The translations under genes and the position numbers were made by a program. Shown here piece by piece: positions 1 through 64,000 of a stretch of DNA of 64,000 nt. The stretch lies in the NCBI GenBank assembly GCA_020061705.1, contig JAGUXT010000042.1:1-64000 (forward strand), written 5' to 3'. The notes below the pieces were generated by a model. It had not been told where the DNA came from and searched no databases. It worked only from the letters and a program-made list of their open reading frames with translations. The stretch is from Halothiobacillus sp. GTDB taxonomy: Bacteria > Pseudomonadota > Gammaproteobacteria > Halothiobacillales > Halothiobacillaceae. Within the stretch, counting starts at the first letter, position 1. Every line of letters begins with the position of its first letter.

Positions 1-37
1 AGTGGTGTAAATTGCGCGACCTTCTAATACCTACACA

Positions 38-56
38 ACGTCTCCTCTTGGGGCGT
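38..56 (+). promoter_or_regulatory. Putative 5' leader hairpin of rplM (ACGTCTCC-TCTT-GGGGCGT region)
   Basis: Stem a38-t56, c39-g55, g40-c54, bulged t41, c42-g53, t43-g52, c44-g51, c45-g50, loop TCTT; matching architecture upstream of rpmJ. Confidence 0.4.
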
Positions 57-76
57 GATGCTTTGGAGCAAAGTTC

Positions 77-505
77 ATGAAAACCTTGAGTGCTAAACCG
101 GCGGAAGTCACACGTGACTGGTTCGTCGTTGATGCCAGTGGCAAAACACTGGGTCGTATGGCAACTGAAATCGCTCGGCGCCTGCGTGGCAAGCACAAGG
201 CCGAGTACACGCCGCACGTCGATACCGGCGACTACGTTATCGTCATTAACGCTGACAAAATCCGCGTGACCGGTAACAAGGCGCAAGACAAGATGTATCA
301 CCATCACACCGGCTATATCGGTAACCTGAAGTCCATTAACTTCAGCAAGTTGATCGTCAAAGCGCCAGAGCGCCCGATTGAAATTGCCGTCAAAGGCATG
401 CTGCCGAAGAACCCACTGGGTCGCCAGATGTTCTCCAAACTCAAAGTCTACGCAGGCACCGAGCACCCGCATGTTGCTCAACAGCCGCGTGTACTTGACA
501 TCTAA
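77..505 (+). CDS. rplM: 50S ribosomal protein L13
   Basis: 142 aa ORF with the L13 pattern ([55 protein letters not shown]); followed by rpsI as usual. Confidence 0.98.
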
Positions 506-524
506 CTTACAGAGATAATCAGAC

Positions 525-917
525 ATGGCACTGACTCAAGATTATGGAACTGGTCGTCGCAAGACCTCAGCCGCTCGCGTATTTCTCCGTCCGGGTACGG
601 GCAACATCACCGTCAATGGTCGTCCTTTGGACGTGTATTTCGGTCGTCCAACCGCCTGCATGGTGGTGCGCCAGCCGCTCGAACTGACCGGCTTGTCCGA
701 CAAGTTCGACATCATGGTTACAGTTGAAGGTGGTGGTAACACCGGCCAATCCGGTGCGATTCGCCACGGTATTACCCGTGCGTTGATGGAATATGACGAA
801 ACCCTTCGTTCAGCGCTGCGTAAAGCAGGCTTCGTCACCCGCGATGCGCGTGAAGTCGAACGTAAGAAAGTCGGCCTGCGTAAAGCACGCCGCGCGGTAC
901 AGTTCTCCAAGCGTTAA
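525..917 (+). CDS. rpsI: 30S ribosomal protein S9
   Basis: 130 aa ORF ending [32 protein letters not shown] motif; directly after rplM. Confidence 0.98.
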
Positions 918-947
918 TTTTTCGCTACGGATTGTTCGTTATACTTC

Positions 948-972
948 AAGCCCCGCCTATGCGGGGCTTTTG
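948..972 (+). terminator. Rho-independent terminator after rpsI
   Basis: AGCCCCGC-CTAT-GCGGGGCT followed by TTT. Confidence 0.8.
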
Positions 973-987
973 TTTGCAGCGTTGGAT

Positions 988-1140
988 TTCACTCCCCCTT
1001 TGAAAAAGGGGGCAGGGGGGATTTGCAGGGGCGGGATGGTTTGATAAGGCTGTAAAATCCCCCTCAATCCCCCTTTTCCAAAGGAGGAGGATGAACCACC
1101 AAGATCTTGATTACACTCCCACCTTTTGCAAAGGGAGATG
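988..1140. repeat. CCCCCTTT(N)AAAGGGGG palindromic repeat cluster
   Basis: tccccctttgaaaaagggggcagggggga, then aatccccctcaatcccccttttccaaaggagg, then ccttttgcaaaggg; same family near 13380-13475 and 54536-54642. Confidence 0.75.
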
Positions 1141-1174
1141 AAAAATCCCGATTAACTGCAACCTTTGGCATCCC

Positions 1175-2389
1175 ATGCTCAATAACACCGCCCGCACAAT
1201 CCTTCTTGTCCTGCTCGGCCTTATGGCGCTCACCACGGTGCCGTTTTGGCTATTTCCGCTGGATATTCAAATCAGCTCGATTTTTTATCATCCTGAACTT
1301 GGCACAGGCGATGCCGCATGGCCGGTACAAAAACTGCCATTTGTGCAGTTTTGTTACAAGGCCGCGCCCATCCTCACCATGCTGGTGGCGCTCCCGGCCT
1401 TGTTTATCGTGCTATTTGGCGGCTGGATGGTGCGCCTCAAGCCCTGGCGTGCTCATGCGGCGGTTGTCGTGTTAACGGTCGTGCTGGGGCCCGGCTTATT
1501 GGTGAACGGCATCTTCAAGGAGTTTTGGGATCGCCCGCGCCCAGTGCAAACGCAGGATTTTGGCGGGGAGTATCCCTACGCACCGCCCTTGATGGTTGGT
1601 GAAGCGGCGGGCGGCAAGTCGTTTCCCTGTGGGCACTGCTCGGCAGGCTTTGCACTGGCCGCCTTGTGGCTGCTTTGGCGCAAGCGTCGTCCACGCTTGG
1701 CGTCGGCGGCTTTGACTTTGGCGGTGGTGTTGGGTGGGGCGATGGGTTTTAGCCGCATTGCAGCGGGTGGGCACTATCTATCCGACGTACTCTGGGCGGC
1801 TTGGCTGTCGTTTTTTGCCGCCTGGCTGAGTTACTACTTCATTATGCGCATTCCGCAGCGTGAAGCGGGTTGGGTGCCCGCACCGTTGCAACTCGCCCAT
1901 CCCCTGCGTTGGGGGATCGGTGGCGTGATAAGCATGGGCGTGATCTTGGGCGCATTGATGGCCACGCCCGTGGATTTGCGATGGACACACAGCTTCGGTA
2001 CAAATGATTGGGCGGATGGCCATGTCCTTCGTTTTGAACATTCCAGCCCTGAAGTATGGCTGTCGGTGGCGGGTGCAGAACCGCAAGTAGAGATCGACGC
2101 TCAATGGCAGGGGTTCGGGTTGCCTGGAGGCCGTGTGCAAGTCAAGACCACGGACACGGGCTGGATAGTGTCACCGCAAGGCGTGTTCAGCGAATTGCGT
2201 GATCGCGTGCAGATCAGGGTCAGCGTTGCGCCGGGACAGACATTACAGCTTCAGCTTGATGCAAAAGCGCAACTTAGAGTGCATTGTGCCGGTGGTATCA
2301 CGGGCGGCATGGCTCAAGAGCGCGTGCAAAGCAATCTTCCCGCTGCGCAGGTACTTTGGGAAGGCTGTGAGGTTGCGAGTACCCCCTGA
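1175..2389 (+). CDS. PAP2-superfamily membrane phosphatase with extra C-terminal soluble domain
   Basis: PAP2 motifs KEFWDRPRP, FPCGHCSAGF, SRIAAGGHYLSDV in a multi-TM protein; about 150 aa C-terminal extension. Confidence 0.85.
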   Translation: MLNNTARTILLVLLGLMALTTVPFWLFPLDIQISSIFYHPELGTGDAAWPVQKLPFVQFCYKAAPILTMLVALPALFIVLFGGWMVRLKPWRAHAAVVVLTVVLGPGLLVNGIFKEFWDRPRPVQTQDFGGEYPYAPPLMVGEAAGGKSFPCGHCSAGFALAALWLLWRKRRPRLASAALTLAVVLGGAMGFSRIAAGGHYLSDVLWAAWLSFFAAWLSYYFIMRIPQREAGWVPAPLQLAHPLRWGIGGVISMGVILGALMATPVDLRWTHSFGTNDWADGHVLRFEHSSPEVWLSVAGAEPQVEIDAQWQGFGLPGGRVQVKTTDTGWIVSPQGVFSELRDRVQIRVSVAPGQTLQLQLDAKAQLRVHCAGGITGGMAQERVQSNLPAAQVLWEGCEVASTP

Positions 2390-2392
2390 TAG

Positions 2393-2429
2393 GAGACGGA
2401 AAAGCTCATCCATGAGTTTTTCCGTCCTA
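2393..2429 (+). terminator. Hairpin after PAP2 gene, possible terminator
   Basis: gacggaaaaGctcatccatgagtttttccgtc inverted repeat just past the stop codon. Confidence 0.5.
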
Positions 2430-2479
2430 CCAAACCCGGTACACGCCCTGGATTTGTAGCTGAAAATTAATCACTTGAT

Positions 2480-3658
<1,179 letters not shown>

Positions 3659-3688
3659 GGACTTGGGAACACAGTTGCTGTTAATTCA

Positions 3689-4555
3689 TTAACGCGTCGA
3701 TGATTTGAAGCCCAGTTGCAACACGCTGTAGTCCTCCTGGCCGTGCCCCTCTTCGGCGGTGTGCTGCAAATTGGCGGCAAGCGCACGCAAGACTTCGGTC
3801 GAAATACCCTGGTCGTCGGCGCTTTCGATAAACAAACGCACATCTTTAATGAGGTGGTCGAGCGGGAAATTGGGGCGCGAGAAATCGTCGTTCAGCATAC
3901 GGTCGAGTTTTTTGTCGAAGGTTGGCGTATACAGCGCACTACTGCGCAAAAGCTGCATGAAATCATCCACCTTCACATCATGCGCCTGTACCAACGCCAA
4001 ACTCATGGCAAAGGCGGCGGTCTCACTGGCAATAAGCTGATTCATGGCCAACTTGAGCGCGGCGGCCTGACCGACCGCGCCGATATGCATGGGTTCAGCG
4101 CCTAGGTCGTGCAACAGTGGAGATAAAGCCGCAAACTGCGCCGTCGTGCCGCCAAACATCAAAATCAGCGTGCCGCTGCGTGCTTCGGGCAGGCTGCCCA
4201 AGACCGGGCATTCGGCATAGTTCGCACCGTGTTCACGCAGCGCTGAGGCCAAAGTCAGGCTGTCGCTTGGGCTGATGGTGCCCATGTTGACGATGGTGCG
4301 TCCTTGCAACGCCGGGCGAGTTTCGGCATTGAGTAATATGGCTTCAATCGCCGCGCGGTCAGCGAGAAAAAGAAGTGCGACATCACCGAAGCGTACAGCC
4401 ATATCAGGCGAATCCAGCACCTGCGCGCCGTGATCGACCAGAGCGGTTGATTTATGCGTGTCACGGTTCCACACCGCGAGATGGTGACCCTGCGCGAGCA
4501 AGCGCACTGCTGCGGCTGAGCCAAGCAGACCCGTACCAAGAATGGATATATTCAT
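3689..4555 (-). CDS. NAD(P)-dependent oxidoreductase, 3-hydroxyisobutyrate dehydrogenase-like
   Basis: MNISILGTGLLGSAAAVRLLAQGHHLAVWNRD Rossmann start; beta-hydroxyacid dehydrogenase pattern; start placed at internal ATG 4555. Confidence 0.85.
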   Translation of the reverse strand: MNISILGTGLLGSAAAVRLLAQGHHLAVWNRDTHKSTALVDHGAQVLDSPDMAVRFGDVALLFLADRAAIEAILLNAETRPALQGRTIVNMGTISPSDSLTLASALREHGANYAECPVLGSLPEARSGTLILMFGGTTAQFAALSPLLHDLGAEPMHIGAVGQAAALKLAMNQLIASETAAFAMSLALVQAHDVKVDDFMQLLRSSALYTPTFDKKLDRMLNDDFSRPNFPLDHLIKDVRLFIESADDQGISTEVLRALAANLQHTAEEGHGQEDYSVLQLGFKSSTR

Positions 4556-4577
4556 ATCAGGCCTCTGGTTTTGTTCA

Positions 4578-4600
4578 ATAAAAAGCCCGCTTGCGCGGGC
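4578..4600 (-). terminator. Rho-independent terminator after pilE
   Basis: Minus strand GCCCGCGCAAGCGGGCTTTTT. Confidence 0.75.
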
Positions 4601-4633
4601 GTTGTAGGTGAGTTGTACACCCAACAGTAAAGG

Positions 4634-5080
4634 CTATTTCCAGCAGTAGCGCACGTCTTCGGTGCCGGATTCACCTTTAACGCCCGTATTGGAAATGCTC
4701 AGCGTGCCGCATTGTGTGTCGTTTTGTAAGAGGGTGGGCACAGCTTGGATGATGTAGGTTCGGGCGGTTGGTTCACCGGCAGCAAAGCCAAAGGCATAGC
4801 GTGCTGCGAGATCTTGGCCGCAACCTGATGGCCCGCCAGCCGCAGACGCGGGCAAGACAACGGCGACACCCGCCGTGGTTTGGTGATAACGCAGATTGGT
4901 GGTGTAAAACCGCTCCATAAACTGCACCTGTTCAAGCAAGCAGGCCGCTGCCGCCGCGCGGTTGGCCTTGATGATATGTGCCTGATAGCTCGGAACGGCT
5001 ATGGCCACAAGGATGGCGATAATCGCCACCACAATCATGACTTCAACCAGCGTAAAGCCTAGGCTTTGGCGTATTTTCAT
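4634..5080 (-). CDS. pilE: Type IV pilin / minor pilin PilE-like
   Basis: Class III signal GFTLVEVMIVVAIIAILVAIAVPSYQ; C-terminal Cys pair; next to pilY1. Confidence 0.85.
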   Translation of the reverse strand: MKIRQSLGFTLVEVMIVVAIIAILVAIAVPSYQAHIIKANRAAAAACLLEQVQFMERFYTTNLRYHQTTAGVAVVLPASAAGGPSGCGQDLAARYAFGFAAGEPTARTYIIQAVPTLLQNDTQCGTLSISNTGVKGESGTEDVRYCWK

Positions 5081-5100
5081 ATCAATGAAACCTCAACTTG

Positions 5101-5139
5101 TAAAAAAATAACAGGCATTCAAGGTAAGTTGAATGCCTG
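5101..5139 (-). terminator. Terminator/attenuator between pilY1 and pilE
   Basis: Minus strand CAGGCATTCAA-CTTACC-TTGAATGCCTG perfect 11-bp stem, then TTATTTTTTTA. Confidence 0.75.
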
Positions 5140-5175
5140 ATTGTTATCTCAGTCTACAACTCTATTGGCTCGCGA

Positions 5176-8100
5176 CTAGCGTAGTATCTCGCGCCATGAA
5201 AGTCGGCCTTTCTTCAAGCCAGAGTTGGTCTTGATGTTTTCATACGTTCCATCCGATAGACCGATGAGTAAGCGGTCACCCATGACTGCTGGATCTGCAC
5301 TAAGGGCATCAAAGTAAATGCCACTGGTTTCCACTTGTTTGCCATCGCCATCAAGAATATAGCTGTCGCCCGCATCTACAACACCGTCTTTATTGATGTC
5401 GTAGAAGTTGAAGTTCAAACGTGAACCGGTAAACAAATCAATGGCAAGGTTGTAACTAATGCCACCAGGGCTGCAAGGATCCTCTACGGGAATATTGACT
5501 GATGTGACCAAGACCTTGCCATACACCAGCGGTGTTCCGTAGACACGTTGCCCTTCAGCTTTGCGAGTTACAATGTCTGAGCTAAGCGGGACATACCAGC
5601 CTTTGCGCCCCACCATATCGCCAGTGACAGCCGCTTCAATGGCCAAAGTCCGCTGTAGACCGATTAGACCACCTGCAGTCCAATCGTAGATGATTTTGCG
5701 CTCTTTGAGGTCACTAAAGCTCACCGAGCTACCGGTATCCTGTATGCCATACAACGCATTGATTTGCATGTCGGTTACATCGCTTGCCCCCATGTAGCGT
5801 CCTGTACCAAAGAATACGTAACGGAAACCATCATTTGGGTTGAGGGCAACATTGACCCCACCAGTAATGGGCTGAGCCTTGGCAGATATGGCGTTGTTGT
5901 CGGTGGTGGTGAACATGTGCTGACTAGACCAGGTAGCAGAGTTATTGCCTGTAACATTGAACTTCCATAGGCGACCCAGCAAGTCACCACCATAGAAGTA
6001 GTCAATGTCACCATCGTTGCCATCGTCCCAGCCGGCGATTTGTGCCAACCCATTGGACTCCTCTCCAGTTGCGATGACACCAGCCAAGCTCTTGATAAGT
6101 GCTCCGGTTTTCAAATTAACGACGATAAGGTTCGCTTTACTATTGGTGCTGTTATAGCCATTGCCTACCACCGTTGCCCATGTGCCATCATCGAGTAAGA
6201 TAACCTGTGGCTTGCCGCGCACCTGACCAAGATCGTCATTGGTGAATTCCCACATGACATCAATATTTTCAGGGTCGGTAACATCAAGAGCAAACAGTGT
6301 TTTACCGCCTGCACCGGTCGACCCAACCAGGATGGTTTTCCATACACCATCAATGAGCGCATCACCTACGCCAATTTTACCATCGACGTAATATTGATGG
6401 TCTGAGTAGGGCTGCCCTGTTTCGCCGATTTTTGGTTGACTAAGCGCCTTAATGCGGGCGAAGACCTCTGCAGGCATATAAGCAAAGGTTTCCACACCGG
6501 TTGTGGCGTTGAAGCCATGCAACATGCCGTCATTGGCACCCACATAAACCATTTTGGTGCGGGATGCGCTGGCTGCGACATAAGTAATGAATGATGCCTG
6601 ATTCGCTGCAGATATACTGGTGCGGCGCTCGTACTTGCGCTGCGCGGCATCTGCCGTGCCTACAAAAACCGGGTCAGAGTTGACAATGTCACCAAGAGGG
6701 CTGACGCGGGTTCTCAGATATTCAGTTGCGGTAGGAGGCAAATTATCTTTAGCTGTGCCTTTGGGAATTTCGTGAGTACGAACCCCCCTCAGGTACTCAA
6801 CAATAGCCGGATTCCCCGTTGGGTTGGCGGTGTCGGCAAAAAGGAGTTTTTCATCCGCAGTAAGCGTAGCCCAAGTGAAGTTTTGCTCACCGGGTAGCTG
6901 TGGCGAGGGCGGGTTGGCACGCCAAAACTTAATATTGCGACTTGCGGGTGATGGGATGACATTTTCGGCTCTCCAGCTTGAGCTGGGCCAAGTGCAGCCC
7001 GTCGAGGCATTATCACCGGCGGCGCATGGGAGGCCGGAAAAGTTAAACTTTATCCCAGCCATAGCGCCGCTCCAGCGCATCGGGTCAAACCCGGCGACAT
7101 AAATGGCCGAGTCTGCGTTGATGCTACCTGTGGTGCTGGCACCGACTGAGGATTGCGAGGTGGATTTGGAAATGATGCCGTCAAAAACAGACTCAAGAGC
7201 TTTTTTGAGGTTGAGTGGATTTTGTACCAGGAAGTAGCTATCTGGCACACCATCACCATTCGCATCCCACTCAGCAGTCGAGTCAGGCTTGCCATCACTG
7301 TTGGCATCGTTAAAGCCACCCCATTTAGCGGCGTACCACAGCGGGTTTTGGAGTAAGGTGGCAGCGGGTCTGTTACTTGCTGTAAACACACGGTTGGCAT
7401 TTAGTGGTAAGGCGACACTTGGAGTATTGGGTGTATCGAGGTAATAGTCCGGGTCATTTGCTTCAGCCGTATCTTTATCGCGTACCTCAAGATAAACCCC
7501 ATCCGCTGTTGTGCCGGAGATAATGTAGCCCATGTGATGGATGATTCCACCGGCGGCGTAGGTTGAGTCAAGGGTTACGTCGACTTGCCCGCCGGCGGTA
7601 AGTTGAATGGTGTAATCGACAATCGCGTCCATGTCGTGATCCGCGCCTTGCTCCACATCTTCGTAGTTGATCTGGAATTTGGCATAGGGTCGACCACCAT
7701 TAACGGTGGCATCCACCGGTGAGCCAGGCAAATTGACGATTTTATCAACATAAAAATCGACGATCTGATTAGTCGGCTGGAATTTATCTGACGCCGCTGA
7801 AATACCAGAACCGCCCACGGATTTGGCAAAGGGAACCAAGGTCACGGTTCCGTTGCCTGTCGGGAACTCAATGCGCGGCAAGGGTGAGGCGAGAGCAACC
7901 ATAAATGCATCGACTTTCTGGTCATTTTTAGCCGTGGAGCTTAGGTCGTGGGTTTTGCCATAAAAAGCCACAGCGGCGGCGTTATAGCTACCTTGCTTGG
8001 TTGGTTCTTCAGGGGCAAGACCGCGAATGCTACCCAACGATGCCACATTTTTTGCCGTGGGTGCGCCATCAAAAATAGTGCCACTTTGACCAATGAAGTG

Positions 8101-9585
8101 AAGACCCGCAACTGTGGGCTCACTGGCGGTAATGGTGTTCAGCAATGATTCAGCACCGATGCTTAAATCACCCGAACCGCCAAAATAACCACCCGGAACT
8201 TGGTCGGAGTCAAACGATGGATTGATGTCGCTAATAACTAATTGGAAGGGGCGCGAGCACCAAGGAAAGCCTTTTTGCGGGGTGTCATCGGCTTTTGCTT
8301 CAAATTCGTAGGGGTCATCCCATACAGCATTGGTAAGACCCATACTGGTATCGACCGAGCCGCCGGCAAAAGCTGCGGTGGCTGCTTTCTTGCCGGCGAA
8401 ATAACGCAAACCTTCGTACATGATTTCGGCAATGGGGTTGCCCCAATCATAAAACTCGCCTTCTTTCATGGGACGCGTTGTGACCCATCCGCCTCGATAC
8501 GCATTGTCTGTCCGACCGTTATTGTAATCGCGGATGCGCAGGGCATTGAGGTTGCTCACAATCCCGTTAGTCGTTGTGAACTGCCCTGTTTGCGGATCGA
8601 TCTCATCGGTGAATGAAGACATGGCCTTGCGCAACACGCCGCCCGACATGTTTTTGTCGTAGCTGCCGGTGAGCAGGCCGAACATCATGGAATTGTTCTC
8701 ACCATAGTCTTGTTGTAAACCAATGGGTTTCCAGTCGCCATCCGGATATTTGTAGCAACTATCACCGTGGTAAGTATCGGTGCATACCTCGACGCGCACT
8801 GTGTAGTTCGTGCGCGTACCCCCATGCGTATTGTCTCGAAGCACAGGGCGCTCGGTTGATGCCCATTCCCAAACGCGTTTAGAGGAGTCTTTTACCACTG
8901 AAAGCCAAGGTGGCAGGTCGCTACACGTATTCAAGGTCGAGCAATCTTTTCCAGCATTGGCGGTAAGGTTGCCAAAGAAATGGCGTTTGCCTGACGCAGG
9001 CTGGGAGAGTGGCGTGTAGCTGCCGATGTCGTAACCATCAACTGCAGTACTGGTGTACTCCTTGGCCCACGAGTGCGCATCTTGGGGTATGTATGATCGT
9101 CGCAAGATGGTTTTAGTTTTACTATCAACCTCGCGGTGGCCGCCGTAAAGCACTTTGCGTAGGGCATCAATACGGGTGGTGGTGGCGTAGTTTAGCCAGT
9201 TGCCACTCCACTGACCTGAACAGGTGTTGAGCGCACCGGCATTGCCCGCTGGAGTGAAAAGGCCGGTATTGTCGCTACCCGCGTTGTGGGTATAGCAGAC
9301 TTTGCTGTCAAAATAGCCGTAGTAGGTAATGTTTGGATTGAAGCGCACGTCCAGCACGCCGTCACCATCAAGGTCGCTGGCATCGTTGTAGGCTTCATAA
9401 TAAAGCTTGTGATCGCGGCCGACGATGAGTTGGTTAAGCGGTGGCGCGTTGCGGCCAAGAAACAGCGGCTTTTGGCTGATTTCGACAGCGGCGAGGGCAG
9501 GGGTTATGACTTGACCGAGCGCAACTGCGATAAGCATGGAAAGAAGTTTGATGCGCGGGGGAGTTTTTTGGGAGTGGCCTAACAT
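5176..9585 (-). CDS. pilY1: PilY1-like type IV pilus tip/biogenesis protein
   Basis: 1469 aa, signal peptide, C-terminal beta-propeller (VYVGANDGMLHGFNATTGVETFAYMP), Ca-binding-like DANGDGVPDS and DINKDGVVDAGDS; in pilin operon. Confidence 0.9.
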   Translation of the reverse strand: MLGHSQKTPPRIKLLSMLIAVALGQVITPALAAVEISQKPLFLGRNAPPLNQLIVGRDHKLYYEAYNDASDLDGDGVLDVRFNPNITYYGYFDSKVCYTHNAGSDNTGLFTPAGNAGALNTCSGQWSGNWLNYATTTRIDALRKVLYGGHREVDSKTKTILRRSYIPQDAHSWAKEYTSTAVDGYDIGSYTPLSQPASGKRHFFGNLTANAGKDCSTLNTCSDLPPWLSVVKDSSKRVWEWASTERPVLRDNTHGGTRTNYTVRVEVCTDTYHGDSCYKYPDGDWKPIGLQQDYGENNSMMFGLLTGSYDKNMSGGVLRKAMSSFTDEIDPQTGQFTTTNGIVSNLNALRIRDYNNGRTDNAYRGGWVTTRPMKEGEFYDWGNPIAEIMYEGLRYFAGKKAATAAFAGGSVDTSMGLTNAVWDDPYEFEAKADDTPQKGFPWCSRPFQLVISDINPSFDSDQVPGGYFGGSGDLSIGAESLLNTITASEPTVAGLHFIGQSGTIFDGAPTAKNVASLGSIRGLAPEEPTKQGSYNAAAVAFYGKTHDLSSTAKNDQKVDAFMVALASPLPRIEFPTGNGTVTLVPFAKSVGGSGISAASDKFQPTNQIVDFYVDKIVNLPGSPVDATVNGGRPYAKFQINYEDVEQGADHDMDAIVDYTIQLTAGGQVDVTLDSTYAAGGIIHHMGYIISGTTADGVYLEVRDKDTAEANDPDYYLDTPNTPSVALPLNANRVFTASNRPAATLLQNPLWYAAKWGGFNDANSDGKPDSTAEWDANGDGVPDSYFLVQNPLNLKKALESVFDGIISKSTSQSSVGASTTGSINADSAIYVAGFDPMRWSGAMAGIKFNFSGLPCAAGDNASTGCTWPSSSWRAENVIPSPASRNIKFWRANPPSPQLPGEQNFTWATLTADEKLLFADTANPTGNPAIVEYLRGVRTHEIPKGTAKDNLPPTATEYLRTRVSPLGDIVNSDPVFVGTADAAQRKYERRTSISAANQASFITYVAASASRTKMVYVGANDGMLHGFNATTGVETFAYMPAEVFARIKALSQPKIGETGQPYSDHQYYVDGKIGVGDALIDGVWKTILVGSTGAGGKTLFALDVTDPENIDVMWEFTNDDLGQVRGKPQVILLDDGTWATVVGNGYNSTNSKANLIVVNLKTGALIKSLAGVIATGEESNGLAQIAGWDDGNDGDIDYFYGGDLLGRLWKFNVTGNNSATWSSQHMFTTTDNNAISAKAQPITGGVNVALNPNDGFRYVFFGTGRYMGASDVTDMQINALYGIQDTGSSVSFSDLKERKIIYDWTAGGLIGLQRTLAIEAAVTGDMVGRKGWYVPLSSDIVTRKAEGQRVYGTPLVYGKVLVTSVNIPVEDPCSPGGISYNLAIDLFTGSRLNFNFYDINKDGVVDAGDSYILDGDGKQVETSGIYFDALSADPAVMGDRLLIGLSDGTYENIKTNSGLKKGRLSWREILR

Positions 9586-9636
9586 GGTGATTCTCCTCTA
9601 TGACGAGTTACGAAGGATTAAGCTTCGGGGCTAGCG

Positions 9637-10185
9637 TTATTGACGACGATAGTTGGATTGCAGCAGGACGCTAGAGCGGCCAGCCGCGTTACCGTTGTAT
9701 TGCGCACTGATACGGTAGCGATGGGCAAAACAATCAGGTGGTACGGGCGAGGCTTGTTGGCATTCGGGTGGGTCGGCCCATTCGCCCATGTCTTCAATGA
9801 AGAATTGTGGGCGACTTGCGTCTGTGACGAGGTTACCCAATACGGTGTTGTCGATCCGCCACCACGCGCCGGTCGGATTCATGATGCGTTCCCATGTGGC
9901 TGCATTATTGGGTTCGGTGCAAAAACCATTAATGCATGTATCTGTAAAAGTTGGCTCGGCTAGGCCGGGCGCAAGCAGGGCTTCAGCAGAACGCAAGGCT
10001 GTCTCGGCGGCTTGAAAGGCAAGCTCGCGGTCATACATGTTGGCACTCATGTGCTCTTGCATACTGGTGCCGCGAATGCTTGCAAGACCGACAATGGTTA
10101 TGATGACCAACAAGATAAGCGAGACGGCGAGTGCTGCACCGCGTGCCTGGCTTGGTGATGATAGGGGAGCAGGTATCTGGCTCAT
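9637..10185 (-). CDS. pilX: PilX-family minor pilin
   Basis: RGAALAVSLILLVIITIVGLASIRGTSMQEHMSANMYDRELAFQAAETAL, typical PilX N-terminus. Confidence 0.85.
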   Translation of the reverse strand: MSQIPAPLSSPSQARGAALAVSLILLVIITIVGLASIRGTSMQEHMSANMYDRELAFQAAETALRSAEALLAPGLAEPTFTDTCINGFCTEPNNAATWERIMNPTGAWWRIDNTVLGNLVTDASRPQFFIEDMGEWADPPECQQASPVPPDCFAHRYRISAQYNGNAAGRSSVLLQSNYRRQ

Positions 10186-11240
10186 TGTGTACGTGTCCTG
10201 AGAGTGACGGTTTGCGTTGTGGTGCGGTCAAGACGGCTGTTGTTGGTATTGTCGGTGCGTGTGCCGGTTTCGATGCCGCTTAGGGTAAGTGTGACACGGG
10301 CGGCGACGACATCGGCCCAGTTGGTACCCGCTGCAGCATCAACATAGCCCGCAGCTGCATTTCCTGCGCTCAGAAAAGTGATTTGCATATCGTCAATGCC
10401 TTCGGCGATTTCTTCGGGTGCCCCGCCATTAACCATACGGAAGAGCGAATTAATCGGGTTGCCTCGCGTGTCATTGCGTCCGCTGGCACCGATGTACCAC
10501 GTGGCTGATTGAAAGCGCACAATTTGCGCATTGGGCGCGAAATCGTGTGGGTTGCCAGGATTGCTGCAGTCACGAGGAAATCCCAATCCTTTGGTGCAGT
10601 TGCCTGGTATTTCTGCGCCGGTGTTATGAACCACAGTTGGGTTGGGGGCATTTGGTCCGGTCATCTGAAAGATGGTTGTTATTTCGTAATCACAAACCAT
10701 AAGAATATCGCCCGCAGCAACAATGCCATCGGTCGACTTGTTGACGTGAAAGGTTGCTGCGGCTGGGCTGGGCTGATCAATGATTAGCCCTGTCCCTACA
10801 CTGCTCATTACAGTGATTGCATCAGTGTTTGTAATGTGTCTGGCAGTGGTAGTACCCGTGGCTTGGGCAGGAAATGCGGTATTAAAAGCAGCATCGGTGT
10901 TGTAGCCCAGTATGCCGCTTTGAGCTCCCCAATTCGACCACGCGGGTGGGCCGTTAAGAACGTTGACGATGCGGTTGGATGTGCTGCACGCATTGCTGCC
11001 GGCTTCTCGCAAGTCGCGTGCGAGCAATTCAAAGGCAATGCGTGAGCTTTCCTGAATGCGCGAGAGACTTTCGGTGGTGCGAGCGGCTTGCTGGTTGGTG
11101 ACAAAAACACTGATTACACCGCCAATGATGAACAGCCCCAAGGTCATGCCGATCATTAGCTCAACAAGGCTAAGCCCGGAGTGCAGTGATTTGCCGCCAG
11201 TGAATGTCGAGCGGCGTGCTGGCCTGTGCTTGATGTTCAT
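10182..11240 (-). CDS. pilW: PilW-family minor pilin
   Basis: SGLSLVELMIGMTLGLFIIGGVISVFVTNQQAARTTESLSRIQESSRIAFELLARDLREAG. Confidence 0.88.
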   Translation of the reverse strand: MNIKHRPARRSTFTGGKSLHSGLSLVELMIGMTLGLFIIGGVISVFVTNQQAARTTESLSRIQESSRIAFELLARDLREAGSNACSTSNRIVNVLNGPPAWSNWGAQSGILGYNTDAAFNTAFPAQATGTTTARHITNTDAITVMSSVGTGLIIDQPSPAAATFHVNKSTDGIVAAGDILMVCDYEITTIFQMTGPNAPNPTVVHNTGAEIPGNCTKGLGFPRDCSNPGNPHDFAPNAQIVRFQSATWYIGASGRNDTRGNPINSLFRMVNGGAPEEIAEGIDDMQITFLSAGNAAAGYVDAAAGTNWADVVAARVTLTLSGIETGTRTDNTNNSRLDRTTTQTVTLRTRTQ

Positions 11241-11734
11241 ATACGCCCCACGGTGGTTAAAGTTTTGGTTGCATCAGCGGCATCCACGACTTGATTTAGA
11301 CCGCCTCGGCTATCGTTCCATGTGATTGTGATTGTGCATACACGGGACGGGTCGGGTGCAGGCGAAACAGCGCAAGCAATAGAGCCGATTGCAGCGGGGT
11401 CATTAAGAGAAGCCTGCACATCCGTCATCCATGCGTTGAGGTCTTTGGATACGAGTGTTGATCCAGCTGAGGGGACGGTGCTTGTTGCGGTCATGTTGTA
11501 GTTGCCTTGGCGTGCAGCAGTCAGATTGGCGCGCATCGCTTCAAGGATTGAATAGCTCAATATCACCGCCTGGGTGCGTTCAAGCGAGCTTTGGTTGTTG
11601 CGCAGGGCGGAAGACTGCAAGGCCGCCATGCCGAGTAAACCAATCGCGAGAACCACTACGGCAATAAGCACTTCTAGAAGGGCAAAGCCGCGCTGATATC
11701 GGACTGGGTGTAGTTTGGGGGTGTGCAACTGCAT
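11237..11734 (-). CDS. pilV: PilV-family minor pilin
   Basis: RGFALLEVLIAVVVLAIGLLGMAALQSSALRNNQSS pattern; start overlaps pilW. Confidence 0.87.
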   Translation of the reverse strand: MQLHTPKLHPVRYQRGFALLEVLIAVVVLAIGLLGMAALQSSALRNNQSSLERTQAVILSYSILEAMRANLTAARQGNYNMTATSTVPSAGSTLVSKDLNAWMTDVQASLNDPAAIGSIACAVSPAPDPSRVCTITITWNDSRGGLNQVVDAADATKTLTTVGRI

Positions 11735-11767
11735 GGTTGTTCCTGTTTTAATAGGTGAAGTTTGTTG

Positions 11768-12346
11768 TTAGGGCGGCGTTGGGCAAGTTCCGACCGCAAT
11801 TGCTGGGTTCGGCCTCTGCACGCGAGGCGTTCCGACACCGTTAATGACGATGTCGCGGGCATTTTCGTTGGCAGGGAGTGCGGTGGTGGCTTTGCATACG
11901 CGAACCGTGCCGCCGGCATTTCTGAATAAGGTTCCATCAGGGCTAAATGCGATTGGAGTGGCCGCTGCGCCGTTAACGGTTGCTGTTCCCACGACGCTCA
12001 AGTCACTGGTGACTTGGCTTACTTTGGTAATGGTTTCGCCAGCATCAAGAGCACCATCCCGGTCGGTATCAATGAATACAAGCCAGCCGCCAGTCCATGG
12101 CGCACCAGTGCACGTAGTGCCGTTGGCGCTGGCACACATGACGACGCGGGTGTTGTTTTTAATGGCTTCGGTGCGGGCGCTGGCGAGGCCGGCTAAAAAA
12201 TCGTTGGTCTTGGTAGTGAGTTGTGAGCGCGCAATGGTGGACTCAAAGCTTGGGATCGCTATGGCTAGCAGTATCGCGGCAATGGCAACCGTGATCATCA
12301 GCTCTAGTAGCGTGAAGCCTTGTTGGGCTGGAGTGGAGTTTGACAT
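11768..12346 (-). CDS. GspH/FimT-family pseudopilin
   Basis: QQGFTLLELMITVAIAAILLAIAIPSFESTIARSQLTTKTNDFLAGLASARTEAIKNN; start placed at internal ATG. Confidence 0.85.
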   Translation of the reverse strand: MSNSTPAQQGFTLLELMITVAIAAILLAIAIPSFESTIARSQLTTKTNDFLAGLASARTEAIKNNTRVVMCASANGTTCTGAPWTGGWLVFIDTDRDGALDAGETITKVSQVTSDLSVVGTATVNGAAATPIAFSPDGTLFRNAGGTVRVCKATTALPANENARDIVINGVGTPRVQRPNPAIAVGTCPTPP

Positions 12347-12510
12347 GGTTGGCTCGCGTTGAATGGCTTGATTTGAAGTTTGCATTTATGAGCGATGTTT
12401 TAGTCTTTGGTTCTGTCTTAGGCAAGTGCGTTTTTTGTCGGTTGGGTTGAGCGGTTGTTTTTTTGGGTTGAGTGGCGGGGTGGATTAGATGTTGTCGTAT
12501 TGATGTTTTT

Positions 12511-12634
12511 TGTAGGAGGGGATTTATCCCCGACATCGGTCTGACCAAAAACTCAAGCCTGCGGGCGTGTTTGCCACGGCGGTTAGAGTCTACTCGTATG
12601 TGCGTTGGCTGTCGGGGGTAAATCCCCTCCTACA
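12511..12634. repeat. REP-like inverted pair TGTAGGAGGGGATTTATCCCCGAC
   Basis: Arms 12511-12534 and 12611-12634 are near-perfect reverse complements; each has an internal GGGGATTTATCCCC hairpin. Confidence 0.8.
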
Positions 12635-12716
12635 AATCGCGCGCGGCATTTTTCCTGCGGGCTTAACTTGATGGCGGTGAGGCGCAGCGTAGCCGCTACA
12701 AATAGTAAACGGGTTG

Positions 12717-13265
12717 TCAGGGACATAGGCCATTGAGGTCGGCCCGCGTGATGCGGGCTCGACCAAAGTGGTTGATGATGATGTTGCGGGTGTTTTCCTG
12801 GATGGCGGTGGTGGCTTTGCAGAGGCGGATGGTGCCAACCATGCTGAAGAGGCTGCCGTCGGCTCGGTAGCTGATGCGGTTGGCGACGTTGGTGTTGCCG
12901 CGTATTTCAATAGCGTTGGTGGACTGGCCTTGGTTGGTTATTTGCTCGCCAGGCTCGAGAGCGTTGTTTTGGTTGCTATCGATGTAGATGAGCCAGCCGT
13001 CGTGCCAGGGGGTGAGTGTACATTGCAGGCCGTCTTTGCTGGTGCAGAGTGTGGCGCGGGTATTGTTTTTGATGGCTTGGGTGCGTGTCGTGCTTAGGGC
13101 GGTGAGGAGGTTGTTGGTTTGGGTCGTCAGTTGGCTTGAAGCGATAAGTGCCTGGAAGCTTGGGACGGCGATGGAGAGCAGGATGGCTGCGATGGCGACA
13201 GTTATCATCAGTTCAAGTAGGGTGTAGCCTTGTTGGGTCTTGATGTGCTTGATTTTGTTGGACAT
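12717..13265 (-). CDS. Second GspH/FimT-family pseudopilin
   Basis: QQGYTLLELMITVAIAAILLSIAVPSFQALIASSQLTTQTNNLLTALSTTRTQAIKNNTRA; paralogous to 11768-12346. Confidence 0.85.
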   Translation of the reverse strand: MSNKIKHIKTQQGYTLLELMITVAIAAILLSIAVPSFQALIASSQLTTQTNNLLTALSTTRTQAIKNNTRATLCTSKDGLQCTLTPWHDGWLIYIDSNQNNALEPGEQITNQGQSTNAIEIRGNTNVANRISYRADGSLFSMVGTIRLCKATTAIQENTRNIIINHFGRARITRADLNGLCP

Positions 13266-13377
13266 GTGATGTTCGTGGTTGTGAAACTATCTTTTTGTAC
13301 CTGTGGTTTGTGACTTTTTTGTGGGCAATCCTGGCTTTTTTGGGGGGATAGGTGGTTGGAGTCGTGTGAGCTTCAAA

Positions 13378-13475
13378 TTCCCCTAACCCCCTTTTCAAAG
13401 GGGGAGTGGATGAGGTGGCTTTTGTGAAGGGGGAGTCCTTTTCTTTCCCTTTGAGAAAGGGGGACTGAGAGGGAT
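13378..13475. repeat. CCCCCTTT/AAAGGGGG palindromic repeat cluster
   Basis: cccctaacccccttttcaaagggggag and ccctttgagaaagggggactgagaggga; same family as 988-1140. Confidence 0.7.
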
Positions 13476-13539
13476 TTGCGGGGTTGGTGTGGCTGATCGA
13501 GACGGTGTTTTCCCGGATTGCGTTGTGGAGTTGCTCGTT

Positions 13540-14556
13540 ATGAATCGTGAGTCGCCTTTGATGTTGTTTTGTCGCCCAGGGGCGCTGCTTGCCGTGGTGT
13601 TGGCAGCGGAGGGGGTGGCGCTTTTGCTGGCGCTTGCACCGGGGGTGGAGGGTGAGCGTTGGGTGCGTTTGGGGTTGATGTCGCTGTTGGTGCAGTGGGT
13701 GGCGTTGATGTGGGTGGCGGGTTTGTGTTTGGCGCGGCGTGCGTTGGGGCGGTACACGGCGTTACGTGTGGCTTGGGTGGCGGTGTTGTGGTTGGTGGTG
13801 GTGAGTGTTTCGGTGGCAGGCATTGCGTTTTCTGTATTGTCAGAGTCGGGGGTGCGCTTAGGTGAGGTGGCGGATTTTGTGGGCCATGTGGCAGTGATTG
13901 CGGCAGTGGTGGGTTTGCTTGGTGTGTTGGGGTTTTATGCCTTTTGGCAGGCGCAGGGTTGGGCGTTACGGGCTCGTGAGGCGGAGCTGGCGGCGTTACA
14001 TGCGCGGATTCGTCCGCATTTTTTGTTCAATACGCTTAATTCGATTGCCAGTCTGATTCCCGGGCGACCGCAGGAGGCTGAGGCGATGGTGGAGTCGTTG
14101 GCGGGAATGTTGCGCGCGGCGCTGGCAGGGCCGGGCTTGGTTTCGCTTGCGGGTGAGCTGACCCTGGTGAGGGCGTATCTGTCGATTGAGGCTGCGCGGC
14201 TGGATGGGCGGTTGCAGGTGGTGTGGTCGGGGGCGCTGTTGGCGGATGAGGCGGTGTTGCGAGGGGTGCATGTGCCGTCGCTGTCGATTCAGCCGCTGGT
14301 GGAGAACGCGGTGCGTTATGGGGTGGAGCCTGCGCGCGAGGGTGGGAAGGTGGCGATTGATGTTTCGCGTGCGGGGGATGGGGTGGTGGTGATGGTACGC
14401 AATGCGCTGGTGGAGTTGGGTGAGCGGCGTGAGGGCGCGGGGATGGCGCTGGGTAATGTACGGGCGCGGGTGGAGAGTGTGGGTGGAAGGCTGGAGGTGG
14501 TACGGGAGGAGGGGATGTTTGAGGTGCGTTTGGTGGTGCCGGGGGGGGATGTATGA
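13540..14556 (+). CDS. algZ: LytS/AlgZ(FimS)-type sensor histidine kinase
   Basis: RIRPHFLFNTLNSIASLI His_kinase motif, QPLVENAVRYGVEPA N-box, MALGNVRARVE; paired with LytTR regulator; start placed at ATG 13540. Confidence 0.8.
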   Translation: MNRESPLMLFCRPGALLAVVLAAEGVALLLALAPGVEGERWVRLGLMSLLVQWVALMWVAGLCLARRALGRYTALRVAWVAVLWLVVVSVSVAGIAFSVLSESGVRLGEVADFVGHVAVIAAVVGLLGVLGFYAFWQAQGWALRAREAELAALHARIRPHFLFNTLNSIASLIPGRPQEAEAMVESLAGMLRAALAGPGLVSLAGELTLVRAYLSIEAARLDGRLQVVWSGALLADEAVLRGVHVPSLSIQPLVENAVRYGVEPAREGGKVAIDVSRAGDGVVVMVRNALVELGERREGAGMALGNVRARVESVGGRLEVVREEGMFEVRLVVPGGDV

Positions 14557-15281
14557 AGGTGTTGATCGCGGATGATGAGCGTCTGGCGCGCGAGCGTTTG
14601 GCGCGGTTGTTGGCGGATGTGACGGGCGTGGAGTTGGTGGGGGCGGTGGCGGATGGCGCTGCGCTGCATGCGGTGCTGGAAACGTCGGGGACGGAGGTGG
14701 TGTTGCTGGATGTGGATATGCCGGGGCGCACGCCGGGTGAGGATGGCGTGGGGCTGGGGGCGTGGCTGGCGAGTTTGGCGCAGCCACCAGCGGTGATTTA
14801 TGTGACGGCGCATCCTGAACATGCTTTGCGCGCGTTTTCGACGCATGCGGTGGATTATGTGTTGAAGCCGGTCAGTCTGGAGCGCTTGCGTGAGGCGCTG
14901 GCGGCGGCTGGGCGGGTGAATCGGGTGCAGGCGGCACAGGCTGGCGGGGACGAGCGGCGTACGTTGTCTGCACGTCAGGGACGCAGTGTGCGGGTGGTAG
15001 ATGTGGCGGATGTGGTGTGTTTTGAGGCGGGGGAGGGGTATGTGAGCGCTTGCTTGAGCAATGATGGTGAGGTGGTGCTGGATGAGTCCTTGACCTCGCT
15101 GGAGGGACGGCTTGTGGATTTTGTGCGTGTGCATCGCGGGATGCTGGTGGCGCGCGGGCGGATTGAGCGGCTGGAGTTGGGTGCAGATGGGGTGCATCGA
15201 CTGTTTTTGCGCGGGCGGGCGCAGGCGGTGGAGGTTAGCCGGCGTCAGTTGAAGGTGGTGCGTGCAGTTTTGGGGTTGTAA
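14553..15281 (+). CDS. algR: LytTR-family response regulator, AlgR-like
   Basis: Receiver MKVLIADDERLARERLARLL, phosphoacceptor VVLLDVDMPG, C-terminal LytTR (CFEAGEGYVSA..RVHRGMLVARGRIERLEL). Confidence 0.85.
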   Translation: MKVLIADDERLARERLARLLADVTGVELVGAVADGAALHAVLETSGTEVVLLDVDMPGRTPGEDGVGLGAWLASLAQPPAVIYVTAHPEHALRAFSTHAVDYVLKPVSLERLREALAAAGRVNRVQAAQAGGDERRTLSARQGRSVRVVDVADVVCFEAGEGYVSACLSNDGEVVLDESLTSLEGRLVDFVRVHRGMLVARGRIERLELGADGVHRLFLRGRAQAVEVSRRQLKVVRAVLGL

Positions 15282-15284
15282 GTT

Positions 15285-15385
15285 GGACTTACGCAAAACC
15301 GCCCCAGTGGCGTTCAAACACCTCGCCGTACTAAATGGTACTGGCATCAAAGCTTTGCCTTGCTGGAACACTTTTGCGTAAGTCC
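15285..15385. mobile_element. MITE-like element, GGACTTACGCAAAA family copy 1 (101 bp)
   Basis: GGACTTACGCAAAACCGCCCCAGTGGCG...GCTGGAACACTTTTGCGTAAGTCC; terminal inverted repeats. Confidence 0.8.
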
Positions 15386-15394
15386 TGGTAAGGG

Positions 15395-15460
15395 GCTGTT
15401 AAAGATTTTTCTCGCCCAGCCAGATTTTCGCTTCGATTCCTAAAGTCCGACAGACTCCTG
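15395..15460. repeat. Solo end of CTGTCGG-ACTT repeat family
   Basis: Reverse strand AGGAGTCTGTCGGACTTTAGGAATCGAAGCGAAAATCTGGCTGGGCGAG; similar to the end of the element at 27085. Confidence 0.55.
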
Positions 15461-15526
15461 GCGTGCTGGTGCGAATGAATTTGAACCCAACCATCTGTTC
15501 GGGTACCAGCACCCTCCTGCATTACA

Positions 15527-17140
15527 ATGCCAGTCTTGTTACAAAGCCCTTGTTCGTCGGAGCCTCCCCTGAGCCGTTCCTTACTTAAATCCACTGCGGT
15601 GATTAGCTCAATGACCTTGTTATCGAGGGTGTTGGGCTTTGTGCGCGATATGGTGTTTGCGCGTCTGTTCGGTGCCAGCGGGGCGACGGATGCCTTTTTT
15701 GTGGTGTTCAAGATTCCGAATTTTCTGCGCCGTTTGTTTGCGGAAGGTGCATTTTCGCAGGCGTTTGTGCCAATTTTGGCCGAATACCGTGAAAAGCGTT
15801 CGCACGAGGAGATGCAGGATTACATTGCGCATGTCGCGGGAACCTTGGGCGCGGTGTTGTTGCTGATTACCACCTTGGGTGTTGCCGCTGCGCCTTTGCT
15901 GTTGTTTTTGTTCGCGCCGGGGTTTCATGGCGATGCGGCGCAATTTGCGCTGGCCGAAGAGATGCTGCGCATCACTTTCCCCTACATTTTCTTTATTTCG
16001 CTGACCGCCTTAGCCAGCAGTCTGCTGAATAGTTTCGGCAAGTTTGCGATACCGGCATTGACGCCGATCTGGCTGAATATCGTGCTGATCGCGGCGGCGT
16101 TTTTGGGCGCGAATTATGCCGAAGAGCCGATGCTGGTGCTCTCCTGGGGTGTGCTGGTGGCCGGGATGGTGCAACTGGGGTTTCAACTGCCGTGGATCTG
16201 GCGCATGGGCTTGTTGCCGCGTCCGCGTTTTTCCTGGCAGCACGAAGGGGTGCAGCGCACGTTCAAACTGATGCTTCCGGCGATTTTTGGTTCGTCGGTG
16301 ACGCAGATCAACTTGTTGCTGGATACGGTTTTGGCCTCATTTTTAATCGCCGGTTCGGTGTCGTGGTTGTACTACTCCGACCGTTTGGTGGAGTTTCCGC
16401 TGGGGATGTTCGGCGTGGCGCTGGCAACGGTGATTTTGCCCAAGTTGTCGCGTGAGCATTCGCGGGCGGCAGGGGCGGATTTTCAGAACACGCTGGATTG
16501 GGGGTTGCGGCTGACGGTGTTGTTGGCCTTGCCGGCCACGGTGGGGCTAGTGGTGTTGGCCGGGCCGATGTTGGCGACACTGTTTGAGTACGGCAAGTTC
16601 ACGCCGCAGGATACGCAGATGGCGATGCTGAGTTTGATGGCCTATGGTTTTGGACTGCCTGCTTTTTTGCTGATCAAGGTGCTGGCACCGGGGTTTTATG
16701 CGCGCCAGGACATGGTCACGCCGGTGCGTATTGGCGTGCATGCGGTGTTGAGCAATATCGCCTTCAAGGCGGCGGTGGTGCTGCCGATGGTGATTCTGGC
16801 GATTCCGGGCACGCACGCGGCGCTGGCGGCTTCGACCGCGTTGGCGGCGGTGCTGAATGCCTGGTGGCTGTATCGCGGCTTGCTCAAGTCCGAGGTGTAT
16901 CTCCCCAGTCGCGCCTGGCGGCGTTTGTGGTTGCAAGCGGGCTTGGCGACTGTGGTCATGGGTGGCCTGCTGTTCTGGCTGATGCCGCCGCTGGCGGCGT
17001 GGTCGGTCATGTCGGGCGGTTGGCGTGCGTTGTGGCTGGCGGGGTTGGTGCTCGGTGCGGTTGCGATATATCTGGCGATTTTGTTGGCATCGGGTTTGCG
17101 CCCGCGTGATTTGAAACGCGAGGAGGTCACATGGAGTTAA
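15527..17140 (+). CDS. murJ: Lipid II flippase MurJ (MviN)
   Basis: SRSLLKSTAVISSMTLLSRVLGFVRDMVFARLFGASGATDAFFVVFKIPNFLRRLFAEGAFSQAFVPIL; exact start uncertain. Confidence 0.95.
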   Translation: MPVLLQSPCSSEPPLSRSLLKSTAVISSMTLLSRVLGFVRDMVFARLFGASGATDAFFVVFKIPNFLRRLFAEGAFSQAFVPILAEYREKRSHEEMQDYIAHVAGTLGAVLLLITTLGVAAAPLLLFLFAPGFHGDAAQFALAEEMLRITFPYIFFISLTALASSLLNSFGKFAIPALTPIWLNIVLIAAAFLGANYAEEPMLVLSWGVLVAGMVQLGFQLPWIWRMGLLPRPRFSWQHEGVQRTFKLMLPAIFGSSVTQINLLLDTVLASFLIAGSVSWLYYSDRLVEFPLGMFGVALATVILPKLSREHSRAAGADFQNTLDWGLRLTVLLALPATVGLVVLAGPMLATLFEYGKFTPQDTQMAMLSLMAYGFGLPAFLLIKVLAPGFYARQDMVTPVRIGVHAVLSNIAFKAAVVLPMVILAIPGTHAALAASTALAAVLNAWWLYRGLLKSEVYLPSRAWRRLWLQAGLATVVMGGLLFWLMPPLAAWSVMSGGWRALWLAGLVLGAVAIYLAILLASGLRPRDLKREEVTWS

Positions 17141-17144
17141 CACA

Positions 17145-18074
17145 GTGGAGCTAAGACGCGGCCTTGCGCCTGCTTTGCGTGACAGCGTGCTCAGCATCGG
17201 CAATTTCGATGGCCTGCATCTTGGGCATCAAGCCTTGTTGCAGCGGGTGGACGCGCTGGCGCAGAAGGGTGATTTAGAGCGCGTCGTGCTGAGTTTCGAG
17301 CCGCTGCCGCGCGAGGTGTTCGCGCCCAGCGATGCCGCGCCGATTCCTCGCCTGAGCAGCCTGCGCGAGAAGCTGGTCTTGCTGGCGGCCTCGCAGCAGG
17401 TTGATGTACTGCACCTGTTGCGCTTTGATCGCACCCTAGCCGGATTGGCGGCGGAGGACTTTGTGCGTCATGTGCTGGTCGAAACCCTGCGCGTGCGCTG
17501 CGTGGTGGTGGGCGAGGATTTTCGTTTCGGACGCGGGCGGTGCGGTGATGTGGCTCTGCTGATGAGCATGGGGCGTGATCTGGGCTTTGCGGTCGAGACG
17601 GTCGATCCAGTGGTGGTCGAGGGGGAGCGGGTGTCGAGTACGCGAGTGCGTGCGGCCTTGCGTGCCGGGCAACTGGGTGAGGCGGAACGCCTGCTCGGGC
17701 GGCCTTATGCCTTGTGCGCACGGGTGGCGCATGGCGATAAGCGTGGGCGGCTGCTGGGCTTCCCGACGCTGAACCTGCCGCTGGGACGCAAGCACTTTGC
17801 GCTACACGGGGTGTACGCAGTCGAGGTGCGCGGCTTGGACGGCAAGGTATTGCAAGGTGTGGCGAATGCCGGGGTGCGACCGACCGTGGGCGGCGTGGTG
17901 CCGCGTGTGGAGGTGCATGTGTTTGATTGGGCAGGGGATGCCTACGGCAAGCAGGTCGAAGTGCGCTTTTGTGCTTTTTTGCGCGAGGAGCAGCGCTTTG
18001 CCGGGCTGGATGCGCTGGTGGCGCAGATCGCGGTGGACGCGCAGCAGGCGCGGGCGTTTTATGGCCAGAGCTAA
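17145..18074 (+). CDS. ribF: Bifunctional riboflavin kinase/FAD synthetase
   Basis: SIGNFDGLHLGHQALLQRV, VVVGEDFRFGRGRCGD, STRVRAALRAGQLGEAERLLGRPY, GFPTLNLPL, GVANAGVRPTVGG. Confidence 0.95.
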   Translation: MELRRGLAPALRDSVLSIGNFDGLHLGHQALLQRVDALAQKGDLERVVLSFEPLPREVFAPSDAAPIPRLSSLREKLVLLAASQQVDVLHLLRFDRTLAGLAAEDFVRHVLVETLRVRCVVVGEDFRFGRGRCGDVALLMSMGRDLGFAVETVDPVVVEGERVSSTRVRAALRAGQLGEAERLLGRPYALCARVAHGDKRGRLLGFPTLNLPLGRKHFALHGVYAVEVRGLDGKVLQGVANAGVRPTVGGVVPRVEVHVFDWAGDAYGKQVEVRFCAFLREEQRFAGLDALVAQIAVDAQQARAFYGQS

Positions 18075-18777
18075 GCGGCGGACGCTATCCTGGCGAGGCT
18101 GGGTGTGGCGCATTCTGCTGCTTTTGCTGGTTTTGCTTCTGCTGCTGCAGGGCTGGTATCTGGCGCATATCGTGGCCTGGCGCTGGTATGACCCGGGCTC
18201 AAGCGCGTTTATGCAAGCGCGCTTTGAGGAGATGCGTGAGGACAATCCCAAAGCCGCGCTGCGCCAGCAATGGGTGGATTACCCGCTCATTTCGCCGAAC
18301 CTCAAGCGTGCCATAGTCGCTGCCGAGGATGCGCAGTTCCTCGCGCATGAAGGCTTCGATTGGGATGGGATGCAGAATGCGCTGGAGAAGAATCTGCACA
18401 AGGGGCGGGTGGTGGCGGGCGGCTCGACCATCAGCCAGCAATTGGCCAAGAATCTGTTTTTATCCGGCGAGAAGTCATTCATGCGTAAGGGGCAGGAAGC
18501 GATTATCACCCTGATGATCGAGGGCGTGCTGGATAAACGCAGGATTCTTGAGCTGTATCTGAACCTGATCGAATGGGGTGATGGTGTGTTTGGCGCGGAA
18601 GCGGCGGCGCAGCATTATTTTGGTGTATCGGCAGCGCGCTTGTCGCCCGGTCAGGCCGCGTGGCTGGCGGCGATCGTACCCAATCCGCGTTACTACGATG
18701 GTGGGGCGGCGACGGCGGCTTTGAAGCGGCGTATCGCACGGATTGAACGGGATATGAGTGTGGTGCGGGTGCCTTAG
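18061..18777 (+). CDS. mtgA: Monofunctional biosynthetic peptidoglycan transglycosylase
   Basis: AIVAAEDAQFLAHEGFDWDGMQNALEKN, GGSTISQQLAKNLFLSGEKSFMRKGQEAIITLMIE; start overlaps ribF 3' end. Confidence 0.93.
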   Translation: MARAKRRTLSWRGWVWRILLLLLVLLLLLQGWYLAHIVAWRWYDPGSSAFMQARFEEMREDNPKAALRQQWVDYPLISPNLKRAIVAAEDAQFLAHEGFDWDGMQNALEKNLHKGRVVAGGSTISQQLAKNLFLSGEKSFMRKGQEAIITLMIEGVLDKRRILELYLNLIEWGDGVFGAEAAAQHYFGVSAARLSPGQAAWLAAIVPNPRYYDGGAATAALKRRIARIERDMSVVRVP

Positions 18778-18886
18778 AGTCTGTTTACAATATCGCTGGA
18801 CAGGCTAAGTCTGACCTACCCGATCTCATTCGATGCGTTAGTATGATTTTCCCAGTCTGTGTCCTTGTTCATGTGGGAGGTCATTC

Positions 18887-19309
18887 GTGTTAGAGCGTGC
18901 CGAAAATGGGTTGCGTCAGGCTGTGTCCGGTCTGCGCTTTGTATTCATCGTGTTCATGATGATTTATGCGGCGTTTTGCCTGCTGGATCTGTTTGCTCGG
19001 CTGCCTCCACTCCTGCTGCATCTGGGTGACCCTGCGGCACACTTCCTGTTGCCCCTGTTGAACGAGGCATTATTCACCCTGATTGTGCTGGCTATCGTGC
19101 GTTCACTGTTCATCAATGACAGTTTTCACTATGCACTGACTTTTCTTGAGGTCGGCTTTGTCGTGTTGTTGCGTAAACTCATCCTGCTTGATGTCGCACC
19201 CCAGGAGGTGTGGGTTTTGCTGGTGCTCGGTCTGGTGAGTGCGCTCTTCTTTGTACTGATTCTGTGGACGCATTTCATGCGTAAGACGCTTAAACCGGCG
19301 GATGCTTGA
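18887..19309 (+). CDS. PsiE-like small membrane protein
   Basis: 140 aa, 4 TM segments; FHYALTFLEVGFVVLLRKLILLD resembles phosphate-starvation-inducible PsiE family. Confidence 0.5.
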   Translation: MLERAENGLRQAVSGLRFVFIVFMMIYAAFCLLDLFARLPPLLLHLGDPAAHFLLPLLNEALFTLIVLAIVRSLFINDSFHYALTFLEVGFVVLLRKLILLDVAPQEVWVLLVLGLVSALFFVLILWTHFMRKTLKPADA

Positions 19310-19318
19310 AAGCCGTGC

Positions 19319-19792
19319 TCAGTTGCGCGGAATGCGCCTAGCGTTGAAGCGCACGGGCAGCTCGCTGCTTTTCGCTGCCTGGGTCGCGTCCAGCGGGTGC
19401 ATGGCGTAAAACTCCAGATACGCAGGCGGCGTGTGGAAGTCGGCGAAGAAGGGGTTGGCGAAGTTTCCGTCGGCGGTTGCGTAGCCCAGGCCATGTACGC
19501 TCAGGTGCGGTTTGGCTTCGAGGATAAGGTTGTCCACAGGATAGCCTGCGTTGCCGGGGATGGCTGTGCCAGCGGCTTGCAGGGCACTGATCAATTTGCC
19601 ATTGCGGGTGCCTTTGATGCCGGTGATGAGGTAGTAGCCATCCTTGTCCGGGGTTTCAGTCGTGGTTAGCGTGCCGCTGGCACGGATGCCTTGGGCGCTG
19701 TAGTCCCATGCCCAGTGCAAATCGGCACAGGCGATGCCGCTTGTGCTCAGGAGGGTGAGGGCGACAAGGAGGCGGTGGGCGTTGTGGTGCAT
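19319..19792 (-). CDS. Hypothetical secreted protein
   Basis: 157 aa with signal peptide (LLVALTLLSTSGIACADLHW); no family recognised with confidence. Confidence 0.6.
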   Translation of the reverse strand: MHHNAHRLLVALTLLSTSGIACADLHWAWDYSAQGIRASGTLTTTETPDKDGYYLITGIKGTRNGKLISALQAAGTAIPGNAGYPVDNLILEAKPHLSVHGLGYATADGNFANPFFADFHTPPAYLEFYAMHPLDATQAAKSSELPVRFNARRIPRN

Positions 19793-19810
19793 AAAGTTCT
19801 CTGGGCATGG

Positions 19811-19834
19811 GTGTGCGAATGAATTCGCACCTAC
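19811..19834. repeat. REP-like palindrome GTGTGCGAATGAATTCGCACCTAC
   Basis: Single copy of the GTAGGTGCGAATTCATTCGCAC family. Confidence 0.85.
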
Positions 19835-20733
19835 GGGTGGCAGGTGTCGTTCTCCAACAGCCTAACCCAGCGCGCGCGCAAGTTCACGGGCATTCTCACC
19901 GCCTCGAACAAAGCCTCAACCTGCGCAAGCGATGGGCGTTGCCAATGCGTGCATATTTCGTCACCGAGTGGCACATCGCAGACGATGCCGGTCAGTCTGC
20001 GCGCCAGCCGCACGGTTTCTTCGTGCTCCAGCATCAGTTTCTGCGCGCGCGGAGCACCACGGAATTTCTGTGCGCCGATGGCGTGCAGGTTCGCCAGCAC
20101 CTCGTCCAGGCCGCCCCATTTGCGCAACATGCGCGCGGCGGTAGTGCGGCCAATGCCGGGCACGCCGGGAATGTTGTCCACTGCATCGCCGGTAATGGCG
20201 AGCAGGTCGGCAATCAGCGCAGGCGGCACGCCCCACACCCGTTCAACACCGCGCGCGTCGAGTACTTCGGTGCGGCCGTGGTTCCACCAGCGGTCGCTGC
20301 CCTCAAGCAGTTGGGCGAGATCCTTGTCAGCAGTGAGCAGGGTGATGGCGAGCCCTTCGTTGCGCAAATGGCGGGCGAGGGTGCCGATCACGTCGTCGGC
20401 TTCGTAACGATCCGAGACATGCACCGGCAGGCCGACGCCTTCGGCAAAGGCGCGGCAGAGTGCGAACTGCGGGCGCAGGTCTTCGGGCGGCGGAGGGCGA
20501 TGTCCCTTGTAGGCCGGGTAGATCTCGCGTCGGTAGGGGCGCGTGGAGGGTACGTCGAAGGCGAGCACGACGCGATCCGTGTCCACGTCTTCCAGCACGC
20601 GCAGCAGGAATTCCACATAGCCGTGTACCGCGTTGAGCGCACGGCCTTCGGTGTCGCGCAGGTAAACCGGCGAGCCATGCCAGGCGCGGAAAATGTAGAT
20701 ATTGCTGTCGATCAGGTAGGCGCGGGGTTGCAT
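19831..20733 (-). CDS. 5'-3' exonuclease / flap-endonuclease-like (Xni/ExoIX type)
   Basis: MQPRAYLIDSNIYIFRAWHG..LAFDVPSTRPYRREIYPAYKGHRPPPPEDL..YEADDVIGTLA..ITGDAVDNIPGVPGIGRTTAARML. Confidence 0.9.
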   Translation of the reverse strand: MQPRAYLIDSNIYIFRAWHGSPVYLRDTEGRALNAVHGYVEFLLRVLEDVDTDRVVLAFDVPSTRPYRREIYPAYKGHRPPPPEDLRPQFALCRAFAEGVGLPVHVSDRYEADDVIGTLARHLRNEGLAITLLTADKDLAQLLEGSDRWWNHGRTEVLDARGVERVWGVPPALIADLLAITGDAVDNIPGVPGIGRTTAARMLRKWGGLDEVLANLHAIGAQKFRGAPRAQKLMLEHEETVRLARRLTGIVCDVPLGDEICTHWQRPSLAQVEALFEAVRMPVNLRARWVRLLENDTCHP

Positions 20734-20737
20734 AAAT

Positions 20738-20803
20738 GTAGGTGCGAATTCATTCGCACGGATACCCTGTGATGTATGGATGTGCGAATGAATTCGCACC
20801 TAC
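20738..20803. repeat. REP-like inverted pair
   Basis: gtaggtgcgaattcattcgcac (20738-20759) and gtgcgaatgaattcgcacctac (20782-20803) in inverted orientation. Confidence 0.9.
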
Positions 20804-20810
20804 AAAGCGA

Positions 20811-22067
<1,257 letters not shown>

Positions 22068-22090
22068 TGTGGGTTCCTTTTGAATTTTTT

Positions 22091-22247
22091 TACTACAGAG
22101 GACACAGAGATGGAATACAAGCTTATGGATACTGATTGATAAACCCATGAACCCTACACGGCTGGCGGGCAACCACGGAAAAAGCGATAGGAAAGAAATC
22201 AAGCCCAATGGTTTTTATCTCTGTGCGCTCTGTGTCTTCTGTGGCTA
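22091..22247. repeat. Imperfect inverted repeat TACAGAGGACACAGAGA...TCTCTGTG..TCTTCTGTGGCTA
   Basis: Arms tactacagaggacacagaga and tatctctgtgcgctctgtgtcttctgtggcta; same family at 53256-53331. Confidence 0.7.
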
Positions 22248-22258
22248 CGCAATACGAT

Positions 22259-23044
22259 TTAATTCAAAACCCGCAGCATGGACGGGTGTGTCAGGCGAAT
22301 GCGCGGACTTATGCCGCCGGGGCGAGTCAGCCAGCCGCGCGCTTCGATGCGCTTGCCTTCGAGCGATTTCAGATTGAGGTCGCGGAAATAGGGTAGCAGG
22401 TCGTGGTCGATTTTGAGGGCAACGCCGCCTTCGAGATTGACCCACTGCGCATGTCGACTGCCGCCGACCCGCTCGACCCGGCCTTGCAGCAGGATGAAGC
22501 CCGTCACATCGTCGGGTAGATTGCGCGCATCGACGGGCGAGCGATAGGCGGCCAACGCCCAGATCCCACGCCCCGCTGAGCGCGCTGCGTTTTCAGCCTG
22601 GGCAAAGCAGTCTTGTCCCCACACATTCGGCGGAATAGCTACGCGGCTTGCCAAGCCCTGACTGAGCAGGTGCGCTTCGACACTCTCGCCATTGGCGAGA
22701 AAGACGTGGGCGAGGATGCGACCGTAGTGATCCTGGCCTTCTTCATCAAGGCGCAGCCCGACGCGATTGTCGCTCTGTCGCACCAGTTTTTGCAATTGCT
22801 GGTACGCCTCTTCAGCCAAAGCTTCGGCGGGGCGGCCTTGATGGCTCAGTTCCGGGGTATTGATGCCGATAATGCGCACGCGGCGGTCATCGGACAGGCG
22901 CAGGGTGTCGCCATCGCTTACGCTGACCACGTGCACCTGTTCGTCAATGCGATCTGCAGGGCAGTTGAGCGCGAATACGGGAAGGCTGCATAACAAAAGG
23001 GCACCCATAATGGATGCCCTTAGAGCCATGAACGCAGGTTGCAT
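22259..23044 (-). CDS. Thermonuclease (SNase) family protein, exported
   Basis: VSVSDGDTLRLSDDRRVRIIGINTPELSHQGRPAEALAEEAYQQLQKLV..DHYGRILAHVFL..LLSQGLA SNase pattern; signal peptide. Confidence 0.9.
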   Translation of the reverse strand: MQPAFMALRASIMGALLLCSLPVFALNCPADRIDEQVHVVSVSDGDTLRLSDDRRVRIIGINTPELSHQGRPAEALAEEAYQQLQKLVRQSDNRVGLRLDEEGQDHYGRILAHVFLANGESVEAHLLSQGLASRVAIPPNVWGQDCFAQAENAARSAGRGIWALAAYRSPVDARNLPDDVTGFILLQGRVERVGGSRHAQWVNLEGGVALKIDHDLLPYFRDLNLKSLEGKRIEARGWLTRPGGISPRIRLTHPSMLRVLN

Positions 23045-23286
23045 TAACGACCGAAGCGCTTGTTGAACTTGTCCACTTGCTTGGCGGTGTTGATGTTCTT
23101 TTGCTCACCGGTGAAGAAAGGGTGTGACTTGGAAGACACTTCAAGCTTGACCAGTGGGTATTCCTTGCCATCTTCCCAAACGATTTTTTCTTTGGCGGAA
23201 ATGGTGGAGCGGGTTAGGAAGCTGAAGCCGCTGGCCAGATCGGTGAATACGACGGGACGGTAGTTGGGATGAATATCGGGTTTCAT
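23044..23286 (-). CDS. rpmE2: 50S ribosomal protein L31 type B (cysteine-free)
   Basis: [63 protein letters not shown]; no Cys residues. Confidence 0.96.
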
Positions 23287-23393
23287 GGTGCGTGCCTTAT
23301 AAGGTGTATCGACCGGTCACAATGACAGGACTGATAAGAAGGCGGGGATTATTCACGTCTTGCAGCAGCTTGGCAAGTTTTATGTGTTGCTTG

Positions 23394-23445
23394 GTAGGTG
23401 CGAATTCATTCGCACATGCTGTTGTGCGAATGAATTCGCACCTAC
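23394..23445. repeat. REP-like inverted pair
   Basis: gtaggtgcgaattcattcgcac (23394-23415) and gtgcgaatgaattcgcacctac (23424-23445). Confidence 0.9.
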
Positions 23446-23472
23446 AACAAGGAAATGCTTGATTTGCAGGGC

Positions 23473-24633
23473 TTAATCCTCAGGTAGGAAATGCTGCATC
23501 AAATCATTCAGATAACGCCAGCCATGCGGGCTGGCGGCAATGCGCTGAATACTCCAGTTGAGCAGGCCTTCTTTTTCGGCCTGCTGCATGGCGGTTTGGA
23601 TGCGGCTTAATGGGATGCCCGCGCGCTCCTGGAAAAGATAAGGTGCAAAGCCTTGTTTCAGGCGTAGAGCATTGAGCATGAATTCAAAGGCGGCGTCGCG
23701 CGGCTTGGGTTGCTCTTCGCTGTAGGCGACGGGTGTTCCGGCGTGTTGCTGGTAATCACGCGGGTTTTTGATGCGGGCACGGCGCAGGATGCGCTGTTCG
23801 GCGGGCAGAGTGATTTTGCCATGTGCGCCTGCTCCGACGCCCAAGTAGTCGCCATACTCCCAGTAGTTGAGGTTGTGTGCGCAGCGTTGCCCCGGTTTGG
23901 CGTAGGCGGAAACTTCGTATTGCGCATAGCCAGCAATGGCCAGCAGGGTTTGACCGGCTTCTTCGATGTCGGCGAGGTACTCGTCGTCGGGCAGGCTGGG
24001 TGGGTGGGTGTAGAACCAGGTGTTGGGTTCGAGGGTGAGTTGATAGTAGGAAATATGGGTGGGGGCGAGCGCAATGGCCTGGCGCATGTCGGCCTCGCCG
24101 TCGGCCACGCTTTGGCCGGGCAGTCCGTGCATCAAATCAAGATTGAAGTCGCCAAAGCCTGCGGCATGGGCGGCTTCGGCGGCGGCAATGGCTTCGCGTG
24201 CGCCGTGGATGCGGCCTAGGGCTTTAAGCTGGTTGTCGTTGAAGCTTTGCACGCCGATGGAAAGGCGGTTGATGCCCAACGCACGAAAGTCGCGAAATTT
24301 GCCAATTTCTACAGTCCCCGGATTGGCCTCCAGCGTGATTTCGATGTCGGGCAGCAGTTTGAGGCGTGCGCGCAGGCCGGAAAACAGACGATCCAGCGCT
24401 TCGGCGGAAAACAGGCTGGGCGTGCCTCCGCCAATGAAAATACTGGTGATGGCGCGTCCCCAGATGAGCGGCAAATCCTGTTCCAGGTCGCGCAGCATGG
24501 CATCCACGTACTCAAATTCGGGTAGCGTGCCGGGTGCTTCGTGCGAGTTGAAGTCGCAGTAGGGGCATTTGCGCACGCACCATGGGATGTGGATGTAGAG
24601 CGCGAGGGGGGGGAGAGCAGTGAAGTTGAACAT
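23473..24633 (-). CDS. hemW: Radical SAM family heme chaperone HemW
   Basis: LALYIHIPWCVRKCPYCDFNSHEAPG CxxxCxxC cluster; SIFIGGGTPSLFSAEALDRL; NLDLMHGLPGQS. Confidence 0.94.
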   Translation of the reverse strand: MFNFTALPPLALYIHIPWCVRKCPYCDFNSHEAPGTLPEFEYVDAMLRDLEQDLPLIWGRAITSIFIGGGTPSLFSAEALDRLFSGLRARLKLLPDIEITLEANPGTVEIGKFRDFRALGINRLSIGVQSFNDNQLKALGRIHGAREAIAAAEAAHAAGFGDFNLDLMHGLPGQSVADGEADMRQAIALAPTHISYYQLTLEPNTWFYTHPPSLPDDEYLADIEEAGQTLLAIAGYAQYEVSAYAKPGQRCAHNLNYWEYGDYLGVGAGAHGKITLPAEQRILRRARIKNPRDYQQHAGTPVAYSEEQPKPRDAAFEFMLNALRLKQGFAPYLFQERAGIPLSRIQTAMQQAEKEGLLNWSIQRIAASPHGWRYLNDLMQHFLPED

Positions 24634-25232
24634 CAGCCGCGCAGTTTCATTTGGGCAAGCAGGCTTTGCAAGGCTAGAGCACGGTGACTGATGGCGTTCT
24701 TGATGGCTTCCGGCAGTTCGGCGGCGCTGCATTGATGGCTTGGAACCCAAAAAATCGGGTCGTAACCAAAGCCGTGTTCACCCTGAGATGCGTTGAGGAT
24801 CATGCCTTCCCACGTGCCTTGGGCAATGATTGGGGTGGGGTCTTCGGCATGACGCAGGTAGGCCATGACGCATTGAAAGCGCGCCGTGCGTTGCTCAGCG
24901 GGTAATTCACCCAACGTGTCGAGCAGCTTGGAATTGTTGTCTGCGCTGCTTTTGTTGAGCCCGGCATAGCGTGCCGAGTAAATGCCCGGTGCGCCGTTCA
25001 GTGCGTCAACTTCGATACCGGAATCATCGGCCATGGCGGGCAGTCCGGTATGCCGGGCGGCATTGCGCGCCTTGATGATGGCATTTTCGATAAAGCTCAA
25101 GCCGGTTTCCTCGGCCTCAGGCACGGCAAAATCGGACTGCGGGCGAATGTGCAGACCAAGACCGGTGAGTAGGCTATTGAATTCGATAACTTTACCGGCA
25201 TTGCCGGTGGCGAGGATGATGGTGTGGCTCAT
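24633..25232 (-). CDS. rdgB: XTP/dITP diphosphatase (RdgB/HAM1)
   Basis: IILATGNAGKVIEFNSLL, ENAIIKARNAARHTGLPAMADDSGIEVDALNGAPGIYSARYAG. Confidence 0.96.
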   Translation of the reverse strand: MSHTIILATGNAGKVIEFNSLLTGLGLHIRPQSDFAVPEAEETGLSFIENAIIKARNAARHTGLPAMADDSGIEVDALNGAPGIYSARYAGLNKSSADNNSKLLDTLGELPAEQRTARFQCVMAYLRHAEDPTPIIAQGTWEGMILNASQGEHGFGYDPIFWVPSHQCSAAELPEAIKNAISHRALALQSLLAQMKLRG

Positions 25233-25339
25233 GCGCTGGCGTGATGCTGAATTGAAGGGGCGTATTGTAGCGAACTTGGCTGGCGCTGGGTGCGATTGTT
25301 AAAGGTGCTGGATTGATAACCTGTTGAATGATGAATCCT

Positions 25340-25436
25340 TATTCGGTAGAATGCGCGACCTTGTTTGTTCAGTACACGCCTCTTGGGTGTGCTGGCTGTT
25401 AAAAACCCGCCCAAAAAAGCTTAGAGATGTCGTGAC
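25340..25436 (+). promoter_or_regulatory. Putative promoter and structured 5' leader of rpmJ
   Basis: -10-like TAGAAT then GCGCGACCTT; hairpin acac(g)cc-TCTT-gggtgt at 25374-25390; same elements at window start upstream of rplM. Confidence 0.4.
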
Positions 25437-25562
25437 ATGAAAATTCTGTCTTCCCTCAAATCCGCAAAGACCCGTCACAAAGACTGCCAAATCGTGCGTC
25501 GTCGCGGCAAGGTGTATGTGATTTGCAAGAGCAACCCGCGCTTCAAGGCGCGTCAGCGTTAA
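25437..25562 (+). CDS. rpmJ: 50S ribosomal protein L36 type B
   Basis: 41 codons: [41 protein letters not shown], YkgO-like; below the cutoff of the supplied ORF list. Confidence 0.96.
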
Positions 25563-25622
25563 TTGTAGTTATTTGTAAGCAGGGGAGTGCTGTTTTAGCC
25601 TCATCTGATCTGAAACGCACAG

Positions 25623-25660
25623 AAAAACCCGCTGAAGACAAAATCTTCAGCGGGTTTTTT
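25623..25660 (+). terminator. Rho-independent terminator after rpmJ
   Basis: AACCCGCTGAAGA-CAAAA-TCTTCAGCGGGTTTTTT. Confidence 0.9.
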
Positions 25661-25722
25661 GTTGCTCGTCTTCTGAGTGAATGCGCGGCGGGCGCTCTGC
25701 ACCCACTTCCCTTGAGCCCGTT

Positions 25723-26646
25723 TTAGCTTGAAGACAGGGGCGTGACCAGAATTTCACTAACCATGCAGTGCGTTTCGCCGGGCGCAAGCTCAACCTTGTC
25801 GTCGGCGGCATTGGTGGTTTCAATGCACAGCATCCGGGCATATTCATCGGCGCGCATGTCTGGGAAGCCACCGGCCTTTTCGTTCCACGGGTTCCAGACG
25901 ACAGTGGAGCGACTGCCGTCTTTCCGTACATGGATGCGGCGTTGCAATGCAGCATCTTCCACGATGACTTCGGATTCGGTGTCGAGGTACACGCGATCCG
26001 TTTCACCGTTGAGGCGTAAAACGACATCGCCTTGAACATCGCGCAACATGTCACGCGTTTTGTCGAGGAAAGCGGTGTCGGCCAGGCCGGTGATGGCAAC
26101 CTCGGCAATATCACCGACGTGCAAATAGGTATGCAGCGCCTGGGTGATGGTGCAGGTTTCGCTGCCGCGATGCTCGGTCATCAGGGTCATTTTCAGGCTG
26201 TCGGCAAGACGCACTTCAAGGCTGAGACGGAAATCATGTGGCCAATACTTGGCGCTGGTTTCGCTCGGCAGAAGCTCCAGGGTGAGGGTGACCGAGTCTT
26301 CGTCCGCCTTGGACGCGGCCACCTGCCAGTTCAGATTGCGCGCAAAGCCATGTGCGGGCTGGCCTTCCGCGCCTGCGCCGAACCATGGCCAGCAGACAGG
26401 GACGCCGCCACGCAGGCTTTTGCCGGGAACAGCCTTGGCTTCTTCGCCGACCCAGATAATGGGCGGCTGCTCGCCAACTTGATAGTGGATGATTTGCGCG
26501 CCTTGCAGCATTACACGGGCTTCGGCATGTGCGGTGCGCAGGATGGCGACAGGAAGATCAGCTTCGCCCTGGATAAAACTCAGTGCCGCGCCGTGGGCTT
26601 GGGTCAGGCCGAAGTCGGCATTAAGTTGGGCAATGTCGTTGCTCAT
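25723..26646 (-). CDS. D-hexose-6-phosphate mutarotase (YeaD-like)
   Basis: ILRTAHAEARVMLQGAQIIHYQ, GGVPVCWPWFGAG..PAHGFARNLNW, VWNPWNEKAGGFPDMRADEYARMLCIETTNA. Confidence 0.93.
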   Translation of the reverse strand: MSNDIAQLNADFGLTQAHGAALSFIQGEADLPVAILRTAHAEARVMLQGAQIIHYQVGEQPPIIWVGEEAKAVPGKSLRGGVPVCWPWFGAGAEGQPAHGFARNLNWQVAASKADEDSVTLTLELLPSETSAKYWPHDFRLSLEVRLADSLKMTLMTEHRGSETCTITQALHTYLHVGDIAEVAITGLADTAFLDKTRDMLRDVQGDVVLRLNGETDRVYLDTESEVIVEDAALQRRIHVRKDGSRSTVVWNPWNEKAGGFPDMRADEYARMLCIETTNAADDKVELAPGETHCMVSEILVTPLSSS

Positions 26647-26661
26647 GAGTGAATCCTGAAT

Positions 26662-26970
26662 TTAGGTGCGGATGATGGAGTTCTCGCCACTGCCAAAGGG
26701 ATTGGGTGTGCTTGCATCAGGTGCATCATCGTTGAGGTAGACCTTTTCGCCAACGTGGTAGAGGAATTGGTATTCACGCCCAGGCTCAAGCTCGATTTCC
26801 AGGCTCCAGGAGCCATCTTTTTTCTTTTTCATAGGTAACGTATCGTCCTCCCAATCGTTGAAATCGCCGATCAGGCAAACGCACTCACTGTCCTTCGCTG
26901 CATCGGCGGCAAGGGTGAAGGTGGCTTTGCAAACGGGGCGGGTTTTGAGGTGCTTTTTAACCAGGCTCAT
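26662..26970 (-). CDS. Isoamylase early-set / glycogen-binding (CBM48-like) domain protein
   Basis: VCLIGDFNDWEDDTLPMKKKKDGSWSLEIELEPGREYQFLYHV. Confidence 0.88.
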   Translation of the reverse strand: MSLVKKHLKTRPVCKATFTLAADAAKDSECVCLIGDFNDWEDDTLPMKKKKDGSWSLEIELEPGREYQFLYHVGEKVYLNDDAPDASTPNPFGSGENSIIRT

Positions 26971-27084
26971 GGTCGTTCTCCATTGTTTTGTTTGAATGCT
27001 ATTCGAATATAGGCGCTTAAGACGATTTTTGCCCCAATCGACGCTTATGGCAACCTAACCGCACACAGGTTACAAGATGATGAA

Positions 27085-27252
27085 CTAGCAGCCTGTCGGG
27101 CTTCAGCGGCTGAAGCGAAAAAGTCGCCGACCGAGGGCAGATTTCGACGATTTTTTTGGCAATAGCAGGGACTGTTGGCTAAAAAATCGGTGAAATATGG
27201 ACCGATCAACGGCTTTTGCAGCTAGTTCGCCTCAGTCCCGACAGGCTGCTAG
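27085..27252. mobile_element. MITE-like element with 16-bp perfect terminal inverted repeats
   Basis: ctagcagcctgtcggg (27085-27100) and cccgacaggctgctag (27237-27252); 168 bp, no ORF. Confidence 0.75.
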
Positions 27253-27255
27253 CGG

Positions 27256-27483
27256 TTAACCGCCGGTCACCGGTGGAAAAAAGGCAACTTCATCCCCATC
27301 GTTCACGGCATGATCGCGCCCGACGTAGTCGTGATTGATGGCGACGAGAACGTTGGCGGGCATGGCAAAATCAGCGACCGCTGACCAAACATCGCTTGCG
27401 GTGCGCAAGTTCTCGGCAGGAATGTTGCGTTCCGCTGCACCGATGCGCTCACGCAGGCTGGCAAAAAATTTCACTTGAATCAT
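27256..27483 (-). CDS. moaD: MoaD/ThiS family sulfur-carrier protein
   Basis: MIQVKFFASLRERIG..AINHDYVGRDHAVNDGDEVAFFPPVTGG with terminal Gly-Gly. Confidence 0.9.
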   Translation of the reverse strand: MIQVKFFASLRERIGAAERNIPAENLRTASDVWSAVADFAMPANVLVAINHDYVGRDHAVNDGDEVAFFPPVTGG

Positions 27484-27528
27484 GGTGGGTTTGCATTTGT
27501 AGGGTGTGAGTGTGGCTATCATGGCCGC

Positions 27529-28614
27529 ATGAATCATTCTCTTGCAAGTATATTGGCGCCGACATCACATGACGATGGCTTTGCGGCGCGTCTATTGCGC
27601 TGGTGGCATGAACATGGTCGGCATGATTTGCCTTGGCAAAGATTTGGGCAAGTGAGGGATGAGGATGCCGAAGCGCGCGTATGGCAGGTATGGGTGTCTG
27701 AGGTCATGCTGCAGCAAACGCAAGTGGTCACGGTGATTCCGTATTATTGGCGATTTATGCAGCGCTTTCCTGATTTGGCAAGTTTTGCAACGGCGCATGA
27801 GGATGAGGTGTTGGCGCATTGGGCGGGCTTGGGCTATTACCGCCGTGCGCGTTTGTTGCATGCGGCGGCAAAACAGGTGCTTGAACAGCATGACGGTGTT
27901 TTTCCACGCGATTTTGCTGCGGTTTTGGCGCTTCCCGGTCTAGGTCGTTCAACGGCAGGTGCCGTGCTGGCGCAGGCGTTCGATCTGCCGCATCCGATCT
28001 TAGATGGCAATGTGAAGCGCGTTTTGGCGCGGTTTTATGGGTTGACGGGGTGGCCGGGTGAGGCGGCGGTGGAGCGTGAGCTTTGGCGTTATGCCTCCGC
28101 GCTCACGCCGAGCCAGCGCGTGGGGGATTACACGCAGGCGATTATGGATTTGGGCGCGACGCTATGTACGTCACGCAACCCGGCGTGCGTGCGTTGCCCT
28201 CTGGCGGATGCGTGCGTTGCCAAGCAGAGCGGGCGCGTGAGTGAGTTGCCCACGCCGCGTCCGCGCAAGGTTTTGCCGGTGCGTCAGATCGTAATGTGGC
28301 TGGTTGAGGGCGAGGATGGGGTGTTGCTGCAACGCCGCCCACCTGTGGGCGTGTGGCCCGGCTTGTATAGTTTGCCGGAGACGGAGGTGGGCGTGGAGTT
28401 GGATGGCGTGCAGCCGGGTGAATGTCTGTCGGTGATGCGCCATACCTTCAGTCATTATCATTTGGATATTTTCCCACGCCGCGCACGCAGAAATAACGCT
28501 GCTGCCTCGGTCATGGATGATGGGCGTTCGCTCTGGTATAAACCCAATCAATCGGCCAGTGTGGGACTTCCCGCGCCGGTCAGTCGCTTAATCGAATTGT
28601 ATTTCAAGGAGTAA
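27529..28614 (+). CDS. mutY: A/G-specific adenine glycosylase MutY
   Basis: [46 protein letters not shown] Hh[18 protein letters not shown] Fe-S motif. Confidence 0.96.
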
Positions 28615-28618
28615 CACG

Positions 28619-28891
28619 ATGAGTCGTATGGTGCATTGCAGTCGTTTGAAGAAGGAAGCCGAAGGGCTTGATCGTGCGCCTTATTTTGGCGAATTGGGTC
28701 AGCGCATTTTGGATAACGTGAGCAAGCAGGCATGGCAGGAGTGGCTCAAGCATCAAACCATGCTGATTAATGAGTATCGCCTAACTCCTGTCGACCCCAA
28801 GGCGCGCAAGTTTCTGGAGCAGGAGATGGAAAAGTTTTTCTTCGGCGAAGGTTCGTCCGCACCCGAAGGATTTGTACCGCCTTCCTCCTAG
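28619..28891 (+). CDS. yggX: Oxidative damage protection / Fe(2+)-trafficking protein YggX
   Basis: [55 protein letters not shown]; after mutY as usual. Confidence 0.96.
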
Positions 28892-29011
28892 TCGGCCAAG
28901 GTTGGCTTGATATTCGCCCTTCGTTATCGGCGTTTATTTAGAACAAGGGCGTTAAAAAAGATAGGGCATTCTTTTTCAAACGTTCTGTTTGCGCGTTGGT
29001 CACCAGGGTGC

Positions 29012-29785
29012 TCATGACGCAACTTTCGCAGTTTTACTGGGCGGCGCTATGCTGGTTACGCGATTGCGCCCCTCTTGCTTGGCTTGATAGAGGGCTTTAT
29101 CGGCGCGGGTGAACACTGAAGAAAATGACTCATTCTCCAAGCGCAGGCTGACTCCAAAGCTAATCGTAATTGGCACAAAGCCGGCACTGGAAAAAAAAGG
29201 AGCGGCATTCACGGCGTGACGGATGTTTTCCGCACGTTGGTGGAGCTCTTCTAGTGGCATGTATGGAGCCACAATGGCGAACTCTTCACCACCAAACCGT
29301 GCAAAAACCATGTCCGGCAATAAATGGTCATTTATGCGTTCCGCAATCCCTTTAAGCACGGCATCACCGGCGGGATGGCCGTATTGATCATTGACCTGCT
29401 TGAAGTAGTCGATGTCAAACAGAATCAGGCCAAACGCGGCGTAGGTAATTTCTTCGTCAATATAGCGGGTGATTGCGCCTTTATTGAAAATGCCGGTCAA
29501 GTCATCGTGAGAGGCTTGATATTCTAGCTGTGCGCTCAGGGCGGTCAATTCGCGGTTGAGGCGGTTAAGTATTTCTTCCTTGCGGTCGCTTATTTTAATC
29601 AGGCGTTGTACTTCGCGGAAGAGGCGTTGATAGCCTGTGGTCATTACCCTTAATTCAGCGCGCAACATTTCTGGCGAGGTTGTTTCGTCGGCCAAGACCA
29701 AAAGCGAGCGCTCCAGTAGAGCTTCTTCAATGTCAAAAATGGTGAAATCCTCCCGCTGAATATCGTCGTTGTACGAATATTCCAT
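29012..29785 (-). CDS. siaD: GGDEF diguanylate cyclase, SiaD-like
   Basis: Active-site RFGGEEFAIV; DDLTGIFNKGAI; operonic with SiaABC-like genes. Confidence 0.85.
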   Translation of the reverse strand: MEYSYNDDIQREDFTIFDIEEALLERSLLVLADETTSPEMLRAELRVMTTGYQRLFREVQRLIKISDRKEEILNRLNRELTALSAQLEYQASHDDLTGIFNKGAITRYIDEEITYAAFGLILFDIDYFKQVNDQYGHPAGDAVLKGIAERINDHLLPDMVFARFGGEEFAIVAPYMPLEELHQRAENIRHAVNAAPFFSSAGFVPITISFGVSLRLENESFSSVFTRADKALYQAKQEGRNRVTSIAPPSKTAKVAS

Positions 29786-29815
29786 AAATTATGCTCAATT
29801 AAGGGGGCTTTACAT

Positions 29816-30202
29816 CTAGGATTCAAAGCTTTCGGGAATGTAATTAATTGCGGGAAAATCTTCATGCAGGTCTTCGCCAAACTCAAGAATGGTGTCGTCA
29901 TCCTCGTCATGGCGCCAATGCAGATTGATGGTGTTGTTTGCCGCAGCGGTGTTGAGCATGTCGAAAATATTGAACAATACCTTGGTGCTGCTGCTGTTGA
30001 AGTAAGTGAGTTCAATGATGACTTCAATGGTTTGGTCTTGGCTTTGCTCCAAATATTCGCGCAGCGCTTCGGTGATGGGGCCAAAGAATGCGGCGGCATT
30101 CTCCGGGTAGGATTCGCCACGCAGCACTAGTTGGTGTTCATTAAAACGAAAGTCCACCTCAGGTGAGGTGTTTGTGGCATCAATATACAAATCTTGCATC
30201 AA
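29816..30202 (-). CDS. siaC: SiaC-family regulatory phosphoprotein (DUF1987)
   Basis: LYIDATNTSPEVDFRF..LVLRGESYPENAAAFFGPI..IELTYFNSSSTKVLFNIFDML. Confidence 0.85.
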   Translation of the reverse strand: MMQDLYIDATNTSPEVDFRFNEHQLVLRGESYPENAAAFFGPITEALREYLEQSQDQTIEVIIELTYFNSSSTKVLFNIFDMLNTAAANNTINLHWRHDEDDDTILEFGEDLHEDFPAINYIPESFES

Positions 30203-30215
30203 AATATCTCCGCAA

Positions 30216-30773
30216 TCAGATGACGGCTTTAAGGTAGAAGCCTACTTTTTCAGCAGGGAGTTCGTGTTCAATAAAACAAAATTCAATCGGCTCGCTGGCA
30301 TCGCGCGCTACGGTGAGAAAGCCTAGCCCCGCGCCCTTACTGAGTTCATCTTCATCATCGTGTTCGTCGTTGCGTAACTGTTGTTTGTAGGCTTGTTTGA
30401 TTTCTTCCGGCGACATGGCACGTATGGCTTCCAGTTTGGCGCGTACACGCTCCAAGTGCGCTCGGTCGATGTGATTGCCACAAATAATGTAAAAACGCTC
30501 GCCAACCTGACCAATGGCAACGCCCCCCTGGGAGTATTGTTGGCGCCCCTCCGCTCGGTCGGCATCGGCACCGTAGTTGAGAATGTTTTGTGCCATTTCT
30601 ACAAAGGTGGAAAACACCTTGCGGGTAATCGCGCCTTTGGTTCCCTGGGCCTCAAGACGGTGGCGCAAGGTGTCACCCATCGCGCCAATGACGTTTTGCG
30701 ACATGTAGCCGCTGTAATAGAACAGCACGCCCTCGCGCAGTGTGGTGGTGTTGAATGCTTGAAAAATGTCCAT
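30216..30773 (-). CDS. siaB: SiaB-family protein kinase
   Basis: VLFYYSGYMSQNVIGAMGDTLRHRL..STFVEMAQNILNYG; between siaC-like and PP2C gene. Confidence 0.85.
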   Translation of the reverse strand: MDIFQAFNTTTLREGVLFYYSGYMSQNVIGAMGDTLRHRLEAQGTKGAITRKVFSTFVEMAQNILNYGADADRAEGRQQYSQGGVAIGQVGERFYIICGNHIDRAHLERVRAKLEAIRAMSPEEIKQAYKQQLRNDEHDDEDELSKGAGLGFLTVARDASEPIEFCFIEHELPAEKVGFYLKAVI

Positions 30774-30832
30774 GTAAAGCTCCTTGTTGCCTTCCCGAAT
30801 TTACAGAATATTTGGGTTAAGCACAGTCAAGA

Positions 30833-32083
30833 TCAGGGGCGGAAGCCAAAAAAGGTTACATCATCACGCCGGGTTTGTTCGCCTTGGTAGGTGCCAAAGG
30901 CCTGCATGATACGTGAGCCTTGCGCCATGAGCGGTAGGGAGTGGTGTTCGGTGAGCATGTTTTTGAGTCTTTTTTTGCCAAAGGCAATGCGCTTGGCTCC
31001 GCCGGGTTGGTCAATGATGCCGTCGGTGGTGATAAAAACACTGCTGCCAGGCGCAAGGTTCAGGTTGTGGTTGATCCATGCGTGACTCATTGGGGTGGTG
31101 CGATAACCTACGCCCATGCGGTCGCCATTTATTTGTTCGACTTTGACGGGGGGTGCCGCGTCACTGGATGCGGGCTCGACAATGAATAGCGGTGTTTTGG
31201 CGGCCGCCCACGTCATACTGCGTTGGGCAGTGTTAAACCACACAAAGGCAGTGTCCATGCCATCATCCGAACCTCCGCCATCTTCGTGCTTGCCATCTTG
31301 TGCCAATATGCTTTTGACCATGCGATTCATCTCGGCCATGACGGAAGCCGGGTCACGGGGGTTGCCGTGTTGAAGAAGTCGGTCAAGCAGCGAAGCCATA
31401 ATCAAGGTCATAAAGGCTCCAGGAACACCGTGCCCCGTGCAATCAATGACGGCGATGAAGAAGCCATCGTCAAAATGGCGGAAAACAAAAAAGTCACCCC
31501 CCACTACGTCACGAGGCTCCCAAAGCAGGACATGGTCGGGCAGGCAGGCGGCAAGGTCACGCTGCGATGGGCGCAAAAAGGATTTTTGGATCACGCTGGC
31601 GTATTCAATACTTTCCATCACCATGCGGCTTTTTTCTGCTTGCAGTTTTGTTACGGCATCGACGAGATCAAAACCGGAGCCTACGCCGGTATACGCGCCG
31701 TTTTTAACGATGATAAAACCATCCGATAGGGCTTTTTGTCCGGCGGCAAGAGCCCTAAAGCTCAACTCTTGGATGGGTGTGTTTTCTTCAACAATCAGCG
31801 GCTGCTTGTCCATAAAGGCAATGCAGCTTTTGCGCCCGTATATTTCGCGCATATAGGGGCGTGCCATTTCGTTCATGAATACATGGCGGTTGACCAGGCC
31901 GATGGGGAGCGTGTCTTCAACAATGGGGATAACATCGAGAGCCGCGTGTTCGTGGAACAGGTGCAATATGTCGTCGCTAAACAGTTCTGGCGAGGCCACA
32001 AGAGTCGATTTTTTCAGATCAAACGCCGTGTTGGGTGTTGTTGCGCTGCGCTTGGGTGCTGGGGATGCTTGATCGGGCGACAT
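30833..32083 (-). CDS. PP2C/SpoIIE phosphatase with N-terminal CBS-pair region, SiaA-like
   Basis: CTGHGVPGAFMTLIMASLL and TDGIIDQPGG (SpoIIE); N-terminus VIPIVEDTLPIGLVNRHVFMNEMARPYMREIYGRKSCIAFMD resembles GGDEF/EAL-associated CBS pairs. Confidence 0.85.
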   Translation of the reverse strand: MSPDQASPAPKRSATTPNTAFDLKKSTLVASPELFSDDILHLFHEHAALDVIPIVEDTLPIGLVNRHVFMNEMARPYMREIYGRKSCIAFMDKQPLIVEENTPIQELSFRALAAGQKALSDGFIIVKNGAYTGVGSGFDLVDAVTKLQAEKSRMVMESIEYASVIQKSFLRPSQRDLAACLPDHVLLWEPRDVVGGDFFVFRHFDDGFFIAVIDCTGHGVPGAFMTLIMASLLDRLLQHGNPRDPASVMAEMNRMVKSILAQDGKHEDGGGSDDGMDTAFVWFNTAQRSMTWAAAKTPLFIVEPASSDAAPPVKVEQINGDRMGVGYRTTPMSHAWINHNLNLAPGSSVFITTDGIIDQPGGAKRIAFGKKRLKNMLTEHHSLPLMAQGSRIMQAFGTYQGEQTRRDDVTFFGFRP

Positions 32084-32128
32084 CGAGAGGTTTCTCCATC
32101 TGACTGCATGGCTAAGCTGGTAAAACGT

Positions 32129-32446
32129 TTATCCGCCTTTGCATTTTGGCGAGGCTTCGACCAAGCCACCCTTGGCAGCCCACTCATCGGGGGTCATGGT
32201 GTTGAGCGTGAGTGCGTGAACGCTGCCCGCAAGCTCATCCGCCAGAACCTTGTTGACGGCTCGATGGCGTGCGAGCAGAGTTTGATCCATGAATGCGTTA
32301 CTCACCAAGGTGATATGAAAGTGTGAATCGCTGGCACGCATGGCGTGGCGATGGCTTTCGTTGACGATGTCGAGATGCGTTGGAAGAAAGGCTGCGCTTA
32401 GCTTGTGGTGGAGGGTACTTTGCATGGAAGTTGGTTGTGGGTGCAT
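32129..32446 (-). CDS. bolA: BolA family protein
   Basis: HLDIVNESHRHAMRASDSHFHITLVSNAFMDQTLLARHRAVNKVLADEL; start uncertain (32446 or 32425). Confidence 0.92.
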   Translation of the reverse strand: MHPQPTSMQSTLHHKLSAAFLPTHLDIVNESHRHAMRASDSHFHITLVSNAFMDQTLLARHRAVNKVLADELAGSVHALTLNTMTPDEWAAKGGLVEASPKCKGG

Positions 32447-32579
32447 TTTTCGAGATTTATTTTCAGGACGACATTCGGTCATAGAACTTTTAGTTGCCTT
32501 ATCGTGCCTTAGTGGAGTGTAGCAAGCTAGAGTGTTGTTGAGTGGTTTTAGTCCTATCAAGTCGTTAAGGGGTGAAGTG

Positions 32580-33044
32580 ATGAAAGCGTTAGCTGCGTTT
32601 CTGGCGAGTGTGGGTGTGATGTTTAGCGTTCCAAGTTTCGCGGATAACGAAGTTTTGATTGGTACCGGATTGGGTGCGGCGCTGGGTGCCGTGGTGGGGC
32701 ATCAGGTTGATCACAATAATGGTGCGTGGGTTGGCGGCGCGGTTGGGGCGGTAACGGGTGCGGCGATTGCAAGCAGCAATAACAACACGCGCTATGTGGA
32801 GCGTAATCCTTATGGTTATGACACGTACAGCACCTATAACGCGCCGCGTCGGGATATTTATGTGGTAGAGCGGGATTATTACCAACGTCCATACCGGCGT
32901 CCGCCGGTGAATGTGATTGTTGTGGATAATGACCGTCGCGGGCATCGGAATCATCATCGTTATGACCACCATCATCATCGTGGGCAGGGTCATCACTACA
33001 ACCAAGGTCGCAATGATGGGCGTACCGTGGTGATAATGCGGTGA
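32580..33044 (+). CDS. Exported glycine-zipper protein with His/Arg-rich C-terminus
   Basis: Signal peptide, GLGAALGAVVGHQ..GAWVGGAVGAVTGAAIAS, tail RGHRNHHRYDHHHHRGQGHHYN. Confidence 0.8.
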   Translation: MKALAAFLASVGVMFSVPSFADNEVLIGTGLGAALGAVVGHQVDHNNGAWVGGAVGAVTGAAIASSNNNTRYVERNPYGYDTYSTYNAPRRDIYVVERDYYQRPYRRPPVNVIVVDNDRRGHRNHHRYDHHHHRGQGHHYNQGRNDGRTVVIMR

Positions 33045-33131
33045 TGTTTTAAGTGTCGATGTGCAAAGGGCTGTTTTGTGCAGCCTTTTTGTTTTTGTAG
33101 ATTCGAGTTGTGCCTTAACTGAGGCATGAAC

Positions 33132-33170
33132 GAGGTAGCAGTCCTGTCGGACTTGAGCGGCTGTTAATCT
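33132..33170. repeat. Solo end of CTGTCGG-ACTT repeat family abutting recQ
   Basis: gaggtagcagtcctgtcggacttgagcggctgttaatc resembles tagcagcctgtcgggcttcagcggctga at 27086. Confidence 0.5.
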
Positions 33171-34981
33171 CTTGTTTGGGTGTTTTGAATAACCTCAAGA
33201 AAATCAGCGCCATAGGCTTCAAGTTTGCGCTCGCCGATGCCCGGAAGATTGCTCATGGCTATCAGGCTTTGCGGGCGGGCTTCCATCATGGCCATGAGAG
33301 TCGCATCGTGAAAAATGACATAAGGCGGCACGCCTTGTTCTTCGGCCAGTTCGCGGCGTTTGGCGCGTAAGGCATCCCATAATCCTTGATCGGCACCGGG
33401 CGGCAGGGTGCGGCCAGTACGGGTTGAACGTTCTGTCCTGTTCGGCTTGGAAGCACGCAGTTCGCGACGTAGCCACAGGGGCTCCTCACCGCGCAGTACC
33501 GGGCGGCAGGTTTCGGAGAGGCGCAGGCCGCCGTGGCCTTCGATATCGACCATCAGCAGGCCGCGAGCAATCAGTTGGCGATATACGCCGCGCCATTCAG
33601 TGGCATTGAGCTCTGCGCCGATGCCAAAGGTGCTGATTTTGTCGTGTGCATTGCGTTGAATGCGCTCATCGCTTTTACCTAGCAGTACATCGACAAGGTA
33701 GGTCACACCAAAGCGCTGGCCGGTGCGGTGTACGCAGGAAAGCGCCTTTTGCGCGTGTACGCTGGCATCCCAGGTGGCGGGCGGTTCAAGGCAGGTGTCG
33801 CAGTTGCCGCAGGGCTTGGCAAGCGGTTCGCCGAAGTAGCCGAGCAGAGCCTGACGGCGGCAAGTGGTCATTTCGCACAGACCAAGCATGGCATCGAGTT
33901 TGTGTTGTTCGACGCGCTTGTGGGTTTCGTCGGCTTCGGAGGCGGCCATCATTTGGCGCAGAGTGATGACATCCTGCAAACCGTAACTCATCCACGCATC
34001 AGCGGGCAGTCCGTCGCGTCCGGCACGTCCGGTTTCCTGGTAATAGGCTTCCACGCTTTTGGGCAGACTCAAATGTGCCACAAAACGTACGTTGGGCTTG
34101 TCGATACCCATGCCGAAAGCAATGGTGGCGACCATGACAATGCCCTCTTCCTTGAGAAAGCGCGCTTGATGCTGCTCGCGCATGTTGGCAGGTAGCCCGG
34201 CATGATAAGGCAGAGCCGGAGCCCCCTTGTTGCTGAGCCATTCGGCGGTTTCATCGACCTTTTTGCGCGACAGGCAATACACAATGCCCGCCTCACCTGC
34301 GTGTTCGTCCTGTATGAAACGCAGCAGCTTGTCGCGCGCGCTGCCATCGCCTTGAGCAATGCGATAGCGGATGTTGGGGCGATCAAAGCTGCTGATAAAA
34401 ACGCGCGCGTTCTCTAGGGCGAGCCGGGCGATAATTTCGCGGCGCGTAGGTTCGTCGGCTGTGGCGGTGAGCGCGATGCGCGGGATGTGCGGAAAGCGCT
34501 GATGCAGTACCGAAAGCTGGATGTATTCCGGGCGGAAGTCGTGTCCCCATTGTGAAACACAGTGCGCTTCGTCGATGGCAAAAAGGGCGATGTTGGCTTG
34601 TTCGAGCAGATCAAGTGTGCGCCCATTGAGCAGGCGTTCAGGGGCGACATAGAGCAGGTCTAAATCACCCATCAGCAGCTGTTGCTCGATCTGGCGCGCT
34701 TCGGCAGGTGAGAGCGTGGAGTTTAGATAGGCGGCGTTGACCCCGGCTTGGCGCAGGCCGGCAACTTGATCTTGCATCAGTGCGATCAATGGCGAGACCA
34801 CAATGCCCGTGCCAGTACGTGCCAGCGCCGGAATCTGGAAGCAAAGCGATTTTCCGCCGCCAGTGGGCATGAGAACGAGCGCATCTTCGCCGGCCATCAG
34901 TGTCGATATGACTTCATCTTGCGGCGAACGGAACCGCTCATAGCCGAAAACGCTGCGTAAAATATCGAGGGGCTGAGTCAT
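33164..34981 (-). CDS. recQ: ATP-dependent DNA helicase RecQ
   Basis: [55 protein letters not shown] and HRDC-like C-terminus. Confidence 0.96.
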
Positions 34982-35436
34982 GTTGCCATATGGTGTTGCA
35001 AAAAGCGGTCGAGCTGATTGGCAAACGCTTGTCGATCGGCCTGGCTTAGCGTGGGCGGTCCGCCAGTACGCACGCCGGAATCGCGCAATTGTTCCATCAT
35101 GTCGCGGATACGCAGACGCTCACGGATCGTGCCGGAGGTGTAGCGTTCGCCGCGTGGGCTAAGGGCGTGCGCGCCTTTGTCGAGTGCACCCGCAGCAAGG
35201 GGGATGTCGGCGGTAATGACTAAATCACCCATATGAACACGGTGCACGATTTCATCGTCAGCTTCATCAAAACCGCCGGGGACCACGAGACTGTGAATGT
35301 GCGGCGAGCGCGGTACACGCAGGGATTTGTTGGCGACCAGGGTGAGCGACAGACTCAGGCGCTCTGAGGCACGGTAAAGAATATCCTTGATGACATTGGG
35401 GCAGGCATCGGCATCAACATAGATATGTAAAGGCAT
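34978..35436 (-). CDS. YaiI/YqxD family protein (UPF0178/DUF188)
   Basis: [53 protein letters not shown]. Confidence 0.93.
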
Positions 35437-35497
35437 GGGCATGGCGCGCAAAAAATGTGCGCGCAGTGTAGCAGGGCTTGAGCCTGAAATTAGGTCA

Positions 35498-36022
35498 TTA
35501 GACTTGTGTCATCACATAACTGGTCAGGTTGTTATGCCCTTTAGATGCAAGGTAGTCCACAATTGCTTTTGTGCCGGCTTCAACTTGCTGGTCACGGGGC
35601 AAGGCGGCCTCAACAGCACACACTTGAGCGTAAACAGCATCCCACTCAGCAAGCACTTCGCGCTTGGGTGGGGCGACACGAATTGACATGTAACCGTTAA
35701 TCTCGCCGTTGGCATCGCGACGTGCGCTCACGCGAGTAAATACCCAGTAGTGGTCGCCATTTTTGGCACGGTTTTTTACAAAACCGAAAAATTCTTCACC
35801 GCGTTGAATAATTTGCCACATGACGGCGTAGGCACTCCGTGGCATGTGGGGGTGGCGCACAATATTGTGCGGTTGGCCGATGAGCTCCTCAACGGAATAG
35901 CCCGCGATGCGTGCAAAAGTTGGGTTGGCGTGAGTAATGACACCACGCGTGTCGGTGCGCGATTGAATGGTGTCTTCGGGCGCAAGGACGATTTCATTGT
36001 TGGTAATGGTGCGTGGCTGCAT
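35498..36022 (-). CDS. Stand-alone PAS-domain protein (Aer-type PAS)
   Basis: [72 protein letters not shown]. Confidence 0.88.
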
Positions 36023-36109
36023 GGCGTGTGTTCCAAAATTATTTAATCAAGATGAATTCTACGCTACATCTTGATGAATTTTGTGACAGCGCCGATTCTA
36101 TAAGGCAGC

Positions 36110-37816
36110 TTAATCCACAGTGACGTTATTGAGCTCTTCCAGGCCAATGATGCCGGCTTTAACTTTTAACAACCCGGCTTCGCGCAAGTTGGGAATGCCT
36201 TCCTTTTTCGCCTGGTCAGCAAGCCCAATAGAGTTTGCGCCGTCCATAATCAAGCGCTGCATCTCATTGGAGATCGGCATGACCTGATAGATGCCGGTAC
36301 GTCCTTTGTATCCGTTGTTGCAGAGTTCGCAGCCGACGGGCTTGTAGATGGTGATGCCAGCATCAATCTCTGCTTGCGAAAACCCTTCTTTCAGTAATTC
36401 ATTGGCGGGTATTTTTTCCTCGGTTTTGCAGGCTGGGCAGAGTTTACGCCCCAGGCGTTGTGCGATAATGAGCAAAACCGATGCAGCGATGTTATAGGTA
36501 GGAACGCCCATGTTGGCCAGTCGGGTAAGGGTTTGCGGCGCATCATTGGTGTGCAGCGTGGAGAGTACCAAGTGACCAGTCTGAGCGGCCTTGATAGCGA
36601 TTTCGGCAGTTTCCAGGTCGCGGATTTCGCCCACCATGATGATGTCCGGATCCTGACGCAGGAAGGCGCGCAGGGCGTTGGCAAAGGTTAACCCCACCTT
36701 GGCATTGACGTTGACCTGGTTGACGCCGGGCATGTTGATTTCCGCCGGGTCTTCGGCAGTAGAAATGTTGCGCTGTCCATCGTTAAGAATGTTCAGGCCA
36801 GTGTACAGACTGACGGTTTTACCCGAGCCGGTTGGGCCGGTGACCAGGATCATGCCGTAGGGCTTTTTCAGTGCGTTGAGGTACAGCTCTTTTTGGAATG
36901 GCTCATAACCCAGGGCATCAATACCAAGCTTGGCGCTGGATGGGTCGAGAATACGCAGTACGATTTTTTCGCCAAACAATGTGGGGCAAGAGTTCACACG
37001 GAAGTCGATGGCGCGGGTTTTTGAGACGTTCAGTTTGATGCGCCCGTCTTGCGGGATACGTTTTTCCGAAATGTCCATACGGCTCATGACCTTGACGCGT
37101 GCGGTCAGTCGGTCGGCCATGGCCTTGAGTTGCGGGCTGGAGACAATTTCATGCAGGTCGCCGTCGATACGCAGGCGCACGCGGAAGATGAATTCATAAG
37201 GCTCGAAGTGAATGTCGGATGCGCCCTTCTGAATGGCTTGCAGTAGGATGCTGTTGACGAACTTGACCACGGGAGCTTCGTCTGGGTCGCCTTCTGCTGC
37301 ACTTGAGGGAGCTTCACCACTTTCTATCAGCGCCAGCTCGTCATCCAGTCCAGCCATCATCGTTTCGGCACTACGCCCCTCGATGAGCTTGTCCACAAGG
37401 CTTTTTATCTTGTCAGCAGGCGCAAGTACCGGGTCAATTTCAAAGCCGCTAGCAAAACGAATGTCGTCAAAAGCCTGTTGGAAAGTGGGGTCAGCGACAA
37501 CGGCGTGTAGCATCTTCCCACGCTGGCGCAAGGGGATGATCTGAAATTTACGAATCGCGTCATCTTTGAGCAGGTTGATTGGTAATTGATGCGTGTCGAG
37601 GGCATCAAGGTCAACGAGAGGCAGGCCAAATTCGATAGCGATAATCTCAGCGACCCGAGCCATGTCGATTTTTTTTCCATCCGCAAGGATCTGCACGAAT
37701 GATTGCTTACGTTCTAGCGCATCCCCCATGGCTTCGCGCAAAATCGATTCACTGGCGAGCCCTGCGAGAGCAAGTTGGTGAGGGATGCCGGTCAGTTGTT
37801 GAGAGGCTAGAGCCAT
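36110..37816 (-). CDS. pilB: Type IV pilus extension ATPase PilB
   Basis: MshEN N-domain, Walker A VTGPTGSGKTVSLYTGLNILN, FLRQDPDIIMVGEIRDLETAEIAIKAAQTGHLVLSTLHTNDA, tetra-Cys CPAC..CELC. Confidence 0.95.
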   Translation of the reverse strand: MALASQQLTGIPHQLALAGLASESILREAMGDALERKQSFVQILADGKKIDMARVAEIIAIEFGLPLVDLDALDTHQLPINLLKDDAIRKFQIIPLRQRGKMLHAVVADPTFQQAFDDIRFASGFEIDPVLAPADKIKSLVDKLIEGRSAETMMAGLDDELALIESGEAPSSAAEGDPDEAPVVKFVNSILLQAIQKGASDIHFEPYEFIFRVRLRIDGDLHEIVSSPQLKAMADRLTARVKVMSRMDISEKRIPQDGRIKLNVSKTRAIDFRVNSCPTLFGEKIVLRILDPSSAKLGIDALGYEPFQKELYLNALKKPYGMILVTGPTGSGKTVSLYTGLNILNDGQRNISTAEDPAEINMPGVNQVNVNAKVGLTFANALRAFLRQDPDIIMVGEIRDLETAEIAIKAAQTGHLVLSTLHTNDAPQTLTRLANMGVPTYNIAASVLLIIAQRLGRKLCPACKTEEKIPANELLKEGFSQAEIDAGITIYKPVGCELCNNGYKGRTGIYQVMPISNEMQRLIMDGANSIGLADQAKKEGIPNLREAGLLKVKAGIIGLEELNNVTVD

Positions 37817-37986
37817 GGCGCGTTCCTTGGTGAGATGGTCGTTGCGGTCGGTACGTTGTTAAACATAGCGTGAAATAGGTTCTCAGTGTAGTACCTCATG
37901 TGGCTTATCGGGGTGGGCTTGCTGGCAGGAATGCTGTAAATCGTGAATAATCGAGCCACTTTTCATTTTCATTGCACTGCTACTCC

Positions 37987-40827
37987 ATGTCCAAAGACGC
38001 GCCTGCCGAATCCGCTTACAAAGCCACCCTGAAGTTACCGGAAACTGAGTTCCCGATGCGCGGCAATTTGCCGCAGCGCGAGCCTGCAACGCTCGCGGCT
38101 TGGCAGGAAAAAAACATTTACGCCCGTATTCGTGACGCGCGTGCAGGGCAACGTAAATTTGTGCTGCACGATGGCCCGCCGTATGCCAATGGTGATATCC
38201 ATATCGGTCACGCTGTGAATAAAGTACTCAAGGACATCATCGTCAAGAGCAAGACCTTGGCGGGCTTCGATGCGCCCTATGTGCCAGGCTGGGACTGCCA
38301 TGGTCTGCCGATTGAGTTGCAGGTGGAAAAAAAGCTGGGTAAACCTGGGGTCAAGGTCAGTGCGCGCGAATTCCGCGACGCCTGCCGCGTGTATGCCACC
38401 GAGCAAGTGGCGCGACAGAAGGCCGATTTTGTACGCCTGGGCGTGCTGGGTGACTGGGATAAGCCCTACCTGACCATGGATTTCAAATTCGAGGCGGACA
38501 TCCTGCGCGCCTTGGGCAAGATTATTGCCAACGGCCATCTGGTGCAGGGCAGCAAGCCGGTGCATTGGTGCGTGGATTGCGGTTCGGCGCTGGCCGAAGC
38601 CGAGGTCGAGTACGAAGACAAAACCTCGGATGCGATTGACGTGCGCTTTGCTGCACTCGACCAGGCGGCCTTTGCTACAGCGATGAATGCGACGGGTATC
38701 GGTGCCATTGAGGTCATTATCTGGACGACCACACCGTGGACCTTGCCTGCCAACCAGGGCGTGGCGTTGAACCCGGAGCTAAATTACGTGCTTGTTCAGG
38801 CCGATGGCGCACGCCTGCTGTTGGCTGAGGCGCTGCTTGAAGCCACGCTTAAGCGCTATGGAATCGACGGCGCAGCGATTGTGGGTCGCGGCAAAGGCGC
38901 GGCTCTGGAAGGCATCAAACTGCAACATCCCTTCCTTGAGCGTGAGGTGCCGATTATTTTGGGCGAGCATGTCACCACCGATGCCGGTACGGGCGCGGTG
39001 CATACCGCGCCGGGACATGGTCAGGAAGACTATGTGGTCGGCATGAAATACGGTCTGCCGGTGGACAATCCGGTGGATGATCTTGGCGTGTTCAAGCCTG
39101 GTACGGCCTTTGTCGAAGGGATGCACGTCACCAAGGCCAATCCGGTGATCATCGAGCTGCTACGCGAGCGCGGTCGCCTGCAATTCGCCGCCAGGCTGAA
39201 CCACAGCTTCCCGCATTGCTGGCGGCACAAGACACCACTGATTTTCCGCGCCACCCCGCAGTGGTTCATCGGCATGGACGTGAACGGCCTCCGTACGGAT
39301 GCGCTTAAGGCGATCAAGGAAACCCGCTGGGTGCCGGAATGGGGCGAGAACCGCATCACCGCCATGGTCGAAGGCCGCCCGGACTGGTGCATCTCGCGCC
39401 AGCGCACCTGGGGCGTGCCCATCGCGCTGTTCGTGCACAAAATCACCCACGAACTGCACCCGCGCACCCCTGAGTTGATCGAGCAGGTCGCCGTGATGAT
39501 GGAAAAGGAAGGTGTGGATGCCTGGTTCAGTCTTGAGCCGTCCACGCTGCTGGGCAGCGAGGCCGAGCACTACCGCAAGGTCAGCGACACGCTGGACGTG
39601 TGGTTCGATTCCGGTGTCAGCCACTACGGCGTGCTGGCGCAGCGCGAGGAGCTGACCGACCCGGCGGATCTGTATCTGGAAGGCTCCGACCAGCATCGCG
39701 GCTGGTTCCAGTCAAGCTTGATGACCGCCATCGGCATGCATGCCCGCCCGCCGTACAGGCAGGTGCTGACCCACGGTTTCACCGTCGATGCGCAGGGGCG
39801 CAAGATGTCCAAGTCGCTTGGCAACGTCATCGCCCCGCAAAAGGTGATGAACGCCATGGGCGCGGACGTACTGCGCCTGTGGGTGGCTTCGGCGGATTAT
39901 CGCGGCGAGATGACCGTCTCCGACGAGATTCTCAAGCGCGCAGGCGACGCCTACCGTCGCATCCGCAATACCGCGCGCTACCTGCTCTCCAATCTGAACG
40001 ATTTTCAGCCTGCCGATGCGCTGCCGTTTGCCGACATGCTGCCGCTGGATCAGTGGGCGGTCGATCAGGCCGCGCGTTTGCAGGACGACATTCTCGCGTC
40101 CTATGACAGCTACAACTTCCATCAGGTCGTGCACGCAGTGCATAACTTCTGCTCAATCACGCTGGGTGGCTTCTATCTGGACGTGACCAAGGATCGGCAA
40201 TACACCTGTCAGGCTGCCTCCCGCGCACGCCGTTCCAGCCAAACGGCGCAGTGGCATATTCTGGAGGCACTCACCCGCTGGATTGCGCCGATTTTGAGCT
40301 TTACTGCCGAAGAATTGTGGGGCTTTTTGCCGGCCAATCATCAAAGTGGACGTGAGGACTCTGTACTTCTCGCCACGCATTACGAGGGACTGCAACGTTT
40401 GGCCGAGGATGCGCCGCTGAATGTGGCGGACTGGATGAAGATTCTTGCGGTGCGCGATCAGGTACTGACCGTGCTGGAAGGCTTGCGCAGGGATGGCGTG
40501 ATCGGCGCGAACCTGGATGCTGAAGTGGATGTGTACGCGGACGAAGCCACCCTGGCGGTGCTCAAACGGCTTGAAGACGAGTTGCGCTTTGTGCTGATTA
40601 CCTCCTATGCGCGAGTGCTGCCTTTGCACGCGCGTCCTGCGGATAGTCCGGCATTTGATCTTGCAGGTGGCCAAATCGCCATTGCCGCCAAGGCCAGTTC
40701 ACACGCCAAATGCGAGCGCTGCTGGCACCACCGCGAAGATGTCGGCAGCCACGCTGCACACCCGACGCTGTGCGGGCGGTGTGTTGAGAATGTGGATGGC
40801 GTTGGCGAAGTTCGCAAGTACGCCTAA
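37987..40827 (+). CDS. ileS: Isoleucyl-tRNA synthetase
   Basis: [45 protein letters not shown]-terminal [10 protein letters not shown] zinc motif. Confidence 0.98.
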
Positions 40828-41073
40828 ATGCCAGTCATTTTCCGTCACAATGGTTTTCGGGTTTTCTTCTATTCCAACGAAGGCAATCCACGGGAACCGT
40901 TGCACGTTCACGTCCAACGTGGTGAGGCACTGGCCAAGTTTTGGCTTAACCCGGAAGTGAGCGTCGCAGAGAGTTACGGACTCAGTGGTGCGGAGCTTGG
41001 CATCCTGGTCGGAATTATCGAGAAAAATCGCACCCTTATCGAAGGTACATGGCATGAGTTCTTTGGCGAATAG
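40828..41073 (+). CDS. DUF4160-like protein
   Basis: MPVIFRHNGFRVFFYSNEGNPREPLHVHVQRGEALAKFWLNPEVSVAESYGLSGAELGILVGIIEKNRTLIEGTWHEFFG; starts directly after the ileS stop. Confidence 0.8.
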   Translation: MPVIFRHNGFRVFFYSNEGNPREPLHVHVQRGEALAKFWLNPEVSVAESYGLSGAELGILVGIIEKNRTLIEGTWHEFFGE

Positions 41074-41311
41074 CATTTCTTTTGACGCGGGCATGATGTG
41101 GGTCGAGCTTCTGGACGGGCGTCGTCTGGGGGTGCCGCTGGCCTATTTCCCGCGCTTGCTGAACGCAACGCCCGAAGCGCGCATGAGCTACACCATCTCC
41201 GGCGGCGGCAAAGGCTTGCACTGGGATGCGCTGGATGAAGACATCAGTGTTGAAGGTTTATTGCAGGGAGTGGGCGACCGAACCAGCGCGCCGCATCGGA
41301 GTGCCGCATGA
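41054..41311 (+). CDS. DUF2442-like protein
   Basis: DGRRLGVPLAYFPRLLNATPEARMSYTISGGGKGLHWDALDEDISVEGLL; overlaps both neighbours. Confidence 0.8.
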   Translation: MSSLANSISFDAGMMWVELLDGRRLGVPLAYFPRLLNATPEARMSYTISGGGKGLHWDALDEDISVEGLLQGVGDRTSAPHRSAA

Positions 41312-41793
41312 CATCTGTTTTTCGCAATGGCCTGTTGATTGCCCTGGTCGTCATCATCCTCGACCAACTCAGCAAGCTCTGGGCAAGTAGCGTGCTCGGC
41401 TATGCCCAGCCGGTGCCGGTCTTTCCCGGCTTTAACCTGACCCTGATGCACAACCCCGGCGCTGCATTCAGTTTTCTGGGGGATGCCGGCGGTTGGCAGC
41501 GCTGGTTTTTCCTTGCGCTGGCCTTGGGCGTGAGCGGCTGGTTGGCGCTGTGGCTACGCAAACTGGGCGAGGGTGAGCGCTGGATGGGCTTGGCGCTTGC
41601 CTTGCTGATTGGCGGCGCGCTGGGGAATGCGATTGACCGGGTTTATCTTGGTTATGTGATTGATTTTATTGATTGGTATTGCTGCGATTATCACTGGCCA
41701 GCGTTCAATATTGCGGATTCGGCCATTAGCATCGGTGCGGTATTGCTGTTTATTCTGGTGTGGCGTGAAGACAAAAAAGAGGTGGCTTCATGA
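41308..41793 (+). CDS. lspA: Lipoprotein signal peptidase
   Basis: VVIILDQLSKLWASS..MHNPGAAFSFLGDAGGWQRWFF..GGALGNAIDRVYLGYVIDFIDWY..PAFNIADSAISIGA. Confidence 0.97.
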   Translation: MTSVFRNGLLIALVVIILDQLSKLWASSVLGYAQPVPVFPGFNLTLMHNPGAAFSFLGDAGGWQRWFFLALALGVSGWLALWLRKLGEGERWMGLALALLIGGALGNAIDRVYLGYVIDFIDWYCCDYHWPAFNIADSAISIGAVLLFILVWREDKKEVAS

Positions 41794-42221
41794 ATACGAT
41801 TCTTCCCGGTTGCAAGGTTAAGCTGGCGTTTGTTTTAAGCCTGCTGGATGGCACGGAGATTGATGCGGCAAGCGCGGACGAGCCGTTGGAGCTGCTGGTG
41901 GGCGATGGCAGCATCAGCCCCGGTCTGGAGTTCGCCTTTCAGGGGATGCGTGCCGGTGAGTCCGGGCGCTTTGATATTCCGCCGGGCATCGCCTTTCCCA
42001 TGCCGGATGCCGACAAGGTGTTTGTCCTGCCGCCCGAGGATTTTGACAGCGAGATCGTGCCCGAGGTCGGGCAATTCATCGAATTTGATCTGCCGAGCGG
42101 TGAAACCACGGTGGCGCGGGTTTTGAAGATAAGCCAGGAGGGCATGGAGCTGGATTTCAATCATCCGCTCGCCGGGCTGCCGCTGGTTTTTGACGTGCAG
42201 GTGATTGATGTCGCGTGCTGA
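41790..42221 (+). CDS. fkpB: FKBP-type peptidyl-prolyl isomerase (SlpA/FkpB)
   Basis: [52 protein letters not shown]. Confidence 0.92.
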
Positions 42222-42222
42222 T

Positions 42223-43176
42223 ATGCAAGATTTTCCGCTGATTCAATTGGCCAATCCGCGCGGCTTTTGCGCCGGGGTGGATCGAGCCATCGAGATTGTC
42301 GAGCGTGCGCTGGAGCTGTTCGGCGCGCCGATTTATGTGCGCCATGAGATCGTGCATAACCGCTACATCGTGGACGATCTGAAAGCCAAGGGCGCGGTGT
42401 TTATCGAAGAGCTTGCCGATGTGCCGGATGGTGCCACGCTGATTTTCAGCGCGCACGGCGTGTCCAAGGCCATTGAAGATGCCGCTGCGGCGCGCGGGTT
42501 GCGTATTTTTGACGCAACCTGTCCGCTGGTGACCAAGGTGCATCTGGAGGTGGCGCGTCATGCCAAGCAACGCCGCGAGGTGGTGCTGATCGGTCATGCG
42601 GGGCACCCTGAAGTCGAGGGCACGATGGGGCATTACGACGCGAGCCTGGGCGGGCGCATCCATCTGGTCGAGTCGGTGGAGGATGTGGCGACGCTTGCGG
42701 TATCCGACCCCGAGAATCTGGCCTTTTCCACCCAGACCACGCTCTCCCTGGACGAAACCCAGGCGATTGTCGAAGCCTTGCGCGCACGTTTCCCGGCGAT
42801 TGCCAGTCCGCGCAAGGATGATATTTGCTATGCCACCCAAAATCGCCAGGATGCCGTGAAGCAGTTGATGCAGGACTGCGATTTGCTGCTGGTGGTGGGA
42901 AGCAAAAGCAGCTCCAACTCCAACCGCCTGCGCGAAATTGGCGAGCGCATGGGCGTGCCAAGCTTTCTGATTGATGGCGCGGAAGACATTCGCGCCGAGT
43001 GGCTGGTCGGAAAACAGCGCATTGGTCTGACAGCGGGCGCGTCGGCTCCGGAAATTCTGGTGCAGGCGGTGATTGCGCATCTGCGCGCCTGCTGTGACGC
43101 GCAAGTGCTGCGCGAGGATGAATCGGCGCGTGAGTCGGTGGTGTTTCCGATGCCCAGGGAGTTGCGGAGGGGGTAA
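42223..43176 (+). CDS. ispH: 4-hydroxy-3-methylbut-2-enyl diphosphate reductase
   Basis: [72 protein letters not shown]. Confidence 0.97.
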
Positions 43177-43259
43177 TTTTTGTTTTCGACGGTGGCGCGG
43201 ATTTGGGTTTGGATTTCATCCCCCGTGTGGGGTCGCCGTGAACGGAGTGCCGTAGGTGA

Positions 43260-43790
43260 GGCAAACAGGCCATGGATGGCCTGTTTAGTCCCGTCGCAAC
43301 ATGGATGTTGCGTCGGGACTGCCTTGCCGTAGGCGCTGCGTTGACGGCTTGCCCGAAGGGCGCCCCCTCAGGGGGGCATTTCTTTGGTGACTTTCTTTGT
43401 GCAAGCAAAGAAAGTTACTCGCCCGTTGCCACACTCATTTGCAAAGGAGTGGCTACGCCAAGACGGGCGAAAAAACCCACCACCCGTTCAAGGCTGGTGG
43501 CATTATTTCGTCCGTTTCAAGGTTGCACGTTGTACAAGCCATATTTGATACAGACGAGTTCCTTTCTTTGCTTGTCCAAAGAAAGGAACCAAAGAAAGAC
43601 ACCCCACTGATGCCGCCCTTCGGGCAAGCCGTGAACTGACCTGCTCCAGCCGGGTCGTCTCAACGCGACATCCTGTCGCGGAGAGACTAAAAGCGCCTTC
43701 CATGGCGCTTTTACCCGGCCTACACAGGCCAGTCCACGGCGGCATCAAAAGGGGAAGGGAAATCCAAATCCGCGCCGTTGGCGAAAACGT
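43260..43790. repeat. Large imperfect inverted-repeat element, noncoding
   Basis: Arms about 43341-43419 and 43557-43635 (cggcttgcccgaagggcg..catttctttgg..actttctttg..caagcaaagaaag and its reverse complement) plus nested small hairpins. Confidence 0.75.
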
Positions 43791-43833
43791 CCATTAAACC
43801 TTCGTTTTGTGAAAAATCAGCCGCGCAGGCAAC

Positions 43834-44559
43834 CTACACCAACCGCAACCACGCCGGAAAACTTGCCCGCCGCTCGGCATGACGAATGCCACGATCCAGA
43901 AGCAATGCACCCGGAAGGCGTGCCTCCAAAGCCTGCCAAAAGGCCGGGCTGTGGTTGAAATGATGCAGATGATTCAGTTCATGGTGCAGTACATAGTTCA
44001 TTTCAGCAGGCTCAAGCCACAACAGGCGGGCGCTTAAATTGATGCGCCCGGCGCGCGAGCAACTGCCCCAGCGGGTGTGATTCCAGCGTATGCCGCTGCC
44101 TTGCAGCGGGTCGTTGTGAATTTCGGCAAGCTGGTGCAGCGCAGGGAGAAGCTGCGCCTTGGCATGGGCGATAAACCAGCGCTGCAGCAGGCTCCAGATC
44201 TGTTCACCCTCACCCCGGAGCGAGAGTTGACGCTGTGCAGGGTCAATGTGGAGTTGCGCGCGAGTCGTAGTGGCAAGGTGAACGAGCTGCCAGTGCTCAT
44301 CCAAAGCGGGCAGGTGAATGTGTGCGGGTAGCTGGTGTTCTGGCCAGATTGCATCAGCATCGGGTAAATGCGCTTGCCGGGCGTGTAGCCTGGCATCAAT
44401 CCATGCACGGTGCTGCTGAATAATACCCAGCGCCTGGTGTGCGCTGAGACGTTTGGGGGTGACGATTTCCAGCCCGCGCTGGGGGTGGATGCTGACCAAA
44501 ATGCGCTTGGCGCGTTGCGACAGACGCACCTGAAACGGCGGCGGCCAAGGCTCCGGCAT
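43834..44559 (-). CDS. YgjP/SprT-like zinc metallopeptidase (DUF45)
   Basis: MNYVLHHELNHLHHFNHSPAFWQALEARLPG HExxH-type motif (HHELNH). Confidence 0.85.
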   Translation of the reverse strand: MPEPWPPPFQVRLSQRAKRILVSIHPQRGLEIVTPKRLSAHQALGIIQQHRAWIDARLHARQAHLPDADAIWPEHQLPAHIHLPALDEHWQLVHLATTTRAQLHIDPAQRQLSLRGEGEQIWSLLQRWFIAHAKAQLLPALHQLAEIHNDPLQGSGIRWNHTRWGSCSRAGRINLSARLLWLEPAEMNYVLHHELNHLHHFNHSPAFWQALEARLPGALLLDRGIRHAERRASFPAWLRLV

Positions 44560-45357
44560 TCAGAACGACTCAGGGCGGGAGAAACGGTCAGCCAGAAAAC
44601 GCTCATTGGCCAACAGTTGTTGGGTGTCATTTTCAGCGAGTGCGGCGAGGCTGCTTTGCACTTCTTCATTCAAGGTGTTGAGCTGCGCGACAAAGACCTG
44701 ACGCGGGGTGCGGCCATCGGCGAGTTTGTGCATACGCCGGTAGGCCACGGGCAGACGCAGGTAGTTATCCAGGGTTTCTGGCAGGTAGTCGAGAATGGTT
44801 TGCCGCAGGGTGAAGGCAGTGCGGTCACCTGCGCCTTGTGTCTCCAGTAAAGGCAGGGTTTCGCGCAGGCTTTCGATCAGGCGATCAAAGCTTTCGGCGC
44901 GCTCGGCGGTGAGGCCTTTTTGTGCGCGCTGCTGCAAGGCATCCAGCGCATCATGCAAATCCATTTGCGCCTGTGACATGGGGTTGGAACGGGGCGGCTG
45001 GGGCGCGATGAGGAAGCCGGCAAGATACAAGCCGGGCACGATTAGCCACCACCACTCACCAATCAGGCCGCTAAAATACAGACCCAAGCCAAGCAGTGCC
45101 AGCACGCTGCCTAGCAAGTTGCCGTTGCTGTACAGCCATACCCAAAACCTGTGCCGAGAGCTTGGGCGGGTAAGGGAGCGCTGTTCTTCTTTCATTTGAT
45201 GTTCTTCCGCATTTTTTTCGGCGAGTGCCTTTTGAAGCTCGGCTTTTTCTTGGGCGAGTTTGTTGAGTTCGGCAGTTTTTTTGTGCTGGGCGGAAAAAAA
45301 CGACCATGCCCCAAATAATGCAAAAAAGCCGATAAGAAGTTGGATAAAAACACGCAT
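44560..45357 (-). CDS. Membrane protein, possibly XpaC-like
   Basis: N-terminal TM plus coiled coil, two further TM segments, C-terminal helical region ILDYLPETLDNYLRLPVAYRRMHKLADGRTPRQVFVAQLNTL; TelA-adjacent. Confidence 0.55.
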   Translation of the reverse strand: MRVFIQLLIGFFALFGAWSFFSAQHKKTAELNKLAQEKAELQKALAEKNAEEHQMKEEQRSLTRPSSRHRFWVWLYSNGNLLGSVLALLGLGLYFSGLIGEWWWLIVPGLYLAGFLIAPQPPRSNPMSQAQMDLHDALDALQQRAQKGLTAERAESFDRLIESLRETLPLLETQGAGDRTAFTLRQTILDYLPETLDNYLRLPVAYRRMHKLADGRTPRQVFVAQLNTLNEEVQSSLAALAENDTQQLLANERFLADRFSRPESF

Positions 45358-45366
45358 GGGTCGGGT

Positions 45367-46980
45367 TTATTGGTAGCCACGTATCGCTTTGAAAGCAGTG
45401 CTGAGATTCTTGTTGCCATCGAAAACCTTGCCTCCGGTCATGTCGGCAATCTGCTGCATGGCTTGGGTGTCGGCATCGCCAAACAAGATGGGAAAGGTTT
45501 TGATCTTGCGTGTATCAGCGGGTAATTGTGCGAAAAATGCGCGGAAGTCGTCGAAATCCATGCCGTTATTGTTGACTCCATCTGTCATCAACACCACGGA
45601 ATAATAACGGTTGGGCTGCTGCTGTTGGGCAACATAAATTTTGTGGTAGGCCTCGGCCAGCGCACTGTAAATCGCTGTCCCCCCTCCCGGCGTCAGGTCT
45701 TGGGCAAATTGGCGTGCCGGTGCCAAGCTGGCTTCCTTGCCCGCGCCGCTGCCGATGGTGAAGTCTACCGCAGGCTCGACGATATTGCGGAAAGGCAGGA
45801 AGCTGAGTTCTTCGCGTTCGCGGAAGCTGGAGAATTGGCCGCTAAGCGAGGTGTCGCCTCCCATCAGATTCAACAAGGCTTGGCGCAGGGCGGTAATGCG
45901 TTCGCCCTGCATTGATCCAGAAAGGTCGATCACGAAATAAGCATGAGCAGGGATGCGCTGCTCATCCAGATAGCTGGTCAGAATGCGATCCACGACCGAG
46001 CGTTGGCCGGGGAAGGGCAGTTCGATCAGCGTCTGGCTGCCAAAACGTGCTTCGAGCGGGATGCTGGGCAGAATCGGACGGCGGTCGGTGTCCTTCATCA
46101 GGCGTTGCTGGATGGCTGGGGTTTTGAGCCAGGCCACCACTTTGTCGTAGTCAGCGCGTTTTTTGGCATCCAGCAACAACAGCGGATAGTCCGCCGTGAC
46201 CACGCCCTCACGCGGGTAGATCAGCGTCAGCGGCTCTTTTAATTGCCCGCTTTGGTTAAGTTGCAACAACACGGATTCGTAGTTGATAAGCCCGTCGAGG
46301 CTTGCTTGTTCGCGTACAAAGGCTTCACTTAACCAGCCGGAGGAGCCTGCCGTGAGGCGTTGGCCTTTGAAGAAGTCCTGTACCGTTTGCTGCTGGGGGG
46401 CGGTCAGCGTGAAGTTTTCCGGGTCGCTGGAGAGCGCGGCAATCAGCGCAATCAGCGCCGAAAAACCGCTGTTGGAGGAGGTCGGATTGGTCATGGCGAA
46501 TTTGAATTCGCCCTTGGCCGCGCGCGCGGCCAGATCGCTCCATGAAGGCGCGGTTTTGTCCCAACCCAGGGCTTTGGCTCTGGATTGATTGACGCCAAGA
46601 ATCACTGGCGAAAGTGCGATTTTCTCGCGCGCAACGACGCGGTTGCGTGCGCCTTCGAGAAGTTCAAGATATTTGGCGTGCGAGAACCACGCCAGCGGGT
46701 AGTCCGCGCCCTGCGCCAGTTGCTCGGCGCCATCCAGTGTGCCGGTGTAGACCAGCTTGAGGCGCACACCGGTGTCTTTCTCCAGTTGCGGCAACAGCGG
46801 CTCGATATCCTTGAGTTCAGAACCGGCGAGTACGCGCAAAGCGCGGCTGTCGTTTTGCCCATCGGGTTGGGGCGCGTTGGATTTGCCGCCAAACCATGAC
46901 CATGCGATCAGTGCGATGATCACAACCACAATTAAGTTGAAAAGATTGAACTTAGACTTAGGCGTAGTGGTGCTATTCAT
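45367..46980 (-). CDS. Membrane-anchored solute-binding-like + VWA domain fusion protein
   Basis: TM IVVVIIALIAWSWFGG; SBP-like RALRVLAGSELKDIEPLLPQLEKDTGVRLKLVYTGT; VWA MIDAS AYFVIDLSGSMQGERI and VVLMTDGVNNNG. Confidence 0.85.
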   Translation of the reverse strand: MNSTTTPKSKFNLFNLIVVVIIALIAWSWFGGKSNAPQPDGQNDSRALRVLAGSELKDIEPLLPQLEKDTGVRLKLVYTGTLDGAEQLAQGADYPLAWFSHAKYLELLEGARNRVVAREKIALSPVILGVNQSRAKALGWDKTAPSWSDLAARAAKGEFKFAMTNPTSSNSGFSALIALIAALSSDPENFTLTAPQQQTVQDFFKGQRLTAGSSGWLSEAFVREQASLDGLINYESVLLQLNQSGQLKEPLTLIYPREGVVTADYPLLLLDAKKRADYDKVVAWLKTPAIQQRLMKDTDRRPILPSIPLEARFGSQTLIELPFPGQRSVVDRILTSYLDEQRIPAHAYFVIDLSGSMQGERITALRQALLNLMGGDTSLSGQFSSFREREELSFLPFRNIVEPAVDFTIGSGAGKEASLAPARQFAQDLTPGGGTAIYSALAEAYHKIYVAQQQQPNRYYSVVLMTDGVNNNGMDFDDFRAFFAQLPADTRKIKTFPILFGDADTQAMQQIADMTGGKVFDGNKNLSTAFKAIRGYQ

Positions 46981-47145
46981 CGTGGTATCTCTTTTACATT
47001 CTTTAACTATGGGCGCCCGATTGTTTGCTTTTGTAGCCCGGATTGGCATCCGGGACTGGGCTCGCATCACACTCGGTAAGACATTTCCCGGATTACGCTT
47101 TGCTTCATCCCCGCTACAACAGCCAAAAGACTGTGAATCAGGTTA

Positions 47146-48375
47146 TTACAAAGTCAATTCGCTAGGCATATTCAAACGAGCCACTTCGGTTTGCGCTTTT
47201 TCACCACGCACACGGTCGAGGTAGGTTTGTGATTTGTGAATTTCGGTGTTCAGCACATCGACGGTTTGCTTCATGTTTTCCAGGGCTTTGACTTTGTAGG
47301 TCGCCATGTCGTCCATGGTGGCGTAGATGTCGGTGAAGGCGCGCTTGAGCGAGTCGATATTCACGGCGGCGCTGGAGGCTTGCTTGTGAATATCGGCGGA
47401 TTGCTGGCGCAGCATTTTGGCGGTGGATTCGATCATGCCGCTGGTGGTGGCGTTGAGCGCGTTGATCTGATCCAGTACCAGTTTTTGGTTTCCTAGCGCC
47501 TGGGCAACCATGACAGCGGTGCGCAGGGCGGAGACGGTAGTGGTGCTGGCGCGATCCACACCTTTAATCAGCTCGAAATTGTTTTTGCGAATCATGTCCA
47601 AGGCCAGATAACCCTGGATGGAAACGGCAAGCTGTGTGAGCAGGTCCTGTACTTTTTGACGCGCGTTGAACAGCAGGTCTTCCTGCACGATGCGCGCTTT
47701 TTCGGGATCAACGGCTTGCAGTTCACCGACACGTGCAACGATCTTCTGGTCAATGGCCTGGCCGATTTCGGCGTATTCACGCAGCTTGCCCATGCTGGCC
47801 CACAAATTGGCTTTTTCCTGTTCAATCGCCGCGTTGTCCTTGCGCAGTTCGTCCTGGCCTTTGTAGAGCGTTTCGAGGATTTTATTCAAATGTCCCTGGG
47901 CGGATTGATAGCGCAGGAAGAAGTCGCGCAGCTTGTCGCCCCAGGGAATGATGCCGAACAGCTTGGCAGGCGCAAGCAAGTCACCCTGACTGCTGGGATC
48001 GAGGTCTTCCATGGTTTTGCGCAGGTCAACCAGTGAACGTGTGACCGGATGGGCTTCGTTGAAAAAACCGCCTTCCAGATTAGCCATTGGGCGTTCGAGC
48101 ATACGGTTGGACATGTTGGCTGTGGCGCGGATCTCGGCATCGCCCATGGTGCGTAGTGCGTCAGCCTTGCTGCGGAACTCGTCGCCCTGCGCATCCAGAT
48201 TGAGGATGGCATTGACGAAGTTTTCGGCGCGCGCGTCCAGTTCCTGACGTTGCGCTTCGGAAAGCGGCACGAGCTCGCGCGATTGCGGTGCGGATACAGC
48301 GGCTACGGGAGCCGGTGGGGTGAGGTGTTCGGGAGGGGTTAGTGTTGTGGTGGTTGGTGTGGTCAGTTCATTCAT
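47146..48375 (-). CDS. TelA family (toxic anion resistance) protein
   Basis: NDAx helical TelA pattern: RVGELQAVDPEKARIVQEDLLFNARQKVQDLLTQLAVSIQGYLALDMIRKNNFELIKGVDRASTTTVSALRTAVMVAQALGNQKLVLDQINALN. Confidence 0.92.
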   Translation of the reverse strand: MNELTTPTTTTLTPPEHLTPPAPVAAVSAPQSRELVPLSEAQRQELDARAENFVNAILNLDAQGDEFRSKADALRTMGDAEIRATANMSNRMLERPMANLEGGFFNEAHPVTRSLVDLRKTMEDLDPSSQGDLLAPAKLFGIIPWGDKLRDFFLRYQSAQGHLNKILETLYKGQDELRKDNAAIEQEKANLWASMGKLREYAEIGQAIDQKIVARVGELQAVDPEKARIVQEDLLFNARQKVQDLLTQLAVSIQGYLALDMIRKNNFELIKGVDRASTTTVSALRTAVMVAQALGNQKLVLDQINALNATTSGMIESTAKMLRQQSADIHKQASSAAVNIDSLKRAFTDIYATMDDMATYKVKALENMKQTVDVLNTEIHKSQTYLDRVRGEKAQTEVARLNMPSELTL

Positions 48376-48410
48376 GGTTGTCTTTTCCTGTGGTAGCAAT
48401 GGTTGAATTA

Positions 48411-48510
48411 GGACTTACGCAAAACTGCCCCAGCGGCGTTAAAGCGCCTCGCCGTACTAAGTGTACTGTCTTCGTCACTTTGCCTTGCTGGAGCATTTTT
48501 GCGTAAGTCC
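48411..48510. mobile_element. MITE-like element, GGACTTACGCAAAA family copy 2 (100 bp)
   Basis: GGACTTACGCAAAACTGCCCCAGCGGCG...GCTGGAGCATTTTTGCGTAAGTCC. Confidence 0.8.
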
Positions 48511-48529
48511 TGTGAATAAATTTTGGTGG

Positions 48530-49615
48530 TTATTTCATCTGTTGCTCGATGGCTTGAATCATGCCTTCGAGGGTTTCATAGCTGGGTGGGTCAATGATTT
48601 GTACCAGTTGAGCGGGTACGGCGAGCTTGCGGCTCTCGGCTTGCGCCTTGAATGCGGCGGTATCGGTGGTGCGGAAGCCGTGTTCGGTGGCAAGCTTTTG
48701 TAACTCCGGGTCGTCACTCAGTACTTGCCCCAGACGTGCACCATTTTCACTCAGTCCGACAAGGACATGGCGGGTGAACAGGCCGGGCTCGGGGTAGAGC
48801 AAGGCCATGTCCGGGCGGATGCCCGAAGGTGTCTTGAGCGCTTCATGGATGAATTGCGATTCATAAATCATCACCAGCGGCGAGCTTCCCATACCCATCG
48901 ACAGGTAGTTTTCCAACGGGCCTTCAGATGAGTATTCGGTGTAACCCTGGCGCAGGAAAAGGGGAAGTAACTTGGGTATCACGCCATCCATTTCCTCGCG
49001 TGATGCCACCACGCGCTGACCGTTGGCAATGTAGCTCATCAGCGCAAGGTACATGGCGGCCGAGTTGGACTTACGCACGTCGGTAGTACGAATCAAGACC
49101 GATTTATTGACTGGGTAGGCTTCGCTGTTTTTCAGGTCTTTCCAGCGCGTTTCCTGCTGCGTCCAGGCAAAATAACGATCCAAATCAAACCAGTAATACA
49201 CGCCGTCTTTTTCACGTACCACGCCGTTGGCTTCAAGGATTTTGGCAATCGGCTGCCATGAGGCAATGACCATTGGTGTGAAAAACGGCACATAGGTCGG
49301 GCGTTTGCCTACACCCTGCAGGATTTTGTCGGCAGCAGGTTGCCCGGCTGGAAAGGCAAAATCGTATTTTTTCAAGTCGAAGGCCGTGGCAATCTGGCGT
49401 GAGCCCGCTTTTTCCACCTTGACGATCAAGTCTTGTTTGAGTAGTGCCTGTTGCACACGCGGGTCGGCAAAGAAAGCCTCTTTTTCCGAGCCAATCAGGC
49501 CAGTGATCGTGGTTTGTGCCTTGAGTGCGCGTTGTCCATTCATGGATGTGTAGATGGCGTAGCCAAGACCGGCAAGCAAGAGGAATCCCAGTACGGGGGC
49601 GAGGAGGCGATTCAT
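48530..49615 (-). CDS. Membrane-anchored extracellular solute-binding-like protein
   Basis: N-terminal TM anchor; ITGLIGSEKEAFFADPRVQQALLKQDLIVKVEKAGSRQIA..YDFAFPAGQPAADKI; upstream of telA. Confidence 0.7.
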   Translation of the reverse strand: MNRLLAPVLGFLLLAGLGYAIYTSMNGQRALKAQTTITGLIGSEKEAFFADPRVQQALLKQDLIVKVEKAGSRQIATAFDLKKYDFAFPAGQPAADKILQGVGKRPTYVPFFTPMVIASWQPIAKILEANGVVREKDGVYYWFDLDRYFAWTQQETRWKDLKNSEAYPVNKSVLIRTTDVRKSNSAAMYLALMSYIANGQRVVASREEMDGVIPKLLPLFLRQGYTEYSSEGPLENYLSMGMGSSPLVMIYESQFIHEALKTPSGIRPDMALLYPEPGLFTRHVLVGLSENGARLGQVLSDDPELQKLATEHGFRTTDTAAFKAQAESRKLAVPAQLVQIIDPPSYETLEGMIQAIEQQMK

Positions 49616-49654
49616 TGTTGTTGTTTCCTCTGCAACAGTGATTGCAACAAATTA

Positions 49655-49718
49655 GGATTTACGCAAAACCGCCCCAGCGGCGTTCAAGTGCCTTGCTGGA
49701 ACGTTTTTGCGTAAGTCC
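49655..49718. mobile_element. MITE-like element, GGACTTACGCAAAA family copy 3 (64 bp, internally deleted)
   Basis: GGATTTACGCAAAACCGCCCCAGCGGCGTTCAAGTGCCTTGCTGGAACGTTTTTGCGTAAGTCC. Confidence 0.8.
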
Positions 49719-49758
49719 AGCGAATAATAGATGAAGTTTTTGCTAGTTGTGTGAATGT

Positions 49759-50607
49759 TCACCTTTGGCCATCGCCCGAAGCACGAATAAGTAGCTTGTC
49801 CATCCAGCGTTGCGGCAGGATGCGTTTCAGCCAGGCAAAGGCAATCGTCGGCACGGTGACGGGGTAACGCAGTTTGGGATGGCGGCTTTCCAATGCGTGG
49901 ATGAGTTTGACGACAACGGCATCCGGCGGCAGGGTAAATGGCGCAGCCGCGCCTTCTTTTTGCAGGCGGGCAAGCTGTTTTCGATATTGTGCCTGGTGCG
50001 GGCTGCCCTCGATTCTTATCCAGCGTGTGAAGGCAAGGTACGCATTGGCGCGGAAGTGAGTTTGAATCGGCCCCGGCTCAATCAGGCTGACATGAATGCC
50101 CGTGTCGCGTAGTTCCATGCGCAGGGTGTCGCTCAAGCCCTCCAGGGCAAATTTGCTCGCGGTGTAGGCGCCGCGATACGGGAAGGCGGCAAAGCCAAGC
50201 ACTGAACTGCATTGCACGATGCGTCCATGCCCTTGTTTACGCATCACGGGAATAAGTAGATTGGTCAACTCAACCCAGCCAAACAGATTGGTTTCAAACT
50301 GAGCTCGCAGCGCATCGCGACTTAAATCCTCCACCGCGCCGGGCAAGCCCCATGCGCCGTTGTTAAAAAGTGCATCCAGGAGACCGCCGGTGCGGGTGAG
50401 CAGGGTGGTGACGGCTGTATGAATTGATGCCGAGTCGTCGAGGTCAAGTTGCAGCGCATCAAAACCTTCGGCATGCAGACGTTCGACGTCAATGAGTTTT
50501 CGCGCACTGGCAAACACGCGCCAGCCACGTTGACGCAAGGAATGTGCGGCACACTGGCCGATGCCGGAGGAGCAACCGGTGATAAGGATGGTGCGCTTGG
50601 GATTCAT
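49759..50607 (-). CDS. Short-chain dehydrogenase/reductase
   Basis: ILITGCSSGIGQCAAHSLRQRGWRVFASARK, NNGAWGL, YTASKFALEGLSDTLRMEL. Confidence 0.93.
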   Translation of the reverse strand: MNPKRTILITGCSSGIGQCAAHSLRQRGWRVFASARKLIDVERLHAEGFDALQLDLDDSASIHTAVTTLLTRTGGLLDALFNNGAWGLPGAVEDLSRDALRAQFETNLFGWVELTNLLIPVMRKQGHGRIVQCSSVLGFAAFPYRGAYTASKFALEGLSDTLRMELRDTGIHVSLIEPGPIQTHFRANAYLAFTRWIRIEGSPHQAQYRKQLARLQKEGAAAPFTLPPDAVVVKLIHALESRHPKLRYPVTVPTIAFAWLKRILPQRWMDKLLIRASGDGQR

Positions 50608-50709
50608 GCTTTGGTGGCTTCGTGGAAGATTGGTCTGAGTTTGGGATTATGTCGCGCACGCCTCTGTTAAGATGCGCAAATTAGTTACGACGCTACGGAT
50701 GTTTTTTTC

Positions 50710-51429
50710 ATGAGCCAAGATGCTAACACCGAGCTGAATAAAAATGCTGCCGAGGTTCACTCGCCGGGACTTGGCGCACGTTTGCGTCATTACCTGGTGA
50801 CGGGTGTATTGGTATGGGTACCGCTGCTCGCGACCTGGTGGGTGGCGATTACCCTGATTAGCCTGATCGATCGTATCTTGCTGGTGTTGCCGCCGGAATA
50901 CCGCCCAAGCACCTTGCTGGGTTTCAATTTGCCTGGTCTGGGAGTCATTCTGGCCCTGGTTGTGTTGTTTGTGACCGGGTTGTTGGTGGCGAATTTCCTG
51001 GGGCGGCAGGTGGTGGCGCTGTGGGAGGCTGTTCTCAATCGCATCCCCTTGGTGAATTCGATGTACTCCGGCATCAAGCAACTGCTGGAAACCTTTCTGT
51101 CCACCGACTCGCGCTCGTTTCGCAAGGTTTTGCTGGTTGAGTATCCGAGCAAGGGCTTGTGGACGCTGGCCTTCCTCGCCGGTGACCCAGTGGGAGAAAT
51201 CCAGCAGAAAACTGCCAGCGAAGTGCTGACCATTTATGTGCCGACGGCACCGAATCCGACTTCGGGTTATGTCATTTTTGTCCCCAAGGACGAGGCGGTT
51301 GAGCTGGACATGAGTGTGGAAGATGCCATGCGCATGATCGTCTCGTTGGGCATGGTCGTGCCCGCGCCGAACAAAGCCGAGGCCGCTGCCAAGCTCAGCG
51401 CGCTTGCCGCCCCGGTGTCCAAAACGTAA
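50710..51429 (+). CDS. DUF502 family membrane protein
   Basis: LRHYLVTGVLVWVPLLATWWVAITLISLID..NRIPLVNSMYSGIKQLLETF..VFVPTAPNPTSGY-type motif (YVPTAPNPTSGYVIFVPKDEAVELDMSVEDAMRMIVSLG). Confidence 0.93.
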   Translation: MSQDANTELNKNAAEVHSPGLGARLRHYLVTGVLVWVPLLATWWVAITLISLIDRILLVLPPEYRPSTLLGFNLPGLGVILALVVLFVTGLLVANFLGRQVVALWEAVLNRIPLVNSMYSGIKQLLETFLSTDSRSFRKVLLVEYPSKGLWTLAFLAGDPVGEIQQKTASEVLTIYVPTAPNPTSGYVIFVPKDEAVELDMSVEDAMRMIVSLGMVVPAPNKAEAAAKLSALAAPVSKT

Positions 51430-51472
51430 CATTCGCAACCTTTTTTCTTTTTAAGTTTTTTCGGAATTCTTC

Positions 51473-53251
51473 ATGCGTACTCATTATTGCGGCCTCGTCA
51501 ACGAACAACTCGACGGCCAGACCGTTATTCTCACTGGCTGGGTTAACCGCCGCCGCGATCACGGCGGGGTCATTTTCATCGACTTGCGCGACCGTGAAGG
51601 CGTGGTGCAAGTGGTGTTCGATCCCGACCGCGCCGAGACTTTCGCTCTGGCCGAGCAGGTGCGCAACGAGTTTGTGTTGCGCGTCACCGCCCGCGTGCGC
51701 CCACGTCCGGCAGGTACGGAGAATCCCAACCTCATCAGCGGCAAGATTGAGTTGCTCGGTCTGGAACTGGAAATTCTGAATCGCTCCGAGCCGCTGCCCT
51801 TCCAGCTGGATGATGACACCACTGGCGAAGAGACCCGCCTGCGTTACCGCTTCCTTGACCTGCGCCGCCCGGAAATGCAGGCCAAGCTGCGCTTGCGTGC
51901 CAAAGTGTCGCACTTCCTGCGCCAGCATTTGGAAGGCCTGGGCTTCCTTGATCTGGAAACCCCGATGCTCACCCGCGCCACGCCGGAAGGCGCGCGCGAC
52001 TATCTGGTGCCGAGCCGCACCCATCCGGGCGAATTTTTTGCCCTGCCGCAATCGCCGCAGTTGTTCAAGCAATTGCTGATGATTTCCGGGTTTGATCGCT
52101 ACTACCAGATCACCAAATGCTTCCGCGACGAAGACCTGCGCGCTGACCGCCAGCCCGAGTTCACCCAGGTGGACATCGAAACCAGCTTCATGCGTGAGGA
52201 CGACTTCATGACCCTGATCGAGGGCATGATGCGTGACCTGTTCCGCGAAGTGCTGGAAGTCGCCTTCCCCGACCCGCTGCCGCGCATGACGTGGCACGAA
52301 GCCATGCGCCGCTTTGCCTCCGACAAGCCGGACTTGCGCATTCCGCTGGAGCTGGTGGATGTGGCTGATTTGATGACCGGCGTGGACTTCAAGGTGTTTG
52401 CAGGCCCCGCTGCCGACCCGGAAAGTCGCATTGCCGCCCTCCGCGTGCCCAATGGTGGCGCGATGCCGCGCTCGCAGATCGACGATTACACCAAATACGT
52501 GTCGATCTTCGGCGCCAAGGGTCTGGCCTATATCAAGGTCAACGATATGGCTGCCGGGCGTGAAGGTCTGCAATCGCCGATTCTCAAATTCCTGCCCGAC
52601 GATACCGTCAACGGCATTCTGCAACGCACCGGTGCGCAGGATGGCGATTTGATTTTCTTCGGTGCCGACAAGACCAGGATTGTCAACGATGCCCTCGGCA
52701 ACCTGCGCGTCAAGCTCGGTCACGACCTCGGTCTGGTCGAACACGGCTGGAAGCCGCTGTGGGTGGTGGACTTCCCCATGTTCGAGTGGGATGACAAGAG
52801 CAACCGCTGGGTGGCGCTGCACCATCCCTTCACCTCGCCCAAGCTGGAGCAGCTTGATCTGCTCGACAGCAACCCCGGCGAGTGTCTGTCGCGTGCCTAC
52901 GACTTTGTGCTCAACGGCGTGGAAGTCGGCGGCGGATCAATTCGTATCCACCAGGAAGCGGTGCAAAGCAAGGTGTTCAAGCTCCTCGGCATCAGCGACG
53001 AGGAAGCGCAGGAGAAATTCGGCTTCCTGCTCAACGCACTCAAGTTCGGCGCACCGCCACATGGCGGTTTGGCCTTTGGCCTCGACCGCCTCGTGATGCT
53101 GATGAGCGGTGCCAGCTCCATCCGCGAAGTGATCGCCTTCCCGAAAACCCAGACCGCCGCCTGCCCGCTGACCCAGGCACCGGGCGAAGTGGATGAAAAG
53201 CAGTTGCGCGAGTTGTCGATTCGGGTGCGCAAGCCAGTTGCCGAAGGGTGA
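51473..53251 (+). CDS. aspS: Aspartyl-tRNA synthetase
   Basis: [86 protein letters not shown]. Confidence 0.98.
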
Positions 53252-53255
53252 TTTT

Positions 53256-53331
53256 TAGCCACAGAGGACACAGAGATTGCAGAGAAAGGCTTTGGATGTT
53301 TTCTCAGTGTCCTCCTTGCTCTCTGTGGCTA
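53256..53331. repeat. CACAGAGGACACAGAG inverted repeat, copy 2
   Basis: tagccacagaggacacagagattgc and ctcagtgtcctccttgctctctgtggcta. Confidence 0.75.
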
Positions 53332-53364
53332 TATTTCATATCAATCAACGGCTGAGGCTTTGCC

Positions 53365-54447
53365 ATGACTGATCTGTCCACCGAAATTCCCCGTTTGCGT
53401 GATGCCGTGATTCAGCGACTTGTCGCGCAGGCTCCCCAACCTGCGCCGCTTGCGCCTGAACAGCGTGAGACCTTGCGCGAGCGCATCAAGGCCGAGCTGA
53501 AAGCGCGTGATGCCGTGCTGGTGGTGCATTTCTACGTCGATGCAGAATTGCAGAAACTGGCCGAGGAAACCGGCGGGCGCGTGTCCGATTCGCTGGATAT
53601 GGCGGATTTTGGCAGTCGTCATGCGGCCAAAACCCTGGTGGTGGTTGGCGTGCGCTTTATGGGCGAAACAGCCAAGATCCTCAGCCCGGAAAAAACCGTG
53701 TTGATGCCGACTCTGGGGGCGGAATGTTCGCTTGATCTGGGCTGTCCGGCGGATGAATTCGCCGCCTTTTGCGACCAGCATCCCGACAGGACAGTCGTGG
53801 TCTACGCCAATACCTCGGCGGCGGTGAAGGCGCGGGCGAACTGGGTGGTGACATCCAGCAATGCGCTGGCGATTGTCAATCACCTGAAAGCCAGGGGCGA
53901 AAAAATCCTGTGGGCACCGGATCGGCATCTGGGGCGCTACATTCAGGAAAAGACGGATGCCGACATGTTGCTGTGGCAGGGCGAATGCGTGGTGCACGAC
54001 GAGTTTTCCGCCGAAGGCTTGCGCGAGTTGATGCGCGAACACCCCGAAGCCGACGTGCTGGTGCATCCTGAATCGCCCAAGGGCGTGGTCGAGCTGGCGC
54101 AGCATGTTGGCTCGACTTCGCAGCTCATCAAGGCAGCGAGCCAATCGGCTGCGCCGACCCTGATTGTGGCCACCGATCGCGGCATTTTCTACAAGATGCA
54201 GCAGGCCGCGCCGGGTAAAAAACTGATCGCTGCGCCCACGCTCAATCGCGGCACATGCAATGTTTGCGCGCATTGCCCGTGGATGGCGATGAACGGTCTG
54301 CAAAACCTGCTCGATGCGCTGGAGCATCCTGCCGGGCATGAAATCGGGGTGGATGCGAGCATCATTGAACGCGCGCGTCTGCCGATTGACCGTATGCTGG
54401 CGCTTTCGCGTGAATTGGGCATTGTGGCGGGCAAACCCAAAGACTGA
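53365..54447 (+). CDS. nadA: Quinolinate synthase NadA
   Basis: [93 protein letters not shown]. Confidence 0.97.
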
Positions 54448-54457
54448 GTGATTGACA

Positions 54458-54725
54458 GGACTTACGCAAAAGCTCTCCTGCAAGGAGTTGTTTTGGGGAG
54501 CTTGCTCCTTTGAAAAAGGGTAAGGATTTGATTGCTCTTCCCCCTTTGGAAAAGGGGGACTGAGGGGGATTTAAAAGGAGTTGGTTTTGGCTGAGCCCTG
54601 CAAATCCCCCCTAACCCCCCTTTTGCAAAGGGGGGGGGAATTTAGAGCTTGGCGGACTTTTGCACAGAGGCGAGTTCATCAAGGCGACGCGTTCGAACGC
54701 CGCTGACGCGGTTTTGCGTAAGTCC
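54458..54725. mobile_element. MITE-like element, GGACTTACGCAAAA family copy 4 (268 bp composite)
   Basis: GGACTTACGCAAAA...TTTTGCGTAAGTCC ends enclosing a CCCCCTTT/AAAGGGGG palindrome cluster (54536-54642). Confidence 0.65.
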
Positions 54726-54763
54726 TAAAACTAATTAATTGATTGTATTGACTGAGGTTTTTC

Positions 54764-55510
54764 ATGGCTGGACACAGCAAATGGGCGAATATCAAGCATC
54801 GCAAGGATCGCCAGGATAAAAAGCGCTCCAAAATCTGGACAAAAATCATCCGCGAAATCACCGTCGCCGCGCGTGCCGGGCAGAGCGCCAACCCGGCGGA
54901 AAACCCGCGTTTGCGTCTGGCCTGGGACAAGGCACTTGGCGCGAACATGACCAAGGACACCATGGAACGCGCCGCCAAGCGCGGCGTGGGCGCGGGCGAG
55001 GGTGAGAACTACGAAGAGCTGACCTACGAAGGCTACGGCCCCGGCGGTGTGGCGGTATTTGTCGAGTGTGTGACCGACAACAAGGTACGCACGGTGGCGG
55101 ATGTGCGGCATGCGTTTAGCAAGAATGGCGGCAATATGGGCACCGATGGCTCGGTGGCCTACTTGTTCAGCAAGCTCGGCGTGTTGCTGTACGCGCCGGG
55201 TTGCGACGAGGATGCGTTGATGGAAGCCGCGCTGGAGCTGGGCGCGGAAGACGTGGTGGTACATGGCGATGGCTCAATCGAAGTGTTGACAGCGCCGGAT
55301 GCCTTCCAGAGTGTACTGGACGGCATGAAAGCGAAAAAATTTGTGCCGGAAGAAGCCGAAATCACCATGCGCGCCAGTGTTTCGGCGGCGGTTGAGGGCG
55401 AGGTGGCCGAAAAACTGGTGAAGATGATCGACATGCTGGAAGACCTGGACGACGTGCAAGCGGTGTATCACAACGCCGAATTGCCGGACGAGGCGCTGGA
55501 CGGCGAGTGA
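54764..55510 (+). CDS. yebC: YebC/PmpR family protein
   Basis: [37 protein letters not shown]. Confidence 0.97.
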
Positions 55511-56157
55511 GCATGAAACCGGGGTTGCGCATCCTTGGCATCGACCCCGGCTCGGTGACTACGGGCGTGGCGGTGATCGAAAAACAGGGGCGCGAGCATG
55601 TCTGCCTGCATCTGGAAAGCCTGAAGCTGGGTGCGCAAAAAGATACGCCGGGCGGCTTTCATCAGCGTCTGGGTGAGGTTTTTACCCGCGTGAGTCGCCT
55701 GATCGAGACCTATCAACCGCATGAATTTGCCATCGAGCAGATTTTCATGTTCCGCAGCCCGGAATCTTCGCTCAAGTTGGCGCAGGCACGCGGCGCAGCG
55801 ATTGCCGCCGCCGTGGTGGCCGGTCTGCCGGTGGCCGAATACATGCCAGCGGAAGTCAAAAAGGCCGTGGTCGGCACCGGGCGGGCGGATAAGTTGCAGG
55901 TGCAACACATGGTCAAACGCCTGCTCAGTTTGACCGACGACCCGCCCGCCGACGGAGCCGATGCCGCTGCCGTGGCGTTGTGCCATGCCTATCGTCGCAG
56001 CTCCATGCTGGTCGCGCAAAGCGAAGGCCTGCCCCCGGCCAAGGCCGAGCTGCTGCGCCAGATGGCACAATCACGCCACCGCTCGCGCAGTGGGCAAGAC
56101 ACCTGGACCGAACTTGCCATGCGGCGCGCGCGCCCACCCAAAGGAGACAAAGCATGA
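55507..56157 (+). CDS. ruvC: Holliday junction resolvase RuvC
   Basis: [63 protein letters not shown] start or internal ATG. Confidence 0.96.
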
Positions 56158-56747
56158 TCGGACGCTTGAAAGGCACGCTCGCCAGCAAACAACCGCCGTG
56201 GTTACTCATCGATGTGAACGGCGTGGGCTACGAAGTCGAAGCACCTATGTCCTCAATTTATGACCTGCCCGCTAGCGGCCAGGAAGTCACCCTGCTGATT
56301 CATACTGTGGTGCGTGAAGATGCCTTCCTGCTGTACGGTTTTCTGCGCGAAACCGAACGGAGCCTGTTTCGTAACCTTATGAAAATCAGCGGCGTAGGCG
56401 CTAAACTCGCGCTCGCCATCCTCTCCGGCATGAGCGCGCAGGAATTTGCCGACGCCGTGCAGCGTAACGATGTGTCCACCCTGATTCGCCTGCCCGGTAT
56501 CGGACGCAAAACTGCCGAACGCCTGATAATCGAAATGCGCGACCGCCTCGGTGGGCTGGAAGGTGCAAGCCTGCCGGGGGCAACCGCGAGCGCAGGACGC
56601 GGCGCGATGGACGAAGCCATCACCGCGTTGGAATCCTTAGGCTACAAACCCGTCGAAGCCGCCCGCATGGCCCGCGCCGTGCCGGATGCCGCCGGGTTGG
56701 AAGCAGGCGAGATCATCCGTGCGGCGTTGAAGCAGGCGGTGAAGTAG
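56154..56747 (+). CDS. ruvA: Holliday junction helicase subunit RuvA
   Basis: [71 protein letters not shown]. Confidence 0.97.
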   Translation: MIGRLKGTLASKQPPWLLIDVNGVGYEVEAPMSSIYDLPASGQEVTLLIHTVVREDAFLLYGFLRETERSLFRNLMKISGVGAKLALAILSGMSAQEFADAVQRNDVSTLIRLPGIGRKTAERLIIEMRDRLGGLEGASLPGATASAGRGAMDEAITALESLGYKPVEAARMARAVPDAAGLEAGEIIRAALKQAVK

Positions 56748-56854
56748 ACTTTTTTACGTTGTGTCACTCGGCTACAGCATGTGGTCGGTACACTCTCGAA
56801 TCATTTTTTAGTTTTTGCAGATCATTTTGATATGCAAAACGGAGTAAGCGGATC

Positions 56855-57760
56855 ATGAGCTATCAAAACTTCACCGTTGTCCAATGCACCAATGTTGATT
56901 TTGATGAGGGGTTTGCTGCGTATCAGCGAGAAGACTACGTCACCGCTCTTAAAGAGTGGCGGTCACTGGCCGAGCAGGGAAATGCCGCTGCGCAGTGCAA
57001 CCTCGGTATGATGTACCAGTGTGGACAAGGCGTTGCGCAGGACTCCAAGGAGGCTGCGACGTGGTACCGCAAGGCCGCTGAGCAGGGGTATGCCGATGCA
57101 CAGTATAAATTGGGCGTGGTGTATTCCCATGGAGGCGATGAGAGCGTTAGGGAGGCTGCGGTATGGTACTGCAAGGCGGCCGAGCAGGGGCTTGCCGTTG
57201 CACAGTCCGACTTGGGCTTTATGTACCAAATGGGTCGAGGTGTACCGCAGGATTTCAATAAAGCCATGATGTGGTATCAGAAGGCGGCCGAGCAGGGAAA
57301 CGCCATGGCGCAGATATTACTTGGCGCGTTGTATGCACTTGGTCACGGCGTAACGCAGGACAACACAGAAGCTATGACCTGCTACCGCAAGGCGGCCGAG
57401 CAAGGGGATGCCGTTGCGCAGGGCATCTTGGGCGGGATGTGCCACATGTTGCAGGACGATACGGAGGCAATGATGTGGTATCGCAAGGCGGCCGAACAGG
57501 GGCTTGCCGAAGCGCAGTTCCGCTTAGGCTGGATGTTTGCTAATGGCCTTGGCGCAGCAAAAAATCGGGTGGTCGCGTATGCGCTCTATAGTTTGTCCGC
57601 TGCTAGTGATTCCTATGTGGAAACGCAGGACGACATGGATGAGCTTGTATCCAGTATGTCGGAGCAGGAGATTGAGGAGGGGCTGGCGTTGATGCGGAAG
57701 ATGACCGAGCCGGGCGATTTGGGCTGTGCCTTGGATGCGTACCTTAATAGTCTTGATTGA
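56855..57760 (+). CDS. Sel1-like repeat (SLR) protein
   Basis: Tandem repeats AAQCNLGMMYQCGQGVAQDSKEAATWYRKAAEQGYADAQYKLGVVY. Confidence 0.93.
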   Translation: MSYQNFTVVQCTNVDFDEGFAAYQREDYVTALKEWRSLAEQGNAAAQCNLGMMYQCGQGVAQDSKEAATWYRKAAEQGYADAQYKLGVVYSHGGDESVREAAVWYCKAAEQGLAVAQSDLGFMYQMGRGVPQDFNKAMMWYQKAAEQGNAMAQILLGALYALGHGVTQDNTEAMTCYRKAAEQGDAVAQGILGGMCHMLQDDTEAMMWYRKAAEQGLAEAQFRLGWMFANGLGAAKNRVVAYALYSLSAASDSYVETQDDMDELVSSMSEQEIEEGLALMRKMTEPGDLGCALDAYLNSLD

Positions 57761-57777
57761 ACACTGGGTTGGAATGT

Positions 57778-58227
57778 ATGAAGCATCAATCCAGCATCGC
57801 TGCTCTGGACGCACATATTGAAAACGCCCTCATTCCTACCGGCGTGGTTGTGACCATCCTGCGCACCGCTTTTCCCCATCTGCTTGCGATTTATGCCTTC
57901 GGTAGCCGTGTTCAAGGTATGGCCCATGCCGATAGCGATCTTGATTTGGCGGTGTTGGTGGCTGGGTATGCCGATCCTTTGGCGTTGTGGGCGCAGGCGA
58001 ATACCTTGGCCGAGGTTCTTGGTTGTGCGGTGGATGTTCTTGATTTGCGTGCGGCGAGTACGGTGATGCAGCATCAGGTCATGTCGCATGGGCGCAGGTT
58101 GTGGGCGCGTGAGCTTGAGGCGGGTTTGTTTGAAAGCTATGTTTTGAGTGAAAAACTGGCGCTGGATGCGGCGCGAGCGGGACTGTTGGCGGATATTGTC
58201 CGGGGGGGCGCTGTGTATGGTCGATGA
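57778..58227 (+). CDS. mntA: MntA-type nucleotidyltransferase antitoxin (MNT)
   Basis: Exact GSX10DXD: FGSRVQGMAHADSDLDLAVL; followed by HepT. Confidence 0.88.
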   Translation: MKHQSSIAALDAHIENALIPTGVVVTILRTAFPHLLAIYAFGSRVQGMAHADSDLDLAVLVAGYADPLALWAQANTLAEVLGCAVDVLDLRAASTVMQHQVMSHGRRLWARELEAGLFESYVLSEKLALDAARAGLLADIVRGGAVYGR

Positions 58228-58633
58228 CGTGGTGCTGAACAAGGCGGCGACCATCGAGCGCTGCGTGGCGCGGGTGCGTGAGGAGTATGCGCTGGCGGGC
58301 AATGATTTTGGCACGGACTATTCACGCCAGGATGCAGCGGTGCTAAACATCCAACGCGCTTGCGAGGCGGCGTTGGATGTGGGGCATTACCTGATTCGCC
58401 GCGATAAGTTGGGTGTGCCGCAAAGTGCGCGTGATGTGTTTGCGCTGTTGGCGCAGGCGGGGCGTATTGAGCCCGATCTGGCTGAGGCGTTAAAAAAGAT
58501 GGTGGGGTTTCGCAATATCGCGGTGCATGAGTATCAGCGTCTGCTGCTGCCGATTACAGAAAGCATCATTACCCAGCATCTGGATGAGTTTTTGCAATTG
58601 ACCCGTGCCTTGCTGATGCGGGAGGGGGCGTAG
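58217..58633 (+). CDS. hepT: HepT-type HEPN RNase toxin (DUF86)
   Basis: RX4HXY motif in [14 protein letters not shown] overlaps mntA end by 11 nt. Confidence 0.9.
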
Positions 58634-58634
58634 C

Positions 58635-59684
58635 ATGAACAACGACCGCCTTATTACCCCCTCCGCCAGTCAAGCCGAAGAAGCCATTGACCGCGCCATT
58701 CGTCCGCGCACCTTGGCGGATTACATCGGCCAGCCTGCCGTGCGTGAGCAATTGGAAATTTTCATTCCCGCTGCGCGCGCACGGGGCGAGGCGCTGGATC
58801 ATTTGCTGATTTTCGGCCCGCCGGGGCTGGGCAAAACTACGCTGGCGCACATTATCGCCAATGAAATGGGTGTGGCCTTGCGCCAGACTTCGGGGCCGGT
58901 GCTGGAGCGTCCGGGCGATTTGGCCGCGCTGCTGACCAATTTGGAAGAAGGCGATGTGCTGTTTATCGACGAGATTCATCGTTTATCCCCAGTGGTGGAG
59001 GAAATCCTCTACCCGGCGATGGAGGATTACCAGATTGACATCATGATCGGCGAAGGCCCGGCGGCGCGTTCGATCAAGCTGGATCTGCCGCCGTTTACCC
59101 TGGTGGGGGCGACCACGCGCGCGGGGATGTTGACCAATCCACTGCGCGACCGCTTCGGCATTACCCAGCGTCTGGAGTTTTACGGCATAGACGATCTGGC
59201 GACGATTGTGCGGCGTTCGGCGTGTTTGCTGGGGGTGTCGATGCAGGAGGCGGGGGCGCTGGAGATTGCGCGCCGTGCGCGCGGCACGCCGCGGATTGCC
59301 AACCGTTTGCTGCGCCGGGTGCGCGATTATGCCGAGGTGAAGGCGGACGGGGTGATTAGCGATAGGGTGGCGGATGCGGCGCTGAATATGCTCAAGGTCG
59401 ATGCGCTGGGGCTGGATCATCAGGATCATCGTTTGTTGCGCACCCTGATTGAAAAATTCGAGGGCGGGCCGACCGGGCTGGACAATCTGGCGGCGGCGAT
59501 TGGTGAGGCACGCGATACGATTGAGGATGTGCTGGAGCCTTATCTGATGCAGCAGGGTTTTTTGATGCGCACCCCGCGCGGGCGTATGGCCACGCCGCTG
59601 GCGTATCGGCATTTTGGGCTGAAAGCGCCGAAGCTTGCCGAAACATTACAAGCCGAATTGCTGGATTTTGATGCCGATGAGTGA
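58635..59684 (+). CDS. ruvB: Holliday junction branch migration helicase RuvB
   Basis: [71 protein letters not shown]. Confidence 0.98.
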
Positions 59685-60081
59685 ATTTTCCTGGCAGGTA
59701 CGCGTCTATTACGAGGACACCGACGCTGGCGGGGTGGTGTTTTACGCCAATTACCTGAAATTTTTCGAGCGGGCGCGCACTGAATTGTTGCGAAAGCACA
59801 ATATAAATCAGCGAGAACTGCTTGAAACAACAGGTCTTGTATTCGTGGTACGCCGCGTGCATGTAGAATACCGCTCGTCCGCGCGTCTGGATGATGTGCT
59901 CGAAATTACGGCGCGCCCGCGCTTGGATGGTCGGGCGCGCTTGATTTTCGAGCAAGAGGCGCGCCGAGCGGGTGATATCAGACTTTTATGTCGAGCTGAA
60001 GCTGAAATTATTTGTGTGACGGCCGACAGCTTTCGTCCACGGCCTTTGCCGTCCGTTATTTTGGAGATTGTATCCTTGTGA
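59677..60081 (+). CDS. ybgC: Tol-Pal-associated acyl-CoA thioesterase YbgC
   Basis: [36 protein letters not shown]. Confidence 0.95.
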
Positions 60082-60800
60082 ATCCGGTTTCTACTTTGCC
60101 TAACCCCGCGCCCAATATGTCGATTTTGGGTCTTATTTCTGATGCCAGCTTGCTGGTGCAAGGTGTCATGCTGCTGCTTTTGATTGCGTCCATCGTGTCG
60201 TGGATGATTATTTTCAACAAGGCGGCGCAAATGAAGCGAGCGCGCGCGGAGGTTGATGCTTTTGAAGCGCGCTTTTGGTCTGGCGTGAACCTTTCCGAGT
60301 TTTACAGCCAGCTTACGCATGATGAAAAGCCGCGTGTGGGTATGGCATCGTTGTTTGAGGCCGGGTTTCGTGAATTTGCGCGTTTACGTCGTCAGGATGC
60401 GCAGCACGATCCGGCCATGTTACTGGAAGGTGCGCAGCGTGGAATGCGGGTGGCTTTGACCCGTGAAATGGATCGCCTTGAAGATCATCTTCCGGTACTG
60501 GCGACTATTGGTTCGATCAGCCCATACGTCGGTCTGTTTGGTACGGTGTGGGGCATCATGGGCTCGTTTATGGGGCTGGCGAACGCGGGTAACACGACCT
60601 TGCAAGCCGTTGCACCTGGCATTGCAGAAGCATTGGTCGCTACGGCGATGGGCTTGTTTGCCGCGATTCCGGCGGTGGTGGCGTATAACCGCTACACCAC
60701 GGATGTTGATCGTCTGTTCAACCGCCTGGATGGATTTCAGGAAGAGTTTTTGAACCTTCTGCATCGTCAAGGCGCAACGCGCCAGCCGCCGGTGGCCTGA
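60078..60800 (+). CDS. tolQ: Tol-Pal system protein TolQ
   Basis: MSILGLISDASLLVQGVMLLLLIASIVSWMIIF; GLFGTVWGIMGSFMGLANAGNTTLQAVAPGIAEALVATAMGLFAAIPAVVAYN; GTG start at 60078 proposed. Confidence 0.95.
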   Translation: MNPVSTLPNPAPNMSILGLISDASLLVQGVMLLLLIASIVSWMIIFNKAAQMKRARAEVDAFEARFWSGVNLSEFYSQLTHDEKPRVGMASLFEAGFREFARLRRQDAQHDPAMLLEGAQRGMRVALTREMDRLEDHLPVLATIGSISPYVGLFGTVWGIMGSFMGLANAGNTTLQAVAPGIAEALVATAMGLFAAIPAVVAYNRYTTDVDRLFNRLDGFQEEFLNLLHRQGATRQPPVA

Positions 60801-60801
60801 T

Positions 60802-61263
60802 ATGGCGGCTTTGGCAAAGGGTCGTGGTCGCTCCGGTCGCCGTCGTGCGGTGGCCGAAATCAACGTCGTGCCTTACATCGACGTGATGCTGGTGCTGCTG
60901 ATTATTTTTATGGTGACTGCGCCGATGTTGCAGCAGGGGATTGAGGTAGACACGCCGAAAACCGCTTCGGAAACGTTGTCGAGCAAGAAAGAGCCACCCG
61001 TGGTGGTGAGCGTGGACAAGGATGGTTTGTTCTATCTTAATGTTGCTGAAAATCCGAACGTAACGCTGACACCAGCGGTAATTCAGGCGCGAGTGGCGGC
61101 TTATCGTAAGCTGCACCCTGATGTACCTGTGCTGGTTAAGGGTGATCAAGCCGTGCCGTATGCCAAGGTCATTGAGGCGATGGCGACGGTAAAGAGCGCT
61201 GGCGTGGACAAGGTGGGTCTGGTGACCGAATCGCCTGTGCCACCCAAGGCGAGCGGAAAATAA
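60802..61263 (+). CDS. tolR: Tol-Pal system protein TolR
   Basis: AEINVVPYIDVMLVLLIIFMVTAPMLQQGIEVDTPK. Confidence 0.96.
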   Translation: MAALAKGRGRSGRRRAVAEINVVPYIDVMLVLLIIFMVTAPMLQQGIEVDTPKTASETLSSKKEPPVVVSVDKDGLFYLNVAENPNVTLTPAVIQARVAAYRKLHPDVPVLVKGDQAVPYAKVIEAMATVKSAGVDKVGLVTESPVPPKASGK

Positions 61264-61266
61264 GTC

Positions 61267-62541
61267 ATGTTCGCTGCGATGAGGCGGATGCCGCGTTCAC
61301 TGCTGATTTCGATAGCTTTGCATCTAGTGCTGCTGGCAGTGATTCTTGTGTCTTTCAAATGGCATCAGCCGGAAGAGCAGGAGCCAGCAGCATCCGGTGA
61401 GCCCGAGCCGATTCAGGCCGTGATGGTTGATGCGGCCACGATTGAGTCTGAAATGGACAAAATCAAACAGGCCGAAGAAAAACGCGAAAAAGCCGAGCGG
61501 CAACGTGAAGCGGCTTTGGAACGCAAGCAGGCCGAAGCCGAGCGCAAGGCCAGTGAAGCCGAGCAACGCCAAAAGGAGGCACAAGCGCGTGCGGAAGCGG
61601 CTGAAAAGCAGGCGGCGGCCAAGGCTGAAGCATCTGAACGCAGAGCCGCTGAAGCCGAACGTCAAGCCGAGGCGCAGGCTCGAGCAGCCCAGGAAAAGGC
61701 GCAAGCGGCCAAGCAAGCTGAACAAAAGGCGCAAGAGCAAGCTGAAATTGCGCTGAAAAAGCAGCAGGAGCTGGAAAAGAAAGCTGCTGCTGATGCTGCA
61801 GCGAAAGCCAAAGCAGATGCCGAAGCCGAAGCAAAAAATGCGGCTGAAAAGAAAAAACTGGCAGATGCCGAAGCCAAGGCGAAAGCTGAACAGGCCGCGA
61901 AGGCGGCAGAAGCTAAAAAAGAAGCCGAAATGAAGGCTAAAGCCGAGGCAGAGGCCAAGGAGAAATTGGCGGCAGACAGCGCAGCGAAAGCCAAGATAGC
62001 CGCTGAGGCCAAAGCCAAGGCTGATGCCGAGGCGAAAGCAGCAGAAGTCAAAAAAGCCGAAACAGAGGCTAAAGAAAAAGCCAAGGCCGATGCGGCAGCC
62101 AAGGCAAAAGCCGATGCAGAGGCGGCGCAGAAGGCCAAATTGGCGCAAGAGGCCGCCGCCAAGCAGAAGGCTGAAGCCGAGCAGCGCCGCAAGGCTGAGC
62201 TGGCAGCAGCATTTGCAGCAGAGGATGCTGCAAACGCCAAGGCAGCGAGCGACAAGCGTTTAAGTGGCTTGCGCGATCAATATATTGCCTCCATTCGCAC
62301 CAAGGTGGAGCGCAACTGGTTGCAGCCGCCAAGCATGCAGTCGAGCATGAGTTGTGAAGTCCACGTCACTCAGATGCCGGGAGGCATGGTGATGAATGTG
62401 CGTGCGGAGAAATGCACTGGAGATGACTTATTCAAGCGTTCGGTCATTGCGGCAGTGGAAAAGGCCAGTCCTTTACCCTTGCCACCCGACCCCGCATTGT
62501 TTGAACGTGACCTTGTTTTTATTTTCAAACCCACGCTTTAA
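61267..62541 (+). CDS. tolA: Tol-Pal system protein TolA
   Basis: Single N-terminal TM, long Ala/Lys/Glu-rich helical domain, C-terminal YIASIRTKVERNWLQPPSM..CEVHVTQMPGG. Confidence 0.95.
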   Translation: MFAAMRRMPRSLLISIALHLVLLAVILVSFKWHQPEEQEPAASGEPEPIQAVMVDAATIESEMDKIKQAEEKREKAERQREAALERKQAEAERKASEAEQRQKEAQARAEAAEKQAAAKAEASERRAAEAERQAEAQARAAQEKAQAAKQAEQKAQEQAEIALKKQQELEKKAAADAAAKAKADAEAEAKNAAEKKKLADAEAKAKAEQAAKAAEAKKEAEMKAKAEAEAKEKLAADSAAKAKIAAEAKAKADAEAKAAEVKKAETEAKEKAKADAAAKAKADAEAAQKAKLAQEAAAKQKAEAEQRRKAELAAAFAAEDAANAKAASDKRLSGLRDQYIASIRTKVERNWLQPPSMQSSMSCEVHVTQMPGGMVMNVRAEKCTGDDLFKRSVIAAVEKASPLPLPPDPALFERDLVFIFKPTL

Positions 62542-62564
62542 CCTGAACTTTTGAGGCCGCAACT

Positions 62565-63827
62565 ATGCCCCGTTTACTAATCGCCCTGTTGTTAATGTTC
62601 GCCGCCCTTCCGGCACGCGCCGTATTGCAAATCGACATTACTCAAGGAACGGACGGCACCCTGCCGATTGCGGTGGTGCCTTTTGGAGGCGGTGCGCCGG
62701 AGGATATTGCGCAGATTGTCAGTGCTGATCTGGCGCGCAGTGGTCAGTTCAATACCCTGGCACCGAACGCTATGCCAGAGCGTCCGATTGATCCGCAACA
62801 AGTCAATCTTGATGCATGGCGCACTGTGAAACGTGATTATCTTGTCGTAGGCAGTGTGCGTCCTGATGCGGGTAACTTCGCGCTGGAGTTTTATGTGCTG
62901 GATGTGATTAATGGCAAGCAGCTAACGGCCATGAGTGTGACGGCGTCCAAGGCGGATTTGCGCATGGGGGCGCACAGGGTGGCGGATATCGTGTACGAGG
63001 CAATTACCGGGGTGAAAGGCGCGTTTGCGACGCGCATTGCCTACATCACGGAAACCGGCCAGCCGCCGATGCGTCGCTACAGCCTGGAAGTGGCCGATAG
63101 TGACGGCTACAACCCGCAAAGTATTCTCGAATCCAAAGAGCCAATCATGTCTCCTTCGTGGTCGAGCGATGGGCGCAAGCTGGCGTATGTTTCGTTTGAA
63201 AGTCGCCGCTCAAGCATTTACGTGCAGGATGTGTACAGTGGGCGACGTGAGCTGGTGGCCTCGTTCCCTTCCATCAACGGTTCACCCAGCTGGGCACCGG
63301 GCGGCGGCAAGCTGGCGTTGACGCTTTCCAAGGATGGCAATCCCGAAATTTATGTTCTGGACGTGACTACCCGTCAAACCACTCGCCTGACCAATAGTGC
63401 TGCGATTGATACCGAGGCCAGCTGGTTGCCGGATGGCAGCGGTGTGGTGTTCACCTCGGATCGCGGCGGTCGCCCGCAGACCTATCAGGTGGGTGTGGGT
63501 GGTGGTGCGCCCAAGCGTTTGACGTTTGATGGTGGCTACAATGCACGCCCCAGCGTGTCGCCGGATGGTCAATTTTTAGCCACTGTGCAATCCTGTGGTG
63601 GTGGCTTTTGCATTGCAGTGCTTGATTTGAAAACTGGCGCGTCGCGCACGGTGTCGAAGGGCTCGCAGGATGAAGCACCAAGTTTTGCGCCGAACAGCGC
63701 CATGTTGCTGTACGCATCCGGCGGTGGAGTCTTGCGTGTGGCCTCGGTGTTGGGGCAGGCCAACAGCACATTGAGCCTGCAAAAAGGCAAGGTGCGTGAT
63801 CCGGCATGGGGGCCGTTCCGTCAATGA
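62565..63827 (+). CDS. tolB: Tol-Pal system beta-propeller protein TolB
   Basis: VLQIDITQGTDGTLPIAVVPFGG; SWSSDGRKLAYVSFESRRSSIYVQDVYSGRRELVASFPSINGSPSWAPGG propeller repeats. Confidence 0.96.
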   Translation: MPRLLIALLLMFAALPARAVLQIDITQGTDGTLPIAVVPFGGGAPEDIAQIVSADLARSGQFNTLAPNAMPERPIDPQQVNLDAWRTVKRDYLVVGSVRPDAGNFALEFYVLDVINGKQLTAMSVTASKADLRMGAHRVADIVYEAITGVKGAFATRIAYITETGQPPMRRYSLEVADSDGYNPQSILESKEPIMSPSWSSDGRKLAYVSFESRRSSIYVQDVYSGRRELVASFPSINGSPSWAPGGGKLALTLSKDGNPEIYVLDVTTRQTTRLTNSAAIDTEASWLPDGSGVVFTSDRGGRPQTYQVGVGGGAPKRLTFDGGYNARPSVSPDGQFLATVQSCGGGFCIAVLDLKTGASRTVSKGSQDEAPSFAPNSAMLLYASGGGVLRVASVLGQANSTLSLQKGKVRDPAWGPFRQ

Positions 63828-64000
63828 AACATCATAAAGCGAATTTCGGGCTATCGGGTTTGAAGCCGAAAATCCTTGCTCAGGCAGTGATTGTAGTCTT
63901 GCTGCTGGGCAGCGGTGCCTCCGTGTTGGCGGAACCGGGTGCCACGCCGACGCAACATGTCATGAGCGAAATCATGAATCGCCAGCAACAGATGCAAGCG
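63824..64000 (+). CDS. Start of an exported protein downstream of tolB (truncated by window end)
   Basis: ATGA overlap with tolB stop; MKHHKANFGLSGLKPKILAQAVIVVLLLGSGASVLAEPGATPTQHVMSEIMNRQQQMQA; signal peptide, no lipobox Cys. Confidence 0.6.
   Translation, partial: MKHHKANFGLSGLKPKILAQAVIVVLLLGSGASVLAEPGATPTQHVMSEIMNRQQQMQA

Follow-up and report, generated by a model that had tools for sequence, protein, structure and literature searches.

TelA proteins are tied to tolerance of tellurite, bacteriocins and cell-wall antibiotics by no known mechanism. In Ter systems (TerB, TerC, TerD, TerF-VWA, TelA) TelA occurs together with a VWA protein, and in the Firmicutes XpaC-TelA (YaaN) pair, i.e. 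B. subtilis xpaC-yaaN, L. monocytogenes lmo1966-lmo1967 and L. lactis llmg_1115-1116, it accompanies a small membrane protein with a helical domain. Published work on the latter ties TelA to envelope stress: xpaC-yaaN belongs to the sigma-W regulon (PMC3498285), membrane-protein overproduction in Lactococcus raises the XpaC-like gene 10.3-fold and telA1 3.4-fold (PMC3139573), and mutation of Listeria lmo1967 (telA) increases sensitivity to nisin and tellurite (PMC12791056, PMC11765107). TelA has also been viewed as a component of a sub-membrane structure, and an anti-phage role has been suggested for both Ter and TelA genes (PMC7824862).

Here we describe a four-gene unit in which TelA is encoded together with two solute-binding-protein (SBP)-like proteins, one as a fusion with a VWA domain, and a membrane protein with a helical domain (TM4). 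The unit appears to operate as an enlarged version of the XpaC-TelA module, and not in the manner of a Ter operon. It combines TelA with a helical-domain membrane protein, as the Firmicutes pair does, although that pair has no described SBP or VWA partner and TM4 is not demonstrably XpaC; it shares TelA and a VWA protein with Ter systems, but lacks TerD. We found no description of the four-gene unit in the open-access papers searched, and an earlier mention elsewhere is possible. The operon supplies candidate partners for TelA outside the membrane, in it and beneath it, conserved across phyla, making the input and the target of TelA a testable question, and it defines an SBP family absent from Pfam and an unannotated family of membrane proteins.

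A conserved four-gene unit

The operon lies on contig C20 of a 2.27 Mb Halothiobacillus genome, for which the closest named relatives are MAGs carrying the label Halothiobacillaceae or Halothiobacillus, within the window, i.e. the whole 64,000-nucleotide stretch of DNA analysed. All of its genes are on the minus strand, in the order SBP1 (48530..49615, 361 aa), a membrane-anchored protein resembling type II periplasmic binding proteins; TelA (47146..48375, 409 aa), predicted to be soluble; the SBP/VWA fusion (45367..46980, 537 aa), with an N-terminal transmembrane (TM) anchor; and TM4 (44560..45357, 265 aa), followed by a YgjP-type metallopeptidase gene (43834..44559). The preliminary description of this DNA reported these as five co-oriented genes with no ABC permease or ATPase nearby, and both statements hold: all five open reading frames are present, and no permease or ATPase is recognisable among those at 40-54 kb. 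The starts at 46980 for SBP/VWA (a longer GTG start at 47070 was rejected) and 48375 for TelA agree with homologues. TelA matches PF05816 at E=2e-89 (300.4 bits against a gathering cut-off of 30), has no predicted TM segment and is the only TelA in the genome. A promoter scan found no regulatory signal at the operon (one site, with 2.9 expected by chance). Five TerD matches in the same genome form a cluster of their own, at 10445-15347 of contig C55 (L175).

Searching plasmid records by tblastn with SBP/VWA and SBP1 as queries located full-length relatives of both, side by side and at ~36-50% identity, in Variovorax, Sphaerotilus, Nonomuraea and Deinococcus. A profile built from four SBP1 sequences and searched against 84,980 species genomes gave 404 SBP1 relatives, of which the best 80, i.e. 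not a random sample, were taken for analysis of their loci. Amongst the 63 loci from other genomes in this best-scoring set that had enough downstream sequence, the exact order SBP1 - TelA - SBP/VWA - TM4 occurs in 57, with TelA present in 60, SBP/VWA in 62 and TM4 in 62. Median spacings between successive genes are 2, -22 and 2 bp, indicating that co-transcription, often with gene overlap, is likely. Conserved co-occurrence of the genes in other genomes had been set beforehand as a test on which the original proposal could fail, and this neighbourhood is strongly kept in distant genomes.

Complete sets are found in isolates of both Pseudomonadota (Variovorax, Acidovorax, Derxia, Methylovulum, Plasticicumulans) and Actinomycetota (Amycolatopsis, Microbispora, Planotetraspora, Rhodococcus), and all four genes are present in two Deinococcales MAGs; copies labelled as Chloroflexota, Dormibacterota, Bacteroidota, Verrucomicrobiota and Cyanobacteriota are all from MAGs and possibly mis-binned. 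A Deinococcus isolate plasmid carries the unit without TelA and Methylococcaceae loci carry it without an adjacent TelA, suggesting that TelA may be separable from the remainder. Pairwise-distance matrices for SBP1, SBP/VWA and TM4 correlate with one another at r=0.91-0.95 and with that for TelA at r=0.76-0.83, shared species history contributing to both sets of values. Within its own class the unit is rare: across 229 genomes, SBP1 and full-length SBP/VWA occur only in the host genome itself, TM4 occurs in two genomes and TelA exceeds its cut-off in 23. Nearly every genome has different genes at the borders of the unit. Taken together, we consider that the four genes almost certainly constitute one functional unit.

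Two adjacent genes were considered as further members and rejected. The metallopeptidase (PF01863, YgjP, E=9e-35, with the HExxH motif as HHELNH) directly abuts TM4 and had been counted as part of the cluster, but it is conserved beside the unit only in loci of the host family (L033, L034, L036, L045, L047) and is best regarded as a neighbour outside the core. An upstream SDR gene lies close to SBP1 in relatives of the host, and elsewhere is found only at greater distance.

Paralogous binding modules with predicted tethers

SBP1 has no significant match to any Pfam or NCBIfam family. Its AlphaFold2 model, generated with 32 homologues, has a mean pLDDT of 90.7 and a pTM of 0.84, with a single N-terminal helix as the anchor, and Foldseek matched this model to solute-binding proteins including SubI (sulfate), FutA, PotD, ModA and sugar binders (best E=8.2e-10, probability 1.00, TM-scores 0.4-0.65). 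On this predicted structure we are sure of the fold class, a type II periplasmic binding protein, whilst TM-scores in this range leave the class of ligand unfixed. An SBP fold for this protein was the second point on which the preliminary description had staked its proposal, and the modelling and fold search bear it out. Against PDB sequences, the SBP1, TelA, TM4 and SBP profiles matched weakly or at a level expected by chance.

In the SBP/VWA protein Pfam identifies SBP_bac_11 (E=5.3e-18) and VWA (E=5e-10) domains. Profile comparison aligned SBP1 with the SBP half of this protein over 294 columns (97.4% probability, E=1.4e-11); the two are accordingly paralogous, and the operon contains a duplicated binding module. 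Motifs common to both are GSE near the start, TD/TN..SNS, SS, YE and YP. In 37 SBP1 sequences S43, G71, S72, S183, Y251, E252 and Q254 are invariant, with corresponding motifs in SBP/VWA, and from their sequence conservation the shared motifs may line a pocket. As a separate observation, the SBP1 proteins of two Alphaproteobacteria (L135 7250-8338, L136 7323-8426) begin with an RR motif resembling a Tat signal, and RR is found near the start in 10 of the 37 SBP1 sequences.

The intact DxSxS MIDAS originally noted in the VWA domain is present as D352/S354/S356, together with T435 and D467, and all five residues are invariant in 42 SBP/VWA homologues. A cysteine occupies the lipobox column in at least 90% of aligned homologues, with the strict motif in 30 of 42, and the host protein has a TM segment in place of the lipobox; from either type of N-terminus the VWA domain is predicted to be exported and tethered. 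More distant SBP/VWA proteins, of ~25% identity, are encoded on Streptomyces and Miltoncostaea plasmids (L041 7686-9506, L043 7758-9464), where neither SBP1 nor TelA was detected beside them, indicating that a wider SBP/VWA family exists.

TM4 and the TelA lineage

TM4 likewise has no significant Pfam or NCBIfam match. Its conserved part is a membrane hairpin followed by a helical domain, whilst the N-terminal ~65 residues, which form an extra helix, occur only in the host genus and near relatives. The AlphaFold model is all-helical with a pLDDT of 90.9 but a pTM of 0.56, and a fold search returned nothing at E<=0.001. An XpaC-like tail had been suggested for this protein; this likeness is not statistically established, with hhalign probabilities of 37.5 and 19.8 and no match to PF10112 among 42 members of the TM4 family, whereas in profile comparison PF10112 proteins are matched at 98.3% by the XpaC-like proteins that other TelA operons encode. 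In two Alphaproteobacteria (L135, L136), however, the gene order is TelA-SBP/VWA-XpaC-SBP1, with a genuine PF10112 protein between SBP/VWA and SBP1 and with TelA alongside. TM4 therefore holds the position of XpaC, whether or not the two share an origin. Second copies of TM4 occur in two loci (L110, L070), that in L110 directly after TelA.

We compared TelA sequences in a quick tree of 104 rows, several on long branches, so that its details are provisional. In this tree the TelAs of the operon form one group, save that one gene represented by two loci (L019/L139) is nested inside it. A branch with 100% support places the TelAs of operons encoding OmpA, VWA and ABC proteins (L137, L138), which are the closest clade to those of the operon, on the same side as the latter, with the TelAs of the alphaproteobacterial four-gene loci and of the gammaproteobacterial XpaC-TelA-SPFH-zinc ribbon operons (L004-L015) on the other side. 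Two TelA branches that are distant from each other are thus found with the SBP pair, and the membrane partner differs between them. The L004-L015 operons resemble the present unit in placing an XpaC-like membrane protein beside TelA, as in the TM4-TelA pairing, but differ in their SPFH and zinc-ribbon partners (assigned by sequence inspection) and in having no SBP or VWA protein. L137 and L138 unite SBP-like, VWA, XpaC-like and TelA genes, as does the operon, but encode VWA and SBP as separate proteins, link SBP-like domains to OmpA and include an ABC permease and ATPase. In one further locus (L139, 10442-15141), from a genome in which no SBP1 was detected, a TelA of the operon clade lies beside genes for an MscS channel and for a protein that joins a PspC domain with two stretches of TM4 type, which points to a link between TM4-TelA and membrane stress.

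A proposed envelope-spanning complex

We propose, at a probability of about one half, that the operon encodes a single envelope-spanning protective complex based on TelA. In the proposed mechanism the two SBP modules, that of SBP1 and that of SBP/VWA, would be located on the outer side of the inner membrane, where they would bind an identical or a related ligand; that this ligand may be an anion is hinted at by the strict conservation of Ser, Asn and Tyr-Glu positions and by similarity to, amongst others, binders of sulfate and molybdate. The VWA domain would join the SBPs to one another, or to a partner in the envelope, in a metal- and ligand-dependent manner, TM4 would relay the resulting state to TelA, and TelA would act as a coiled-coil scaffold under the membrane, strengthening the envelope so that it withstands stress from membrane-active agents or oxyanions. 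Complex formation, ligand type, signalling direction and protective output are what we infer from these data, and the proposed link to envelope stress is drawn by analogy with other contexts of TelA. The preliminary description envisaged an envelope-stress or ligand-sensing complex; an SBP-VWA-membrane-TelA assembly spanning the envelope continues to be the best reading, whereas its Ter-type, metallopeptidase and XpaC components are unsupported. More tentatively, the unit might represent a new class of transmembrane ligand-response complex, in which paired SBPs come together over a ligand on the outer face of the membrane and thereby cause the TelA scaffold inside to assemble. Were this so, TelA would gain its first defined input, through a pair in which one SBP carries an integrin-like metal-dependent adhesion domain.

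The SBPs might instead be transport receptors that feed a permease encoded elsewhere, with TelA, TM4 and VWA assisting or gating uptake. Their fold is common to the receptors of ABC transporters such as SubI, ModA and FutA, as is the Pfam family, and the permease and ATPase of L137 and L138 show that related TelA operons can include transport genes. Nevertheless, the permease and ATPase that would accompany the SBP of an ABC importer are absent from the locus in the window and are not conserved at its variable flanks elsewhere, where ABC ATPases account for 5 of 88 flanking proteins. The operon SBPs further differ from ABC-transporter SBPs in being duplicated and tethered, with one fused to VWA, and we regard a role in transport as unlikely.

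It is also conceivable, if decidedly unlikely, that the SBP modules have lost ligand binding and play a structural part, as the arms of a constitutive scaffold in the envelope that VWA and TelA hold together. Fusion of SBP-like domains to OmpA peptidoglycan-binding domains in related TelA operons is consistent with such a role, as is the common action of VWA domains in protein assembly, but the scattered invariant positions of SBP1 and the recurring motifs in SBP/VWA resemble a selected pocket.

An anti-phage or mobile-element defence function would fit the patchy distribution of the unit, its several plasmid copies, the proximity of one copy to a Wadjet locus in Variovorax and the role against phages proposed for Ter and TelA genes (PMC7824862). 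We consider it improbable: PADLOC gave no match for the five proteins, the 88 sampled flanking positions contain no consistent defence genes, the commonest models there, mad3 (5 proteins) and mad8 (4), are likely generic cross-matches, and no viral copies were found in IMG/VR. Finally, a canonical Ter-type tellurite resistance operon, the assignment suggested by a TelA beside a VWA protein and by TerD genes elsewhere in the genome, is very improbable, as no Ter gene is linked to the unit (all five TerD matches are on C55), no Ter family is among the 25 commonest families of flanking proteins, and the operon's VWA, part of an SBP fusion, is predicted to be exported whilst Ter VWA proteins are cytoplasmic.

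Repeat elements at the locus

Four MITE-like palindromes, with ends GGACTTACGCAAAA/TTTTGCGTAAGTCC, are present in the window at 15285-15385, 48411-48510, 49655-49718 and 54458-54725, and the end motif has 8 matches in the window against 0.58 expected. The SBP1 gene has one of these on either side: that at 48411..48510 (ends GGACTTACGCAAAA) lies between SBP1 and TelA, and a second copy (49655..49718) lies upstream of SBP1. The gap between TelA and SBP/VWA (46981-47145) contains a further short inverted repeat (GTAGCCCGGATT...), and repeat insertions may explain why gaps of ~150 bp are found here where the same genes touch or overlap elsewhere.
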